NCBI RefSeq assembly: GCF_011320225.1
Contig: NZ_JAAOEN010000013.1
Span: 1-64,000 of the forward strand
DNA: 64,000 bases
Direction of reading: 5' to 3'
Origin: Phytoactinopolyspora limicola
Lineage (GTDB): Bacteria > Actinomycetota > Actinomycetes > Jiangellales > Jiangellaceae
The position numbers and the translations under genes were made by a program. Shown here piece by piece: positions 1 to 64,000 of this stretch. The notes under the pieces are model-generated. The model ran no database searches. It was not told the DNA's origin and saw only the letters and a list, made by a program, of their open reading frames with translations. Within the stretch, counting starts at the first letter, position 1. Each line of letters begins with the position of its first letter.

Positions 1-1
1 G

Positions 2-211
2 CGTGGCACCAACGAGCACTTCAACGGCCGCATCCGCAAATACCTGCCCAAACGAACCCGCCTCGACACCATCACCGACGACGAACTGGCCGACATCATC
101 ACCGAGATCAACAACCGGCCACGCAAAATCCTCGGCTGGCAGACCCCAGCCGAAGTGTTCAACCACCTATGCTCGACCCCAGCCACACCAACCGTTGCAC
201 TTCAGATTTGA
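2..211 (+). CDS. IS30-family transposase, C-terminal end (partial)
   Basis: The frame is open from the window edge and ends in TGA at 209-211. The residues resemble the end of IS30 integrases: GTNEHFNGRIRKYLPK, then a helix, then NNRPRKILGWQTPAEVF. In this family the first block lies near the last catalytic glutamate of the DDE domain and the second closes the protein. Only about 69 residues are inside the window. The bases overlapping and following the stop (GTTGCACTTCAGATTTGAATC) look like the terminal inverted repeat of such elements, so the element probably ends near 220. Whether the full copy is intact cannot be judged here. It forms the left border of a decaying catabolic locus. Confidence 0.8.
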   Translation, partial: RGTNEHFNGRIRKYLPKRTRLDTITDDELADIITEINNRPRKILGWQTPAEVFNHLCSTPATPTVALQI

Positions 212-520
212 ATCCGGGGCCGCCCCGGCCTAAGATCGGTCGTATACGCTAGGGACCTGGCGTCATTACCCTCGGTCGACGGTGCCAGATCCGGCCGCAC
301 CCCTCCATAGGGCACATACGACGGCAACTCAACACCGGCCACCTGCACCGAACCCGCAGCGCCCTCATCCTGACCGCTGCCGACCGGCGCGTCGTCGACA
401 AACCTGCGAACACCGAGCAGCCCTGCGCCAACTACGTCCGACGCTGTGGCTCCCTGTAGGCAACGCCGCCGACTCAACGACTGATCTCCTGCCATCATCG
501 ATGGCCAACATCCTTCGATA
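212..520. other. Intergenic, no gene seen
   Basis: About 300 bases between the transposase end and the stop of the sugar-binding protein gene. Open frames on both strands have no recognisable protein content or good ribosome site. No clear terminator hairpin was found. Confidence 0.5.
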
Positions 521-2197
521 TCACACGTCGAATTCAGCGTGGGCGATCTCGAATTCCTCGCGGATCTGATCTCCACCGCTTGCGCGCCAGTCCTCAATAG
601 CCTTATCCCAGTCGTCCAGAGTGTTGCGTCCTTGGACGATGTCGTTGCGGAGTCCGTTGAGAGGCTGAAACAGACTGGACGCTTGACGGTCGTTGGTTTC
701 TGAGTACAATCTCGCAGAGTCGTCCTGAACCCCGCCCGGGATAGCTTCGCTGTGGTGCTCGTGCATGGCCTTGCTGAACTCGGCGTGCCCTGGGTCAAAG
801 AACACTTGAGGCGCACCGGCCAAAAACCGTACTGGAATCAGTTCGCCGTCTTGTTCGGTACGGACCGGAGCCTGCAAGTCCTCGTCCCACGTATAATGGA
901 CATTTTCATCACCATACTGGAGGTACAGATATTCTTCACTTCCGAAGGGCGCAGCTAGATAGTTCAGCAATTCTAATAGCTCACGCACGCGCTCTTGGGA
1001 ATCTTGTTTGCGAATTGCGGTTATCCGATACGTCCCCGTCCCCAGCTCTGCCCTGGCTGGGCCACCACCGTCGGCCATTGGCGGGGTGAAGATGCCCATC
1101 CGCAAGCCGGGGATGTTTTCGTCGAGAATAGCCCGATAGCCGTTACCTCCTTGGTTGTGCAGCACAGTCGTGCCGCCCTTGAAAAACTCCAACAGGTTCA
1201 CCGAGCCGAATGAGTCAGGATGAAAGACTCCCGCGTCCCATAGCCGGGCCGTGTATTCTAACGCAGCGCGATATTCCTCGGTCTCATACATGTGCACAAA
1301 AGCGCCGTCGTCATCGACGCCCCACTGCCACGGAGCATCGAACATAGCTCTCGCTACTCTGTTCAACACTTCGGCAGGAGCCGCACTAGCGTATCTATTG
1401 GCCGCCGCGTCAGTGACGTCGAGACAGAAGTCGAAGAACTCGTCCGCGTCACCAGGCTGCGGGTTCGCTCCCAACTCGTCGATCAGGTCCAGGCGAGTCA
1501 GCCAGGACACAGTCTTCACCGTGTTCTGTGGCGGCACCGCATAGATTTTACTGTTGAACACCGTCGCCTGCCAGCCCACTGTGGGCAGGTTGGCCAAGAA
1601 CGGATAGTCCAGCACGCCGTCACCAGCCAGATACTCAGTCAGGTCCTCGAACTCTGCCTCCATGACATCTGGCAACCGAGCCACGCCGAATATCTGCACC
1701 AGGTCGGGCAGATCACCGCCGGCGATCACGGTGTTCAGCCGGGCACCGTAGTCCGCAACCGGTGTCATGTTCACTTGAAGGTCCACTCCGAGCCGTTCGT
1801 TCAACCCCTGCCACCAGGGGTTCTGCCCCACGTTCGGCGGCACCGGACCAACTGCCCCCAACATGGCCGTCACAACACCCCCACTGCCGGGCGGACCACC
1901 CGCGGCCGGCTCGGCCGGACGTGGGTATGAGAAGTACCCCTCCGGCACGCCCTCCGCGCTCCCTGGCAAGTCTGGCACCACCACCTCAGCACGCTGATAC
2001 GTCGGCAGCTCCAACTCCCCGCCGCGCACACCACTACCGACATCACTGCCGCCATCGTCACTTGAGCTACTTTCACCAGTGCCATCACTGCCACATCCGG
2101 CGAAAGCCGACACCCCAACTGCCGACGCCCCCAGGGCCGCCGCGCCACGCACAAAACCACGCCGGCTAAACTGACTCCTGAAACCGGTACCAGGCAT
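521..2197 (-). CDS. ABC transporter sugar-binding lipoprotein (Tat-exported, LplA type)
   Basis: Extracellular solute-binding protein of about 558 residues, the size class of LplA/YtcQ-type binding proteins that feed LplB/LplC permeases. Its N-terminus has a twin-arginine motif (SRRGFVRG, Arg12-Arg13) and a lipobox FAGC with Cys35, followed by a Ser/Gly/Asp linker, so it should be a Tat-exported lipoprotein. I chose ATG 2197 over the upstream in-frame ATG at 2224: GGAG sits 7 bases before 2197, and the decayed copy of this 5' end near 4540 keeps 2197 but not 2224. It lies downstream of the two permease genes but has its own promoter region with an operator at 2300-2326. The substrate is unknown; the neighbours suggest an oligosaccharide or sugar acid. 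No ATPase gene is in the window, as is usual for systems sharing an MsmK-type ATPase. Confidence 0.85.
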   Translation of the reverse strand: MPGTGFRSQFSRRGFVRGAAALGASAVGVSAFAGCGSDGTGESSSSDDGGSDVGSGVRGGELELPTYQRAEVVVPDLPGSAEGVPEGYFSYPRPAEPAAGGPPGSGGVVTAMLGAVGPVPPNVGQNPWWQGLNERLGVDLQVNMTPVADYGARLNTVIAGGDLPDLVQIFGVARLPDVMEAEFEDLTEYLAGDGVLDYPFLANLPTVGWQATVFNSKIYAVPPQNTVKTVSWLTRLDLIDELGANPQPGDADEFFDFCLDVTDAAANRYASAAPAEVLNRVARAMFDAPWQWGVDDDGAFVHMYETEEYRAALEYTARLWDAGVFHPDSFGSVNLLEFFKGGTTVLHNQGGNGYRAILDENIPGLRMGIFTPPMADGGGPARAELGTGTYRITAIRKQDSQERVRELLELLNYLAAPFGSEEYLYLQYGDENVHYTWDEDLQAPVRTEQDGELIPVRFLAGAPQVFFDPGHAEFSKAMHEHHSEAIPGGVQDDSARLYSETNDRQASSLFQPLNGLRNDIVQGRNTLDDWDKAIEDWRASGGDQIREEFEIAHAEFDV

Positions 2198-2299
2198 CTC
2201 GACACTCCATCTCCGTTGATCCATCTATCGCTCGCGACTTAGGAACCGACTCACAATTTGATGATCTTGGAAGTCCGCCAACGATGTCTAGTAGCGAAC

Positions 2300-2326
2300 G
2301 TCTTAAGTCTTAAGTATTAAGCTAGC
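2300..2326. promoter_or_regulatory. Operator A upstream of the sugar-binding protein gene
   Basis: Three spaced repeats of a CTTAAG-type element (GTCTTAAGTCTTAAG followed by TATTAAG) about 100 bases before the start. The same string occurs at 4640-4666 with one base changed, and related strings occur at 6707, 9663 and 10675. Palindromic AT-rich sites of this size suit a FadR-type GntR dimer. The regulator at 6799 is the best candidate; this is inference. Confidence 0.65.
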
Positions 2327-2394
2327 TACCTCCGCATTAGATTGTCAATAGCCCGAAGAGAACGGCCCGGTACCTGCCCGGCTCGCGCCGGTCT

Positions 2395-3378
2395 CTAACC
2401 TTTGACAGCGCCGATGACGACACCTTTGGCGAAGTGTTTCTGCAGGAGCGGATAGACGAGGCAGATCGGGATGAGGGAAACCACGAGGATGGCCATCTGC
2501 AGCGTTTGCTGTGGCGGGACCACATCCCCGGGTAGATCGACCCCAATGGCGGTGTTGTCCACCACATACGTCCGCAGCACCAGCTGCAAAGGCCATTTCT
2601 CGGTGGAGTTGATATATAACACTGCGTTGAAGAATGCGTTCCAATACGTCACCGCGTTGAACAACGCGATCACGGCCACCACGGCCTTCGACAACGGCAA
2701 CACAATGCTCAAAAGGATCCGTAGCTCGCTAGCCCCATCGATCCTAGCGGCATCAATGATCTCCTGTGGGGTTTCCAGGAAGAACGCCCGCATGATGATG
2801 ATCTGAAAGGCTGATGTTAGCGTCGGCAAGATGAGCGCCCAATAGGAGTCGATCAACCCCAACTGCCGGATCAACAGATAGTTGGGGATCATGCCCGCGT
2901 TGAACAACATAGTGAACAGGACGAGGAGCAGAATGGGTTTGCTGCCCCACGTCCCCGGACGGCTCAATGAATAGGCGAGCAACGCGACCACGGTGACGGA
3001 CAGGCCAGAGCCCACCACGGTGATCCCAATCGATACCAGCGTCGCTCGGGTGACGACACCGCCGCGGAAGATCGCCTCGTAGGCGTGGAAGCTGGGGTTG
3101 TCCGGCCAGAGCACGTACCCGCCAGCCTGGTTGATCTGCGCCTGGTCCGCCAAGCTGGTCGAGATCACCGCGAGGAACGGGATGATCACCACGGCGCAGC
3201 ACAAGAACAGGACAATGCCCTTGACGCCGCGCAGAGCCAGGCTGGGGGGGGTCGCGCCGTTGATCGCCTGCAGTCGCTGCTGCCGTGACACCCCTGGGAG
3301 GAGCTTTGCTGGGGGACCCTTCCTCCGCCTACCGTTGGTGGGTGGTTTGAGGGCGGTGTCAGGTCGTATGCCGGCCAT
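2395..3378 (-). CDS. Carbohydrate ABC transporter permease, LplC/YtcP (MalG) type
   Basis: Inner-membrane permease subunit of about 327 residues. After a basic N-terminus it shows six hydrophobic segments and, in the second half, the EAA loop that docks the ATPase (TPQEIIDAARIDGASELRIL). It ends VIGAVKG, typical of LplC/YtcP. The ATG at 3378 overlaps the stop of the preceding permease gene by one base (TGATG), so the two are translationally coupled. It would form the translocation pore with the adjacent LplB-like subunit and take cargo from the lipoprotein encoded next (521-2197). Confidence 0.9.
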   Translation of the reverse strand: MAGIRPDTALKPPTNGRRRKGPPAKLLPGVSRQQRLQAINGATPPSLALRGVKGIVLFLCCAVVIIPFLAVISTSLADQAQINQAGGYVLWPDNPSFHAYEAIFRGGVVTRATLVSIGITVVGSGLSVTVVALLAYSLSRPGTWGSKPILLLVLFTMLFNAGMIPNYLLIRQLGLIDSYWALILPTLTSAFQIIIMRAFFLETPQEIIDAARIDGASELRILLSIVLPLSKAVVAVIALFNAVTYWNAFFNAVLYINSTEKWPLQLVLRTYVVDNTAIGVDLPGDVVPPQQTLQMAILVVSLIPICLVYPLLQKHFAKGVVIGAVKG

Positions 3379-4370
3379 CAGCGCGAGTCCTTTGCCGAGG
3401 AGTAGATGCCACGTTCACCAAACAAGTGCGCCACCTTGTTCGCGCCGAGGACGAGGATCGTCCCGACGAGACCCTTGACCAGGCCGACCGCGGCAGAAGT
3501 GCCCCAGTTCCCGCCGACGATTCCTCGGTTGTACACATACGTGTCCAACACTTCTGACGCTTGCAACCCCGCCGGGCCTTGTTGCAGAAAGATCTGTTCA
3601 AACCCGACCGTGAGCACGTCACCGAGTTTCAGGATGAGCAGCAGGATAATGACCGGGCGGATCGCGGGCAGGGTAACGTGCCAGAGCTGGCGCATCCGCC
3701 CCCCGCCGTCCACCGCGACAGACTCGAAAAGCTCCAGGTCGACGCGGGAGATCGCGGCCAGGAAGATGATCGTTCCCCACCCCGCGTCCTTCCAGATCAC
3801 CTGCGACGTGATCAACGCGATGAACAGATCCGGGTCCCCAATGATGTTCATCTGAAAAAAGTCATGCTGCCGCGCCCACGTGTTGTACAGCCCGGCGTTC
3901 CCCAGCATGTGCTGGAACAACGCGACCACGATCACCCACGACATGAAGTGCGGCAAGTACAGAATCGACTGCACCGTGCGCTTGATTCGCTCGCTCAAAA
4001 GGCTGTTCATCAACAACGCCAGTGCGATCGGGATCGGGAAGACGAACGCGATCTGTACGAACGAAATGATCAACGTGTTCGACAGGGCGTTCACGAACGC
4101 CGGGTCACCATTGAAAAGGATGGCGAAATTCTCAAGCCCCACCCACGGCGACTCCATGATCCCCAGATACGGCTGGTAGTCCTTGAACGCGATCACATTA
4201 CCCAGCAAGGGGACATACTGGAACAACAGCACCAGGATTATGCCCGGCAAGCCCAATAACAACAAGAACCGGTCCCGCTTAAACCGATCCCACCGCGATA
4301 TCGGCCGCAACACCGGCCGCTCCTTGCCCTCGGAGTCTCGCCCTCCCCTAACTGTCGTTATATCTGTCAC
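3378..4370 (-). CDS. Carbohydrate ABC transporter permease, LplB/YteP type
   Basis: Inner-membrane permease of about 330 residues. A cytoplasmic basic N-terminus (about 30 residues) precedes a first membrane span (FLLLLGLPGIILVLLF), as usual in LplB/YteP proteins. The EAA loop is visible as RVDLELFESVAVDGGGRMRQ. The start is GTG 4370 with AAGGCGG upstream. It is the first intact gene after operator B, and the short remnant of a binding-protein gene lies between that operator and this start. It is coupled to the downstream LplC-type gene through TGATG. Confidence 0.9.
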   Translation of the reverse strand: MTDITTVRGGRDSEGKERPVLRPISRWDRFKRDRFLLLLGLPGIILVLLFQYVPLLGNVIAFKDYQPYLGIMESPWVGLENFAILFNGDPAFVNALSNTLIISFVQIAFVFPIPIALALLMNSLLSERIKRTVQSILYLPHFMSWVIVVALFQHMLGNAGLYNTWARQHDFFQMNIIGDPDLFIALITSQVIWKDAGWGTIIFLAAISRVDLELFESVAVDGGGRMRQLWHVTLPAIRPVIILLLILKLGDVLTVGFEQIFLQQGPAGLQASEVLDTYVYNRGIVGGNWGTSAAVGLVKGLVGTILVLGANKVAHLFGERGIYSSAKDSR

Positions 4371-4420
4371 AGAAGCCGCCTTTTTCTAGCTCGAGGCCGT
4401 GATCTTACGTCACGGTTCAT

Positions 4421-4540
4421 AAGGAATCACGGCCACACTCGGTGAAAGCCGACACCCCACCTGGCCGACGCCCACAAGGATCACCCAGCCACACAAAGAT
4501 CATTTCGGCTGAGCTGACTCCTGAAAGCAGTACCGGCCAT
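4421..4540 (-). pseudogene. Remnant of the 5' end of a sugar-binding protein gene
   Basis: This stretch is a diverged copy of the first roughly 40 codons of the intact binding-protein gene (start 2197). From ATG 4540 it reads MAGTAFRSQLSRNDLCVAG and then a TGA at 4483-4481; the intact gene reads MPGTGFRSQFSRRGFVRG. Similarity resumes past the stop through the bases encoding the lipobox (TCGGCTTTC, then TGTGGC). The twin-arginine motif is destroyed. Similarity also runs upstream through the promoter and operator to about 4700. It lies just before the permease start, so the permeases are now led by a dead binding-protein leader. Confidence 0.8.
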
Positions 4541-4639
4541 CTCGACACTCCACATCCGTTGATCTACCGCGGGCAAACTGGAAGAACCCACAAACCATGG
4601 GTGATCTTGGACGCTCACCGACGCTGCAGCTTGGCGGAC

Positions 4640-4666
4640 GTCTTAAGTCTTAAGTGTTAAGCTAGC
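4640..4666. promoter_or_regulatory. Operator B upstream of the permease operon
   Basis: Near-identical to operator A (GTCTTAAGTCTTAAG then TGTTAAGCTAGC), and the flanking bases GCTAGCTTCC and ATTGTCAATA also match those around 2321-2350. It is part of a roughly 270-base promoter-plus-leader duplication. It should control the permease genes. Confidence 0.65.
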
Positions 4667-4772
4667 TTCCTTCACACCAGATTGTCAATACCCGAAAAGA
4701 AGCATGGCCCCAGCGCGTTCCCGCCTCGCGCTTGCGCCAGCCCTCATCTATTCGCCGTGGTCATGAAATGGC

Positions 4773-4799
4773 AAAAAGACACTCGAGGTGGCGAGTGTC
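4773..4799 (-). terminator. Intrinsic terminator, minus strand
   Basis: Perfect 8-bp stem GACACTCG/CGAGTGTC with a 6-base loop, followed on the minus strand by TTTTT. It would stop transcription arriving from the IS110 side before the operator-B promoter. Confidence 0.65.
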
Positions 4800-5156
4800 C
4801 CTGAGCTGGGAGCATGACGGTGTCGGCTCCTTGTCCATGCAAGCTTAGAAGGAGCACTTTCCTGGGCAGTGCTTGCGGCCGGTTGGATGGCATCTAGTGA
4901 TGGGGTAGCACATCGCGTTGCACGCCAGACCGCAGCGTTGCAGATACCGGCCGGCGAGGTCATGTCTGGCCGGCAGAGGCCAGGCGACATGTTTGAAGGC
5001 CACGGCTCGGCAGCCGCGGGTGAACGACCGCGGCCGGGTGTTGTCGAGTTCGCGTCGTGAGCGTCGTCGATGTCCCACGTCATCTCGAGGATCGCCAGCG
5101 CGGGGTGGGCTCAAGGAGGCGATCGGACCGGACATGTCGGCATGAGAAACCCTATG
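4800..5156. other. Intergenic, no supported gene
   Basis: Between the terminator and the IS110 transposase end. Short open frames on the minus strand (one with CNAMCYPITRCHPTGRKHCP) match nothing I recognise. This may be the tail of a lost gene plus the IS110 end. Confidence 0.4.
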
Positions 5157-6256
5157 TCAAGCCGCTTCGTTTTGAGGGGTGAGGAAGCGTTGCAGGGCGC
5201 GGTGTTTGTCGGGGTCGTAGGTGAGGCCGTCTTGCCAGCGACTACGCGGGCTTTGCCGGATTGTCGGGTGGAGGGTGCGGCGCCGGCCAGGCAGGCCAGC
5301 GACTCGGGGGTGGGAAACTTCGCGCGGCAGTCGCCGATTTCGGCGAGCAGTCGGGCGGCGCGCACGCGCCCGGCGCGGGGCAGGGACGTGAAGATGTGCG
5401 CATCGGTGTGCGCGTCGAGTTGGTGGTCGATCTGGGTCGAGAGGATCTTGATCTGCTCGGTGAGGGTTTGGAGCACAGCCACCAGGGCTGCGGTGATGTG
5501 GGCTTGGGCGGTGGCGTGTTCGCCGGTGGCGCCGCATGGGGCGTCGAGAAGGCGTTGGTGCAGTACAGCGGGGTCGAGTCTGCCGGAGTAGCCCTGTTTG
5601 GACAGCCAGTCGCCGAGCCGCTTGGGGGTCAGCCAGTCGGCCTGGTCCTGGATGGTGAACCGGGTCAGGAACGCCAGGCTGATCGCCGAGTCGAGATCTC
5701 GGAACAGGCCGACCACGGCGGGCAGGACGTTACGCAGGTGCACGCGCAGTTGGTTCGCGGCCGCGACGCGGTGGGAGGCGAGGTCTTTTCGGGCACAGCA
5801 GGAACGGCGCAGCGCGATGGTGGCGTCGGAGTCGGGGACCAGGGGCCGCAGCCGGGCCCGGTCGGTGCGCAGCGTGTCGGCCAAGACGTAGGCGTCGAAC
5901 CGGTCGTCCTTGTTGCCGGCCGAGCCGTACCGGCCGCGCAGGTTCTTGACCTGGTTCGGGCTGATCACCACCACGGTGAGACCTGCCTCGAGCAGGGTCT
6001 CGACGACCGGGCCATCGGGGCGCTCGATGGCGACCTCGACCACACCGTGTTTGCCCAGCGTATTGACGAGTTGCCGCAGGCCAGCGGTGGTGTGCTCGAC
6101 GGTGTGCCGGTGGATCTCGCGGCCACGGCCGTCCACGATCGCGACCGCGTGGTCGTCGCGGGCCCAGTCGATCCCGCCGGTCACGTCGTTGAGCGCAACC
6201 ACAGGCAGGAACAGGGGCGGTTCACTATTGCTGGTGTTGGTGGCAGACTCTGGCAC
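5157..6256 (-). pseudogene. IS110-family transposase with internal deletion
   Basis: The N-terminal RuvC-like DEDD domain is present: GGIDWARDDHAVAIVD (first Asp), EVAIERPDG (Glu) and NKDDRFDAYVLAD (last two Asp). The C-terminal Tnp_20 domain begins normally (RAGRVRAARLLAEIGDC, then CLAGAAPSTRQSGKARVVA). After ARVVA the frame runs into an unrelated tail, while the next frame continues with RWQDGLTYDPDKHRALQRFL, the usual end of these enzymes. Family members have roughly 60 residues between the two blocks, so a deletion of about 200 bases with a frame change lies near 5240. GTG 6256 is the probable start. The element is likely unable to move by itself. Confidence 0.85.
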
Positions 6257-6700
6257 TGCCAGCCTTGGCGCACAGCCCTATCGACGGTCCACAGACTCCG
6301 GGCGACCACCAAATCCCGCAGATCTCATACTGGACATCACCCGTGTCAAGCGAGCAGGGCAGTGACCTGGCGACACCCGGGGTGCATCGACGCCCCTATC
6401 GGAGAACGTCGACATCAGGAAGGTAGACCAGTGAGCCATGTGCCGGGAGCAGGAGAGATCGCCGCTACTGGCGACACCGGTCGAAGTGCAGAGGTGCTCC
6501 TGCGGTGAATGACGATTGGGCGCACGTGCTAGGCCCACGTCGCGCCCGCACGGCGAGGAACGGCGGGCGATGCGGGTCGCCCGATCGAGAAAGTCAGTGG
6601 GTTTCCGGCCGGATGCAACCCTGTTCCCGATGGTGTCTGGGATCAGATGAGTAGGTGGAGGCATGTGTCCTAGTTTGAGGCTGACACCATGATACATAGA
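6257..6700. other. Non-coding DNA upstream of the IS110 transposase (possible bridge-RNA end)
   Basis: About 440 bases without a convincing gene. IS110-group elements carry their structured guide (bridge) RNA in the non-coding end upstream of the transposase, so it would lie here on the minus strand if the end is intact. I did not derive a fold or the target-matching loops. The exact element boundary is not visible. Confidence 0.35.
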
Positions 6701-6706
6701 CCCAGC

Positions 6707-6734
6707 ACATCTTAAGCCCTAGGCATTAAGATGT
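6707..6734. promoter_or_regulatory. Operator C upstream of the GntR gene
   Basis: Inverted repeat ACATCTTAA / TTAAGATGT separated by 10 bases, about 65 bases before the GntR start. It contains the CTTAAG and ATTAAG halves seen in operators A and B. This fits autoregulation. Confidence 0.65.
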
Positions 6735-6798
6735 TGGTAGTTCACGAGTTGTAGCCTGAAGCCGAACAGACTTGGCGCGATCAGTCAGAAGGAGCATC

Positions 6799-7530
6799 GT
6801 GGCAGACGCCGATCCACCTGCCCTACGGAACAACCGCGATCCGCTTGGCGCTCAGTTGGCCCAGCTCATCCTGGTGTGGATACGCGAGGAAGGGCTACCT
6901 GACGGCGCTCCCCTACCGTCCGAGAAGGAGTTGGGCCAAAAGTATGGGGCCAGCATGCGCGTGGTCCGCGACGCGCTTCGGCTGCTGAGCCAGCAGGGCG
7001 TAATTCGCACCAGCCAGGGACGCCGGGCTGAAGTCAGTCAGCTGCGCCCAGTCGCCGTGGGCACCCATTTCCGACTCATGCTCGACGCGCACGAAGGTGC
7101 GCTACGAGACTTCGTGGAATTCCGCACCGTCCTGGAAGTGACAGCAGCCGGAATGGCCGCCGAGCGAGTTTCCGACGCTCAGCTCGAGGAGCTCTCAAAG
7201 ATACTTGACAAGATCGAAAAGCTTGGCAACAACCGGGTGCCCGAGCGCGCCGAGCTTGACCTCGCCTTCCACGTCGGGATCGTCAACTGCACCAGCAACC
7301 ACTTCTTGATCGCCACCATGGAAGCGCTCGCCGAAGTTCTAACGACCGAACGGCAACGTAATCTCGCCACCACCGAATCCATGGGAATGACCCACGATGA
7401 GAGCGACGCTGAGCACCGCGACCTGCTCGCCGCGCTCAGAGCGCACGATTCGGGACGAGCTGAGCAACTCATGCGCACCCACCTCGAACGGGTCCGACGC
7501 AACATACTCGCCTGGCTGTCCCGCCGCTAG
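6799..7530 (+). CDS. FadR-type GntR transcriptional regulator
   Basis: About 243 residues. The N-terminal winged helix-turn-helix (GAPLPSEKELGQKYGASMRVVRDALRLL then QQGVIRTSQGRRAEV) is followed by an all-helical FCD ligand domain with the metal-site pattern of this family (ELDLAFHVGIVN, and His residues in EHRDLLAALRAHD). I chose GTG 6799 because GAAGGAG stands 4 bases before it; the longer reading from TTG 6772 lacks a ribosome site. FadR/FCD regulators usually respond to organic or sugar acids and repress neighbouring catabolic genes. Operator C lies just upstream, and matching sites precede four other units in the locus, so this is the best candidate for the locus regulator. Confidence 0.88.
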   Translation: MADADPPALRNNRDPLGAQLAQLILVWIREEGLPDGAPLPSEKELGQKYGASMRVVRDALRLLSQQGVIRTSQGRRAEVSQLRPVAVGTHFRLMLDAHEGALRDFVEFRTVLEVTAAGMAAERVSDAQLEELSKILDKIEKLGNNRVPERAELDLAFHVGIVNCTSNHFLIATMEALAEVLTTERQRNLATTESMGMTHDESDAEHRDLLAALRAHDSGRAEQLMRTHLERVRRNILAWLSRR

Positions 7531-7549
7531 GCCAGCTGACGATCGCTCA

Positions 7550-8839
7550 CTACAACCAATCATCACTCTTCACCAGCTGCCCGTCGTTCACCACCAGCCG
7601 TCCCGCCTGCCAGACCTGGCGTACGCTCCCCAGGCTGTCAGAAGAGGCGTCCACCACTCCGTCGAGAACGACAAAGTCGGCCACCTTGCCTTCCTCGATG
7701 CTTCCGACACTGTCTTCCACACCAGGTGCCTCAGCGGCGCGAAGCGTCACCAGACTGATCGCCTCGCTGACCGCCAACCCGAGAGCCACCATGCCGCATC
7801 GGATGGACTGGCTGAGACCGTCGAAAGACGTCAATCGCACGCCCGCGTCACTCGCCACCACCAAACGTGCCCCAGCCGCCCGCATGCTCCTCGCCCAAGC
7901 AAAGTCCTCACGCAAGTCACCGGTATCCGAGCTGATGAGCGCAGCTTTCCTCAGCGCGGAGTCCGGCGCACAGTTCGGCAGAAGTCCCCGCTGGATTCCG
8001 GCCATCGTGAGAACGACGAACGGACCGCGCCGCACGATCTGCTCGACCACCCTGGCGTCGACGCTCAGCCGTCCGTCCGCAGACCGCCAGGTGCAGTGCT
8101 CTATAGTGTCCACTCCAGCACTCACCACGTGCCGGATCGCTTCCGTGCTGTGCGCATGAGCTGCCACCCGCAAGCCTTGCGTGTGCGCTAGCGCCACGAG
8201 CTCTCGCAGCTCAGCCTCGCCGAACTGCGGCGCCCACGGACTCGATTCCCTAGTCATATTGCCGCCGCTGGCCATGACCTTCACTAGATCCACCTTGTTA
8301 GCAAGTAGGCCCATGACAGCTGTGCGCATCTCTGTGAGCGAAGCGACGGCACCTCCACACCAGGACAGATGTCCGCCAGGCACAGTGATCGGCGGGCCGG
8401 CAGCCAGAACACGAGCTCCACGACGACGGCCGGCGGCGATGTCGTCCCGGACCCGCAGCGACACGAACTCCCGGTCCCCGCAGTCCCGCACTGTAGTGAC
8501 CCCACCGCGCAGACATTCAAGAGCCCGGCTTGCTGCCTGCTCCACCAACTCGTCCCGCGTGGCATTCTCCACTGCCGCCCTCGTGGAAAGGTGATCCTTC
8601 CCATTTCCAAAGATCAAATGGACATGGGCGTCCACGAACCCCGGAACCAATGTCGCGCTGCTGAGATCAACCACGTCAACGCCGACGCCTCGACCATTCG
8701 CCCATGGCCGCACCTGGACAATTGGGCCATCGGCAATCTGCACCGCCATGTCTCGCGCCGGCGCGTCGCCGTGCCCGGTCAGAAGTGCACCGCAGTGAAG
8801 CCAACGCCCAGTCGACCCGCCTTTAGCACCGCTAGACAC
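7550..8839 (-). CDS. Metal-dependent amidohydrolase (imidazolonepropionase-like)
   Basis: About 429 residues of the amidohydrolase superfamily. Visible metal and catalytic signatures in order: PGFVDAHVHLIFG (HxH), VDLVKVMASGG (Lys that can be carboxylated), AAHAHSTEAI and TIEHCTW (histidines), and VVASDAGV (Asp). The C-terminus has the usual GSIEEGKVADFVVLDG. I placed the start at GTG 8839, where it overlaps the preceding stop by 8 bases (GTGTCTAG); the extra 67 codons upstream read as shadow of the neighbouring gene. It probably hydrolyses a cyclic amide, lactone or dipeptide; the substrate is not readable. It appears intact although its upstream partner is frameshifted. Confidence 0.85.
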   Translation of the reverse strand: MSSGAKGGSTGRWLHCGALLTGHGDAPARDMAVQIADGPIVQVRPWANGRGVGVDVVDLSSATLVPGFVDAHVHLIFGNGKDHLSTRAAVENATRDELVEQAASRALECLRGGVTTVRDCGDREFVSLRVRDDIAAGRRRGARVLAAGPPITVPGGHLSWCGGAVASLTEMRTAVMGLLANKVDLVKVMASGGNMTRESSPWAPQFGEAELRELVALAHTQGLRVAAHAHSTEAIRHVVSAGVDTIEHCTWRSADGRLSVDARVVEQIVRRGPFVVLTMAGIQRGLLPNCAPDSALRKAALISSDTGDLREDFAWARSMRAAGARLVVASDAGVRLTSFDGLSQSIRCGMVALGLAVSEAISLVTLRAAEAPGVEDSVGSIEEGKVADFVVLDGVVDASSDSLGSVRQVWQAGRLVVNDGQLVKSDDWL

Positions 8840-9639
8840 GATGGTAAAGCCGCTCGAAGTTCCCACGCAGCACCAACCGCTTGTCGTTCTCTCCATACTG
8901 ACGAAGAACTGACAGCGTCGGTTCACGTGCGTCCTGGTACGAGGCTGCCTCGGTGCACAGCGGCCAGTCCGAGCCCCACACGACACGCTTAGCGCCAAAC
9001 GCATCCAGCGCAGCGACGAGGAAAGGCGCGAGGTCGTCATACGGCGACCCCTGCTGGGAGAAGAACGGCGCGTTCGGCGTCTTCAACCAAACGTTCTCGT
9101 GCTTAGCCAACGCCAGCACCGCCGCAAAACCCGACCCACCTATCCCCTCGCGCAGGTCCGGTCGCCCGAGGTGGTCCAGCAAGTACACGATTCCTGGGTA
9201 CGCAGCAGCCAGCATGCCGACGAGGGCGATGTTCTCTTTGCCCGCGTGCAGGGCAACGGGCAGACCCGCCTCAGCTACGGCCTCCCCATGCGGACCGCGC
9301 GTTGCCATCGAGCACATCACCCTGCTCGGCAAGGTCAATCCGAAAACCTCTCACATTGTCGTCGATCTGTTCTTTCAGCGTCCTGACACTTGACGAATCG
9401 GTGAGCCGAACACGTGAGATTGCTACCAAACGCTCGGGATGAGCGTGCGCTGCTTGAAGGGTGACAGAGTTATCCCAAGCCATCGACCGCGGCGTAATCA
9501 CTGCCGCCATGTCAACGCCAGCCGCATCCATGGCCGCCAACAGGGAGACGGCCCGTCCGTCCTGCAACGAGCCGGCAAGAAGCTCAGGCCACGGTGGCGA
9601 CTCCGACCACACGTGTACATGCGCGTCGTTCACCCGCAC
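8832..9639 (-). pseudogene. Amidohydrolase family 2 protein, frameshifted
   Basis: The first part starts at GTG 9639 (GGAGG 7 bases upstream) with VRVNDAHVHVW, the HxH motif, and runs to VRGFRIDLAEQGDVLDGNA. The homologous sequence then continues in another frame as RGPHGEAVAEAGLPVALHAG, through YLLDHLGRPD and VVWGSDWPLC to a stop at 8832. One extra base around 9296-9304 (within GCGCGG) explains the break. The combined length of about 270 residues is normal for these TIM-barrel hydrolases, which include lactonases and decarboxylases of sugar-acid pathways. A sequencing error could give the same picture. It was the first gene of a unit read from operator D, coupled to the downstream amidohydrolase. 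Confidence 0.8.
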
Positions 9640-9662
9640 GAAACACCCTCCTAGATTCATAG

Positions 9663-9678
9663 GTCTTAGGTTTTAAGT
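9663..9678. promoter_or_regulatory. Operator D upstream of the amidohydrolase unit
   Basis: GTCTTAGGTTTTAAGT, identical over 16 bases to operator E at 10676. It lies 24 bases before the GTG start at 9639, where a bound repressor would block the promoter or leader. Confidence 0.6.
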
Positions 9679-9679
9679 T

Positions 9680-10670
9680 ATCGCTACGGGTGTTGGAATG
9701 TCAATCAAGATCATGGCTAATCACGAGGCGCCCAGCGAAAGCCAACCGCCTGCGCAACATCGGCAGGTGCCGTTGCCCCGCAGCACGCGACTGTCGCAGG
9801 AGTGGTGCCCACATGGTCACCGCAGCCGAGCCCAGCCAGCTACAGCGTCCCTGGAGGAAGGCCGACTCGTTCACGTTGGCGCTGAAGACAAGTGGCAGGC
9901 CACTCCGCTACCGAACTGGAACCTCAGCCGCAAACAACTACCCATGTTGTGCGAGTCGCACCCTATCCGCTCAGCCGACCCTCTTGGTGAATAGAGTCTT
10001 GAATAGGAACCAGCATCTGCAGCCTCTTCTCACCTTTCACTGTGCAGTGGACGGAGCGAATATCGTTCGCAGCCACCAGTTGCGGGACCCGCATGCAGTC
10101 GTGTCGCCTCTGCGCTCAGCAACGCCGCTTTTCCGGAAGCACCAGATGACCACCGCGTGGTAGCGGCGAGCCGAGCCTTAGCCCGCCTGACAATCGCCTC
10201 CGGCGAGAAATGACCACATCGACAAGGTTCTGGTTCGTAGAATTCGAGCTGCCTGCCGAACTTAACGCCGCGGAGTGGCTAACCAGCGGCGATATGCCAA
10301 ATGTCGAACGTCGCCGGCTTCGCACCAATCTTCTGGCTCGATGACGTCATCGAGCCACCGAAACGTCCCCCGCCGGCAAGTGGTCGCGCATCTTCTCCTT
10401 GCCAGGCTAAGGCTGTTCACTAAGGAGAGCGTCTCGGCGCGGCGCCCCAGAGATTTCGGTCGTGTCGCAGGCTATTGCAGTATCAGACGAGTTCGCCGCC
10501 GGCTCGAGCCTCACGCTAGAGGCTCTGGCAGGCCAAATCAACATCAGCCCTCGCAACTGGCTCACCGCCTCCGGTCACCCCCGGCTTCCCCCGAACCAAT
10601 CCCTTCCGAGATTTGGATGGCGCAGGTGCATCGCCAACTTCACGACTCACTGAGCGAGACACTTGAGGCT
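9680..10670. other. Long stretch without a supported gene
   Basis: Nearly 1 kb between divergent operators D and E. Several frames are open for 60-150 codons but their compositions look random, and none has a family motif or a good ribosome site. Given the decay around it, this is probably degraded coding DNA. I cannot name the former genes. Confidence 0.5.
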
Positions 10671-10674
10671 GATA

Positions 10675-10692
10675 AGTCTTAGGTTTTAAGTT
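10675..10692. promoter_or_regulatory. Operator E upstream of the Gfo/Idh remnant
   Basis: AGTCTTAGGTTTTAAGTT, matching operator D. A further AGTGTTAAGG half lies at 10702-10711. It is 30 bases before the ATG of the oxidoreductase remnant. Confidence 0.6.
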
Positions 10693-10721
10693 GCCGTGAT
10701 TAGTGTTAAGGTGTCAACAAG

Positions 10722-10847
10722 ATGATGACCACTGACCCAAAAACGTCCTGGGAGTTGGCGGTAGGCATCGTCGGCCCAGGTGCCATCGCCCGCCACCACG
10801 TTGCCGCTATCCGAGCCGCGCCGGCAGCCTCAGGGCTGCCACCATGA
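10722..10847 (+). pseudogene. Remnant of a Gfo/Idh/MocA oxidoreductase (N-terminal Rossmann start)
   Basis: From ATG 10722 the frame reads about 41 codons to TGA 10845-10847. Residues LAVGIVGPGAIARHHVAAI are the first strand, GxGxxA dinucleotide-binding loop and helix of a Gfo/Idh/MocA sugar dehydrogenase. Those enzymes are about 330-400 residues long, so nearly all is missing; what follows (10848 onward) does not continue the family. Promoter-side operator E is still present. The ancestral enzyme would have oxidised a sugar or polyol of this pathway. Confidence 0.75.
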
Positions 10848-11057
10848 TCGGGCATGTCAGCAGCTGTGGCGCCACCGGCAGCTGCAATAGGCAAGACTCC
10901 CGTTGTCCAGTCCATCCAGCAACCACTCCCTAGCAATGAGAAACCGGTTCCACGCATACTACTACAACGTTTCGCGCAGCCGAGCTGCAATCCGCCGTCG
11001 GCGTCGTCGCCGCATCGGCCACGATGCCCAGTAGCCTTACTCAATCGGTCCGACGAC

Positions 11058-11939
11058 ATGCGGGGAGGTCGGCTGCCCTTGAAGGTCATCCTTCGTGGCG
11101 TGTGGAGAATGGGCCATGGCGGTCCGTGGAGCCTCCCGCCTGAACGCGTCCACGATCTGCGGCTCATTGTCGTCCAGGCAGGTCGTGGCGTCTGGACTGT
11201 AGACCGGCAGCCGTTCCTGGTTGAAGCGAACTCGTTGCTATGCTTCCGGCGCGGCCAGGTTCGTCACGCATCGATGGTCGCCGGAGAGTCCTTACGCTAC
11301 ATAGCCGTGAGGTTTGAGGCGCGCGACTCCCACGAACACCAGCCGGCTTGGCTGACACTTCCGACCGTGCTCACCCTCACCCCTGGACTTCGCGACCACA
11401 CTGTCAGCTCTATCGAGGACATGGAACGAGAGTTGGAGGAGCGCGGTCCACATTTCGGTGACGCGGTAAACCTGCTGGCCCAGCAGTTGTTCCTGAGAGT
11501 GCATCGCGCATACCTCAACGGCGTCGCCGCGGTGGGAGTCAACCCGCCGGCCAGCCATTCCTCGGTACATCATGCCGACATGATCGACGACCTCATCCAC
11601 TACGTCAGCCGCAACCTCACCGAGGACCTGAGCGTTGCCAAACTTGCCCAACGGTACGCCGTATCAGAATCGCATCTGCGGCGCGTAGTCCGCGAGTGGA
11701 CCGGGCTGGCCCCACGAGACTATGTCGTTCAGGCTCGTCTGCGCCGAGCCAAAGAGCTTCTGGAGGCGCGGTACAAAGTAGGAGAAGCCGCAGCTGCTGT
11801 CGGCTATCAGGATGCTTTCTACTTTAGTCGGCTGTTTCACAAGCATGTTGGCCATTCACCCACGGATTTTCTCCGTGCTCGCACCACGCGCCGGTTCCCC
11901 GAAACATCAGAAAAGGCGCCTGTGCCGGGTAGTAGATAA
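11058..11939 (+). CDS. AraC-family transcriptional regulator
   Basis: About 293 residues from ATG 11058. The N-terminal half is a cupin-like sensor domain (RLIVVQAGRGVWTVDRQPFLVEANSLLCFRRGQ). The C-terminal 100 residues carry two helix-turn-helix motifs: LSVAKLAQRYAVSESHLRRVVRE and KVGEAAAAVGYQDAFYFSRLF followed by HVGHSPTDFLRAR. The frame is open further upstream to 10854, but those 68 codons are Pro/Ser-rich and unlike a domain. The ribosome site at 11058 is weak, so the start is uncertain. Such regulators normally activate sugar-use genes. It appears intact amid broken neighbours. Confidence 0.82.
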   Translation: MRGGRLPLKVILRGVWRMGHGGPWSLPPERVHDLRLIVVQAGRGVWTVDRQPFLVEANSLLCFRRGQVRHASMVAGESLRYIAVRFEARDSHEHQPAWLTLPTVLTLTPGLRDHTVSSIEDMERELEERGPHFGDAVNLLAQQLFLRVHRAYLNGVAAVGVNPPASHSSVHHADMIDDLIHYVSRNLTEDLSVAKLAQRYAVSESHLRRVVREWTGLAPRDYVVQARLRRAKELLEARYKVGEAAAAVGYQDAFYFSRLFHKHVGHSPTDFLRARTTRRFPETSEKAPVPGSR

Positions 11940-11951
11940 GTCGGACTGCCC

Positions 11952-12446
11952 CTACCGCGCTGCGAAATAATGCGTCATTGCAACAATCGACTCAACCACG
12001 TGAGCATAACCCGCGGCGTCAGGGTGCAGCGCCTCGTGCAACATGTGTATGTCTTCTGAACCGAGCGCATCGGGCCCTTTGAGCAGGTGTACACGCGCAT
12101 CACTGTGTGCGCGGAGCGACCGGTCGGCTTCAGCCGCCTGTTCGCGCATGTGCGACAGCTTCATACCGGTACGACCGACGGTCTCCTCGCGGTCGAGCGC
12201 GTCGACCGCTAGATCGGCGTGACGGCCACCATAGGCGTCTGCGGGTTGCTGAGCCAGACGCACCACCGGGGGACCCGCCCGAGACCCGACACGACGTCTC
12301 GGACCATTCTCGCCAGCATCGGCTACACATAGCGCCAACCGCCGAAGTCCAGACATGCCAGGTCCGCCCCCATCTCGCGAGCGACCAACGCCGACTAGTA
12401 ATGAGCGCGGTAAGCGCCAGACTGGCACTCGGGTTGGACCTGCCAT
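11952..12446 (-). pseudogene. Decayed SGNH/GDSL-type hydrolase
   Basis: The C-terminal part is readable: KLSHMREQAAEADRSL, then ARVHLLKGPDAL, ending HEALHPDAAGYAHVVESI, where the DxxH-like LHPDAAGY block is the last catalytic block of SGNH hydrolases. Upstream, the family sequence appears only in pieces in other frames (GADLACLDFGGWRYV then a stop, PMLARMVRD), so several indels or stops interrupt the gene. The family includes carbohydrate esterases that remove acetyl groups from polysaccharides, which would fit the GH10 neighbour. The N-terminus is not recoverable by eye. Confidence 0.65.
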
Positions 12447-12599
12447 ACGTGATCAGCCCGGGACGTCGACGGGTCGGCTTTATTCACACCCGAGCATCGC
12501 CATTCAACAGAAGAATCGATGGCGAAAGTCACCAAATTGCGCGAGCCATCGCGTACCCATGTGCTCACACGATCAATTCGCCAGGGCACCATCCTTAGT

Positions 12600-13328
12600 T
12601 TAGAGGGTCATCCCGCCGTCAACTACGATCGTCTGGCCGGTGATGTACTCACCCGCCGGTGAACACATCAGGAGCGCTGCACCGACGCAGTCGGTTGGCT
12701 CGCCGATGCGGCCGACGGGGATGTGGTCAACGAGTTGCGTAGCGTAATGGTGATCCGCCAAAGCCTCGCGGTTGCGGTCGGTGTTGATCACGCCTGGTGC
12801 AAGTGAGTTGACGGCAACACCATGGGATGCGAGTTGTCGCGCAAGATTGCGAATCAGATTGTCCTGTGCCGATTTTGTTGCAGCGTAGACGGCCATCTCC
12901 GGGTGCGGGCGGATCTGCTGCACACTTCCAATGGCCAAGATCCTGCCCCACCGCCGCTCACACATCGCCGGCGCCAGTGCCTGAACAAGTTCTAGCGACG
13001 ACTGGACGTTGACTCGCCATTGCCTTTCCGCGTCGTCAGCAGTGATGCAGTACCACGGTTGGCGTATCTGTAGGGAGGCACTGAGAACGAGAATGTCCAC
13101 ATGTCGTCGAATACGCGCTACAGCGTGGCCCAGGCTGCGGCCGCCACCCGGACGGCTCAAATCCTCGTGGATGACGGCCACAGATGCGTCAGAAGCTTCC
13201 TCCCCTGGAAGCCCATGCGCGATGACGTCGGCGCCGTATGCCGCCAAGCTATCGTGGATAGCCCGACCGATGCTCTTGGTGGATCCTGTTACCAATGCGG
13301 TGCGACCATCGAGGCGAAACACGTCCAC
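12600..13328 (-). CDS. SDR-family oxidoreductase
   Basis: Short-chain dehydrogenase of about 242 residues. The cofactor motif is ALVTGSTKSIGRAI (variant of TGxxxGIG), the catalytic Ser lies in AIGSVQQIR, and the catalytic pair in VYAATKSAQDNL is Y..xK form (YAATK). The C-terminus has GQTIVVDGGMTL. GTG 13328 is chosen as start with GGCGGAG before it, one base after the upstream stop; the longer open frame would overlap the dehydratase gene. It is last in a minus-strand unit GH10-dehydratase-SDR. Enzymes in this position often interconvert uronate or gluconate keto forms; that role is inferred from context. Confidence 0.87.
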   Translation of the reverse strand: MDVFRLDGRTALVTGSTKSIGRAIHDSLAAYGADVIAHGLPGEEASDASVAVIHEDLSRPGGGRSLGHAVARIRRHVDILVLSASLQIRQPWYCITADDAERQWRVNVQSSLELVQALAPAMCERRWGRILAIGSVQQIRPHPEMAVYAATKSAQDNLIRNLARQLASHGVAVNSLAPGVINTDRNREALADHHYATQLVDHIPVGRIGEPTDCVGAALLMCSPAGEYITGQTIVVDGGMTL

Positions 13329-13329
13329 G

Positions 13330-14521
13330 CTAGACTCCGCCGACGATCGGATACCAGTCTGGCCGTCGAGGATCAGCGTGGAATCGAGCGTAATAGTCGC
13401 CATGCTCGTCAAAGTATTTCTCGTACTTGTCCATCTTCTCCGGATCCAGCTCCACTCCAAGCCCCGGACCTGACGGAAAATCAAGGGACCCGCTGCGGTA
13501 CTGCATAAGCCCACCAACGATGATGTCGTCGGTCAGGTAATGGTAGTGAGCGTCCCCGGAAAACGTCATTTCGGGTATGGTAGATGCTGTGTGCAGCATG
13601 GCCGCGAGTTCGACTCCGAACTCGCCCCCGCTGTGCATGGCGACACCGAGATTGAAGGTCCGGCAGACAGCGGCCAGTTCTTTGACCCCTCGCGGACCCT
13701 CCCAATAGTGCAGGTCGGTCAGGATGATGTCCACCGATCGCAACCGGATCGCAGGTGCGAGGTCGTCGAACCGTGCGGGGAACATATTCGTCGCCACTGG
13801 GATGCGTACGCGCTCGCGCACCGCGGCATTACCGTTCAGCCCCCATGCGGGGTCCTCGAGGTACTCCGGTCTTACCGCCTCCAGACGCTGCCCTATCCGA
13901 ACGGCAGTGGGCACGGACCACACTCCGTTGGGATCGATGCGCAGCCCGAAAGCTGGCCCAAGCCGCTCGCGGCACAACTCCAGAACTCGGGCTTCCTCAT
14001 CCGGCTCAAGTACGCCGGCCTTTAGCTTCATCGCCCGCACGCCGAGAGTCTGATGCAGTTCTTCACACCATTCAGCCAGGTCCTCCGCACACCGATCATC
14101 CCCGCCCGACGGACGGTCGTATCGCCAGATACAGATAGGCGATCATCGGAATCTTGGTTCGCACGCTGCCGCCCAGCAGGTCACTCATCGGGCGTCCCAG
14201 TACCTTGCCTTGAATGTCAAGACACGCCATCTCGACTGCGGCGTATAGACGCGCATTGGAAAGATAGTAAATACTGCGCAACAGCTTTAGCTTAACCGTC
14301 TCGAGACGAAAGGGATCGAGACCGATCAGCCGAGGCTTGAGCTTCGCCAACGCCGCGCGCTGGTCACCACCACCAACCTCCCCCAAACCCGTGATCCCCT
14401 CATCGGTGACGACTTCAACGATCGTGCGCACAAAGTAGCCGGGATGCACGCCCGTGTTGTGCCGTAGCTGTGCGGTTGTGGGAATCGCCACGGTGCGCGC
14501 ACGAAGATCAACGATCTTCAC
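13330..14521 (-). pseudogene. Enolase-superfamily sugar-acid dehydratase, broken by a 4-bp duplication
   Basis: The N-terminal capping domain (MKIVDLRARTVAIP, GVHPGYFVRTIVEV) runs from GTG 14521 to about IAYLYLAIRPS, then stops at once. The TIM-barrel domain continues in another frame: ELHQTLGVRAMKLKAG (KxK-type catalytic lysines), LRIDPNG and YLEDPA (metal ligands), ATNMF, and VAMHSGGEFG with the catalytic His region. The pattern is closest to glucarate-dehydratase-like enzymes. At 14109-14116 the plus strand has ACGGACGG; removing one ACGG restores a single frame reading RPSGGDD. The mutation thus looks recent and simple. The gene start overlaps the GH10 stop (GTGA). Confidence 0.85.
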
Positions 14522-15903
14522 AGTGCTTCCCCCACCTTTACGAAAAGCGGCCCGTCATCGCCAGGTCGTAACGTAAACGAGCCGTGCTCTGTGGAACCGT
14601 CTGGCAGGCGAACCTCAATCTCGTAGGTGCCGAAGAATCCACGAAACCGCGCCTGGCCGCCTCGAATCTCCGCCGTGACATCCGTGGACCACCTCTGCAA
14701 AATCAGGTCCGTCAACACGTCGTACGCTGGCTTTGGAGAAAGATCCCGACGCACCAGACCGCCGACATCGCAGAAACTGTGGCGATCAGTAAGATCCCAC
14801 CAGATCATCGCGTCCATCTCCGGTCGAGAGAACATATACGTATAAAGCGACTCCACATCGCATGCCTGTCGTTCCTCGGCAGCAGATTGATCGGGACCGT
14901 CGGTCTTGAAAGTGATCTCAGTCAGGTGGATGGGCAAGCCGAACTCCCCGAGGGCATCCAGCCCCTCGGCAATGTTGTGCACCAACTCAGCATTCAGCCG
15001 GCCGAAATGTCCCTGAACACCGAGCACATCGATTTCTGTCCCCAGCTCAAGTGCTCGCTGTAGCAATTCGATCGAGTGGCGCCTGTGCTCCGGACTGAAC
15101 GCCTCCCTCGGGCAGAGATTCAGAGTCAACCGACCTCGGGGGTTTGCCGCACGCGCGGACGCGAACGCCCGCCTCACCGCTTCCAGCGGAGTCCCAGGCG
15201 GCGTGCACCGCAGCGGCTCATTAATGCAGTCCCATAGGTCAACGACGTCACCGAACCGCCTCAAGAGCGTACTAATCCGCCGTTCCGACCACCGCCAGTA
15301 GGAATCGTGATCCATCTCTAACAACTCGCGGGGAACCATCCTCCGGTTCTGGAAGACCAATGGATGGCCCTTGACCGCCAGGCCACGCGCGCGCGCCCAA
15401 CCGATCATGGATGACACACGATGCAGTCGCATCGCGTTCAAGTCCGGCGAGATAGCGGACTCGTAAAACGGAACAACCGCAAGGTTAAATGGCCGTGCGA
15501 ACAACTCCGCATAGCGCAAATCATCCGAGTCACGCAGTCCGTCATACTCAGCCCCATGGAGCCGGACTCGCCTATTGATCGCCGCATCCGCGACCAATCG
15601 CTCTACTTCATCAAGTTGCGCATCGACGGACTCTTGGCCACCCACGCCCACCGTCGCCGCGACATCGGACCGGCCGACAGCGTCAGGCTGACGTAAGCGA
15701 GCCATCTTGCCCAGGCCAAAAGCGTTACCACCGAACGAAAACGCGTGCCCGGTCTGCACGAACCTTACTTGGCCATTATCTAATACACCCACCGGAGTAG
15801 CGACCTGAAGGACACACTCTCGAGTCCGGTTGGCTTGGATCCCCACGTCCATCGACTCGAAATCTGAGAAACTAACCGCATCTGTGGCTTCGGCAGCAGC
15901 CAT
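14518..15903 (-). CDS. Glycoside hydrolase family 10 (endo-xylanase-like)
   Basis: About 461 residues with no signal peptide. GH10 signatures: GLAVKGHPLVF (His180), DLWDCINEP with acid/base Glu229, VLGVQGHF, HLTEITF with nucleophile Glu329, and a late WWDLTDR block. The start is ATG 15903 with AAGGAGGAG 5 bases upstream. Residues about 66-128 form an Ala/Asp/Val-rich stretch that looks like an insertion before YAELFARPFNLAVVPFY. Lack of an export signal suggests action on imported short oligosaccharides, consistent with the ABC transporter. It is the first gene of a coupled unit with the dehydratase and SDR genes. Substrate inferred as xylan fragments or a related beta-glycan. Confidence 0.85.
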   Translation of the reverse strand: MAAAEATDAVSFSDFESMDVGIQANRTRECVLQVATPVGVLDNGQVRFVQTGHAFSFGGNAFGLGKMARLRQPDAVGRSDVAATVGVGGQESVDAQLDEVERLVADAAINRRVRLHGAEYDGLRDSDDLRYAELFARPFNLAVVPFYESAISPDLNAMRLHRVSSMIGWARARGLAVKGHPLVFQNRRMVPRELLEMDHDSYWRWSERRISTLLRRFGDVVDLWDCINEPLRCTPPGTPLEAVRRAFASARAANPRGRLTLNLCPREAFSPEHRRHSIELLQRALELGTEIDVLGVQGHFGRLNAELVHNIAEGLDALGEFGLPIHLTEITFKTDGPDQSAAEERQACDVESLYTYMFSRPEMDAMIWWDLTDRHSFCDVGGLVRRDLSPKPAYDVLTDLILQRWSTDVTAEIRGGQARFRGFFGTYEIEVRLPDGSTEHGSFTLRPGDDGPLFVKVGEAL

Positions 15904-16112
15904 TCATTCTCCTCCTTCATCCTCCGCGCACGCGTGCCCGCGCGCCGCTCTCGAACCGTCGCGCATGGAACGACCAACGGCCATGGATCAGAAAGCAGAG
16001 ACATGGACATATCGCTCAAACATGTTCAGTACCTTTATGGTAGGTTTAAAGCTCGATCGGATGGCGCAAGATTCGCGCCCCACGCCCAGCCTGAATCGGA
16101 GAAGCAGCAGAG

Positions 16113-16847
16113 TTGCCTTCACACGAGATACGGCGAGAGACACTAGGCCAACAAGTGAGTCGCGCGCTCCTGACATCGATCACCGATCAGGGCCTCCGTC
16201 CGGGCGACGAGCTCGCCTCAGAGGGCAGCCTCGCCACCGAGTTCGGTGTCAGCAAGCCGGTATTGCGCGAGGCCGTCCGGTCGCTCGAAGCCGTCGGCGT
16301 GGTCGTGACTTCCAACGGCCGCCCACCGACCGTCGGCTCGGTCACCTCCAAGCCACTGCGCGACTACTTTCAATGGGTCGCCTACGCGCAGGACAGCGCG
16401 GAGATCGAATTGCTCGAAGTTCGCCAAGCTCTGGAGACGCAGTGCGCAATACTCGCTGCCGATCGGGCTACCGACGACGAGCTCACCCAACTCAGCCAGA
16501 TCATTCACCGAATGAGTGAGTGCTCCAACGATCCCGACACGTTCATTAAGATCGACACAGATTTCCACCTCGCGATCGCACATGCCTCACACAACACCCT
16601 ACTGAGCCATCTCCTTACAGCGATACAAGAACCGATACAGGAGATAATTCGACGGGGTCTAATACGTAAATGGCCGCATGACCACCAACGGATTTACCAG
16701 GTCCATGCAGACATCGCGGCTGCTCTAGAAGCTCGGGACTCCGAAGCCGCATATATTGCAATGGCAAGACACTTCACGAGTGCAATTGGCCGGACCAAGA
16801 ATGTTCCGAAAAAACTCCGAATGGAACCCAAGAAAAATCGACGCTGA
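16113..16847 (+). CDS. Second FadR-type GntR regulator
   Basis: About 244 residues from TTG 16113 (GGAG 11 bases upstream). The winged helix reads GDELASEGSLATEFGVSKPVLREAVRSLEAVGVV, and the FCD domain contains DTDFHLAIAHASHN and VHADIAAALEARD. It is divergent from the GH10-dehydratase-SDR unit, so it probably regulates that unit and the RraA-like gene 20 bases downstream. No CTTAAG-type operator lies nearby; the bases CTTTATGGTAGGTTTAAAG at 16034-16052 are a candidate site. It is only distantly similar to the regulator at 6799. Confidence 0.87.
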   Translation: MPSHEIRRETLGQQVSRALLTSITDQGLRPGDELASEGSLATEFGVSKPVLREAVRSLEAVGVVVTSNGRPPTVGSVTSKPLRDYFQWVAYAQDSAEIELLEVRQALETQCAILAADRATDDELTQLSQIIHRMSECSNDPDTFIKIDTDFHLAIAHASHNTLLSHLLTAIQEPIQEIIRRGLIRKWPHDHQRIYQVHADIAAALEARDSEAAYIAMARHFTSAIGRTKNVPKKLRMEPKKNRR

Positions 16848-16866
16848 GGCCTACCGGTACGGCGAC

Positions 16867-17544
16867 ATGAAGGTCGAGAAACTAGTCGAGCGCTAACGGA
16901 GCCTCTACACAGGCGCCGCGTACGACATAATGGAAGAGATGGGCTACCCGAACCAGGCCCTCGCGAACGACATCAAGCCGATACGCGACGATATGATCCT
17001 CGCAGGACCCGCATTTACCATAAAGGGAATAGGTGACTACAACGACGACACTGACATGCGGGCCAATCGCATCAACCTTTTTAGCAATATGAAGCAATTC
17101 GGGGTTCCCCTCATTTACGTCCGTGAGAGCGGCGGTGACAAGATCGTCGCCCACTACGGTGAAATGACCGCTGCGCTTGGCCGCGCTTGCGGCGTGGTGG
17201 GTGCCCTTATAGACGGCGGGACCCGCGACACCGGGTTCCTCCTCAAGCAAGACTTCCCAGTCTTCAGCGAATACCGATCGCCTGTCGAAGCATTCGGCCG
17301 CTGGAGCTACTACCAATGGCAAATCCCAGTCGCGCTACGCGGCGCACTGACAAAGGTCGTCATGGTACGCCCCGGCGACTTCGTTTTCGGTGATCTCGAT
17401 GGCGTCGTCATCATCCCCCGAGAGATCGTCGTCGACGTTCTGCAACGCACGGAGACACTCGTCAACGACGAGAACACCGATCGCAGCGACTACGAAAGCG
17501 GCATCGACCCCACGGAGGTGTACCGCCGCCGCGGCCGACTGTAG
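16867..17544 (+). pseudogene. RraA-like aldolase/decarboxylase with a premature stop
   Basis: From ATG 16867 the frame reads MKVEKLVER, then TAA at 16894-16896, then RSLYTGAAYDIMEEMGYPNQ, which is the normal N-terminus of RraA/HMG-aldolase-like proteins. The rest is open to 17544 and includes GALIDGGTRDTGFLL, the core Gly-Asp-Gly/Arg-Asp active-site region, and FGDLDGVVIIP. A single substitution in codon 10 explains the break. Translation could restart at ATG 16930 but would lose about 20 residues of the conserved N-terminal helix. Family members cleave 4-hydroxy-4-methyl-2-oxoglutarate or related keto acids, so a role at the end of a sugar-acid route is likely. Confidence 0.75.
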
Positions 17545-18049
17545 CGGGGCAGATCACAGGAATCCGACTCATGTAGAACCCCAGGTCAAACCCACGCGTG
17601 AAACAACGCTCCTCATGCGTACCGTGTCGACATTTCCGGCGGTGACCGTGGCGTCACGGACATCGTGGATTCACAGCCCAATTCGGCAGAAGCCGGAGCC
17701 CCGACCAGCCACGGTGGCCGGCCTCGCTGGGTCGATCCGTGCGGGTGGGGCGGTGCGGGACCGAGACCAGCCAGGGATCCGGAAGGCGTCTCCGGCGGGC
17801 AGGCTGTCAGATGGGCTCAGCGCCGGTCGGCGACATGAAGGTAGGACAGGTCGACATCGAACAATTGCTCGCATAACCGTATCAATATCGATCACCGTCG
17901 ACCCACCTGATGGCTTACATTTCGGCTATTCGTGCTGTTGGCGGCGAGCGCCTGGCGGGCGTGCTGTTGGCGCCCTGCATCGGGTGGAGAGGACTGGAAC
18001 TGCGTAACGGGTGCAAGTCTTCCTCGGCTCGCGTGACCGGCGGTGCCTT
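17545..18049. other. Intergenic, no gene recognised
   Basis: About 500 bases at the boundary between the catabolic locus and the element-like region. I found no motif-bearing frame or repeat here. Confidence 0.45.
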
Positions 18050-18640
18050 ATCGCCGTCGGGGTCGCTGGACGGTCAAGTTCGGCGAGCTCTTTCTCGACG
18101 TCGGCGAGGCGTTCTTTGGCCTCGTTGAGTTCTGCGGCACGATCGAATAGGTGTTCCGAGAAGTGTGGCGATCTGCTCGGCGTGGGCGCGTTGTTCCCGC
18201 CAGGTTTTGGTTCGCTCGTAAAGGGCGGTTCTCGATCCGGTTGAGGTAGCCTTCGAGTCGTCTGCGCACCCGTAGCCGGGGTTCGCGCCGCCGATCTCGT
18301 CGGCCCGGACGGCACGTGGACGCATCAGGGATGCCGTCCACGCTGACGGTCACCTTCACGGAGCGACCTTTCGCTTCGATGCGGATGTCGAATCCGCCCA
18401 GTGCACCGATGTCGTCGGTGGTCGCGTCGGACCGTTGTGCGTGTTGGATATGGGCGATGACGTGGAACAAGGCGCGGCCGGCGTCCGGGCGGGTGGTGTA
18501 GGCGCGTCCCTTGATGGTCATCGCAAATTGGTCACCGTCGGTGGGTTGACGTCTAGTGAGCGCGGTCCGAAGTGCGGCGATGGCTGTGGCGGCGGATTCG
18601 ATGGCCGGTTGGGCTTGACGGGCGGCGAAACGGTTTCTCG
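18050..18640 (-). pseudogene. C-terminal remnant of a helicase/DNA-methylase-type mobile-element protein
   Basis: Family sequence appears in successive frames: AIAALRTALTRRQPTDGDQF then AMTIKGRAYTTRPDAGRALF, IGALGGFDIRIEAKG and VTVSVDGIPDAS (one frame), LYERTKTWREQRAHAEQIATL (second frame), FDRAAELNEAKERLADVEKE (third frame). This order matches the tail of very large SNF2-helicase/N-6-methylase proteins carried by actinobacterial plasmids and ICEs: a beta domain and then a coiled coil. At least two frameshifts break it and the N-terminal thousand-plus residues are absent. Family assignment rests on remembered pattern, not on a search. Confidence 0.6.
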
Positions 18641-18845
18641 GTTAGATGAACGCCTAGCACGAGCGGATGCTCGGCAGCAGCAAGCGTAACCGCGTGCCCA
18701 ATCGCCCGGAGGCTTCGCGGCTTCCATAGTGGAGGCTCGGCCATCACCTTCCGTAGGCGCCAGGCGACCACAACGAGCTTGCGTCAGCGTCGGTACCAAT
18801 GCTTGCCGGACACGGAAACGACGAATACTCTTCCAGGATCATGAA

Positions 18846-18904
18846 GGGTGTTCACCCTTCGGGTTTGTCTGCCTGGCAGCCGACATCGAAAGGTGAACAC
18901 CCCC
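18846..18904 (-). repeat. Inverted repeat, possible terminator after the gajB chimera
   Basis: Arms GGGTGTTCACC and GGTGAACACCC separated by about 35 bases. It lies downstream of the stop at 19000 on the minus strand. No T-run follows, so it may be a terminator or an element end. Confidence 0.4.
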
Positions 18905-18999
18905 AAGGCGAAGTACCGATAGGACTCGCCGATCAACCGTCACATCAGGCCGTACCCACCCCTGCATGAGGCCGCACCGCTGTGGACGGCACCGCTACG

Positions 19000-20895
19000 T
19001 CAAAGCGCAACACCACGATCGACCAAGTCAGTCGGGTCCGCCGGGTTCGTCGGCTCTGACGGCACATCGACCGTGCGTCTCACCTCGACGGAATCGAGGT
19101 AACTGACCCCCTGACCGACATCAGCGAACTCGACAGTGAGCTCCGTGTGCTCACCGCTGCTGAATGTCTCGGTGATCAGTACCCACCCGCCGTCGGCGCC
19201 CACGGTGTGCGGCCCGGTCAGGGGGGTTCCGTTGGCACCACGCACGACGTAGCTGATCGTGCCGCCGGGAGATCTCACCCAGAAACTCATCGTGTAGGCG
19301 GTATCGGACGCCGCCCTTACCGTCTGCGCCAGCGTCGTGCCGCTATCGGAGCCATCGACCTTTGTTGACGCAGAGCCGGTGAACTTGTCGTCCTTCGATA
19401 GCTCAAGAGCCTCCCCGACGACCCAATTCGTCGTGGCTTTTGCGTCGAATTCGCCGTTGTTCACCAAGTTCGGGTACAACGGGGCATCCGTCATGCGCTG
19501 AACGCTGAAGTCGTCGAACAGGTACGTTCCCTCGCCGTTGAAGCCGACGTAGAGCGTCAACGCGGTGCGGGTTCCAGCATTGAGGCGAACGGTGTACTCG
19601 GTCCACTCGCTGTTTGCCGGAATTGTCCGCTCACCGACGACCGCGCCATCGGCGAGGATGCGCACGAGCGAGCGATTCTCGGTCGACTTCGCCCAGAAGG
19701 TCACCCGGTAGTCGTGGTACGGCTCGACGGCGAACGACTGCGACGTGCCGCTATCGGCGCTGGCGAGTTCGGCCAGCGTGGGGTTCGTGACGACGCGATC
19801 GAGCGCTTCGATGGCGGGTTCGGCCCCTGCGCGCTTGTTGCTGGTCGTGAGGAGGTCGGATCCGATGCGACCGTCGGCGTATCGCTTGCCGAGTGGGCTG
19901 GGGTCAAGTATGCCGTGCCCGCAGTGGCACTTCTTCGTGAAGCTGAACAGCCAGGACGCGTAGCGTGCGAGGTCGGCGGTGACGAGCTTTGCGAGCCAGT
20001 CGGCCATGAACTTGCCAGCGATCTCCTCCATGACGGTGTAGTTGCCTTTCAGGGCACCGGCGATGTCGCGGGCGATGTGCGCCTGAGCGGCAATGATGAG
20101 GATAGTCTCGGCGGTGGGAAGCGAGAGAGCCCGGAGGGCCGCAGTGGTGACGCCGTTGGGAGCGCCGGAGACGTTGGTGAAGGTGACGCCGGTCGGGTAG
20201 TTGGGGCTGTTGAGATGCAGCTCGTGGTCGGGCTCGAGGCCATCGCGGACCTTGAGCAGCCACTCGCCGAGGACTTCGTTGTGCCCGACCCAGCGGCGGG
20301 GCTTGACTTCGATGGCGCCGTGCTCGGGGAAGTCGGTGAGGACGTCGGCCCAGGCGGGGAGTGGGTCGGTGAACCCAAAGATGGCCTGGAGGGGGTCGCC
20401 GAGGATGCCGATGTTGGGGATGGCGTCCTTGATCTTGAGGACCAGGGAGTGATGGTACTCGTTGCAATCCTGATACTCGTCGACGAGGACGTGGGTGTAG
20501 GAGGCGGCGAGGATGGCCTTGATGTGCGCTGCGGCTGTGACCTTCGCGGCGGCCTGGATGTACTTTTGGGAGTCCTCGGGGACCATGACCTTCGGGACGA
20601 ACATGTTGCCGAGGACGGGGTAGGCGCGGGCGAGGCGGAACGCGAAACTGGTGATGGTGGAGACGTGGACGCCCTTGGTGACGCCGAACCGCTTCAGGCG
20701 GGCGCTGATGGCGTAGACACCGGCGTTGGTGTGGGTGAGAACGAGGACCGTCCGGCCGTCGGTGACGATGTGCTTCGCGGTGGCCGCGAGCAGGTGGGTC
20801 TTGCCTGCCCCTGCGGGCATGACGACTGATGCCGGGAGCGCGGATACGAACCCGGCGGCGTCGGCCTTGAGCTCGTCGGACAGGTGCTCAGGCAT
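19000..20895 (-). CDS. gajB: Gabija GajB-like UvrD helicase with C-terminus replaced by a carbohydrate-binding tail
   Basis: ATG 20895 overlaps the gajA stop by 8 bases (ATGCCTGA), with GGAAGG upstream. Residues 1 to about 375 are a UvrD/Rep-type helicase of GajB type: PAGAGKT (27-33), VLVLTHTNAGVYAISARL, LVDEYQD (Walker B, 138-144) and GDPLQAIFGF (166-175). Around residue 378 (near 19760) the sequence changes without a stop to beta-rich modules like secreted CBM4_9 domains (FAVEPYHDYRVTFWAKS, YVGFNGEGTYLFDDFSV, then LAQTVRAASDTAYTMSFWVRS). Helicase motifs V and VI are not seen; the reference GajB is about 490 residues. A deletion probably fused two genes in frame. The product is likely a defective helicase, but it stays open over 631 codons. 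Confidence 0.8.
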   Translation of the reverse strand: MPEHLSDELKADAAGFVSALPASVVMPAGAGKTHLLAATAKHIVTDGRTVLVLTHTNAGVYAISARLKRFGVTKGVHVSTITSFAFRLARAYPVLGNMFVPKVMVPEDSQKYIQAAAKVTAAAHIKAILAASYTHVLVDEYQDCNEYHHSLVLKIKDAIPNIGILGDPLQAIFGFTDPLPAWADVLTDFPEHGAIEVKPRRWVGHNEVLGEWLLKVRDGLEPDHELHLNSPNYPTGVTFTNVSGAPNGVTTAALRALSLPTAETILIIAAQAHIARDIAGALKGNYTVMEEIAGKFMADWLAKLVTADLARYASWLFSFTKKCHCGHGILDPSPLGKRYADGRIGSDLLTTSNKRAGAEPAIEALDRVVTNPTLAELASADSGTSQSFAVEPYHDYRVTFWAKSTENRSLVRILADGAVVGERTIPANSEWTEYTVRLNAGTRTALTLYVGFNGEGTYLFDDFSVQRMTDAPLYPNLVNNGEFDAKATTNWVVGEALELSKDDKFTGSASTKVDGSDSGTTLAQTVRAASDTAYTMSFWVRSPGGTISYVVRGANGTPLTGPHTVGADGGWVLITETFSSGEHTELTVEFADVGQGVSYLDSVEVRRTVDVPSEPTNPADPTDLVDRGVAL

Positions 20896-22783
20896 CCCCA
20901 GGACCTTCCCGAGGGTCGGCAGGCTGCCTTCCAGCCGAAGGTGCAATCGGAGGAGTGACCGGCTCGCCGTCGAGCGCAGATCCCTGAATGTCGCACGCGT
21001 CCGTGGTGTCGTCCGCAGGCTCTTCCGCGGCCGGCGATTCGGGGCGGGCGTAGATGGCGGCCTTGAGGTCGTCAATCTTGGTCTTCACGTCTCCGGTCTG
21101 GAGGGCGGCAGTGTCGAGGATGAACCGGCCGAGTCGACGGCCTTTGTCGACCCTCTTGAACCAGCCCTTCATCTTCGCGGTCATGCCGACCACTGTGCGG
21201 GCCTTGGCCAGGTCGACGCCGGCCGCGCCCCAGGTGGCGACATCGAGCGGGTCGGCGCCCTTCGCGGTGTGCGGCGCACCGTTCGCCCCCAAGTTGTCGG
21301 CGAAGGATTGCTTTGCAGCAGCCTCGTCGTCTGCGACCTCGAGGCCAGCCTGAATGAAGGCGTTGAGGCCGGCCTCATCCAGTTGAGCGCAGACTGCGGT
21401 CTCGATGCTATGGCCGCCGGTCCACTGGATGACTGTGCCGCCAAGCGCCTCGACTTCTCGGACCATGTCGTTTGCGGCCCGGTCGTCGCTGTCGATGAAC
21501 AGGACGACGTCGTAACCCACGCCACGGAACTGCTTGGCCTGCCCAGCGGACCCGGTGCCTCCGTTCCCTTCGATGGCCACAACGCCGAGAGCTGCACTGG
21601 GCACCAGCTGTGGATTGGTTCCGTGGTCCCAATCGTCGAGGTGCTCCAGGACCACGCCGTACTCGGTCTTGCCCTCGTTGATCACGACACACCTGGCCAG
21701 GAACGCCTCCGGGCACGACTTCAGCAGCGGTCGCAGACTCGCCGGGTGGTCCAGCGGCTTGAGCTCGGTTACGCCACCCGCCGACCGGACCATCACGAGC
21801 TCGTCCGGCTCGAGGTGAAGGAGTGCGGTCGGCGAGTGCGTGGTAACGAACACCTGTGAAAAGGTGCCTTCCTTTCGGAGGTGCCGGAGCAGGTGAACGA
21901 GACGGTGAGGCTCGAGCCCGTACTCGACCTCGTCGACCAGCAGGGCGGTGGTGCCCTCGTTCGCGAGCTGCTGGGTCGCAGCCCCGGTGAGGCGCCGGGT
22001 GCCAAGGCCGAAGTTGGTCAGCGGAACATCACCCTCGAAGAGCGCAAGGTTGCCCTGGGTGTTGGTCAGGGACACGTCGAGTCCGGGCTTGAGGTCGGAG
22101 AAATCGGTTGTCCCGATGGACTGCACCTGCTTCTGCACGTCCTTGGCGAGGGCCTTCAGCTCGTCGGTCACTGCCTCCGCAGCCGCGTCCCTCGCTGCCC
22201 GGCTGGCCTTGGTGAGCGTCGCTCGCGTATCTTCGCGGTTCGAGGTCAGCTTGCCCAGCGACGACGTCCGGGACCAGCGCAGGTGCGCATCAACCCGGTC
22301 GTCGATGCGGTACGCCGTCATCTGAGCGCGGTGACGCGCCCGGATCGGGTGCGGCTCCTCCTCGCCCATCCCGTTCACAGGTGGCCGGTACGACTGCCAC
22401 ACCGGCTCCAGGTCGCCCTCGACTAGGAACTCGACGACGACACACCGTTGGGAGTCATCGGTCGGGTCGTGCGACAACTCGCCTTTGTCGTCGATGCCGG
22501 CCAGGAATCCGCCGAACGCGTCCATCGCGATGAGCTCATCCGGTAAGTCGTCAATCGCGACCCGGATCCGGATCGGCTCGTCGACCCTGGCCCCGTGGAA
22601 GTCGGTGTCGAGCACGTTCAAACCGGCACGGTCGTGGAGCGCCCGCTCGATCGCGGAAAGCACGGTCGTCTTCGTGGAGTCCCCGGGGCCGATGAGCACA
22701 AAGAATCGTCGGTCAGCCGGAAGCCGCCACGAGGCTGACTTGATGCCTCGGAAGTTCTCGATATCGATGCGGCGGATTCTCAT
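20888..22783 (-). CDS. gajA: Gabija GajA-like OLD-family ATPase/TOPRIM endonuclease
   Basis: About 631 residues. The N-terminus MRIRRIDIENFRGIKSA is the usual first strand of OLD-type ABC ATPases, followed by a variant Walker A IGPGDSTKTT (31-40). ABC-side motifs include FGLGTRRL (signature-like), LLVDEVEYGLEPHRL (Walker B) and VFVTTHSPTAL (His switch). The C-terminal TOPRIM nuclease shows VVINEGKTE (Glu370) and FIDSDD (Asp431, Asp433). ATG 22783 has GAGGA 4 bases upstream. In Gabija systems GajA nicks phage DNA when nucleotide levels fall and works with GajB. The overlap with gajB supports the pair. This subunit looks intact. The 280 bases upstream hold the promoter; no operator was identified. 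Confidence 0.85.
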   Translation of the reverse strand: MRIRRIDIENFRGIKSASWRLPADRRFFVLIGPGDSTKTTVLSAIERALHDRAGLNVLDTDFHGARVDEPIRIRVAIDDLPDELIAMDAFGGFLAGIDDKGELSHDPTDDSQRCVVVEFLVEGDLEPVWQSYRPPVNGMGEEEPHPIRARHRAQMTAYRIDDRVDAHLRWSRTSSLGKLTSNREDTRATLTKASRAARDAAAEAVTDELKALAKDVQKQVQSIGTTDFSDLKPGLDVSLTNTQGNLALFEGDVPLTNFGLGTRRLTGAATQQLANEGTTALLVDEVEYGLEPHRLVHLLRHLRKEGTFSQVFVTTHSPTALLHLEPDELVMVRSAGGVTELKPLDHPASLRPLLKSCPEAFLARCVVINEGKTEYGVVLEHLDDWDHGTNPQLVPSAALGVVAIEGNGGTGSAGQAKQFRGVGYDVVLFIDSDDRAANDMVREVEALGGTVIQWTGGHSIETAVCAQLDEAGLNAFIQAGLEVADDEAAAKQSFADNLGANGAPHTAKGADPLDVATWGAAGVDLAKARTVVGMTAKMKGWFKRVDKGRRLGRFILDTAALQTGDVKTKIDDLKAAIYARPESPAAEEPADDTTDACDIQGSALDGEPVTPPIAPSAGRQPADPREGPGDA

Positions 22784-23061
22784 CGCGTCCTCGCTCGTCG
22801 TTGTTGGACTACGAGTGGACCACAGAGCGCGGACTATTCAGCGTGACATGTCGCGCGTGTGCCCGTTGGTGCAGTTGAGCGCAGGGTGCTTGGAGCGGTG
22901 CAGCGTGTGCGGGACAAGAAATGCTATCCGGGATCTCGGAATCGCGGTGCGTCATTCTGGGCTACTAGAGACTTCCGGTGGGGCCGGTGTCTGGCCAGAC
23001 TCGGTCCAGGTGCCCGGCGGGACGCTCTCTGATTCTCTCGAGAACGTCTGCTGCCAACATG

Positions 23062-23750
23062 TCACGGTGTGATGCCATAGTCGGCGAACCAGTTCTCTGG
23101 GTCGATTGCGGCACCTTGGGCGTCTCGGATTGTCAGGTGCAGGTGGGGTCCGGTGGAGAGCCCTTCGTTGCCGACGGTGCCGATCTGTTGTCCGGCGGTC
23201 ACGGTGTCACCGGCTGTGACAGCGGCAGAGGCCATGTGGCCATAGGCGCTGGAGAACCCGTTACCGTGGTCAAGCTCTACGAGGTGTGGCCCGGCCCATG
23301 GCTGGAACCCGACGAACGTTACCTCGCCGGCTGCGACCGCCATCACTGGTGTCCCGGCCGGTGCCGCGAAGTCGAGGCCGTCGTGCAGCTTCCATTCGCC
23401 GGTGATGGGGTGTTTCCGGTAACCGTAGCGGTCGGTGATCCGGTAGACGCCGTCCTCGATTGGCAACGACGCTTCGCATTCTGGGTCCTCCCCGGTGAGC
23501 TGGGCTACCCATGTGCGTGCGTGGTCCTCCCATACGGCGTAGCGGTGTGGGAAGGCGCTGCGTTGAACGGCCTGCGCCGCGTCGCCGATCGGCATGCGTT
23601 CCCAGCCGGGTATGTCGAGCAGTCCGGGTGGTTCGCTTGCCGCTCCCCGTGAGTTGGGCCCGGCTGAGCCGCCGAAGAATGCCGCCGCCGTATATCGGGG
23701 ATCGAGCAGCTGGGTTGGTGTGCCCCAGCCGGCTGAATGAGCGGTGCCGG
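23062..23750 (-). pseudogene. M23 peptidase (C-terminal part of a conjugation/phage-type lysin)
   Basis: The readable part begins about GWGTPTQLLDPRYTAAAFFG and continues IPGWERMPIGDAAQAVQRSA, which is the end of a lytic-transglycosylase/NlpC-style scaffold, then a complete M23 domain: HDGLDFAAPAGTPVMAV (HxxxD), SAYGHM and PHLHLTI (HxH). It ends at 23062. The N-terminal half with its membrane anchor is missing because the sequence joins directly to a truncated integrase near 23750. Such proteins open peptidoglycan for ICE or plasmid transfer. Internal ATG 23595 could give a shorter cytoplasmic product, so it is probably non-functional. Confidence 0.7.
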
Positions 23751-24269
23751 CCGCGCCGTGTGCGCACTCCGCAAGATCTCCGTCACAAGGTCATAGGCGT
23801 GCGCGTTCTGCACCCGGTGAGCAGGGTTCAGCCCGTAGTACCACGACTCGAACGTGTCATGGTCAGCCACTTCTGGCAGGCTCAGGTCACCGAGCACTGG
23901 GTTAACGAGCCGGTCCAGGAGATCCTGGTAATGCTCACGTGTTCGCGGCTTCAAGGGCAGTCCGCGTCGAGTGCGCTTGTTCGCCAGCCACATCTCGGCG
24001 TACGGGCGGAAGGTAGTCCCGCTGCTGACCTTGGGCGCCTTCACCGGAGCCTTCCACCGTCCAGCTTCGATCTCTTTTCGCACCCACGTCAGATGGTCCC
24101 CTGCCTTCTTCGCGGTAGAGAACGTCAACGGCCCATGATCGATGCCGTGGTTCTCCTCGGCGTAGGTGATACGAGCCGAATGCCACGCCCCGGAGAGCTT
24201 CCACCGAGCCTGATACCGCCCCGACGGGAGTTTGCGGACATTCCCGAAATCATTGCGCCGTTCCGACAT
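23750..24269 (-). pseudogene. Tyrosine integrase, N-terminal part only
   Basis: From ATG 24269 (MSERRNDFGNVRKLPSG, GGGAAAGGG upstream) the protein shows the arm-binding domain (RYQARWKLSG, FSTAKKAGDHLTWVRKEIEAG) and the SAM-like core-binding domain (TFRPYAEMWLANKRT, YQDLLDRLVNPVLGDLSL). After HAYDLVTEILRSA the match ends, and the frame runs through the reverse reading of M23-peptidase DNA. The catalytic domain with the Arg-His-Arg-Tyr set is gone. Integrases of this sort sit next to their attachment site, and a tRNA 3' end is found 190 bases away. A deletion from inside int to inside the transfer gene explains the join. Confidence 0.75.
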
Positions 24270-24456
24270 GAGGCGCACACCCTTTCCCGAACTCCCCGCA
24301 GCGGTGGCACAACCCAATCCGTGCCACCGTCGTGCCACTAAGAGAGTACATAGGAGGCAGCATCTGTCAACGCTAGTCACACGCCAGACTCGCCCACATT
24401 ACCTGGTCAAGATGCTATTGGCGAGGTAAACATCTTATCCAGAAAGATGCTACGAA

Positions 24457-24484
24457 CCTGGTTCGAGTCCAGGTGCGGGAGCAA
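24457..24484 (+). other. tRNA 3'-end fragment, probable attachment site
   Basis: CCTGG TTCGAGT CCAGG forms a perfect T-arm, followed by TGCGGGA as the 3' acceptor strand and G as discriminator. No matching 5' acceptor strand (TCCCGCA) or anticodon arm lies upstream, so this is not a full gene. tRNA 3' ends next to integrase genes are typical attL/attR sites. Confidence 0.6.
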
Positions 24485-24485
24485 G

Positions 24486-24525
24486 AAGCCCCCACCTGCG
24501 CAGATAAATGCGCCAGTGGGGGCTC
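24486..24525. terminator. Strong hairpin after the tRNA fragment
   Basis: Perfect 9-bp stem AGCCCCCAC / GTGGGGGCT, extended inside by GCGC pairing. It lies directly behind the tRNA-like end and fits a terminator. No clear T-run. Confidence 0.55.
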
Positions 24526-24818
24526 TCGTCATATGTGGCTCTTCGGATCTCAGTGGGCTGCGGGGTCGTTGTTGATCATGTGCGAGTTGCACCCCCGGTA
24601 GGGGGAGTTCCCTGCACATGATCAAGGTCGCATCTCCTTGGTGCGCTGAACGCTCGCCGGAACCACGCATCTGGGCCCATCGAGCGAGGACTCACCGCAC
24701 CAAGCCGGCCGCTTCCCAACATGACAAACGTCCAACGACCCCACACACCCGCTGAAATCCGAAGAGCTGCTATTCGCAACGTCAGACCAGGACGCGCGTG
24801 CCGTGCAGTGCCGCCCGG

Positions 24819-26417
24819 TCAGGTGGTCACGATGCGCCGACGCCGCACCATGGTCCCGCCAGCCAGGCCCAGCGCGGCCACACCAGCCAACGCGGCCACC
24901 GCGGGCGCCACGATCGGAATGTCGTCAGGATCAACCACGATCACCGTCACCACGGCCGTGTACGTCTCACCATCGATGCTCACCGAATACTCGAAGGTGT
25001 CCTCACCCGTAAACCCGGCATCCGGGGTATACGTGATCGTGCCGTCCTGGTTCACGACCACCGAACCGTTTGACGGACCCGAGAAGATCTCCGGCATCTC
25101 ATCGGCCACACTGGCATCATCGTTGTCCAGCACCGCGATGGTCACCGGGGTGTCCATCTCAGTCGCCGCCTCGTCATCAACCAGCAGGTTCTCCGCACAA
25201 TCCGCCGCGGTCACCGTGATCTGCCCGCTAGTGGCCAACGTGCCCGTCACCGACGACGTCAGCGCACCCTCATGCGAAGCCACCACATCGGGCGCTTCAC
25301 ACTCAAGCACCGGCGCCGTCAACGCAAACTCCACGAAACCCTGACCACGCGTGTAGTCATGCGTGTCCAACGATTCGACGGCGTTGTATACAGCGTACGG
25401 CGGCCAGTTAGACGTACCTGCTGCGCAATCCCAGTCAGTGTCGGGGGTATTGGACGCGTTGGTCGCCGCCGCATGCGGGTCACCATTACCGAGGTCGAGG
25501 ACCGTCAAGTAATACCGTTGGTTCCCGGCGACGTACTGACACTGGTGGAAGTTGGTGTACCGGTTATCCAGCAGGTCCATCGCGAGCACGCCGCTCCAGT
25601 TCGGTGAATAGACCCAGCTGTTGGTGCCGCTACCGCATGAGACCACGCTCTCGGCGGTGTTCGATGCGTTCGTGGTCGACGAATACGCCCACGAGTACGG
25701 CACGAATGTTGCATACCAGCGACCACTGTTCACGTACTGACACTGGTGGAGATTGAGGTAGCGGTTGCCCAAAATGTCGATCGGGGCGTACATGGCCTCA
25801 TTGCTGACGGACCAGCTACCGGCTCCCGGCTTGCAGTCCAATGCCGACGCCGGTGTGTTGGAAGCGTTGGTCCCAGAGCCGTAGGTCGACGCGTCACCAC
25901 GGCTAGCGATAGTGGTGAACCAGCCGCCGGTTCCGTTGGTGTACGCACATTGGTGGAGGTTGAGGTAGCGGACCTTGCCGACCGACATCAACCCCTCGGT
26001 TGCGCTGTTCGGCACCCCGTAGAACCCGGCGTTCGGTGCGATCGTCAGATCATCACCCGACCACACCGCCCCCTCATCCGACGGCGCATACTTCACCTCC
26101 CCCGACGGGCTCGTGGGGTCCGTCGTACCGGGGTTCAACCCGATCCGCGTCGACCCCGCCACCAGCTCAAACCCATCCGGCACACTACTGGTCAACGACG
26201 CACCATCGATATTCGACGACGTGTCGTTGTCGTAATACAACCGAGCCAGCACCTCACTACCCGAGGCCACCACCGGATCCGTCGTCCACGACGCACCACC
26301 GTCAACCGAATACACCAGATCACTACTCGGAGCGGCCGAAGCGGTCAACGTTGCCCCCGCCCCGGCAACAGCAACCGTGAGCACTACCGCCCCGGCCGTG
26401 TGGATGATTCTTCGCAC
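24819..26417 (-). CDS. Secreted, membrane-anchored surface protein with HQCQY repeats
   Basis: About 532 residues from GTG 26417 (AGAGGAGGG just upstream). A basic N-region and hydrophobic core end at SAAPSS, a Sec signal peptide. An Ig-like or pilin-like domain follows (YSVDGGASWTTDP, YYDNDTSSNIDGASLTSSVP). Next come three modules of about 70 residues, each with RYLNLHQCAY, RYLNLHQCQY or RYTNFHQCQY and then TNASNT and a second Cys. A domain like Big_9/cadherin-type repeats follows (VLDNDDAS, GSVVVNQDGTITYTPDAGF). The C-terminus is one hydrophobic span closed by RRRR, without an LPXTG motif. I do not recognise the HQCQY module. It stands alone between the tRNA fragment and a small divergent gene; a role in adhesion or binding is only a guess. 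Confidence 0.82.
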   Translation of the reverse strand: MRRIIHTAGAVVLTVAVAGAGATLTASAAPSSDLVYSVDGGASWTTDPVVASGSEVLARLYYDNDTSSNIDGASLTSSVPDGFELVAGSTRIGLNPGTTDPTSPSGEVKYAPSDEGAVWSGDDLTIAPNAGFYGVPNSATEGLMSVGKVRYLNLHQCAYTNGTGGWFTTIASRGDASTYGSGTNASNTPASALDCKPGAGSWSVSNEAMYAPIDILGNRYLNLHQCQYVNSGRWYATFVPYSWAYSSTTNASNTAESVVSCGSGTNSWVYSPNWSGVLAMDLLDNRYTNFHQCQYVAGNQRYYLTVLDLGNGDPHAAATNASNTPDTDWDCAAGTSNWPPYAVYNAVESLDTHDYTRGQGFVEFALTAPVLECEAPDVVASHEGALTSSVTGTLATSGQITVTAADCAENLLVDDEAATEMDTPVTIAVLDNDDASVADEMPEIFSGPSNGSVVVNQDGTITYTPDAGFTGEDTFEYSVSIDGETYTAVVTVIVVDPDDIPIVAPAVAALAGVAALGLAGGTMVRRRRIVTT

Positions 26418-26540
26418 GTGCCCTCCTCTAGTGGTTAGGATCCGCGCCACCTAGACGCAGCCTTCACCCGTCCACTAGAACGAGAGCACAGCAACTAGCA
26501 CGCCGAGCTTCGCCTGATGATGCGGAAGAAGGAGCTGACG

Positions 26541-26720
26541 TTGGTCACTGCCACGACAGGTAGCGGCGACGATCCGGCCGACGCCGACGACCCACCCGGC
26601 GACCTCGGTGGAGAGACGGTCTGCTGGCTGCCGCGGGTCTGCGACGAGTGCGGCCGCCTGTCGGACAGTGAACCGCCGACGGTCTGCACGAACTGCGGGG
26701 CAGCTATCCCCGTCGCATGA
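26541..26720 (+). CDS. Small CxxC (zinc-ribbon-like) protein
   Basis: About 59 residues from TTG 26541, which has a strong GAAGGAG site 7 bases upstream. An acidic Asp/Gly/Pro stretch is followed by RVCDECGRLSDSEPPTVCTNCG, two CxxC pairs spaced as in rubredoxin-like or zinc-ribbon knuckles. It may bind zinc. It lies divergent to the HQCQY surface protein and about 230 bases before the LuxR-type regulator gene on the same strand. No function can be assigned; the ribosome site and cysteine pattern argue that it is real. Confidence 0.55.
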   Translation: MVTATTGSGDDPADADDPPGDLGGETVCWLPRVCDECGRLSDSEPPTVCTNCGAAIPVA

Positions 26721-26949
26721 TTACTACAGCCAGGTCGCGTCGGCCACATCGCCCCAAACGCGCGGTACCGATTTCGCCCAAATTCCGTACTTACGTGAAC
26801 GGTGCAAATCACCCGGCACGGTCGTCCTTGCTGGTCATAGGGCGACAGCATGAGCCAGGTGGCGTACTCTACGAGCGAGCAACGGCACACTCCGCTGTCA
26901 TGCTCACGGGGGGCTCCGAGACGCCGGCATGGCATCACAAGGAGTCAGC

Positions 26950-29529
26950 ATGGTTGATCGCATGGTGCAGTACGCCGTCGATACGCCGTGGCTTGGCCGC
27001 GCACGTGACGAGCGCTCCATTGCCCTATGGGCGAGATCGGTTGATGTAGATCCGCTCATCGTCACTGGTCCGAGCGGCATGGGGAAGACGACGACCATTG
27101 TGCGGGCGCTGCGCAGCGTACAGCGACACGTCGCCGCGATACGCATTGGATGGACCAAGAGCCGATGGCCCTACGCACACGGGGTAAGTAGCGCCGAGAA
27201 TCTCGATCTGAGCTGCCACAGCGCTGCAGGGCAACAGTCCGAGGGCGGCCCGTCCGCCCTGCTGCCCGGGCTCGACATCAGCACCCTGCTACAGCAGCTC
27301 ACCGAACGGGTCCACGACACCAGGTCACCCGACGTCGCCAGGGTGCTCTTCATCGACGACGTCAAACGTCTCGACGACGACGAATCTTTTGCCGCCCTAT
27401 ACGAACTCGAAGACACCATCCGGCCGCGCAACTGGAGAGTTGTCGTCGGAGCACGAGTTGGGCCGGCCAAAGCGCCCGACGGCCTTCTCGTCCGACACCT
27501 GGACCCGCTGGATGTCGACGAGTTATACGTTGTCCTCCAGGATGCGCTTCCAGTCACCATCGCCGGTGACGTGATGGAACGGTTGCATTGGTGGAGCGCA
27601 GGGAATCCCCAGATCGCCTTGGAACTGGCCGAGAACCTCACCCGCGACGAGCTGATGGGGGCCGTCCCATGGGTTGGCCCGGGCCAAGCAGGCGCGGCTG
27701 CCAAACGCGTCTACGGCGACGTCGTGGCAGCTCTTGACGAGGCGACCTGCGAAACACTCGCCGGCGCACTGGCCAATCCGCTCTTGGCGGCATCCCCTGG
27801 CATGGTGGTGCCGGCCGAAGCACCGGGCCTGTGCGCCCTGGTCGACGCCGAACTCGTCGCCGGCAGCCACACTGTCTGGACCGTCACCCACCCAATGACG
27901 ACGGTGCTCGCCGGAGAACGGCTACGGCGCAATGGCAACACGATGGCGACCGCCCAGCCGGGGCCCCCCAGTCCGGACCTCCCGACCGTGTTGACGGATC
28001 TGAACGCATATCTCGCCGAGCCCATCACCCCTCCACCTGGTATCGCGCCTCAGCTTCGAGCAGCGACGTTCGCCCTGGCGTTGATGTCCGGCCAAACTGC
28101 GGGCCTCGACCTCAGCGGCATCCAACCGCACACGGCCACCGAGCGGTTCGACGACAACTCCGATCCCGGTGACGGATCAACACCGTCCTGGTGGGACCAC
28201 GTGTGGTGGCTCGAACCCGAGCAGATCGATCCACATCTCAGAGCCGCTGGGCGCCGGGTCGCCGCAGCCATACTGCGGGCGGAACGGGGCCACGCCATGG
28301 AATGCCGCGTCACTCTGGCGACCGATCTCACTAGCATATCGGCTGCTCCCTTTCCGGCGCCTCATGCCGCCTTCCTCCTGGTGAGGGGTTTTCTTGTGGC
28401 TGAAGATCTGGCCGGCGCCCACTCAGTGCTCACCAGATTCCCCACCTCCCGCAGCACCGACACCCGGATGGCGATCAGCTGGATCGGTGATCAGGCGCGT
28501 ACCGGTGCCCGTCGGCCACCCACCATTGCCGACCGCATCAGCGTGGAACTCGCCTCCGCCATGGTCGCTGCCGTCGAGGGCTACTACCGGCGGGTGCGCG
28601 ATCACATCGACCGCATCGAACGGCTCCGGCAGGTGTGCGCTCGCTGGCCCGCCGTGTGTGGCCTGCGGGTTCTGTCCAACGCAGCCTTGGACGGCGCAAC
28701 TCCACCAGTCAGCTTGCCCGACGAGACATTCGGTGGTTCACCCCGCGCGCTCGGCGAACACGCTCTCGACCTAGCCATTGGGCATTTCCTGCTGGGGTAC
28801 CTCGAGACTGCGGCGTCACTGTTCTCAATCGGGCTTGAGCACTGCCCCTGGCCCTATCAAGGCCGCCTGGAAATGTGCACGGCCGCATTCGAGTCGCTTC
28901 TCTCCGCCACATCTCTCGGCGCCCGCGACGATCGCGTTTATCACCGAGTGCGCGCAATGCTGACCACGGCTACCGACGACGTCCGCACGGCAGACAGCCA
29001 CTTCGCGCCGGAAGCGCTCGCCAAGGCACTGCTAGCCGTAGCGCCCGTTGAGGACAGTCTCCACGACGCCGACCCAGTGGCCGAATACGAGGCCGCGTTG
29101 CTCTCCGCGGTGACACATGGATCGATCAAACATCGAATCATGGCAGGGATGTCTTACGGACGTTTTCTGAAGCGACGCGGGGAACAGGCGAGTGCCGATT
29201 CTCTGTTGGACGAGGCTGCCACTATGGCTCGATTCGCGAGCATGGAAGGTTGGGCGCTCGGTATCACCTCGTGTCGAAGCGATCAGCAAGGCACCGTGCG
29301 AGAACCCGCTTGGGACCGACTCGACCACACCGCACGGACACTCGTCCAGATGGCCATTCACGGCTCGACGAACGCGGAGATAGCCAAGGCCGTGTTCGTG
29401 TCGGAACGAACAGTGGTCAACCGGTTGCGGCACATCTACGCCGAATTAGGGGTCGATGGCCGCCGCGAACTGATCGAACTCGTCGCCAAGTTCCGGCCGC
29501 CCTGGCTGACATCGGACAAGAACCCGTGA
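26950..29529 (+). CDS. Large STAND-ATPase LuxR-family regulator
   Basis: About 859 residues from ATG 26950 (AAGGAG 5 bases upstream). The N-terminal NTPase has a Walker A GPSGMGKTTT (40-49) and a Walker B-like VLFIDDVKRLDDD, with sensor-region sequence WRVVVGARVG. The middle is a long helical region of the TPR kind. The last 65 residues are a LuxR helix-turn-helix (MAIHGSTNAEIAKAVFVSERTVVNRLRHIYAELGV). This architecture is that of MalT/LAL-type regulators, which sense a ligand and oligomerise on DNA. Its target is not shown; the convergent amine-oxidase-like gene and the surface-protein genes are nearest. It ends 16 bases before the next stop. Confidence 0.87.
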   Translation: MVDRMVQYAVDTPWLGRARDERSIALWARSVDVDPLIVTGPSGMGKTTTIVRALRSVQRHVAAIRIGWTKSRWPYAHGVSSAENLDLSCHSAAGQQSEGGPSALLPGLDISTLLQQLTERVHDTRSPDVARVLFIDDVKRLDDDESFAALYELEDTIRPRNWRVVVGARVGPAKAPDGLLVRHLDPLDVDELYVVLQDALPVTIAGDVMERLHWWSAGNPQIALELAENLTRDELMGAVPWVGPGQAGAAAKRVYGDVVAALDEATCETLAGALANPLLAASPGMVVPAEAPGLCALVDAELVAGSHTVWTVTHPMTTVLAGERLRRNGNTMATAQPGPPSPDLPTVLTDLNAYLAEPITPPPGIAPQLRAATFALALMSGQTAGLDLSGIQPHTATERFDDNSDPGDGSTPSWWDHVWWLEPEQIDPHLRAAGRRVAAAILRAERGHAMECRVTLATDLTSISAAPFPAPHAAFLLVRGFLVAEDLAGAHSVLTRFPTSRSTDTRMAISWIGDQARTGARRPPTIADRISVELASAMVAAVEGYYRRVRDHIDRIERLRQVCARWPAVCGLRVLSNAALDGATPPVSLPDETFGGSPRALGEHALDLAIGHFLLGYLETAASLFSIGLEHCPWPYQGRLEMCTAAFESLLSATSLGARDDRVYHRVRAMLTTATDDVRTADSHFAPEALAKALLAVAPVEDSLHDADPVAEYEAALLSAVTHGSIKHRIMAGMSYGRFLKRRGEQASADSLLDEAATMARFASMEGWALGITSCRSDQQGTVREPAWDRLDHTARTLVQMAIHGSTNAEIAKAVFVSERTVVNRLRHIYAELGVDGRRELIELVAKFRPPWLTSDKNP

Positions 29530-29545
29530 GAGGCGGCGCGACACG

Positions 29546-30961
29546 CTAGTCCTCCAGCTCATCCCATTCATCCCACTCATCAGGCTGGCCATTAACATCA
29601 CGACGCCACTCGGGAATGTCTGGTCGTTGCGCGGTGAGGTCACGTGGCGTGAGCGAAAAACCCTGCCAATGCATCCCCATGGGTGATTGATCCTCATCGC
29701 GAACGACGTGGTGAAACCCAACCGCTACCCAGGACACGACGTCGTCCAACCTTTCGTCAGCACTGTCGGCGACGTAGTCGAGGACGCCGGCTCCACATGC
29801 TCCTCGGTTGGCGGTGGCAAAGACTTCACACTCGTCGTGGTTGGTAAATGCCACGTCGTACCCACCATCTTCGCCATGCCGGTGCTCGTCGTGCACGAAC
29901 GTAAACGAGTCCGTCGCCTCGACGTTGATCTGATAGGAGATGGGATGTTCGTCGTCGTTGAGCACCCGTGGGGCCAGCACCCGCCACCATCGACGATCAA
30001 CCCAGCGGGCCGTTGTCGGACGCTCCAACGCCGTCAGTTCGCCGCGCACAATTGGCGACTCCGGTCCCATCTCACCCGTGGGTTCGGCATCAAACTGTTC
30101 GACGGCTTGCCCGCCACGCCCCCCTAGTGCCCAGTGCACTCGCCACACCGCGTTGTGTGAATGACTGGCCGCGTGGTGGGAATCACCGTGGCCGATAGCC
30201 CAGCCGTGCTCCTCATCCGTGTAGTCGACCGGTGATACGTCACCAGTGGCTCCAAGCGATGGACGGATCGATCCATCCGCTCCGAACGTGTACTCGTTGA
30301 CATATTCGTACCAGCCAACCTTGGAGATGGCCGACAACTGCCAGCTGGTCTGCCGAGCCACGGTCAGCCGGCCACCGTCGCGCGACCGATAGGCAAGGCC
30401 CGAGTCCTTCACCTCGGAGCAGAGCACCTCCCGCATGGGCGTCTCACCGAAGGACCCGTCCCCGATGTCGGGTACGGGGTAGGCGATCCGCTCCCCCAGA
30501 CATTCGGTCTCGGTTAACGTGTGCATCCGGCGCCCACCGAACCCAGCGCTCGTGATGTCGGATGTCAGCCGGTCACCAGAGTCATAAGGGACCTCCAGCT
30601 GGGCAAGCGACAGCGATGCCATGATGCTGATCGGCTCATGTTCCACTGGCGCGAAGTGCACGTCGGTGAAGATCAAGCCGCGTTTCGGGTCCACCTGCCA
30701 GCACATCGACCACGTTGCGCCGCTCGACAATGTCTGCGCGATTGGTTCACCATCGACGCAGTCCAAATGCGCCATCGCCGACGGATCTACGGGAGCGCCG
30801 GGGCCGGGCACGACATCTCCCCCAGCAGTCGGGTGAGTGCTAGCCTCATGCGATGGGCCGGGCTCGGTGCATGCAGTGATTCCGAGCACGACGGCTGAGG
30901 CGATCAGCAGCCCGACCCGCGGACGGTTGACCGGCGGGTACCGGCGGCCACAGTTGAGCAC
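29546..30961 (-). CDS. Secreted copper amine oxidase-like lipoprotein
   Basis: About 471 residues from GTG 30961 (GGGAGG 6 bases upstream). A hydrophobic signal ends in the lipobox GITAC. Segments line up with the catalytic domain of copper amine oxidases: SKVGWYEYVNEYTFGADGSI and LGATGDVS (the TPQ-tyrosine region, usually NYDY then GATG), HSHNAVWRVHWALGG (usual HxH copper ligands) and MGMHWQGFSLTPRDL (the C-terminal FxLxPxxFF region). The Asn before the cofactor Tyr appears as Trp, so activity is uncertain. The protein is shorter than classical amine oxidases (600-750), lacking their N-terminal domains. An 18-base palindrome lies 40 bases upstream. It is convergent with the STAND regulator. 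Confidence 0.7.
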   Translation of the reverse strand: MLNCGRRYPPVNRPRVGLLIASAVVLGITACTEPGPSHEASTHPTAGGDVVPGPGAPVDPSAMAHLDCVDGEPIAQTLSSGATWSMCWQVDPKRGLIFTDVHFAPVEHEPISIMASLSLAQLEVPYDSGDRLTSDITSAGFGGRRMHTLTETECLGERIAYPVPDIGDGSFGETPMREVLCSEVKDSGLAYRSRDGGRLTVARQTSWQLSAISKVGWYEYVNEYTFGADGSIRPSLGATGDVSPVDYTDEEHGWAIGHGDSHHAASHSHNAVWRVHWALGGRGGQAVEQFDAEPTGEMGPESPIVRGELTALERPTTARWVDRRWWRVLAPRVLNDDEHPISYQINVEATDSFTFVHDEHRHGEDGGYDVAFTNHDECEVFATANRGACGAGVLDYVADSADERLDDVVSWVAVGFHHVVRDEDQSPMGMHWQGFSLTPRDLTAQRPDIPEWRRDVNGQPDEWDEWDELED

Positions 30962-31000
30962 GTGAGACCTCCCATGTGGCTGAAGCCCTGGACGGTGACG

Positions 31001-31018
31001 GTCTAGCTCGAGCTAGAC
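31001..31018. promoter_or_regulatory. Perfect 18-bp palindrome upstream of the amine oxidase-like gene
   Basis: GTCTAGCTCGAGCTAGAC, perfectly self-complementary, 40 bases before GTG 30961. Size and position suit a dimeric operator for a TetR/GntR-like protein; none is adjacent. Confidence 0.5.
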
Positions 31019-31090
31019 AATGACCGGAACGTAGGCCGTTCGATCAAATGCGCGGCTGCGGAGAACGCAGTGAGGAGCAGGAGCAAGGTC

Positions 31091-31124
31091 TGAGGCAGCC
31101 CCCGCCGAAGCGGGGACTGCCTCA
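31091..31124 (-). terminator. Terminator hairpin after the LPXTG surface-protein gene
   Basis: Stem TGAGGCAG/CTGCCTCA, one mismatch, then CCCCGC/GCGGGG. On the minus strand the loop is a C(TTCG)G tetraloop, which is extra stable. It lies 35 bases past the stop at 31159. Confidence 0.65.
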
Positions 31125-31158
31125 TGGTTTTCCCTAGGGTAGGGATTGAGGGACAGCG

Positions 31159-33141
31159 TCAGCTGACTTCTTCTCTACGGCGGTTCCGTGTCAGAAGAGC
31201 GCCACCGGCGAGCAGGAGCATGGCAACCAGGGAGAGCGCTGCCACGTCACCACCTGTGTCCGGCAACTTCGGCTCATCCGGACCCGGCTTCTTGCCGTCG
31301 GCATCCGCGTCGGCATCCGCATCGGCGTCGGCATCCGCGTCAGCGTCAGCGTCGGCGTCGGCATCCGCGTCCACGTCAGCATCAACATCCGCATCCACGT
31401 CAGCATCAACATCCGCATCCACGTCAGCATCAACATCCGCATCCACGTCAGCATCAACATCCGCATCCACGTCAGCATCAACATCCGCATCCACGTCAGC
31501 ATCAACATCCGCATCCACGTCAGCATCAACATCCGCATCCACGTCAGCATCAACGTCTACGTCCTCGTCCTGCAGGATGTTGACGCCAACCTCGGACCAC
31601 GCGACCGTGAGCTCGGCGATGCTGTCGGCTGCCGGCAGCAGCTCCACCTTGAAGGCGGCAACCCCGAAGGGCCCGTCCGAGATGAGGCTCATGGGCTGGA
31701 AGTCGACCGCCGGGACACTACGCAGCAAGTCGGCCGACACGCTGTTCATCGGCTGGTCGGGCTGGTAGTTCAGCGTGATCAGAAGCAGTTCCGCGAGCAG
31801 TTCACCGATCGGCGTGAGCAGGTCGGTGAGGTCATCGACCAGGTCGGCCGCGGTCTCGCCAAGAGTGGTGATGAGGCCGCTACCGGTGTCGAGGACCAGA
31901 TTGCCGATTGCCGGCAACAACTCCTCAAGGGCGGTGACCGCCAGACCACACGCCGGTTCGGCGAGTAGGCCACTGCAGTTCTCCTCGATGACCGCGTCAC
32001 CCAAGACGTACTCAGCGACGGTGCCACTCGTGACGATGTCGATGACGTTGCCCAGGATGCTTGCGTTGAGCGAGATGTCGATCTGGACCGCTTCGAGCGC
32101 CTCCATGAGCACGTCGGCGAGGTCGGACACCCAGCCGTCGAAGAGGTTGCCAAGGTTGTCGGCCAGGCCGTCGATCACCGCGTTGCTCAGCAGCGGCGTG
32201 TTCGGCGGCTGCCCGTTCAAGCCACCCTCGAGCAGCTCGTTCAGGTCGATGGTCAAAGTGCCGGCGAGCAGGTCGAGTTCGACGCCGGTCCCTTCACCCA
32301 GAGGAGTACTCAGGAAATTATCGATGGCCTCTTGGAACGCGGTCTCGACCGACACACTCACGTCGACGGTCACGCCCGGCACGGCGTTGAGCAGGCCCAG
32401 TACGTCGCCGAGAAGGCCGGAGATGGCACCGTCGGAGCCCGCGAGCCCGTTGATGGCCTCGTCCAGCGGGCCAGCCAGATCACGGATCGCGTCCGCAAGC
32501 TCACCAACTGCTGGGATGGTCAGGATCAGCTTTCCGCCGGCGATCTCGTAGTCGCGGCTGAGCTCGAACTCACCCTCGGTGGTCTCGGGGGCGACAAGGT
32601 GCGCCTCGGACGAGATGGCACCGAGTTCAAGTTCGATGTCCGCGATGAGGTCGGTCAGCGCCTCACCGAGCAGGTCGGTCAGGTCGAAGTTGGCGTGCCC
32701 CGGGAAACCGGCGTCGACGCCGGTACCGACGCCGCCGTTGTCGGCTACCGCACCGGTGGCGGCGTGAGAGGTCGCCTTTGGCTCGGCCGCGGCCCATTGG
32801 TTGACCGCGCCGAGCTCGATGACCTCGCTCAGCGGAAGCTGGAGGCCGTTCGGAAGAGTGACGTTGATGGATTCGAGGATCGTCACGTCGACGGGGTTCG
32901 CGTCGAAGACCGTCTCGTCGAGACCGTCATTGATCGCTTCGACGCCGGCCAGCTCAACAAAGGTGTCGAGGTCGACGTCGAGGATCTCACCCGAAAGGAA
33001 CCGCGCGGCACCGCGCGAGAAATCCCCTTCTTGGGCGACCGCTGGCGCCAGTGTGGTGCCAACGGCAAAAACGGGGGCGATGGCGCCGGCGACCAGTGTC
33101 CTGGTCAGCCGCTGCCTTCGCCGCGCCTTTACTACTGCCAT
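31159..33141 (-). CDS. Choice-of-anchor G surface protein with Asp-rich stalk and LPDTG anchor
   Basis: About 660 residues. A Sec signal (RRRQRLTRTLVAGAIAPVFA to AVAQ) precedes a conserved body ([41 protein letters not shown]) shared with the paralogue at 34341-36167 and typical of choice-of-anchor G proteins. Residues after about 525 are a stalk of Asp-Val-Asp-Ala units, then Asp-Ala units. The C-terminus is a complete sortase signal: KLPDTGG, a hydrophobic span (VAALSLVAMLLLAGGALL), RNRRR. The protein should be covalently wall-linked with the acidic stalk spacing the body from the surface. No sortase gene is in the window. Stalk DNA is a near-perfect 24-base tandem array. Confidence 0.9.
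   Translation of the reverse strand: MAVVKARRRQRLTRTLVAGAIAPVFAVGTTLAPAVAQEGDFSRGAARFLSGEILDVDLDTFVELAGVEAINDGLDETVFDANPVDVTILESINVTLPNGLQLPLSEVIELGAVNQWAAAEPKATSHAATGAVADNGGVGTGVDAGFPGHANFDLTDLLGEALTDLIADIELELGAISSEAHLVAPETTEGEFELSRDYEIAGGKLILTIPAVGELADAIRDLAGPLDEAINGLAGSDGAISGLLGDVLGLLNAVPGVTVDVSVSVETAFQEAIDNFLSTPLGEGTGVELDLLAGTLTIDLNELLEGGLNGQPPNTPLLSNAVIDGLADNLGNLFDGWVSDLADVLMEALEAVQIDISLNASILGNVIDIVTSGTVAEYVLGDAVIEENCSGLLAEPACGLAVTALEELLPAIGNLVLDTGSGLITTLGETAADLVDDLTDLLTPIGELLAELLLITLNYQPDQPMNSVSADLLRSVPAVDFQPMSLISDGPFGVAAFKVELLPAADSIAELTVAWSEVGVNILQDEDVDVDADVDADVDADVDADVDADVDADVDADVDADVDADVDADVDADVDADVDADVDADVDADVDADADADADADADADADADADADADGKKPGPDEPKLPDTGGDVAALSLVAMLLLAGGALLTRNRRREEVS
31390..31557. 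repeat. Seven 24-bp tandem repeats encoding the Asp-Val-Asp-Ala stalk
   Basis: Unit CGCATCCACGTCAGCATC + AACATC repeats seven times from 31390, the last copy ending AACGTC. Near identity of copies suggests recent expansion and likely length variation among strains. It is coding, not a CRISPR. Confidence 0.85.
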
Positions 33142-33585
33142 GTGTTCTCCCCTAGGGTCTGCACATCTCTCCGCCGTGTGACGGGCGGAGAGTTTATTGA
33201 CGAAATCCGAGGCCCGACAGTACCGGCTTTCGACACCCCCACGGGCTGCAAACAGAGGATTTGACGCAGGGGCATGTACGCAGATAACACGGCTTCGCGA
33301 CTATTCGACTATTAAGGCCAGACAGGCCATTAAGTAACCAAATCCGGCATTGAAATGGGCACTAAAGTAGGGCATAGACGGATAAATTACCCCGGCGTGC
33401 CGCCTGGCCAACTATGACGCCGCCCAGCAACCGTTACCGATTCTTTATCGGCTACTTTTGCGTGCCGCACCCATGTCGACCGAGATCCAGAATCAAATGT
33501 CCGAATTCTCGGGATAAGATCCAAAAAAGATGATCATTACTTCTTCGATACTTGATCATGCTTGAGCTTGTCATGATCTTTCTCG
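33142..33585. other. AT-richer intergenic region, no gene seen
   Basis: About 440 bases, noticeably lower in GC than the rest, between the start of the LPXTG protein gene and the stop of the acyltransferase gene on the same strand. It should hold the promoter of the surface-protein gene. Two TGATCAT motifs occur around 33528-33559. I see no reliable hairpin or open frame. Confidence 0.5.
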
Positions 33586-34239
33586 TCACACCCTCCGACA
33601 CTCGCTGACTCGTCTCGCAGACCGCGGTCTCAAGACGCGTGCGGGGACGCCCCCCGCCACCACGCGCCGAGGGATAGCTCCACGCACTACAGCATGCGCG
33701 GCAATTACGGTCCCCTCGCCCACAACCGACCCTCGGAGCACAGTTGTCTTGACCCCGAGCCAGCAGTCCGGCCCGATCCGCACCGGTGTCTTGACGATTC
33801 CTTGATCCTTGATGGGAGTGCCCAGATCGTCGGTTCGGTGGTCGAAGTCCGTCACGTAGACCCAGTCGGCGATCAATGTGCGCGCGCCGATCTCCACGTC
33901 TAGGTAGCAGTTCACTGTCGACTGACGGCCAATCACCGTCTTGTCGCCGATCCGCACAGTGCCCTCGTGGGCGCGCACCTGTGTCTCGTCGCCAATGTGT
34001 ACCCAACGGCCCAGTACAACTCGGCCATATCCTGGCCGGCCGTAGATCTTGACTCGTCGGCCGAGGAAGACCATGCCTTCGGTGATCACCTCAGGGTGGA
34101 ACAGTCGCAAACGCAAGAGCCGCAGATACCGAACGAGATAGCTCGGTGTCCACGCCCGACGACGTATCACCCAGCGAAGATTCGACCATGTCAGGTACCG
34201 GATCTGACGCGGATCACGCTTGCTGCGGAACACACCCAC
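33586..34239 (-). CDS. Left-handed beta-helix (hexapeptide) acyltransferase
   Basis: About 217 residues. A basic helical N-terminus is followed by hexapeptide repeats of the LbetaH fold (VKIYGRPGYGRVVLG, VRIGDKTVIGRQSTV, VEIGARTLIADWVYV), the loop DFDHRTDDLGTPI, and late repeats (VRIGPDCWLGVKTTVLRGSVVGEGTVI) closing with GGVPARVLRPR. This is the WbbJ/NodL-like acetyltransferase pattern of O-acetylation of cell-surface glycans or polyprenyl-linked sugars. It lies between two surface-protein genes but is separated from the upstream one by a strong palindrome, so it is probably transcribed alone. Confidence 0.85.
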   Translation of the reverse strand: MGVFRSKRDPRQIRYLTWSNLRWVIRRRAWTPSYLVRYLRLLRLRLFHPEVITEGMVFLGRRVKIYGRPGYGRVVLGRWVHIGDETQVRAHEGTVRIGDKTVIGRQSTVNCYLDVEIGARTLIADWVYVTDFDHRTDDLGTPIKDQGIVKTPVRIGPDCWLGVKTTVLRGSVVGEGTVIAAHAVVRGAIPRRVVAGGVPARVLRPRSARRVSECRRV

Positions 34240-34268
34240 GACCGTAGCCGATGCAGCCCGGGCAGCGT

Positions 34269-34304
34269 AGCGGGTCCATGCCGGACGTCCGGCATGGACC
34301 CGCT
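34269..34304. terminator. 36-base perfect palindrome (hairpin terminator)
   Basis: AGCGGGTCCATGCCGGAC followed directly by its full reverse complement. It lies between the truncated choice-of-anchor G gene (stop 34341) and the acyltransferase start (34239), both minus strand. There is no T-run, and no spacer, so a cruciform or protein site is also possible. Confidence 0.5.
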
Positions 34305-34340
34305 GACGTACGCCGCGGGCATCGCCGCGGCCGGTTGGCC

Positions 34341-36167
34341 TCAGATTACGACATGGTCCATCCCAACGATGTCACCTTCCGCATCGACGTCAGCATCAAC
34401 ATCAGCGTCCACGTCCGCGTCCACGTCAGCATCAACATCAGCGTCCACGTCCACGTCAGCGTCCGCGTCCGCGTCCGCGTCCACGTCAGCATCAACATCA
34501 GCGTCCACGTCCGCGTCCACGTCAGCATCAACGTCCGCGTCCACGTCAGCATCAACATCCGCATCGACGTCCTCACCGGCGATGTTGGGGCCGACCTCCG
34601 AGCGGGCGAGCGTCACCGTACCCTCATCGATCGCAGGTAGTCCGATCTCCAGCGCCGCAACACTGTACGCCCCGTCCTCGGCAGTGTTCTGAAGGCCCAG
34701 CAGCGGAACCGACCGAATCAAGTGGATCACCGGCGCGACCTCAGGTACGCCGGCCTGGACGTTCAGGGTGATCGCGACGAGATCACCGATGGCGACACTG
34801 ACCTCGACCAGGACGTCGGCCAATATCTCGACGGCTGTGCCAAGAACCTCACCAATGGTGGCGAGCACACCCTCATCACCAAAGACCAATTCGTCGAGAA
34901 CACCGCCGACGGCGTCGACCACGGCGTTCGCCAGCTCCGCCAGGAGAGGCCCGACGATACCCACAACCAGGCCGGTGCTCTCGTCAGCGAACTCGGCATC
35001 TCCGCTGATGATCGCGTCGAGCGTAGCCGCGAGGCTCAGATCCAAGACGTCGGTGACAAGCAGGGCACTGACCTCGGCGAAGATGGTGATTTCCAGTTCG
35101 GCTGTACCGACGCCGGCCGCAATAGCTTCGGTCACCTCGTCGACGACGCTGTCCAGGAGATCGGTCACGCTGTTGGTTAGTTGCTCGATACCCTCCGCCC
35201 CGAGCAACTCGGTGTTGGGCGCCTGACCGCTGAGCCCTCCTTCGAGCAGGACGTCGAGATCGACGACGAGCACCCCATCGGCGAGATGCAGCTCGACCCC
35301 AGTACCGATGCCGAGGGGTGTACCCAGAATCTCGTCAGTGAGCGCCTCAAGATCGACGTCGAGAATGACGGCGATGTCGGGCCCGGAAACCCGCACACCG
35401 GGCACCGCTTCGAGCGCATCGATGAGTGTGTCGAGCGCGTCAAGATTATCGAGGAGCCCAGCGATCTGGGCTTCCAAGTCGTCGAGGACGTCGCCGACGG
35501 TGCCAATGACCTCGTCGATCTGCGCAGCGAGATCTGTGATGGCGGGCACCTCGACACTCAGCTGGCCACCGGCGATCTCGTAGTCTCCGTTGAACTCGGC
35601 CGCGCCGGACCCGTCGGAGAGGCTGACAAGGTGTGCCTCGGAGGAGATGGCGCCGAGTTCGAGTTCGATATCGGCGATCACGTCGGGAAGCACCTCGGCC
35701 ACGACGGCGCCGAGATCGACTCGAAGGTCGCCGGGGTAACCGGCGTCTACTCCGGACCCAACACCTTCGCCGTCGGCGACGGCTCCGGCTCCGGCGCGCG
35801 AGGTTCCCGCGGTGTCCGCCGTGGCCCACTGGTTGACCGCACCGAGTTCAGCGACGTCTGACAGCGGCAGTTCGACGCCACCGACATCCACCAGGAGGTC
35901 AGCCAGGATGGATAGGTCGAGCGGGCTGGCATCGGTGAGCGGCTCTGCCTGACCGAGGTTCTCCACCACAACACCAGAAAGCTCGTCGACGGCGTCCAGG
36001 TCGAGATCCAGAATCTCACCGGAAAGGAATACCGCCGCCGCCCTGGATTCCGCGTCCTCGGTGGCCGCAGCCGGCGCCAGGGCGACTCCGACCGCGACCA
36101 CCGGCCCCATCACCGCGGCGACCGCTCCACGAACAGTCCGGGTTCTCAGAGATTTCGTTTCTGCCAT
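34341..36167 (-). CDS. Choice-of-anchor G paralogue lacking its C-terminal anchor
   Basis: About 608 residues from ATG 36167 (GAGGAGAGGA upstream). The signal peptide and body match the paralogue at 31159-33141 ([39 protein letters not shown]). The acidic stalk of Asp-Val-Asp-Ala units is encoded at about 34383-34570. Instead of LPXTG, hydrophobic span and basic tail, it ends after the stalk with [12 protein letters not shown]. No anchor is readable in other frames downstream. The product would be secreted rather than wall-linked, or the gene is truncated. Recombination at the repeats or a deletion up to the 34269 palindrome could explain this. Confidence 0.85.
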
Positions 36168-36221
36168 GACGTCCTCTCCTCGACATTTGCACATCCGGCG
36201 AAAATGACAAGCCAAATGCAC

Positions 36222-36262
36222 CATGACTGACTGATTGACTATGAATTTATCTATCAGTCATG
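36222..36262. promoter_or_regulatory. Inverted repeat upstream of the truncated surface-protein gene
   Basis: CATGACTGA (36222-36230) and TCAGTCATG (36254-36262) are exact 9-base inverted copies in an AT-rich stretch, 55 bases upstream of ATG 36167. Candidate operator or a terminator of the methyltransferase gene that ends at 36304. Confidence 0.45.
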
Positions 36263-36303
36263 AGTCGGGCAACGAGAACCCCCCAATTCACGCCAGTCCA
36301 GCA

Positions 36304-37245
36304 TCAACGGGGCCGAATGCCGGTGACCGAGACGTTGTAGAACAGACCAGACGGAACCACCCGCGCTAGGAGCCGGTCCACGGCGGAGAGTTGCTGCCAG
36401 CCCCGGTAGGCGAACATGGCCCAACGCCACCCCAGCCGATCCGGGTTGACGGCGTGTTCGAAGGTGCGGACCGGCCAGCCGAACCACGCCGCCGTCAGCT
36501 CCTCCGTCACGGTATGGACCTCGGCCGCACCGGCTCGCCGGACGGTTGAGGCCAGCTCATTGGGTTGGAAGGTGTGTAGGTCGACGACGGACTCCAGGGC
36601 GGCGGCTCGCGACGATTCGTCAAGCTCGGCCGGAGACCGCGCCCACCGACTAGCCAGCCCGGGCGCACGGGTCGCCCGGGTGGCCACCCACCAAGTGGCC
36701 CGGGAGAGCGTCCGTGCGATCCGGTCGCCGTACGTGGTCGGCTCGCCGCAGATCACCAACCTCCCGCCCGGGCGTAAGACACGGACCATCTCTCGGAACG
36801 CCTGCTCGACGTCGGGCAGATGATGGATGACCGCGTGCCCCACCACGAGGTCGAAGGTAGCGTCGTCGTACGGCAGCCCCTCCGCGTCGGCTACAACACC
36901 CGCGACGTCGAAGCCAAGCCGCGCCGCGTTGCGGCCGGCCTCGGCCACCATGCCGGACGAGATATCGGTGAGGTGTATCTCTTGGAGCACCCCGGCCTGG
37001 CGCAGGTTCAGGGAGAAGAAGCCCGTCCCGGCACCAATCTCCAGCGCGCGGGCATACGGCCAGCCCGCACGGCCGGCGACGGCGATGAACCGGTCTCGTG
37101 CGTAGGTGATGCATCGCTCGTCGAAGGAGATGGACCACTTGTGGTCATAGGTGCCGGACTCCCAGTCGTGGTACAGAACCTGAGCGAGTTTGGTGTCGTG
37201 CCACGCACGCTCGACCTCATCGGCCGAAGCCTCGCTCGCCGCCAT
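36304..37245 (-). CDS. SAM-dependent methyltransferase (class I)
   Basis: About 313 residues from ATG 37245, which has GGAGG 5 bases upstream; the longer TTG reading lacks one. The Rossmann-fold motifs are ALEIGAGTGFFSLNL (motif I), IHLTDISSGMV (acidic loop), VADAEGLPYDDATFDLVVGH (motif II) and MVRVLRPGGRLVICG (post-motif II). This is the Methyltransf_11 pattern found in small-molecule and lipid methyltransferases. Its C-terminal 100 residues are family-specific and give no substrate. It is divergent from glgX with about 140 bases between. Confidence 0.88.
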   Translation of the reverse strand: MAASEASADEVERAWHDTKLAQVLYHDWESGTYDHKWSISFDERCITYARDRFIAVAGRAGWPYARALEIGAGTGFFSLNLRQAGVLQEIHLTDISSGMVAEAGRNAARLGFDVAGVVADAEGLPYDDATFDLVVGHAVIHHLPDVEQAFREMVRVLRPGGRLVICGEPTTYGDRIARTLSRATWWVATRATRAPGLASRWARSPAELDESSRAAALESVVDLHTFQPNELASTVRRAGAAEVHTVTEELTAAWFGWPVRTFEHAVNPDRLGWRWAMFAYRGWQQLSAVDRLLARVVPSGLFYNVSVTGIRPR

Positions 37246-37386
37246 GTCCGCCTCCGTCACCACCAGCAATACACATCAGTGTCGTCCGTGGAAGTGTAAA
37301 GGTGACGGCCACCTGACGAATCCGGGCGGCGGGCCGGGGTGTCACCGACGTGGGATGCTGTCAGCCGGAGCTGGCACAATGCACCG

Positions 37387-39534
37387 GTGGCAGATGCGAG
37401 CAGGCCGGCAGAGACGCCCCGCCCCCAACAGACCGTGCCCTGGCCGGGGCACTGGTCACCACTCGGGGCCACCTACTCCGACGGCGCCACCAATGTCGCC
37501 CTGTGGGCGCCGGACGCCGAGCAGGTCGAGATCTGCTTCTTCGACGATGCCGACACCGAGACCAGAGTCCCCCTGCTGAACCGCACCTTCGACGTCTGGC
37601 ACGGCCGTTTTCCCGGTGTGCATCCTGGGCAGCGCTACGGGTATCGCGTCCATGGTCCGTGGGATCCCGCACAGGGTTTGCGCTTCAACCCAGCCAAACT
37701 GCTGGTCGACCCGTACGCCCGCGCGATCGACGGGGAGTTCGCCGAAGGCGGCAACAACGCAGACCCGGCGCACCGCGACGACCACGACTCCGCGCCGTAC
37801 GTGCCGCGGTCGGTGGTGGTCGACGACGTCGGCTTCGACTGGGGCGACGACCACCCACCACAGGTTCCGTGGGAGAACACCGTCATCTACGAGCTGCACG
37901 TTCGCGGCTACACCATGCGTCACCCCGACGTCCCGGAAGACCTCCGCGGCACCTACGCGGGCCTAGCTCACCCGGCCGTGCTCGACCACCTGACAGGGCT
38001 GGGCATCACCTCGGTCGAGTTGCTGCCTGTCCACCATTTCGTCAGTGAACCTCACCTGTTGCGGCAGGGCAGCGCCAACTACTGGGGATACAACACGTTG
38101 GGCTTCTTCGCGCCGCATGCCGGCTACAGCTCGACGGGTACCAGTGGTGAGCAGGTCACCGAGTTCAAGACGATGGTCAAAGCGCTGCACGCCGCGGGCC
38201 TCGAGGTGATTCTCGACGTCGTGTACAACCACACCGCCGAGCAGGGCGCCGGTGGCCCGACACTCTGTTTCCGCGGCATCGACAACCGCGCCTACTACCG
38301 GCTCGATCCGGACGACCCAGGGCGCTACAGCGACTACACCGGTACGGGCAACACCTTCAACGTCAGCCACCCACACTCGTTGCGGCTGGTCATGGACTCG
38401 CTGCGGTATTGGGTCACCGAGATGCACGTCGACGGCTTCCGGTTCGATCTCGCCTCGGCCCTGGCCCGTTCCATGCACGACGTCGACATGTTGAGCTCAT
38501 TCATGACCGTCATCGAGCAGGATCCCGTCCTGCGGGAGGTCAAACTGATCGCCGAGCCATGGGATGTCGGCCCAGGCGGCTACCAGGTGGGTGAGTTCCC
38601 ACACTTGTGGACGGAGTGGAACGACCGGTTCCGCAACACGGTGCGCGACCACTGGAGGGGTATGGCCGGCGGGGTTCACGATCTCGCGTTCCGGCTGTCG
38701 GGCTCCTCCGATCTCTACGCCGACGACGGCCGGCGCCCGTATGCGTCCATCAACTTCGTCACCGCACACGACGGCTTCACGCTGCGCGACCTGGTGTCGT
38801 ACAACAACAAACACAACGACGCCAACGGCGAGGAGAACCGCGACGGCACCGACGACAACCGGTCGTGGAACCACGGCGCCGAGGGCATCGAAGCCGACGC
38901 CGATCCAGACATCGCCCGACTGCGCCACCGCCAGTTACGTAATCTCATGACCACCCTCTTGTTGTCCACCGGTGTACCGATGATCACCGCCGGCGACGAG
39001 ATGGGCCGCACCCAGCACGGCAACAACAACGCCTATTGCCTCGACAACGAGACCACCTGGGTCGACTGGTCGCTACGCGAAGAGTTCACGGAACTATCCG
39101 ACCTGGTCCGCCAGCTTCTTGCCCTGCGGGCGAAGCATCCGGTGTTCCGGCAGCGGCGATTCTTCGAGGGGCGTCCGATCGTGTCGGGTGGGCGCAAAGA
39201 CGTGGCGTGGTTCTCACCGTCGGGGCACGAGATGGGCGAAGCCGACTGGCACGACACCCACCGTCGCACGATTGGCATGTTCCTCAGCGGCGACGGCATC
39301 CGCTCCCGTGGCCACCACGGCGAACGGATCGTCGACGACTCGTTCCTGCTGTGGTTACACGCCGGTGCCGACGACATCCAGGTCACCTTGCCTGGGCGGC
39401 CCTGGGCACGACGCTACGACGTGACGATCGACACCGCTGAACCAGCGGCCGCGGCTCAGCATCCGGCCGGCGCGACCGTGGTGTTACGTGGGCGCAGCTG
39501 TCTTCTGCTCCGGGCCTCCGATGACGCGAGCTAG
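37387..39534 (+). CDS. glgX: Glycogen debranching enzyme GlgX
   Basis: About 715 residues. An N-terminal CBM48 (SPLGATYSDGATNVALWAPDAEQVEIC) precedes a GH13_11 barrel with all four conserved regions: DVVYNHT (I), GFRFDLASAL with the nucleophile Asp (II), LIAEPWDVG with the acid/base Glu (III) and FVTAHDGF (IV). It cleaves alpha-1,6 branches of phosphorylase-limited glycogen. I take GTG 37387 as start, 16 codons inside a longer GTG reading; neither has a strong ribosome site. It belongs functionally with glgP (41704) and the glgE operon. Confidence 0.92.
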   Translation: MADASRPAETPRPQQTVPWPGHWSPLGATYSDGATNVALWAPDAEQVEICFFDDADTETRVPLLNRTFDVWHGRFPGVHPGQRYGYRVHGPWDPAQGLRFNPAKLLVDPYARAIDGEFAEGGNNADPAHRDDHDSAPYVPRSVVVDDVGFDWGDDHPPQVPWENTVIYELHVRGYTMRHPDVPEDLRGTYAGLAHPAVLDHLTGLGITSVELLPVHHFVSEPHLLRQGSANYWGYNTLGFFAPHAGYSSTGTSGEQVTEFKTMVKALHAAGLEVILDVVYNHTAEQGAGGPTLCFRGIDNRAYYRLDPDDPGRYSDYTGTGNTFNVSHPHSLRLVMDSLRYWVTEMHVDGFRFDLASALARSMHDVDMLSSFMTVIEQDPVLREVKLIAEPWDVGPGGYQVGEFPHLWTEWNDRFRNTVRDHWRGMAGGVHDLAFRLSGSSDLYADDGRRPYASINFVTAHDGFTLRDLVSYNNKHNDANGEENRDGTDDNRSWNHGAEGIEADADPDIARLRHRQLRNLMTTLLLSTGVPMITAGDEMGRTQHGNNNAYCLDNETTWVDWSLREEFTELSDLVRQLLALRAKHPVFRQRRFFEGRPIVSGGRKDVAWFSPSGHEMGEADWHDTHRRTIGMFLSGDGIRSRGHHGERIVDDSFLLWLHAGADDIQVTLPGRPWARRYDVTIDTAEPAAAAQHPAGATVVLRGRSCLLLRASDDAS

Positions 39535-39540
39535 CCTGTC

Positions 39541-40876
39541 CTAGGCGGCGCGGGGTTGGGCGCCGACCCGGCGTCCTGGAGCAGGCGGGGGGCGTGATTG
39601 GTAGCGGTGTCCGGTGGGGGTGGTGGTTTCCACGATGTGCCGGAACGGGTCGACGAGCCGGATAGTCCATCCCGGCTGTTGTTTGACGTAATTACCACGG
39701 GCGCAGGTCCCACGCCCATTACCCGGCCTGGTCACCCCATCATGGGTGTAGGGATGGATGTGGTCGAAGTGCCGGATGGGTGCGTCGCAGTAGGGGTCGC
39801 GGCAGGTGCCGCCGTCGCGGTAGGTGAGCAGCCGGGCTAGGGTGCCGTCGAACCGGCGCCGTTTGGGGTCGCAGTCGGCGATGATCCCGGTGGCCGGGTC
39901 GGTGAACAACCGTCGTAGGAAGACCCGGGCCCGCCCCACGTCATCGCTGTGGCGGTTCCCCGGCGCGGCGGGTGATGTCTCGGGCGGTGTCGGCGGGGAT
40001 GGGTCCGTACCCGAGCAGATCGGCCGCCGCACCATCACCGCCGAGCAGTGAGGTGTCGGTCATGACCAGCCCGATCTCGGCGGATACCGTGTCGGCGGTG
40101 GCTTGTCCGGTGAGGCGTTCGACGAGGGTGTCGGCCATGATCTGAGCCCGCGTGCGGGAATCACCACCGGCGGCGATCACCCCGTCAGCGTGGCGGCGCA
40201 ACGCCGCATACGCCGCGACCCCTTGTTCGCAGGGCAGCAGTGCGGAGAACACGGTCATGGTGTCCGGCGCCGGGCGCACACTAACCCGCCGATCTTTCCG
40301 CGCCCGAGACGCCCGGGCCACCGCGGCGGCCGGGTCGGCTTCGATGGCGTAGCGCCGGGCCAACCGTTGAACCCGCTGCGGCCCGATCCCGGTGATCTCA
40401 CCAGCCAGGCGGGCATCAACCTGACGCCGCTGCTCCGGGTCGAGATGGGAGGTCTCATTCACCACGAACGTCGCAGCGAACTCAGAGATCTCACCGGTGC
40501 GTAGCAGGGCGAAGGTGCCCGGGAGGTGACAGGCCAACGCCCGGGCCCGGCCCAGCTGACGCGCGGCGGCCGAGGGTGAGGTCTTCGTGGCCAGGCCGAT
40601 CTGTTCCGGCACCCCACGGGTGGCGTGCCGTTCAGCGAATCCCATCCCACGCCGGGCCGCCCGCTGAGACTCGGCGAACTGGACCATCACCTCGTACTGC
40701 GCTGCCGCGGCGGCGGCTTTCAACCGCTCCAACCCAGCCAACACATCGATACGGGCGGCGTCGTCTTCAACGATGGTGGACAGTTCGGCCAGCCGGGACA
40801 CCATCACCGCGACCTCACCAGCCACCGTGTCCCGGTCTTCCACTGCCGTGGGACCACCCATCGCCTGCTCGTTCAT
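39541..40876 (-). pseudogene. DUF222/HNH endonuclease, frameshifted
   Basis: The N-terminal DUF222 helices (VSRLAELSTIVEDDAARIDVL, ISEFAATFVVNETSHLDPEQR) run to RDITRRAGEPPQR and stop. The HNH part continues in another frame: VGRARVFLRRLFTDPATG, RFDGTLARLLTYRDGGTCRDPYCDAP, then HFDHIHPYTHDGVTRPGNG and CARGNYVKQQPGW, the HNH core. A single-base indel near 39955-39965 (run of G and C) separates them. The family is present in many copies in actinobacteria, with unclear role and homing-like spread. It sits 6 bases past the convergent glgX stop. A sequencing error is possible. Confidence 0.82.
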
Positions 40877-41304
40877 GTGTTCGATTTTACCGCCACGACA
40901 GCTGGAAACACAATCGGTCACGCAAGGTAGGCCTCACTTCGTCACGTTCGTGATCGACGCCCGTGGCCTCGCCGCCAAGGGCCACTGGTAGCTGTTGGCC
41001 AGGGGGAGTGACACCACGTAGCGTCCACAGGTCAAGGTGCTTAACTGATGTCGCGGTGACCCCTCATCGCCCTTAAGAGGTCCCGCGATCAGGGGCGCCG
41101 GATAGGGATCGGGGCGGGCGGCTGGATAGCGAGGCGGAGGAAGGAGGCTCGCTGGGTTTGTGCGTCGACTGACGAGCAACGTTGGTAGTGCCGATCAGCT
41201 GACATGCCCGGGCAACGCGAGCCCGGCGACTCCCTCTTCGCGGGGCCTCTAAGAAAATCCGCACGGGTTTTAGCGGATGCCGACGTAGAAACGGGATTGG
41301 TCGC

Positions 41305-41487
41305 TGCGGCGTAACCTCGGTAGTACTCGAACGGTACGTCGTCCGCATCCCAGCTGATCGACTCGATCCGGAGTGCGGGCATGCCGGGTGTCAGGTCGAG
41401 CAGCTCGGCCTCGCCCGGTGCCGGAATCACCGCCTGCAACCAGCGGTCCGCACCCCCGCCGTCGTCAGAGCGTTCGGCGAGTTCCAT
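41305..41487 (-). pseudogene. Fragment of a GntR/UTRA regulator
   Basis: RWLQAVIPAPGEAELLDLTPGMPALRIESISWDADDVPFEYYRGYA matches the late strands of the UTRA ligand domain (in two parts: EAELLDLTPGMPALRIE and DADDVPFEYYRGYA). The winged-helix domain and first UTRA half are absent, and downstream residues are unrelated. A non-functional remnant between the HNH gene and glgP. Confidence 0.55.
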
Positions 41488-41520
41488 CGCTACCTCGCCG
41501 CGGCGCCGCGGGGCGGGCGG

Positions 41521-41715
41521 GTGGTTCTGGTGTCAACCAAGAACGTCGCCGCGCTCGAATGGGCCGCCGACCGCATTCGGGTCAACCACGTAGAGCCCGA
41601 CGCGGTGTTCGACACCGCTATCTGGATACCCGAGCTGCTGGAACAGCTAGCTAACGTCCTGCGCGGCGAGCGCTCCCACCCACCGGCGGCAGGACGCAAG
41701 GGGTCAGCCGGGTAG
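41521..41715 (+). CDS. Small hypothetical ORF
   Basis: About 64 residues (LVSTKNVAALEWAADRIRVN, HVEPDAVFDTAIWIPELLEQ, then LANVLRGER). Codons have the GC3 bias of real genes and the residues look protein-like, but I recognise no family and see no good ribosome site. It overlaps the convergent glgP stop by 12 bases. It may be the end of a lost gene. Confidence 0.3.
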   Translation: MVLVSTKNVAALEWAADRIRVNHVEPDAVFDTAIWIPELLEQLANVLRGERSHPPAAGRKGSAG

Positions 41716-44286
41716 GACTGCCAAGCCGAGTTCGCTGCCGCCACTGAGCAACGGGTGTTTCGGCACGATCCGCACCGTATAACCCAACGGACCGGTGCGA
41801 TCCAGCTCAACGTCCCCGTCAAACCGGTGGCGGCCGGGTTCGTATCCTTCGCTGACACTCAGCGACGCGACCCGCGGCTCCCGCAGGTGGTCATGTTCGT
41901 CGACCCGACCGTGCACCACCTGGACGTCGATGTCCTCCGGGCTCAGTGTTCCGAGCGCGACGAAGACCCGCAGCTTGAGTTGCTCACCCATCTCGAACAC
42001 GTCGGAGGCGTCGCTCTCGACGTGCTCGATGGCGACCTCGGACCACGCCGAGCGCACCCGCTGCTTCCATTCGGCAAGTCCAACCGCGCCTTCGTAGTCA
42101 GCGTTCAGCGCCCGCCCAGACTCGGCGGCTGGCCGGTAGAGCCGTTCGACGTACTCCCGTACCATCCGAGTGGCCTGCACCTTCGGGCCGAGTGACGTGA
42201 GGGTGTGCCGCATGAGCTCCACCCACCTGCTGGGTACCCCGCGGTCGTCCACATCGTAGAAACGCGGCGCCACCTCATGCTCGACGAGGTCGTACAGGGC
42301 GGCGGCCTCGAGATCGTCCCGGTGGTCGGTATCGTCGACACCTTCAGCCGATGGGATGGCCCAGCCGTTCTCGCCGTCGAACCACTCGTCCCACCAGCCG
42401 TCCCGGATGGATAGGTTGAGCGCGCCGTTGAGCGCTCCCTTCATGCCGGACGTGCCGCACGCTTCGTAGGGCCGCAGCGGGTTGTTCAACCACACGTCGC
42501 AGCCCGGGTATAGAGGCAGCGCCATCGCCATGTCGTAGTTCGGCAGGAACACGATCCGATGCCGCACTTCGGGGTCGTCGGCGAACCGGACCATCTCCTG
42601 GATGAGTCGTTTGCCGCCGTCGTCGGCGGGATGCGCCTTGCCGGCGATGACGATCTGGATCGGCCGCTCCGGATCCAACAGAAGCGCCTTGAGCCGTTGC
42701 GGGTCGCGCAGCATCAGCGTCAACCGCTTGTACGACGGAACCCGCCGGGCGAACCCGATGGTGAGGATGTCCGGGTCGAGGGCATCGTCGATCCAGCCGA
42801 GTTCAGCCTCGCTAGCTCCCCGCCGCCGCCATGACGCCCGCAGCCGCCGCCTGGCGTCGGCGACCAGGCGTTCGCGCAACTGGCGCTTGGTGGACCAGAT
42901 CAACTCGTCCGAGATCGCGGCGACCGCGGCTTCCCAGTCGCCCACGTCGGCGTTGCCGTCGGCGAGTTCGCCGCCGAGTGTCATCACCTCTGGCGCTACC
43001 CAGGTCGGCGAGTGCACGCCGTTGGTGATCGACGTGATGGGTACCTCGTTCTCGTCGAACGCCGGCCACAAACCGGAGAACATCCCCCGGCTGACCCGGC
43101 CGTGCAGCCGGCTCACACCGTTGGCTCGCTGCGCCAACCGCAGGCCCATCACCGCCATGTTGAACACACTCGGGTCGCCGGTGTCATAGTCCTCCGACCC
43201 GAGCGACAGGATCCGCTCCACCGGCACGCCGGGGGACGCGTTGTCTCCGCCGAAGTATTGCTGCACCAGGTCTCGCGGGAAGCGGTCGATGCCCGCTGGC
43301 ACCGGGGTATGCGTGGTGAAGACGGTCCCGGACCGGGCGGCCTCCAGGGCGGCGTCGAACCCGAGCCCGGCGTCCTCGGTCAGCTCCCGGATGCGTTCCA
43401 GGCCGAGGAATCCGGCGTGGCCCTCATTGGTATGGAACACCTCGGGCGCCGGAGCGCCGGTGATCCGGGTGTAGGTCCGCAGCGCCCGGACGCCACCGAT
43501 GCCGAGCAGCATCTCCTGAAGTAGGCGATGCTCGCCGGTGCCTCCGTAGAGCCGGTCGGTGACCTCCCGTTCGGCCGGACCGTTGTCTTCGACGTTGGAG
43601 TCGAGCAACAGCAGCGGCACCCGCCCCACCTGGGCGACCCAGACCGCCGCCGCCAGGGTCCGTCCACCGGGCAAGCCGACCTGCACCCGGGTGGGTGTGC
43701 CGTCGCCTTCGCGCAGGAGGGTCAGCGGCAGGTTGTCCGGATCCACCACCGGGTAACGCTCCTGCTGCCAACCCTCACGAGACAGCGACTGGACGAAGTA
43801 CCCGTGGCGGTACAGCAACCCGACGCCAACGATCGGCACGCCGAGGTCGCTGGCGGCCTTCAGATGGTCGCCGGCGAGAATCCCGAGGCCGCCGGAGTAC
43901 TGCGGCAACACGTGGGTGATGCCGAACTCCGGCGAGAAGTACGCGATGGTGGACGGCGCGTCGCCGTCGGCACTTTGGTACCACCGCGGCTCGGTCAGGT
44001 ATCGCTGGAGGTCGTCGTGGGCGGCCCGAACCTGGTCAAGAAACCCGGCGTCATCGGCCAGCTCGACGAGCCGCCCGTTGGGCACCTCTCCCAACAGCCG
44101 TACTGGGTCGTGCCGGACCTGCTCCCATACCTCGGCATCCACCGAGGCGAACACCTGCTGCGTGGGGGTGTGCCACGACCAGCGCAGATTGGTGACCAGT
44201 TCACCCAGCGGAGCCAACGGCTCGGGCAAGACGGTCCGGACGGTCAGGCGTCGTATGGCTCGCACGACGGGAAACGGTATCCCCAT
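41704..44286 (-). CDS. glgP: Alpha-glucan phosphorylase (GlgP, DUF3417 type)
   Basis: About 860 residues from ATG 44286. The N-terminal DUF3417 region (LGELVTNLRWSWHTPTQQVF) marks the actinobacterial/archaeal-type glucan phosphorylase. Conserved blocks include YSGGLGILAGDHLKAASDLG, VFHTNEGHAGFL, FARRVPSYKRLTL, the phosphate-site area VIAGKAHP, and the pyridoxal-phosphate region PYEACGTSGMKGALNGALN, where the Lys after SGM carries the cofactor. It releases glucose-1-phosphate from alpha-1,4 chains. It is divergent from the glgE operon across 139 bases, so the two can share control. The open frame extends 99 codons further but overlaps the glgE start region; GTG 44265 is an alternative start. 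Confidence 0.92.
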   Translation of the reverse strand: MGIPFPVVRAIRRLTVRTVLPEPLAPLGELVTNLRWSWHTPTQQVFASVDAEVWEQVRHDPVRLLGEVPNGRLVELADDAGFLDQVRAAHDDLQRYLTEPRWYQSADGDAPSTIAYFSPEFGITHVLPQYSGGLGILAGDHLKAASDLGVPIVGVGLLYRHGYFVQSLSREGWQQERYPVVDPDNLPLTLLREGDGTPTRVQVGLPGGRTLAAAVWVAQVGRVPLLLLDSNVEDNGPAEREVTDRLYGGTGEHRLLQEMLLGIGGVRALRTYTRITGAPAPEVFHTNEGHAGFLGLERIRELTEDAGLGFDAALEAARSGTVFTTHTPVPAGIDRFPRDLVQQYFGGDNASPGVPVERILSLGSEDYDTGDPSVFNMAVMGLRLAQRANGVSRLHGRVSRGMFSGLWPAFDENEVPITSITNGVHSPTWVAPEVMTLGGELADGNADVGDWEAAVAAISDELIWSTKRQLRERLVADARRRLRASWRRRGASEAELGWIDDALDPDILTIGFARRVPSYKRLTLMLRDPQRLKALLLDPERPIQIVIAGKAHPADDGGKRLIQEMVRFADDPEVRHRIVFLPNYDMAMALPLYPGCDVWLNNPLRPYEACGTSGMKGALNGALNLSIRDGWWDEWFDGENGWAIPSAEGVDDTDHRDDLEAAALYDLVEHEVAPRFYDVDDRGVPSRWVELMRHTLTSLGPKVQATRMVREYVERLYRPAAESGRALNADYEGAVGLAEWKQRVRSAWSEVAIEHVESDASDVFEMGEQLKLRVFVALGTLSPEDIDVQVVHGRVDEHDHLREPRVASLSVSEGYEPGRHRFDGDVELDRTGPLGYTVRIVPKHPLLSGGSELGLAVLPG

Positions 44287-44425
44287 CAGGCACCAGATTG
44301 CACGCGGGGGCCGACACGCGAGAAACCTACGTCCGGACGGCCGGTGGGATGCGCAAGAATTCTCCCCCGTGAAACCTGCCCCTCCGGCGCTACACCACCC
44401 CACGAACTGGGTAGCGTTGAACCTG
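44287..44425. promoter_or_regulatory. Bidirectional promoter region glgP / glgE
   Basis: The only non-coding stretch between the divergent glgP and glgE-treS-mak-glgB units. GAGGGGC-like and TTGAAC (44417) strings occur but I cannot fix promoter boxes. Confidence 0.4.
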
Positions 44426-46423
44426 ATGACTGGCCGTATTCCAATCCTCCACGTCGCCCCTGTGATCGAGTGCGGGAGATACCCCGCCAAAGCGGTCACG
44501 GGTGAGACGTTCGACGTCTCCGCCACCGTCTTCCGTGAAGGCCACGATGCCGTGGCCGCCACCGCGGTACTACGCGACCCCAAGGGCCGGGTCCGGCAGC
44601 GGGTTCACATGACCCGCACCGGGCCGGAGCACCTGGACCGGTGGCATGCCCAGCTGACCCCAGACACCGTGGGCCCGTGGACGTTCACGGTCGAAGGCTG
44701 GTCCGACCCGTTCGGCACGTGGCGACATGCCGCGGAGATCAAGATCGAAGCCGGCATCGACGTGGAGCTGATGCTCACCGAGGGTGCCCTGCTCCTCGAA
44801 CGGGCAGCCACGGCACTCCCCCGTGGCCGCACCGAACAACGCCGCCTGCTGCGCGGTGCCGCCCGTGCGGTACGCGACACCCGACGCCCGGCACGGGTTC
44901 GGCTGGCGGCGGCGCTCGATTCGTCGGTCCGCGCGGTTCTGGCCATCGACCCGCTGCGCGACCTCGTCACCGAGGCCGGTCCGTTCCCACTGCTGGTGGA
45001 GCGGGAACGGGCCCTCTACGGGGCATGGTACGAGTTCTTCCCGCGCTCGGAAGGTGCGGTCCGCCATGACGACGGAACGTGGACGTCGGGCACGTTCGCT
45101 GACGCCGCGAAGCGACTGCCAGCCGTCGCCGCGATGGGATTCGACGTCGTCTACCTCCCTCCCATCCACCCCATCGGCACCACCTTCCGGAAGGGGCCGA
45201 ACAATACGCTGAACGCCGGGCCGAACGACCCCGGAGTGCCGTGGGCCATCGGGTCCGACGACGGTGGGCACGACGCCATCCACCCTGAGCTCGGGACGTT
45301 GGCAGACTTCGCGGATTTCGTCGACGCGGCTCGAGAGAATGGTCTCGAAGTGGCCCTGGATCTGGCGCTGCAAGCGTCACCGGACCATCCTTGGGCACGC
45401 GAGCACCCCGAGTGGTTCACCCGCCGCGCCGACGGCAGCATCGCCTACGCCGAGAATCCCCCCAAGAAATACCAGGACATCTACCCGCTGAACTTCGACA
45501 ACGACCCCGACGGTATCTACGCGGAGGTCCGCCGGGTCGTGCGGCACTGGATGTCCTACGGGGTGCGGATCTTCCGGGTCGACAATCCCCACACCAAGCC
45601 GGTCAGCTTCTGGCACCGCCTGCTCGCCGACATCCGCCGCACCGACCCCGATGTCATCTTCCTGTCCGAGGCGTTCACCCGGCACGACATGATGCACACC
45701 CTCGCCAAGGTTGGGTTTCAGCAGTCCTACACGTACTTCACCTGGAAGAACGCGAAGGACGAGCTGGCGGAGTACCTGACGGAGCTACGAGAGTCCGCGC
45801 ATTACATGCGGCCGAACCTCTTCGTGAACACCCCTGACATCCTGCATGCCTACCTCCAGTACGGCGGACCAGCCGCGTTTAAGATCCGGGCCACCCTTGC
45901 GGCGATGCTTGCACCGACGTGGGGTGTCTACTCGGGCTTCGAGCTTTACGAGCACGTCGCCGTCCGCCCCGGCAGTGAGGAATACCTCGACTCGGAGAAG
46001 TACCAGTACCGGCCCCGCGACTGGGCCGCTTACGAGCCCGGTGGGCCGCTGGAAGGACAGACGCTCGCGCCGTATCTGACTCGCCTGAATCAGATCCGCC
46101 GAGCCCACCCTGCCTTGCACCGGATGCGCAATCTGCGCTTCCACGACATCGACAATCCCGACATGATCTGCTTCTCGAAGCGACTACCAGCGGGTGACGA
46201 GGCAGACACCGTGATCGTCGTCGTCAACCTCGACCCGCATTCGCCGCGGGAGGCCACCGTCTCCCTCAACCTGCCCGAGTTGGGCCTGGACTGGCACGAG
46301 ACCTTCGCCGCACACGACGAGCTGACCGGCGCCACCTGGCACTGGGGTCGGCACAACTACGTGCGCCTCGATCCCGCCGTCGAGTCCGCCCACATCCTGA
46401 CCGTCCGGCGGTGGCAACCATGA
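44426..46423 (+). CDS. glgE: Alpha-1,4-glucan:maltose-1-phosphate maltosyltransferase GlgE
   Basis: About 665 residues from ATG 44426. An N-terminal beta domain ([19 protein letters not shown]) and helical inserts lead to a GH13_3 barrel: [39 protein letters not shown] with nucleophile Asp386, and [13 protein letters not shown] with acid/base Glu415. The enzyme adds maltosyl units from maltose-1-phosphate to alpha-1,4-glucan. It is first of four coupled genes; its stop overlaps the treS start (ATGA). In actinobacteria this route makes storage or capsular alpha-glucan from trehalose. Confidence 0.95.
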
Positions 46424-48123
46424 CCGACCTCACCCAGAACCAGCCTGCCCTGCCGGCCCGCGGCACCGACCCCGAGTGGTTCAAACGCGCCGTCTTCTAC
46501 GAGGTTCTGGTGCGCTCGTTCAAAGACTCCAACGGCGACGGCGTGGGCGACCTCCGCGGGCTGCGGGAGAAGCTGGACTACCTGGAATGGCTGGGTGTCG
46601 ACTGCCTGTGGCTGCCGCCCTTCTTCCCGTCGCCGCTCCGTGATGGCGGCTACGACGTCGCTGACTACAAGAACGTCCTCCCCGAGTTCGGCACCCTCGA
46701 GGAGTTCGCCGATTTCGTCCAGACCGCGCATGAACGGGGCATGCGGGTCATCATCGACTTCGTCATGAACCACACCAGCGATCAACATCCGTGGTTCCAG
46801 GCCTCCCGGCAGGATCCCGACGGACCCTATGGCGACTTCTACGTCTGGGCCGACGACGACACCGGCTACTCGGACGCTCGGATCATCTTCGTCGACACCG
46901 AACCGTCCAACTGGACGTTCGACCCCGTGCGCAAGCAGTACTACTGGCACCGCTTCTTCAATCACCAGCCGGACCTGAACTTCGAGAACCCGGCGGTGCG
47001 GGAGGCTATTCTCGACGCGTTGCGGTTCTGGCTGACCCTGGGTGTCGACGGCTTCCGGCTCGACGCCGTGCCCTACCTTTACGAGGCCGAGGGGACCAAC
47101 TGCGAGAACCTGCCCGACACCCACGCGTTCCTCAAACAGATCCGCAAGGTGGTCGACGACGAGTTCCCCGACACCGTGCTGCTCAGCGAGGCCAACCAGT
47201 GGCCCACCGACGTCGTCGAGTACTTCGGTGATCCCAGCGTCGGCGGCGACGAATGCCACATGAACTTCCACTTCCCGGTCATGCCGCGCATCTTCATGGC
47301 GGTGCGCCGCGAGTCGCGTTACCCGATCAGCGAGATCATGGCCCAGACACCCGATATCCCGTCGGGTGGCCAGTGGGGCATTTTCCTACGCAACCACGAC
47401 GAGCTGACGCTGGAGATGGTCAGCGACGAAGACCGCGACTACATGTGGAGCGAATACGCGAAAGACCCGCGGATGAAGGCCAACATCGGCATCCGCCGGC
47501 GGCTGGCGCCCCTGCTCGACAACGACACCAACCAGATCGAACTCTTCACCGCGATGCTGCTGTCCCTGCCGGGTTCCCCCGTTCTGTACTACGGTGACGA
47601 GATCGGTATGGGCGACAACATCTGGCTAGGCGATCGGGACGGGGTGCGCACCCCCATGCAATGGACCCCCGACCGCAACGCGGGATTCTCCACCTCCGAT
47701 CCGGGCCGGCTCACATTGCCGGTGATTATGGACGCGGTCTATGGGTACCAGGTGACCAACGTGGAAGCCCAGATGACCAACTCGTCGTCGTTGCTGCACT
47801 GGACCCGGCGGATGATCGAGGTGCGCAAACAGAACCCTGCGTTCGGGTTGGGCGACTTCACCGACCTCGGTGGTTCCAACCCCACCGTGTTGTCGTATGT
47901 GCGGGTCTTCGGCGACGACATCGTGTTGTGCGTGAACAACCTGTCGCGATTCCCGCAGCCGGTGGAACTCGACCTACGCCGTTTCGAGGGTACGCAGCCG
48001 GTTGAGCTGCTCGGCGGCGTACGCTTCCCCACCGTCGGTGAGTTGCCATACCTGCTGACCCTTGGACCTCATGGCTTCTATTGGTTCCGGCTCATGGAAG
48101 TGCCGGAGGAGGGGATGCCGTGA
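46420..48123 (+). CDS. treS: Trehalose synthase (maltose/trehalose isomerase) TreS
   Basis: About 567 residues. GH13_16 signatures: [34 protein letters not shown] (region I), [12 protein letters not shown] with nucleophile Asp (II), LLSEANQWP with acid/base Glu (III) and [12 protein letters not shown] (IV). It interconverts trehalose and maltose, supplying maltose to the kinase encoded next. ATG 46420 overlaps the glgE stop in ATGA. The protein ends without a fused maltokinase domain; the kinase is a separate gene here. Confidence 0.95.
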
Positions 48124-49532
48124 CGATGGAGGAGATAGACGTCGACGAGACCCTGGCTGAGGCCGTTCTCCTGCTGCGAGACTGGTTGACGCATCAGCGC
48201 TGGTTCGGGGGCCGGTCGGCCGTCGACGACGTACACATCGTGTCCGCCACGTTGCTGCGCGACGACGAGCCACGGGTTTGGCACCTGTTGGTCGAGGTGC
48301 GCCGCGATGGGCACCACGACACCTATCAGGTGCCCCTAGCCATCCATCGTGACCTACAAGATCGCCTCGACCATGTCCACGTGGGCCAGGTCGAGGCCGG
48401 CCACGTGTATGACGCGTTACATGACAAGATCGCCACCGAGGCCCTGTTGGAGTACTTCCTCGACGGCGGACGGCGGGTCGGCGATCTCACCTTCCACACC
48501 GAGCCGGGTGCCGAGATCCCGGTGGGAGAGTCCGCGCTGGCACTGCCCGTCGAGCAAAGCAACACCTCGCTCGCCTATGGCGACGTCGCCCTGCTCAAGG
48601 TGTTCCGGCGGGTCCAGCCCGGCCTGAATCCCGACGTCGAGGTCCATGCGGCGCTGACCCGAGAAGGTTGTGGGTATGTGGCTCCGCTGCTGGGCTGGGT
48701 GGATGGTCGGTGGACCACTGCCGGCGGGGACCATCACGCCAGCCTCGCCATGTTGCAGACCTACCTCACCACCGCCTCCGACGGATGGGCGCTGGCCGCC
48801 GCCAGTGTCCGCGACCTCTACGCCGAAGGCGATCTGCATGCCGACGAGGTCGGCGGTGACTTCGCCGCTGAGGCTCACCGGCTCGGCGAAGCAACCGGGC
48901 ACGTTCACAAGACCATGGCCGAGGTCCTACCGACCGGGCAGTTCAGCGCTTCCGACCTCGCGGCCCGAACCGACCTCATCCTGCGCCGTCTCGACCAAGC
49001 GGTGGGTGTGGTACCCGAGTTGGAGCCGTATATGCCCCGGCTACGCACGCAGGTAAACGCACTGCGGAGGGTCGACCACCCAGTCCCCACCCAGCGTGTC
49101 CACGGCGACTACCACCTCGGTCAGGTGTTGCGCACCGTGATGGGCTGGAAGTTGGTCGACTTCGAGGGTGAGCCGGCCCGGCCACTAACCGAACGCACCA
49201 CCCTCGACTCTCCCATCCGGGACGTCGCCGGGATGCTCCGATCGTTCGACTACGCGGCGAGGTACCTGCTGATCACCGACTATGACCACAACCACCCCGC
49301 CTACGACCAGATCAGCTACCGGGCCACCGAGTGGGCCGAACGCAACCGCGACGCGTTCTGCGACGGCTACACCCAGGCCGGAGCGGGTGATCCGCGGCTG
49401 CACGCCGCCCTCCTGACCGCCTACGAGATCGACAAAGCGGTGTACGAGGTCGCCTACGAGGCGCGGTACCGGCCGTCCTGGTTGCCGATCCCGATGACCG
49501 CCGTCGAACGCCTCGCCAGCCAGGAGGCGTGA
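48120..49532 (+). CDS. mak: Maltokinase (Mak/Pep2)
   Basis: About 470 residues. The N-terminal cap has [15 protein letters not shown], typical of Pep2. The kinase lobe shows [21 protein letters not shown], the catalytic loop [12 protein letters not shown] (Asp base) and [12 protein letters not shown] (metal-binding D-F-E). It phosphorylates maltose at C1 with ATP to give maltose-1-phosphate for GlgE. GTG 48120 overlaps the treS stop (GTGA) and has GAGGAGGGG upstream; ATG 48126 is an alternative. It is coupled to glgB downstream. Confidence 0.94.
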
Positions 49533-51385
49533 TGGTCGGCGACATCGATCTCCACCTCATCGGCGAAGGCCGCCACGAACATCTGTGGGACGTCCTCGGC
49601 GCCCACGTCACGACGGAGAACGGCGTGGCCGGCACGTCGTTCGCGGTGTGGGCGCCGAACGCTCGGGAGGTCCGGGTAGCCGGCGACTTCAACCATTGGG
49701 ACGGGATCTCCACGCCCTTGCGGCTGACTGGTGGCGGGATCTGGACCGGGTTCGTTCCCGGCATCGGCGACGGCGCGCTGTACAAGTATCAGCTCCTCGG
49801 TGCCGACGGCGTGTGGCGGGAGAAAGCCGATCCGATGGCCCGACGCACCGAGGTTCCACCGGCCCAGGCATCGGTGGTGCACGAGTCACGGCACGTCTGG
49901 AACGACGCGGCCTGGATGGCCCGACGCGCTTCCACCACCGCCCATGATCACCCCATGACGGTGTACGAAGTACACCTCGGGTCGTGGCGGCGCGGCCGCA
50001 CCTACCGTGAACTGGCCGACGAACTCAGCGAGTACGTCCGCGACCTCGGGTTCACCCACGTAGAGCTGCTGCCGGTGGCCGAACACCCTTACGGTGGCTC
50101 GTGGGGGTATCAGGTGACGTCGTACTACGCCCCCACGGCCCGGTTCGGCACCCCGGACGACTTCAAGTACCTCGTGGACCAGCTGCACCAGGCGGGTATC
50201 GGGGTGATCGTCGACTGGGTTCCGGCCCACTTCCCGAAGGACACGTGGGCGCTGGCCCGGTTCGACGGCACTCCGTTGTACGAGCACCCGGACCCGCGCC
50301 GGGGTGAACACCCTGACTGGGGCACCTATGTCTTCGACTACGGGCGCCCCGAGGTCCGCAACTTCCTGGTGGCCAACGCGTTGTTCTGGTTGTCCGAATA
50401 TCACGTGGACGGGCTGCGGGTCGATGCGGTGGCGTCGATGTTGTACCTCGACTACTCACGCGGAGAAGGGGCCTGGCTGCCCAATGTGCACGGCGGCCGG
50501 GAGAACCTCGACGCGATCACCTTCCTCCAGGAAACCAACGCCACCTCCTACAAGTCGGTACCGGGAATCGTCACGATCGCCGAGGAGTCGACCGCGTGGC
50601 CCGGCGTCAGCCAACCCACCCACGTCGGCGGCCTCGGCTTCGGCATGAAGTGGAACATGGGCTGGATGCACGATTCCCTGAGTTACCTGTCCCACGAACC
50701 GATCCACCGCCAATACCACCATCATCAGATGACGTTCTCGATGATGTACGCCTACAGCGAGAACTTCGTCCTGCCGCTCTCCCACGACGAGGTCGTCCAC
50801 GGGAAGGGATCGCTGCTGCGCAAGATCCCCGGCGACCGCTGGCAGCAACTCGCCACACTCCGCGCCTTCTACGCCTACATGTGGGCCCACCCGGGCAAAC
50901 AACTGCTGTTCATGGGTGGCGAGTTCGGCCAGGAATCGGAGTGGGCGGAGTCCGGGGAACTCGACTGGTGGTTGCTCGACTCTCCCGACCACGCTGGGCT
51001 ACGCCGGCTCGTGGGCGACCTCAACCGGGTGTACCGGGAGCACCCGGCGCTGTGGTCACTCGATGCCGATCCGGCCGGATTCCAGTGGATCGATGCCAAC
51101 GACGCCACCGGCAACGTCTTCAGCTTCCTGCGGTTTGGCTCCGATGGTTCGATGCTGGCCTGCGTCACCAACTTCTCGCCAATGCCGCACGAGCAGTACC
51201 GCCTCGGCCTGCCGCTGGCCGGTGCCTGGCGCGAGGTGGTGAACACCGACGCCGACGTGTACACCGGCTCCGGCGTCGGCAACTGGGGCCAGGTAGAGGC
51301 CGACGACGAACCCTGGCACGGCCGGCCGGCATCGACCACCCTCCGGGTGCCGCCGCTGGGCACCCTCTGGCTCACGCCCGCCTGA
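49532..51385 (+). CDS. glgB: 1,4-alpha-glucan branching enzyme GlgB
   Basis: About 617 residues from ATG 49532 (AGGAGG 4 bases upstream; GTG 49529 is possible). A CBM48 ([22 protein letters not shown]) precedes the GH13_9 barrel: [11 protein letters not shown] (region I), [17 protein letters not shown] with nucleophile Asp (II), [13 protein letters not shown] with acid/base Glu (III) and [15 protein letters not shown] (IV). It is shorter than E. coli GlgB (728), lacking the first N-terminal domain. It makes alpha-1,6 branches on the GlgE product. Last gene of the glgE-treS-mak-glgB operon; its start overlaps the mak stop (TGATG). Confidence 0.95.
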
Positions 51386-51438
51386 TCCCACCCTGGAGTC
51401 ACCCCCTTCCACCCCAACACCACCCATCTGCCCCGGTC

Positions 51439-51583
51439 GTTGTCAGGTCGGAGTGGAGTTGGTGCACAGTGTGGAGTTGGTGCAGGCGAGGAGCGGAGAA
51501 AGGGTCGCCATAGCCGCACCTCCCTCACTCCCCACGGCGCACCAACTCCACTCGGTGCACCAACTCCACTCCGACCTGACAAC
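51439..51583. repeat. Long inverted repeat, copy 1 of an intergenic element
   Basis: Left arm 51439-51466 and right arm 51556-51583 are exact 28-base inverted copies ending GTGGAGTTGGTGCA; an inner pair (51471-51484 and 51539-51551) repeats the same core. The loop has GCGAGGAGCGGAG. It follows the glgB stop and may act as a terminator. A relative lies at 56873-56957. Confidence 0.75.
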
Positions 51584-51685
51584 CGACGGGGACATATCCA
51601 CAGGGTCACCATCCAGGTGACCGGTTATCCACATTTCCCAAACTGCCTCTGGTGGGCCGGTCGCGGCGACGGCAAGGTCGAAACC

Positions 51686-52615
51686 ATGACCGTTGCCGAC
51701 CAGATCGCCGCCATCGCCCGCACCCAGGATGCGCTGGTCACTCGTGGTCAGGCGCTCGCGGCAGGGATGAGCAAAGCCGCTCTCCGGCACACCCTCGAGC
51801 GCGGCCGGTGGCAACGTGTCGCCCGTGGCGTCTACGCCACCTTTTCCGGTCCACTCCAGGCCCGCCACCGGCTACGCGCGGCGCTGCTGTACGCAGGCCC
51901 GGACGCCGTGGTCTCGGGAGCTGACGCATGCCGTGCGTACGGGCTGCGTTATGTGCCCGCCGCGGCTATCGCCACCGTCCTCGTGCCGAACTCGGTGCAG
52001 AGGGCGGCAACATCGTTCGCTCACGTCCGCCGGGTCCGTCGCCTGCCGGGGCGGCGCAACGTCCTCGGCGGCCTCCCAGTGGCGCCACCCGAACGCGCGG
52101 TTGTCGATACGTGCATCCGTCTAACGTCACTGCAAGACATCCGGGCCTTGATCTGTGAGGCGGTTCAGAAGGGTCTCACCAGCCCAGACGCCCTGCGCAG
52201 CGCGCTGGGCGGGGCCCGCTGGCGAGGTGCCCGCGAGATTCGGATCGCACTCGACGACGTCACCGCCGGCTGCCGGTCAGCACCAGAATGTGAACTAAGA
52301 GATCTCGTCCGCCAGTCCTCCGTCCTCGACGAGCCGCGCTGGAACGTACCCCTGCCCGGGGTCACCGACGGGACGCTAATTCCGGATGCCTGCTGGCCGG
52401 ACGCCCGCGTCGTGGTCGAGATCGATTCAGCCGAGTGGCACCGCTACGGCGACCGCGTGGAGCACACCGAGCAACGCCGCGCACGATACGCCGCGCTGGG
52501 GTGGACCGTCGTCCCCATCTCACCGCGCCGGCTACGCTCTGAACCCGCGGCCGTCCTCGCGCAGATCGAGGCGGCAGTTCAGGTCGGCATTACTCGACGG
52601 GCACGTTATGCCTGA
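51686..52615 (+). CDS. AbiEi-antitoxin-domain / DUF559 protein
   Basis: About 309 residues from ATG 51686. The N-terminal 50 residues are a winged helix of the AbiEi_4 kind (VTRGQALAAGMSKAALRHTL then WQRVARGVYATF). The middle has GLPVAPPERAVVDTCIR, and the C-terminal part resembles DUF559/Vsr-like nuclease folds (ARVVVEIDSAEWHRYGDR, RARYAALGWTVVPIS) with Glu and Asp in a strand and a downstream His. Such proteins are abundant orphan genes in actinobacteria; no AbiEii toxin gene is adjacent, so a toxin-antitoxin role is not supported. The glgB repeat element is just upstream. Confidence 0.8.
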   Translation: MTVADQIAAIARTQDALVTRGQALAAGMSKAALRHTLERGRWQRVARGVYATFSGPLQARHRLRAALLYAGPDAVVSGADACRAYGLRYVPAAAIATVLVPNSVQRAATSFAHVRRVRRLPGRRNVLGGLPVAPPERAVVDTCIRLTSLQDIRALICEAVQKGLTSPDALRSALGGARWRGAREIRIALDDVTAGCRSAPECELRDLVRQSSVLDEPRWNVPLPGVTDGTLIPDACWPDARVVVEIDSAEWHRYGDRVEHTEQRRARYAALGWTVVPISPRRLRSEPAAVLAQIEAAVQVGITRRARYA

Positions 52616-52756
52616 CCGCGCTCAGCAGGGCGCTACCGCACTGGGCGACCCTTCGATCGGATGTCACCTTGTAGACCGTTGACCTCCCACCTCTCGTTGC
52701 CCCGAGCTGGCAACGTCATGCGGCGACCCTTCTTAAGCAGCGGAGAGGACAGACAC

Positions 52757-53899
52757 ATGAATCGACGGTTCACGGCGACGATCGTCAGTATCGTCGCGGC
52801 AGCGCTGGCGCCCGTCATGGTCGGCACAGCGGCAGCTCAACCTACCGGGCCGGCATCCCCGACCGCCATCGCGTCGAAGACCACCTGGCTGAATCTGAAC
52901 AAACCCGTCGACAACCGGTTCGACCTCCAGGCGCACCGAGGCGGCATCGGGCTCATGGTGGAGAGCACCCTGCCGGCCTTCGAGAACGCGATCGAACTCG
53001 GTGTCAGCACACTAGAACTCGATATCCAGATCACCAGGGATGGCTACGCCGTTGTCACCCATGACCGCCGCGTCTCGGGCACCCGGTGTATGGATGCTGA
53101 GCCACTGTTCGATGGCGACCCGCAGTTCCCGTACGTGGGTAAATACATCAAAGACCTGACTCTGGCCCAGGTTCGCACCATGGATTGCGGCGCGCAGACC
53201 CTGCCGAACTTCCCGGACCAGCAGGCCGCACCTGGCGCGAAGATGCCTCTGCTCAGCGAGGTCTTCGACCTCATCCACCGGTATCGTGCGTACGGCGTCA
53301 CACTCAACGTCGAAACCAAGGTCGAGGCCGGAGCGCCACATGAGACGGCGCCTCGGGAGGAATTCGTTCAGGTTGTCGTCAACGACATCCGCGCGGCCCG
53401 GATGCTCGGCCAGGTGACGATTCAGAGCTTCGACTGGGGAACGCTAATGCGCATGCGCGAGGTGGAGCCCCGGCTGCCGATCGTGGCGTTGACCAACTAC
53501 ACGTTCCTGCAGATCGGCCAGCCAGGCGCGTCACCCTGGCTCGGTGGCATCGACATCGACGACTTCGGCGGCAATCCGCTGCCGGCCGTAGCGTCTTTCG
53601 GAGCGGACGCGTTCTCACCCGTACACGGCTGGGGCGGCGGCATCGACGATCCTGGTTACCAGCCCTACGTCACCGCGGACATGGTGGCAGAGGCACACGA
53701 CCTGGGGCTCGCCGTCATCCCCTGGACCATCAACGATCACCCCACCATGCGCAAGCTGATCGAAGACGGCGTCGATGGCATCATCACCGATTATCCGGAC
53801 CGGTTGCGCGAGGTGATGAGTGAATACGGCTACAAGCTGCCGCACGGCTACCGGGCGCCGCGGGGCTGGGACGCAACGTCGTACGTCCCAGCCCCGTAG
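52757..53899 (+). CDS. Secreted glycerophosphodiester phosphodiesterase
   Basis: About 380 residues from ATG 52757 (GGAGAGGA 7 bases upstream). A Sec signal peptide ends at VGTAAAQP. GDPD family motifs: DLQAHRGGIGLMVESTLPAF (His-Arg and Glu), STLELDIQITRDGYAVVTHD (Glu, Asp, His), and later LNVETKVEAG and IPWTINDHPTM with GVDGIITDYPDRL. It hydrolyses glycerophosphodiesters outside the membrane, probably for phosphate or glycerol recovery. It is convergent with the subtilisin gene 11 bases away. Confidence 0.9.
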   Translation: MNRRFTATIVSIVAAALAPVMVGTAAAQPTGPASPTAIASKTTWLNLNKPVDNRFDLQAHRGGIGLMVESTLPAFENAIELGVSTLELDIQITRDGYAVVTHDRRVSGTRCMDAEPLFDGDPQFPYVGKYIKDLTLAQVRTMDCGAQTLPNFPDQQAAPGAKMPLLSEVFDLIHRYRAYGVTLNVETKVEAGAPHETAPREEFVQVVVNDIRAARMLGQVTIQSFDWGTLMRMREVEPRLPIVALTNYTFLQIGQPGASPWLGGIDIDDFGGNPLPAVASFGADAFSPVHGWGGGIDDPGYQPYVTADMVAEAHDLGLAVIPWTINDHPTMRKLIEDGVDGIITDYPDRLREVMSEYGYKLPHGYRAPRGWDATSYVPAP

Positions 53900-53910
53900 C
53901 GAGCGGCCGG

Positions 53911-56676
53911 TCAGCTACCCGTACGGTCCACCGTGATAACCGGGGAGTCCCAGGTCTCGACGTGGTCCGGGTTGTCCGGATCACCCATCGGCTTGAGCAC
54001 ACTCAGCCGTAGGACGTACCGGCCGTCGGGCACGTCGACCGAGACGCCGCGGCGGCCTACCGTGCGGGTGCCGTCCCACGCGTAGGCGTTGAAGGCGACA
54101 GCACTACCACTACGGCCGAGATAGTCCAACGACAGGACGGTGTTGTGCCGCCCCACGACCGGCGGCCCGGCGCTGCCATCGGCGCGGGCCCGGAACAGTT
54201 CCAGCCGCAGGTTCTCGGCCGGGTACTTGCGGTTCACCATGATCACCGGCATGTTCTCCGGGCCGTCCATGGTGAACGTCGCGCCGTCCGGGTGTTGGTG
54301 GTAGGTGGCGTTCATCGTGCAATCGATCCCGACGAACCGATCACACGTATCGACCTGGCCGAGCATAGGCAGGCCGGTCGCCGGATCGAGGACCTCGATG
54401 TCCTGATAGTCGCCCACCAGGCCGGCGAATGGCACCCGGAGGGTGTCGCCGTCCTCTGGCGTGAGCAGCAGATACCCGCCGTACTGGCCATGCTCCGGGC
54501 TGTCCGGGGCGGTGATGGTGACGGGCAGGTCCACCGTGGCACCCGCGGGAACCGTGACGGTGTCGGTGCCGAAGTCGACACCCGCGCCGCCGAGGAAGAA
54601 CTGCGGCGTGTGGGGTGGCCCGGCCGTGGTCACCGCGTCGATGGCGGACAGCTCGTAGATCACCGGAGTGTCGCCGTCGTTGCTGACGGTGAGGGTGGTG
54701 GTGACCGGGCCGTCGGAGCTGTCCCCGAGCGACAACTTCCCGGGGTTCACCGAGGTTTCGGCCAGGATGGCGGTGTCGATGGCTAGCATGCCGGCACCTT
54801 GCCGGTGCACGGGTTCGATGTAACCCTCACCCGGCATCAGCGACCAGTCGGCGGGAACCGCGTGGTTCTGCAGCAAGCTCCGTACGTCACCGGGATCGGT
54901 GTCCGGCCGGGCCTCCAGCAACAGCGCCACGGCTCCGGCCACGTGTGGGGCAGACATCGACGTGCCCGATGCCACCGCGTAGCCGTCCTTCTCCAGCGGG
55001 TACGTCGACCGGATCAGCCCACCGGGGGCACCGATGTCAGGCTTCATCTTCAGGTCGGCGGTCATACCGTACGAGCTGAACGAGGAGATCAGCCCGCCGG
55101 TGACATTCTCGACGACGGTCCGCTCATCGGTCCAGGTGAGGGTGGTCTCGCCGGCCGCGACGCGGCTGTCCAACTCGTGTCCGTCGGACTGGGAGATAGC
55201 CACCACCGGGATGGTCACCTCAGGGTGCTCCGGCGACGGCGCCTGAACGGTCGGGGCGAAGCTACCGGGCACGTTGTTGTACATCACGACAGCGCTGGCA
55301 CCCGCGTTCTGCGCGTTGATCGCCTTCTCGTAGAACGGGCATTCTCCCCGACGGACCAGCGCACCGGTTCCGGACAGGTCCGGAAGTGGACCGGCGGCGT
55401 CACACGCGTCCTGTGGGGAGTCCGGGGTCCCGGTGCGGCTCAGGAGCAACTCGCCCTCATCCGGTGCGGGCGGGGCCGCGGTCGCGTCGCGGAAACCCAT
55501 GAGTTGGTCGTCGGGCGCCGCGCGGAAGGCGCGGGCGGAGAACCGCGCGTTGTCGTAGGAGGCGACGCCGATTACGTCGTCCCCTACACCAGGGGAGCCA
55601 GCCGACCACGTGCCGCCCGCGCCACTGTTGCCGATCGACGCGACCACCACGACACCTTCGGCGGCTAGGGCGTCGCTGGCCACCGACGTCGGATACTGCG
55701 GCCAGGTAGCGAACGCCGCGCCGAGGCTCATGTTCACCACGTGCATACCGTCGGCGTGCGACATCTCGAGTGCGGCCAGGATGATGTCCGCGGTGGTCGA
55801 ACCGCCACAGCCGAAGACGCGGTAGGCCCCGAGTTCAGCACCGGGAGCCACCCCCCGCACGCCGTCGGCGGCCAGGTCGCCGTCGGCGCCGATGATGCCG
55901 GCCACGTGGGTGCCGTGGCCTTGGCAGTCGTCGGGGTCGTCGTTGGGTTGGGGCTGCGGCGAGTACGCCGGAGACGATGGATCGGCGTTGAACGTGTCGC
56001 CCACGAAGTCGTAGCCGTACGGCACCCGTGCGGTGGGGAAGTCGGTGCCCCCGTCGACGCCGGAGCCACCGAAGTCTGGGTGATCGTAGTCGATACCGGA
56101 GTCGATGACGGCGACCCGCAACCCGGTGCCGTCCAGGCCGAGCTCACTCTGTGCGACGTCGGCGCCGGTCATGCCGAGCGCGGACTCCATGGCCGGCTCG
56201 ACGGACTCAGCCGGCTCAGGCGCCGCTACCGTCAAGACGGGGTAGACGGCCGCGACTTCGCTGGACTCACTGATGCGAGCGATGTCGGCCTCCGACGCAT
56301 CAACCGACACGCCGTTCCACAGCCGCTGGTACGAGTAGCGGACGTCGAGATCGGCTTGCAGGTCGGCGGCCTCGGCCAGCAGCCGGCGTTGCTGCCGGTC
56401 GACCGTGGCCGGTTGCCCGCCGCGGGCCGTGGGCCGCTCGGTCAGCTCGATGAACCATGCCCCGGACAACTCGTGCACGAGGTCGTCCGTGGCTGATGAG
56501 GTGTCGCTGAGGTCGGCGATGGATCCCAGGTATCGGTCGGAGGTCTCGGCCGCGGCGATCTCGCCGCCCAAAGGCACTCCCATGGTGGTCACCAGCATGC
56601 CTGCGGCGGCAACCCCACCGATGACGGCGTACCGGGTTCCGGTCCGCCGGCTCGGCTTGTGTCGTGGACGCGTCAT
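53911..56676 (-). CDS. Secreted subtilisin-like serine peptidase (S8) with PA domain
   Basis: About 921 residues from ATG 56676 (AAGGAG 5 bases upstream). After the signal peptide (MLVTTMGVPLGGEIAAA) an I9 propeptide-like region contains WFIELTERPTARGG and LWNGVSVDASEADIARI. The catalytic triad is Asp192 (AVIDSGIDYDHPDF), His254 (GHGTHVAGI) and Ser573 (ASGTSMSAPHVAG). A PA domain lies between His and Ser (ALVRRGECPFYEKAINAQNA, VVMYNN). The C-terminal third holds Fn3-like domains (LTVSNDGDTPVIYEL, VPAGATVDLPVTI), as in C5a-peptidase/lactocepin relatives. No wall anchor follows, so it is released or non-covalently attached. Confidence 0.92.
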   Translation of the reverse strand: MTRPRHKPSRRTGTRYAVIGGVAAAGMLVTTMGVPLGGEIAAAETSDRYLGSIADLSDTSSATDDLVHELSGAWFIELTERPTARGGQPATVDRQQRRLLAEAADLQADLDVRYSYQRLWNGVSVDASEADIARISESSEVAAVYPVLTVAAPEPAESVEPAMESALGMTGADVAQSELGLDGTGLRVAVIDSGIDYDHPDFGGSGVDGGTDFPTARVPYGYDFVGDTFNADPSSPAYSPQPQPNDDPDDCQGHGTHVAGIIGADGDLAADGVRGVAPGAELGAYRVFGCGGSTTADIILAALEMSHADGMHVVNMSLGAAFATWPQYPTSVASDALAAEGVVVVASIGNSGAGGTWSAGSPGVGDDVIGVASYDNARFSARAFRAAPDDQLMGFRDATAAPPAPDEGELLLSRTGTPDSPQDACDAAGPLPDLSGTGALVRRGECPFYEKAINAQNAGASAVVMYNNVPGSFAPTVQAPSPEHPEVTIPVVAISQSDGHELDSRVAAGETTLTWTDERTVVENVTGGLISSFSSYGMTADLKMKPDIGAPGGLIRSTYPLEKDGYAVASGTSMSAPHVAGAVALLLEARPDTDPGDVRSLLQNHAVPADWSLMPGEGYIEPVHRQGAGMLAIDTAILAETSVNPGKLSLGDSSDGPVTTTLTVSNDGDTPVIYELSAIDAVTTAGPPHTPQFFLGGAGVDFGTDTVTVPAGATVDLPVTITAPDSPEHGQYGGYLLLTPEDGDTLRVPFAGLVGDYQDIEVLDPATGLPMLGQVDTCDRFVGIDCTMNATYHQHPDGATFTMDGPENMPVIMVNRKYPAENLRLELFRARADGSAGPPVVGRHNTVLSLDYLGRSGSAVAFNAYAWDGTRTVGRRGVSVDVPDGRYVLRLSVLKPMGDPDNPDHVETWDSPVITVDRTGS

Positions 56677-56872
56677 TCCCGCTCCTTGTCGTTGATCGAC
56701 GACGAGCGCCTTCCGCGGCGATGGTCCACCACGATAGGCACGTAGGCCGAAAAATATGGCGCATCGGGTCACAACGGAAGAGCCAGAGCACTGACTTATG
56801 GTCACGAAACGACAACAAGTTGAGAATGATCTCCTGTCACAGGGCTAGTGCCTCACAGCCCGACTGCACGTA

Positions 56873-56957
56873 GCGAAGTTGGTGCGTGATCGAAGTGCCG
56901 TCAGTGTCGCCAGAGCAACACCTCCGCCGCTCCTTCGCTGCACCAACTCCACTCCGC
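56873..56957. repeat. Inverted repeat, copy 2 of the intergenic element
   Basis: GCGAAGTTGGTGC at the left and TGCACCAACTCCACTC at the right share the core arm with the 51.4-kb element; the interior read on the minus strand (GCGAAGGAGCGG) resembles the interior of copy 1 (GCGAGGAGCGGAG). It lies between divergent or facing transcription ends of the S8 peptidase promoter side and the CitE-like gene. Confidence 0.6.
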
Positions 56958-56993
56958 TCACCACGGTTAAGCCGCGACGGCCCCCTAGGCCGG

Positions 56994-57830
56994 TCAGCTG
57001 TCCTGCCGGCTAGTGCGTTCGTCGAGGTCGATCACCTGCCGGGCCTGGGCCACCATGGCCACATCCAGGAAGCTGCCGTCCGGGAGGGTCGACGTGCCGT
57101 CCCCGCGAGCCTGCGCCTGCGCCACGCTGTCCAGCACATCGCGGGCGCGTTGCACCTCGTCCGGGTCGGGCGCGAACGCCGCGACGATCACCGGTAGCTG
57201 CCGGGGATGTATCGCCGCACGCCCGACGAACCCCGACTGCCGCGCGCGGCGAGTCGATTCGGCGAGGCCGTCGAGATCGTGCACGTTCAGATACACCGGG
57301 GCCAACGGTGAAGGTAAGCCAGCCGCCCGGGCCGCCACGAGGATCCGCTGCCGACACCACGCCAGCGCGTCGTCCGTGCTCACGCCTAGATCGGAGGCGA
57401 GGTCCGCTTCCCCCAAACCGACCGAGGCAACCCCATCGGTACGGGCGATCTCGCCCGCGGCTTCCACCCCCGCGGCCGTCTCGATCAGCACGTGTACGGC
57501 TCGCCCGCCCACCTCGGCACGGGCAGCCTCGACGTCGGCGGGTGCGTTCACCATTGGCAGCCGCAGCTCGACGTGGGTGGGCAGGGCGGCCATCAATACG
57601 AGGTCGGCGGCACCCCAGGGTGTGCCCACCGCGTTGACTCGTACCTGCGTGGGCCGCCCTGGGAACTCGGCGATCAGCTCCGGCAGGCCGTGTCGGGCGG
57701 ATTCCTTCGCCGCGGGTGCTACCGCGTCCTCCAGATCGATGATGACGACGTCGGCGTCACCGGCTAGTGCCTTTCGCACCCGGTCCGGACGGTCCGCTGG
57801 TACGTACAGCTGCGTCAACACGATGCTCAT
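56994..57830 (-). CDS. CitE-like HpcH/HpaI aldolase/lyase
   Basis: About 278 residues from ATG 57830 (six codons inside a longer reading). TIM-barrel signatures of the CitE family: LYVPADRPDRVRKAL, DVVIIDLEDAVAP (metal-binding Glu/Asp), TQVRVNAVGTPW, VHVLIETAAGVEAAGEI (catalytic Glu), VGLGEADLASDLGV and GFVGRAAIHPRQLPVI. Such stand-alone enzymes cleave malyl-CoA, citramalyl-CoA or related thioesters, or act as thioesterases. A class III CoA-transferase is encoded 1.2 kb away on the same strand, which would supply the CoA ester; the Rpn gene on the other strand interrupts them. Confidence 0.87.
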   Translation of the reverse strand: MSIVLTQLYVPADRPDRVRKALAGDADVVIIDLEDAVAPAAKESARHGLPELIAEFPGRPTQVRVNAVGTPWGAADLVLMAALPTHVELRLPMVNAPADVEAARAEVGGRAVHVLIETAAGVEAAGEIARTDGVASVGLGEADLASDLGVSTDDALAWCRQRILVAARAAGLPSPLAPVYLNVHDLDGLAESTRRARQSGFVGRAAIHPRQLPVIVAAFAPDPDEVQRARDVLDSVAQAQARGDGTSTLPDGSFLDVAMVAQARQVIDLDERTSRQDS

Positions 57831-57979
57831 GGTCCAAGTGTCCTGCACCGGTGACGTTCCATGGACGGCACCCCGACCTCTCGCGCTTGAGTCATGTATC
57901 TAGTGATTGACTTGGTTAGAGCGCATTATCTTGTTTTACGGCTCATTTACTGTCAGTATCTTCCGGTACGTTGGCCACC

Positions 57980-58963
57980 ATGTCGACCCAACCCAGTCCC
58001 CACGACGCAGTGTTTCGCCGGGTTCTTGGCGACCCCGCCAACGCCGCGTCGCAGCTGCGCGCGGTCTTGCCGGCTCCCCTGCTCAGCAGGCTCGATCTCA
58101 CCCGGCTGACTCCGGTTTCCGGCAGCTTCGTCGACACCACGCTGCGGTGGCGGCACTCGGACTTGCTCTTCACCGCGCCCCTAGAGGACCACCAGGCGTT
58201 CATCTACGTTCTTGTCGAACATCAAAGCGGCGGCGATCCCCTCATGCCGTTTCGGATGTTGCACTATGTGGTCCGGATCTGGGACCGCTATCTCAGCGAA
58301 CGCCCCAAGACAACCCGCCTCCCCGCGGTCATTCCACTGGTGATGCATCACAACCGCGCGCCGTGGGCCGACCCGACTGACGTCATTGACCTCATCGACC
58401 TCGACCGTGACGTGCTCGATGCAGTTGAGAGTTACCTGCCTCGGTTCCGATTCCTGCTCGACGATCTGACCCGACTCGACGAACGGGCTCTGCGAACCCG
58501 GCCGCTCACCCCGCCCACCCGAATGACGCTCCTCCTCCTCAAGATCGCCGCAGGCAACCCCAGGCTGGCGGATGACCTACGGCAATGGACCGACGAGTTG
58601 GGCGCCGTCTTGCGGCAGCCCGGCGGCATCGACCACTTCATCACACTGTTGACGTACATTGGAGCTGTGGGCGAGGCGCCCGCCAGCGAGCTACACCGGC
58701 TGTTCGCCCAACTGGGGTCGGATGCAGAGGAGGCGTATGTGACCACCGCAGACATGCTCCGCGCCGAAGGCGAAGCCCGCGGCGAAGCCCGTGGAGAGGC
58801 TCGCGGCCACGCCCGAGCGCTGCTACAGCTTCTCACCCTGAAGTTCGGCCCACCGCCCGCCGCCGTTCACGCCGCCGTGCAGTCCGCGTCCACCGACCAA
58901 CTCGAGACCTGGACCGCACGTGTCCTCACCGCCCACACGCTGGACGACGTCCTGCGCGCGTGA
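57980..58963 (+). CDS. Rpn-family recombination-promoting nuclease (PD-(D/E)XK)
   Basis: About 327 residues from ATG 57980. The N-terminus SPHDAVFRRVLGDPANAASQL, the nuclease core RHSDLLFTAPLEDHQAFIYVLVEHQSGGD (Asp then ExQ form: VLVEHQS) and PFRMLHYVVRIWDRYL match Rpn/Transposase_31 proteins, whose E. coli members stimulate RecA-independent recombination and act in phage defence. Towards the C-terminus a Gly-Glu-Ala-Arg repeat (EGEARGEARGEARGHAR) precedes a helical tail, usual for the family. It is inserted between genes of the opposite strand and is likely a separately acquired gene. Confidence 0.88.
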   Translation: MSTQPSPHDAVFRRVLGDPANAASQLRAVLPAPLLSRLDLTRLTPVSGSFVDTTLRWRHSDLLFTAPLEDHQAFIYVLVEHQSGGDPLMPFRMLHYVVRIWDRYLSERPKTTRLPAVIPLVMHHNRAPWADPTDVIDLIDLDRDVLDAVESYLPRFRFLLDDLTRLDERALRTRPLTPPTRMTLLLLKIAAGNPRLADDLRQWTDELGAVLRQPGGIDHFITLLTYIGAVGEAPASELHRLFAQLGSDAEEAYVTTADMLRAEGEARGEARGEARGHARALLQLLTLKFGPPPAAVHAAVQSASTDQLETWTARVLTAHTLDDVLRA

Positions 58964-59041
58964 CACGAGTGTGCCGCGCTATACGGCCGACATGAACGCT
59001 CCGGCGGCCCTTGTCGTCGATACGTCGGCCGCGGCACAAGG

Positions 59042-60232
59042 TCAGACGGTGCCGGCCTCGCGGAGTGAAAGTACGTCCTCGGCGTGGTAGCCGAGTTCAC
59101 GCAGCACGTCATCGGTGTCCGCGCCGTGGGCCCGGCCGGTGAACCGCACCCGGCCGGGTGTCTCCGACAGCCGGAACAACACATTCTGCATGGCGATCTC
59201 GCCGAGGTCCGGATCATCCATCCGCACCACCGTGCCGAGCGCGGCGAATTGCGGGTCTTCGACGACGTCCGACGCGTCGTAGATGGGGGCGACGGCGGCC
59301 TCCGCCTTCTCGAACTCGTCGATCACCTCGCCCCGAGGGCGTTGCCCCACCCACGCCGCCACCGCGATGTCGAGTTCGTCGGCGTGCTCCACCCGCCCCG
59401 CACCGGTGGCGAACCAGGGCTGGTCTATGACGTCGGGGCGCCCGACCAGGCGCATCACCCGTTCGGCGATGTTCTGGGAACTCGTGGAGATCGCCACCCA
59501 GCGGCCGTCGGCGCACTCATATGTGTTGCGCGGTGCGTTGTTCACCGACCGGTTGCCCGTGCGCGGTTGCACCGTGCCGAGCTGATCCCACTGGCTGATC
59601 TGTGGACCGAGCATCGCCAGCATCGGTTCGACGATGGCCAGATCGACCACCTGTCCACGGCCCGTCGCCTGCCGGGTGTGCAGCGCCGTCATGATGGCGT
59701 ACGCGGCGGCCAGGGAGGCGATCCCGTCGGCCAGCCCGAACGGCGGCAGCGTCGGCGGGCCATCTGGTTCGCCGGTCATCGCGGCGAACCCACTCATCGC
59801 CTCGGCCAGTGTTCCGAACCCGGGCCGGCGCCGGTACGGACCGATCTGGCCGAACCCGGTCAGCCGGGCCAGCACCAGGCCGGAGTTGTGCGCGGACAGC
59901 CGGTCGTATCCCAGATTCCACCGCTCCAGCGTGTCCGGCCGAAAGTTCTCGACGACGACGTCGGCCCCTGCCGCAAGCCGGGTGAACACCTCTTGCCCGG
60001 CCGGCCGCGAAAGATCCACCGTGACCGCTCGCTTGTTCCGGCCCAGTGTTTTGGACCAGAGATTGTGCCCGGCCTTGGCGGCGCCGTGGCCCCGGGCGGG
60101 ATCGGGTCGCCGTGGGTGCTCGACCTTGATGACCTCGGCCCCCATGTCACCCAGGTGCATCGCCGTCAGCGGCCCCGCGAACAGCGTCGACGCATCGACC
60201 ACCCGCAGCCCGGCCAGTGGCCCGTCGTTCAT
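59042..60232 (-). CDS. Class III CoA-transferase (CaiB/BaiF family)
   Basis: About 396 residues from ATG 60232, which has AAAGG 6 bases upstream (ATG 60238 lies too close to it). Motifs: LAGLRVVDASTLFAGPLTAMHLGDMGAEVIKVEHP, best read in two parts (LRVVDASTLFAGP and LGDMGAEVIKVEHP), LWSKTLGRNKRAVTVDL, ADVVVENFRPDTL, and GFGTLAEAMSGFAAMTG followed by the Asp-containing EPDGPP. These enzymes move CoA between carboxylic acids through an Asp anhydride. It is the last gene of the ADP-ribosylglycohydrolase-ribokinase operon, 17 bases after rbsK, so its acid is probably derived from the aglycone or sugar handled there. Confidence 0.9.
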   Translation of the reverse strand: MNDGPLAGLRVVDASTLFAGPLTAMHLGDMGAEVIKVEHPRRPDPARGHGAAKAGHNLWSKTLGRNKRAVTVDLSRPAGQEVFTRLAAGADVVVENFRPDTLERWNLGYDRLSAHNSGLVLARLTGFGQIGPYRRRPGFGTLAEAMSGFAAMTGEPDGPPTLPPFGLADGIASLAAAYAIMTALHTRQATGRGQVVDLAIVEPMLAMLGPQISQWDQLGTVQPRTGNRSVNNAPRNTYECADGRWVAISTSSQNIAERVMRLVGRPDVIDQPWFATGAGRVEHADELDIAVAAWVGQRPRGEVIDEFEKAEAAVAPIYDASDVVEDPQFAALGTVVRMDDPDLGEIAMQNVLFRLSETPGRVRFTGRAHGADTDDVLRELGYHAEDVLSLREAGTV

Positions 60233-60249
60233 CGTCATCCTTTCGTCGG

Positions 60250-61179
60250 TCAGGTATCCCGGTCGGCGAGGAAACGATCGATTTCCCGGCGGCTGGGCAT
60301 CGAGGTGGACGCCCCGAAACGCTGCACGGCCAGTGCGGCGGCAGCCGAGGCGCGGCGCAGCGCGGCCGCCGTCTCCAGCCCGTCGACCAGGCCGGCGGCC
60401 AGCACTCCCACGAAGGTGTCCCCAGCCGCGGTGGTGTCGACGGCGTCGACGGTGAAGGCGGGTACCCGTAGCGGGTCGGCGCCGGTGGCCGCATGCACCG
60501 CACCCTGCTCCCCCAGCGTCACCACCACCTCGCGGACCCGCTTCGCCACGACGGCCGCGACCTCGCTGGCCTGGTCCGCCGATGTGACGCCTCCGGTCCG
60601 GCCGGCCACCACCCCGGCCTCGTGCTCATTGGCGACCAGCACGTCGACGTTGTCCAGCAGCCCGTCGGGCAACGGCACGACCGGCGCCGGGGTCAGCACC
60701 GTGCGCACCCCGGCCCACCGGGCGAACGCCGCGGCCTGAGCCACGAGCTTCAACGGTAGTTCCAGTTGCAGTAGCAGCATCGTGGCGCCGGAGATGATCC
60801 CGCGGTGCTCGTCGGTGAGGGTTGTCACCGTGCCGTTGGCTCCCGGCACCACGATGATCGAGTTGCTACCGGCGCCGTCGACGGTGATGTGCGCGGTTCC
60901 GGTCGGCTCGGGGGCGTCGACGAGGCCACTGATCTCGACGCCCTCGGCGGCCAGCAGTTGGCGGATCCGGTGGCCGTATTCGTCAGCGCCGACGGCACCG
61001 AGGAATTGGACGTTGGCGCCCGCGCGGGCGGCGGCGAGGGCCTGGTTGGCGCCCTTACCACCGGGCACGGTGCGGAAGGTGCGTCCGGTAACGGTTTCTC
61101 CCAGCTGTGGTGCCCGGTCGGCGCTCACCACCAGGTCCATGTTCGCGCTACCTAAGACGACGATGGATGTCTCGCTCAT
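60250..61179 (-). CDS. rbsK: Ribokinase / PfkB-family sugar kinase
   Basis: About 309 residues from ATG 61179 (TAGGAG 4 bases upstream), overlapping the preceding stop in ATGA. Ribokinase patterns: VVLGSANMDLVVSADRAP, VPGGKGANQALAAARAG (sugar-binding GG(K/N)GAN), LLLQLELPL, and the anion-hole/base motif DTTAAGDTFVGVLAAGL near the C-terminus. It phosphorylates ribose or a similar pentose or nucleoside at the 5-hydroxyl. Its coupling to three ADP-ribosylglycohydrolase genes suggests it captures sugar released by N- or O-glycosidic cleavage. Confidence 0.88.
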   Translation of the reverse strand: MSETSIVVLGSANMDLVVSADRAPQLGETVTGRTFRTVPGGKGANQALAAARAGANVQFLGAVGADEYGHRIRQLLAAEGVEISGLVDAPEPTGTAHITVDGAGSNSIIVVPGANGTVTTLTDEHRGIISGATMLLLQLELPLKLVAQAAAFARWAGVRTVLTPAPVVPLPDGLLDNVDVLVANEHEAGVVAGRTGGVTSADQASEVAAVVAKRVREVVVTLGEQGAVHAATGADPLRVPAFTVDAVDTTAAGDTFVGVLAAGLVDGLETAAALRRASAAAALAVQRFGASTSMPSRREIDRFLADRDT

Positions 61180-62606
61180 GTCACTCCTATCCGCCCGGAC
61201 ACGGCGAGGGTGCGCCGGGCGAGCCTGTCGAAACCGATGCCGTCGTAACCGGGCAACGACGAGGCCACCCGGTTGCGCATCGGCGCGACCCAGTATTCCG
61301 GCAAGGAGGACAACCCCGACAGTCCACCAAGGAGTGAACCTACGGTCGCGCCGTTGGAGTCGGTGTCCCACCCGCCACTGACGGCTAACGTCACCGACCG
61401 CCCGAAGTCTCCTTCCCCGAACACGAGGGCGGTAACCATCAGCGCGGTGTTATTCAGCACGTGAACCCAATGCAGGTGCCCGTAGCGCTGCTCGATCAGG
61501 TCCACCGCCGCCTCGAAGTCGGCGCATATCGCGGGCAGCGAGCGGGCGAAGCGGACCGCGGCGGCGTACCGCGACGCCGGCGGCACCACCGACAAGCCAG
61601 CATCGAGGATGTCATCGACAGTGCTCCCGACCAGCGACGCCGCGCACGCAGCGGCGACGAACATCTCGCCGTACACGCCGTTGCGGGTGTGGCTGAGCAC
61701 CGCGTCGCGCCACGCCAGCTCAGCCGCCCGGGCCGGCTCCCCCGGAAAGACCCAGCCGAACACGTCACCCCGGATCTGCGCGCCGATCCAATCCTGGAAC
61801 GGGTTACGCACCCGCGCCGTGGCAGGTGGATCGATCCCCAGGAGCAGGTTGCGGTACGCCACCCGCTCGGCGGTGAACACTCGGCCGGCCGGCAGTTCAG
61901 CCAACCATCCCTGTGCGACGTCAGAGGTGTCCAGCGCCGCACCATGGCGTTCCAAGAGGGAAAGGTTGAGCATGGGGAAGTTGAGGTCGTCGTCCTCGGG
62001 CATCCCGTCGATGTTCTCGGCCAGGCTGGTCGGGGCGCTGCGCCGGTTCCACGGCCACCGGGCGGCGACCTCCGGCGACAACCCCTCGGCGGTAAACCAC
62101 CCGGTGAGCGGCCAGCGCCCGGTGGACTCCAGGATCTCCCGAATCCCCCGGCGCGGGATCTTCTCCACTGGTTTGCCGAGCAGACAACCGGCCGCTCGGC
62201 CGGTCCATGCGCCATGGATCCGGTCGAGCAGGCCTGCCGAGCCGAGCTGGTTGACCGAGCCGAGCTGGTTGACCGAGCCGAGTTGGCTGGCCGAGCCGAG
62301 CTGGTTGGCCGGGCCGGCGGGCCGCACACCGAACGCGGGTGCCACGGCCCGAATGGCGTCCAGGTCGGTCGGCTCGGTGGTCTCGATCGGTGCCGGCCGC
62401 TGATCGATCTCGTCGAGTATCTCTACCGCCACCTCCCGTTGCTCCGCCGTGCCTGGTGTACTGGACGCACCGGAGTGCAGGGGTTCCGGATGACCGCCGA
62501 CCGCCAGCCACCGGTCACGCAGGTCGGCGACGTCGACACCGTCGTCAACAGCCCGGTGCAGCGCATGCCCCACCAGGTCCTCCGGTTGTACCCAGGTCAG
62601 TCGCAT
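61176..62606 (-). CDS. ADP-ribosylglycohydrolase family protein (paralogue 1)
   Basis: About 476 residues. The catalytic core starts near residue 128: RIHGAWTGRAAGCLLGKPVEKIP, then IDGMPEDDDLNFPMLNLSLL (metal-binding acidic cluster), NGVYGEMFVAAACAA and SGGWDTDSNGATVGSLLGGL (metal-binding Asp pair). The first 125 residues are an extra N-terminal part with a linker of four six-residue repeats (NQLGSV type) encoded by 18-base tandem repeats. It follows paralogue 2 by 3 bases and overlaps rbsK. Members of this fold remove ADP-ribose or cleave other N-glycosides with two Mg ions; here a small-molecule role is suggested by the kinase. Confidence 0.88.
   Translation of the reverse strand: MRLTWVQPEDLVGHALHRAVDDGVDVADLRDRWLAVGGHPEPLHSGASSTPGTAEQREVAVEILDEIDQRPAPIETTEPTDLDAIRAVAPAFGVRPAGPANQLGSASQLGSVNQLGSVNQLGSAGLLDRIHGAWTGRAAGCLLGKPVEKIPRRGIREILESTGRWPLTGWFTAEGLSPEVAARWPWNRRSAPTSLAENIDGMPEDDDLNFPMLNLSLLERHGAALDTSDVAQGWLAELPAGRVFTAERVAYRNLLLGIDPPATARVRNPFQDWIGAQIRGDVFGWVFPGEPARAAELAWRDAVLSHTRNGVYGEMFVAAACAASLVGSTVDDILDAGLSVVPPASRYAAAVRFARSLPAICADFEAAVDLIEQRYGHLHWVHVLNNTALMVTALVFGEGDFGRSVTLAVSGGWDTDSNGATVGSLLGGLSGLSSLPEYWVAPMRNRVASSLPGYDGIGFDRLARRTLAVSGRIGVT
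62238..62309. repeat. Four 18-bp tandem repeats inside paralogue 1
   Basis: Units CGAGCCGAGCTGGTTGAC (x2), then two variants (AGTTGGCTGGC and AGCTGGTTGGC endings). They encode the interdomain linker on the minus strand. In frame and so tolerated; likely variable in copy number. Confidence 0.8.
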
Positions 62607-62609
62607 CGG

Positions 62610-63779
62610 CTACGTCAACCGTCCGAACGCTTCGTCCGCGGCGGCCCGGCGGGTCGTATCGCCGGCTCGGATCTCCAGTGTGATCTCCGCGAGCTGCCGG
62701 CCGGGCGTCTCGAGGTCGATCCGGCTGGCCGTGGCCACCTGTTCGGCCCACTCGGTGGGAACCACGGCCAGCCCACCCAACGTTCCCGCGATCGCGCCGG
62801 CCATCGAGGCGATCGAGTCGGAGTCGCGACCGTAGTTCACGCCACCGAGCACCGAGTCTCGCCAGTCGCCACCGCTGATTACCAGCATCGCCAGCGCCAC
62901 CGGTAGTTCCTCGATGCTGTGCAGCCGGCTGGGGCGGCGTGCGCCGAGGCCTTGGTCGCGATAGTCCTCACCGACGGTGTCGTACCCCCGCACGGCCTTG
63001 CGCAGCTGGCCGGACTCGACCGCCTCCGTCCAGTGCCGCGCGCCTGATGCCGCATCGATGACCGCCTCGATCGCCGCCCGAGTCCCGTCTTTGGCCAATC
63101 GCAACGCCGTCGCCACCACGTCGTCGACGGTTGCCCCCGGGCGCGCCGCCGCCGCGATACAGGCCGCCATGACCCCGGCCGCCTCCCGGCCGAACGACGT
63201 TTGGTGCGCTCCGGCCAGATCGATCGCCTCCGCATAAGCCGCATCCGGGTCCGCGGCGTTGACGATCCCCACGGGAGCGATGTACATCGCAGCGCCGCAG
63301 TTCACCGCGTTGCCGACACCGCCCTCCCGCGGGTCGGCATGGGCCCAGTGCAATCGCAGTGCCATATGTTTCTCGGCCAGGAACACCCGCTGCAGGGGTA
63401 ACGCCTCGGCCTCCAACTCCGGAATCCAGCGTTTCTCGCCGATCATCAACGGCACCAGGTGATCAGCCACGTCGTACGCCGTGAGATGCCGCCGGACGCG
63501 TCCGTAGACCTCGACCAGCAAGTGAGTCATCAGGGTGTCGTCGGTGATATGCCCGTCACCCTTGTGGTACGGCGCGATCGGCCGTGCGTTGCGCCAGTCC
63601 TCGTAGTACGGGCCGACAACACCTTCGACCCAGCCGCCCCACCGCTGGCGGATCTGCTCGGGCGACCACCCTTCGGTCGGGCCGCCGAGGGCGTCCCCGA
63701 CCGCCGCGCCGAGCAGGCAACCAACCGCCCGGTCGGCCAGCGGCGTCGGAGTAGAAAGCGGGCTCTCAGGGCCTGTCAC
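62610..63779 (-). CDS. ADP-ribosylglycohydrolase family protein (paralogue 2)
   Basis: About 389 residues from GTG 63779 (GGAAGGGAAA upstream), overlapping the stop of paralogue 3 in GTGA. Core motifs: RAVGCLLGAAVGDALGGPTEGW, GDGHITDDTLMTHLLVEVY (metal-binding T-D-D), NAVNCGAAMYIAPVGIVNA, GREAAGVMAACIAAAA, and GGVNYGRDSDSIASMAGAIAGTLGG (metal-binding D-S-D). All expected acidic ligands are present, so it should be active. Neither this nor paralogue 1 shows a signal peptide. Second gene of the operon as seen here. Confidence 0.9.
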   Translation of the reverse strand: MTGPESPLSTPTPLADRAVGCLLGAAVGDALGGPTEGWSPEQIRQRWGGWVEGVVGPYYEDWRNARPIAPYHKGDGHITDDTLMTHLLVEVYGRVRRHLTAYDVADHLVPLMIGEKRWIPELEAEALPLQRVFLAEKHMALRLHWAHADPREGGVGNAVNCGAAMYIAPVGIVNAADPDAAYAEAIDLAGAHQTSFGREAAGVMAACIAAAARPGATVDDVVATALRLAKDGTRAAIEAVIDAASGARHWTEAVESGQLRKAVRGYDTVGEDYRDQGLGARRPSRLHSIEELPVALAMLVISGGDWRDSVLGGVNYGRDSDSIASMAGAIAGTLGGLAVVPTEWAEQVATASRIDLETPGRQLAEITLEIRAGDTTRRAAADEAFGRLT

Positions 63780-64000
63780 AGATGTTTCCCTTCCTTCACG
63801 ACTGGACCCGTCGCACGATCGAGCAGGTCCATGATGTCCACGCCGGCCAGATCCGGTGCACAGCACCCAGCCAGCACCCGGCAGCGCCCGACCCAGCTCA
63901 CCGGAAACTCCCCGGCTCCCCGCGCGGCCCCGACGAGCGCCCCGGTAAGGGCGGGCGCGCTGTCCGCCAGCGACGGCAGACACGCCGCCGCCGTGATCGC
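63776..64000 (-). CDS. ADP-ribosylglycohydrolase family protein (paralogue 3), C-terminal part
   Basis: The frame is open from the window edge (AITAAACLPSLADSAPALTG, ALVGAARGAGEFPVSWVGRC, then CAPDLAGVDIMDLLDRA) and stops in the TGA that overlaps the next start (GTGA). The ALTGALVGAARGA helix and the following trailing segment match the end of ADP-ribosylglycohydrolase domains. Its catalytic Asp motifs lie outside the window. This makes three paralogues in tandem with full translational coupling. Confidence 0.65.
   Translation of the reverse strand, partial: AITAAACLPSLADSAPALTGALVGAARGAGEFPVSWVGRCRVLAGCCAPDLAGVDIMDLLDRATGPVVKEGKHL

Follow-up and report, generated by a model that had tools for sequence, protein, structure and literature searches.

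The gajAB operon described here is very probably the broken remainder of a Gabija operon on an integrative (and probably conjugative) element that entered the genome at a tRNA-Asn gene and then decayed by deletions, in the course of which gajB lost its end and was joined by chance to a carbohydrate-binding module (CBM) gene, with defence most likely lost. Gabija is a common two-gene anti-phage system in which GajA and GajB form a 4:4 complex. In the window, which comprises the first 64 kb of contig C5 of a 6.6-Mb draft genome in 40 contigs that is actinobacterial by its relatives, gajA is intact, gajB runs without interruption into CBM modules and parts of an integrative element lie in pieces on both sides of the pair.

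The first gene of the operon, gajA (20888..22783, minus strand; ATG at 22783, stop at 20888), encodes a complete OLD-family ATPase/TOPRIM nuclease of 631 residues. The PADLOC GajA profile PDLC04168 is matched from end to end (residues 1-578 on profile positions 1-568 of 570, E 4.3e-163) and nine GajA sequences agree without exception on the TOPRIM residues Glu370, Asp431 and Asp433, so that the OLD-type ATPase and TOPRIM parts of a Gabija nuclease are both present, as the initial annotation had it. The variant Walker A motif that was also pointed out there does exist (GPGDSTKT), but it is shared by both Nocardioides relatives and is thus normal for this GajA subfamily. These relatives, from Nocardioides cremeus and Nocardioides sp. 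YIM 152315, carry the nearest Gabija systems, with a GajA that is likewise full-length and 66-67% identical. The structure model of GajA finds GajA structures as its best Foldseek matches; since this model and that of the fused GajB are of low confidence (mean pLDDT 61 and 59, respectively), we keep structural statements at the level of the fold.

The second gene overlaps gajA by eight bases, in agreement with the earlier coordinates, and forms a single unbroken frame of 631 codons from an ATG at 20895 to a stop at 19000 on the minus strand. Its 5' part (19763..20895, minus strand; residues 1-378), delimited by the PADLOC profile PDLC04173 and by identity to Nocardioides, encodes a UvrD-like GajB with helicase motifs I, Ia, II and III, so that gajA does have the neighbouring UvrD-like gene expected in Gabija. 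Residues 16-380 align with positions 6-361 of the 471 positions of PDLC04173 (E 6.7e-85), whereas the intact Nocardioides GajB covers positions 5-468. Identity to the latter is 60% up to residue 377/378 and then ends. Motifs V (KGLE) and VI (LYVA[LM][ST]R), already noted as absent, are indeed missing here and present in all ten GajB relatives that were read. Since the profile match stops at position 361, the product falls short of a full GajB, which has four subdomains and motifs I to VI: it lacks the last ~110-120 GajB codons. Compared with the Nocardioides operons, which belong to the same PDLC04168/PDLC04173 subfamily and show the same gene order with overlapping or abutting genes, the GajB described here thus differs in having CBM modules in place of the residues that carry motifs V and VI.

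In GajB from B. cereus, subdomain 1A comprises residues 1-72 and 157-223, 1B residues 73-156, 2A residues 224-305 and 417-494, and 2B residues 306-416 (PMC10822852). Because a PDB sequence search at E <= 1e-5 returned neither a GajA nor a GajB chain, this map can be carried over only roughly. On such a rough mapping, the retained part holds 1A, 1B, the first half of 2A and most of 2B, and it is the second half of 2A that has been lost. In the model of the fused protein, residues ~11-170 are confident (block pLDDT about 76-94) and the tail is all-beta at low confidence, with Foldseek matches to UvrD/PcrA/Rep, to GajB and to CBM-type beta-sandwiches.

The point of fusion can be placed within a few bases, at 19758..19763 (minus strand): the Nocardioides gajAB locus (L028) is homologous at the DNA level over 19763-22795 and no further than 19763, and a repeat copy belonging to the CBM part ends at 19760. 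The initial annotation had considered a deletion the simplest explanation of the junction, which is well supported by the fact that the breakpoint lies in mid-domain in both GajB and the CBM partner, that the flanking genes are broken and that the GajB end is gone. This end is absent from the window and from the rest of the genome, where the best match is a generic frame of 739 residues at E 0.012, favouring a deletion over an inversion or insertion. A join of this kind would be in frame in about one of three cases by chance. It is conceivable that the contig fuses two unrelated loci at about 19760 through misassembly, as the genome is a draft in 40 contigs, but such a chimera is improbable given that the junction sequence is present once in the genome, that no repeat at the breakpoint invites misassembly, that no other contig holds the missing GajB end and that the flanking element parts are colinear with those of a congener. 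Elsewhere in the window, positions 31296-33226 belong to a multicopy repeat family with copies at the ends of contigs C16, C3, C8 and C28, and this family probably causes assembly breaks.

Beyond the junction, the fused frame encodes a truncated jelly-roll module (residues about 381-470, of which 381-447 are recognizable as a partial CBM-like module), a complete CBM_4_9 module (476-586) and a Pro/Thr-rich end (19000..19760, minus strand; Pfam and Foldseek). On the whole fused protein, Pfam CBM_4_9 scores 41.9 bits (gathering cut-off 25.9; E 1.7e-10), with residues 476-586 as the best stretch. The initial claim that GajB turns into CBM-like modules without a stop is therefore sound and can be refined by the truncation of the first module. 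A 26-nt repeat lies at corresponding places in the two modules (19327-19352 and 19735-19760, 85%), and since the upstream copy begins at the junction, the first module lacks its start and both partners of the fusion are cut inside a coding module. A coding-like third-codon GC (~0.8 as far as about 19000) and a strong hairpin beyond the stop make the tail look like the authentic 3' end of a different gene. The hairpin, an inverted repeat with 28-nt arms that are 79% complementary (18846..18902; RNA fold z -3.6), starts 97 bases past the stop and is probably the terminator of the parent gene.

The tail resembles the tandem beta-sandwich CBM4/9-type modules of secreted glycan-active enzymes, but it comes without an enzyme, without a signal sequence and without the start of its first module. 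A search for the parent gene in the same genome (which encodes just one other CBM_4_9 protein), in 22 family, 395 class and 397 phylum genomes and in viral contigs yielded matches of at most 36% over part of the tail; two of these, when read whole, lie within proteins of ~1,220 residues from a congeneric family. Since this parent was not found, the deletion has no unfused sister strain as a comparison, a point that counts against reading the operon as broken. The tail also has weak PHROG matches (E 6e-6 and 2e-5), as would be expected of a protein with this fold, and we do not prefer an origin in a phage tail fibre. Foldseek also matches the C-terminal domains of Vip3-type toxins; as these are beta-sandwiches resembling CBMs, we infer no toxin.

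The genes beside the pair are broken as well. On one side, a DarB-like helicase/methylase gene from an integrative conjugative element is left as a frameshifted C-terminal piece (18072..18629, minus strand). This piece shows 76% DNA identity to a congener (G019:C64), where the open frame has at least 1877 residues, and a weak match to the DarB-like family phrog_10089 (E 0.02). On the other side, the same element is represented by an M23 peptidase gene that has been truncated (23062..23736, minus strand; Peptidase_M23, E 1.5e-30). It is 77% identical to the same congener contig at the DNA level, the match ending at 23736. The congener has both pieces in matching order and orientation, 23 kb apart; its colinear element includes large open reading frames that are putatively VirB4- and TraG-like, as read from their sequence and not from a profile search. 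In the window, the M23 and DarB-like stumps were the only such pieces identified. Next to the M23 stump follows a truncated tyrosine integrase of about 200 residues (23740..24380, minus strand; weak matches to Phage_int_SAM_3, E 0.0024, and phrog_1, E 1.3e-4), the frames of relatives measuring 458-483 residues. From residue 219 or so the integrase frame reads the M23 stump in the wrong frame, so that 23505-24380 holds a further deletion junction, near 23737. The truncated integrase adjoins an att scar, an exact copy of the tRNA-Asn(GUU) 3' end (24457..24482, plus strand) that is identical at 26 of 26 positions to tRNA-Asn genes in the same genome and in three of four congeners. An integrase and a tRNA-derived att site, as expected of an integrative conjugative element, are therefore both found, the former truncated and the latter as a 26-bp copy. 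The intact tRNA-Asn gene resides on another contig than gajAB (C19, 3' end at 18109), and the synteny with two congeners stops there at its 3' end, as expected for an island at this site. Since the integrase, M23 and DarB-like genes beside the pair are all broken, the state of gajB fits the same pattern. Side observations in this region include a GH10 gene (14702-15593) with a 67-69% paralogue on C19 (12760-13646), on the 3' side of tRNA-Asn where congeners have no synteny, and a dispersed short repeat (24560-24767) with many copies in the genome at about 77-91% identity.

From these remains we infer the following course of events. An integrative, probably conjugative, element with a Gabija operon would have entered at tRNA-Asn and then decayed by internal deletions, one of which would have taken the last ~110-120 gajB codons along with the 5' part of the neighbouring CBM4/9 gene, presumably for a secreted protein, leaving the two remainders joined in frame by chance. 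The predicted product is a cytosolic GajB with 1A and 1B intact, without the second half of the RecA-like domain 2A and with ~1.5 misplaced CBM modules. This protein may still dock on the GajA tetramer, given that GajA binding in B. cereus resides in the N-terminal region of GajB (1-223), with no binding by the C-terminal region (PMC10822852). Its composite ATPase site, however, should be unable to form, and since GajA and GajB are both required in vivo (PMC10781630), defence has most likely been lost. GajA may retain a nucleotide-regulated nicking activity. Perhaps GajA even works without a partner, or together with some other helicase supplied in trans, the fused gajB being a mere passenger: gajA is intact and GajA by itself cleaves DNA in vitro (PMC10781630). 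We regard this as very unlikely, however, since both genes were needed in vivo where tested.

The broken-operon reading has to accommodate that relaxed constraint is not seen in the N-terminal half of GajB, that gajA is intact and that the frame of 631 codons is open. In this half of GajB, only four of 54 conserved sites show unique departures (zero to six in relatives) at a crude relative rate of 10 versus 15; for GajA, the departures amount to three of 94 and the relative rate to 10 versus 7. In the absence of accelerated decay the event is probably recent, or else the N-terminal half is still under constraint; these features are consistent with a recent event, but also with retained function. 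It is conceivable that the CBM modules functionally replace the C-terminal helicase half of GajB and redirect target sensing or confer a new binding specificity, for example towards glycosylated phage DNA or a cell-wall sugar. The fusion is in frame and open and keeps the GajA-binding half, and helicase activity of GajB is reported to be absent in published work, so its helicase end might matter less than supposed (PMC10681800). However, we consider such a variant, which the initial annotation had ranked as its strongest candidate for a novel defence-system variant, highly unlikely: RecA domain 2A is halved, the first CBM module is truncated, the flanks consist of element fragments, the tail probably stems from a secreted protein and would sit in the cytosol, and none of the relatives read provides a second instance. 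If the fused protein did work, the half of GajB that docks on GajA would be all that is needed of it.

As one more Gabija locus, on its way to being lost along with the decay of a mobile element, the operon matters little as it stands. It does call for caution in profile-based defence annotation, as both Gabija models score strongly on a locus whose GajB is without its second catalytic half. Non-exhaustive scans for the same fusion, proposed with the initial annotation, did not recover it: the CBM tail is present in none of the ten GajB relatives that were read (among them Nocardioides at 60%, two actinobacterial MAGs, a Pseudonocardia plasmid, Devosia and Pseudomonas), none of 293 matching plasmid records covers 80% of the fusion, and viral contigs contain no GajB relatives. 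Among 84,980 species genomes, a pattern scan brought up eight loci in which the homology to GajB is substantial, and these are all intact; the 395 class genomes hold one more GajB relative, which is intact as well.
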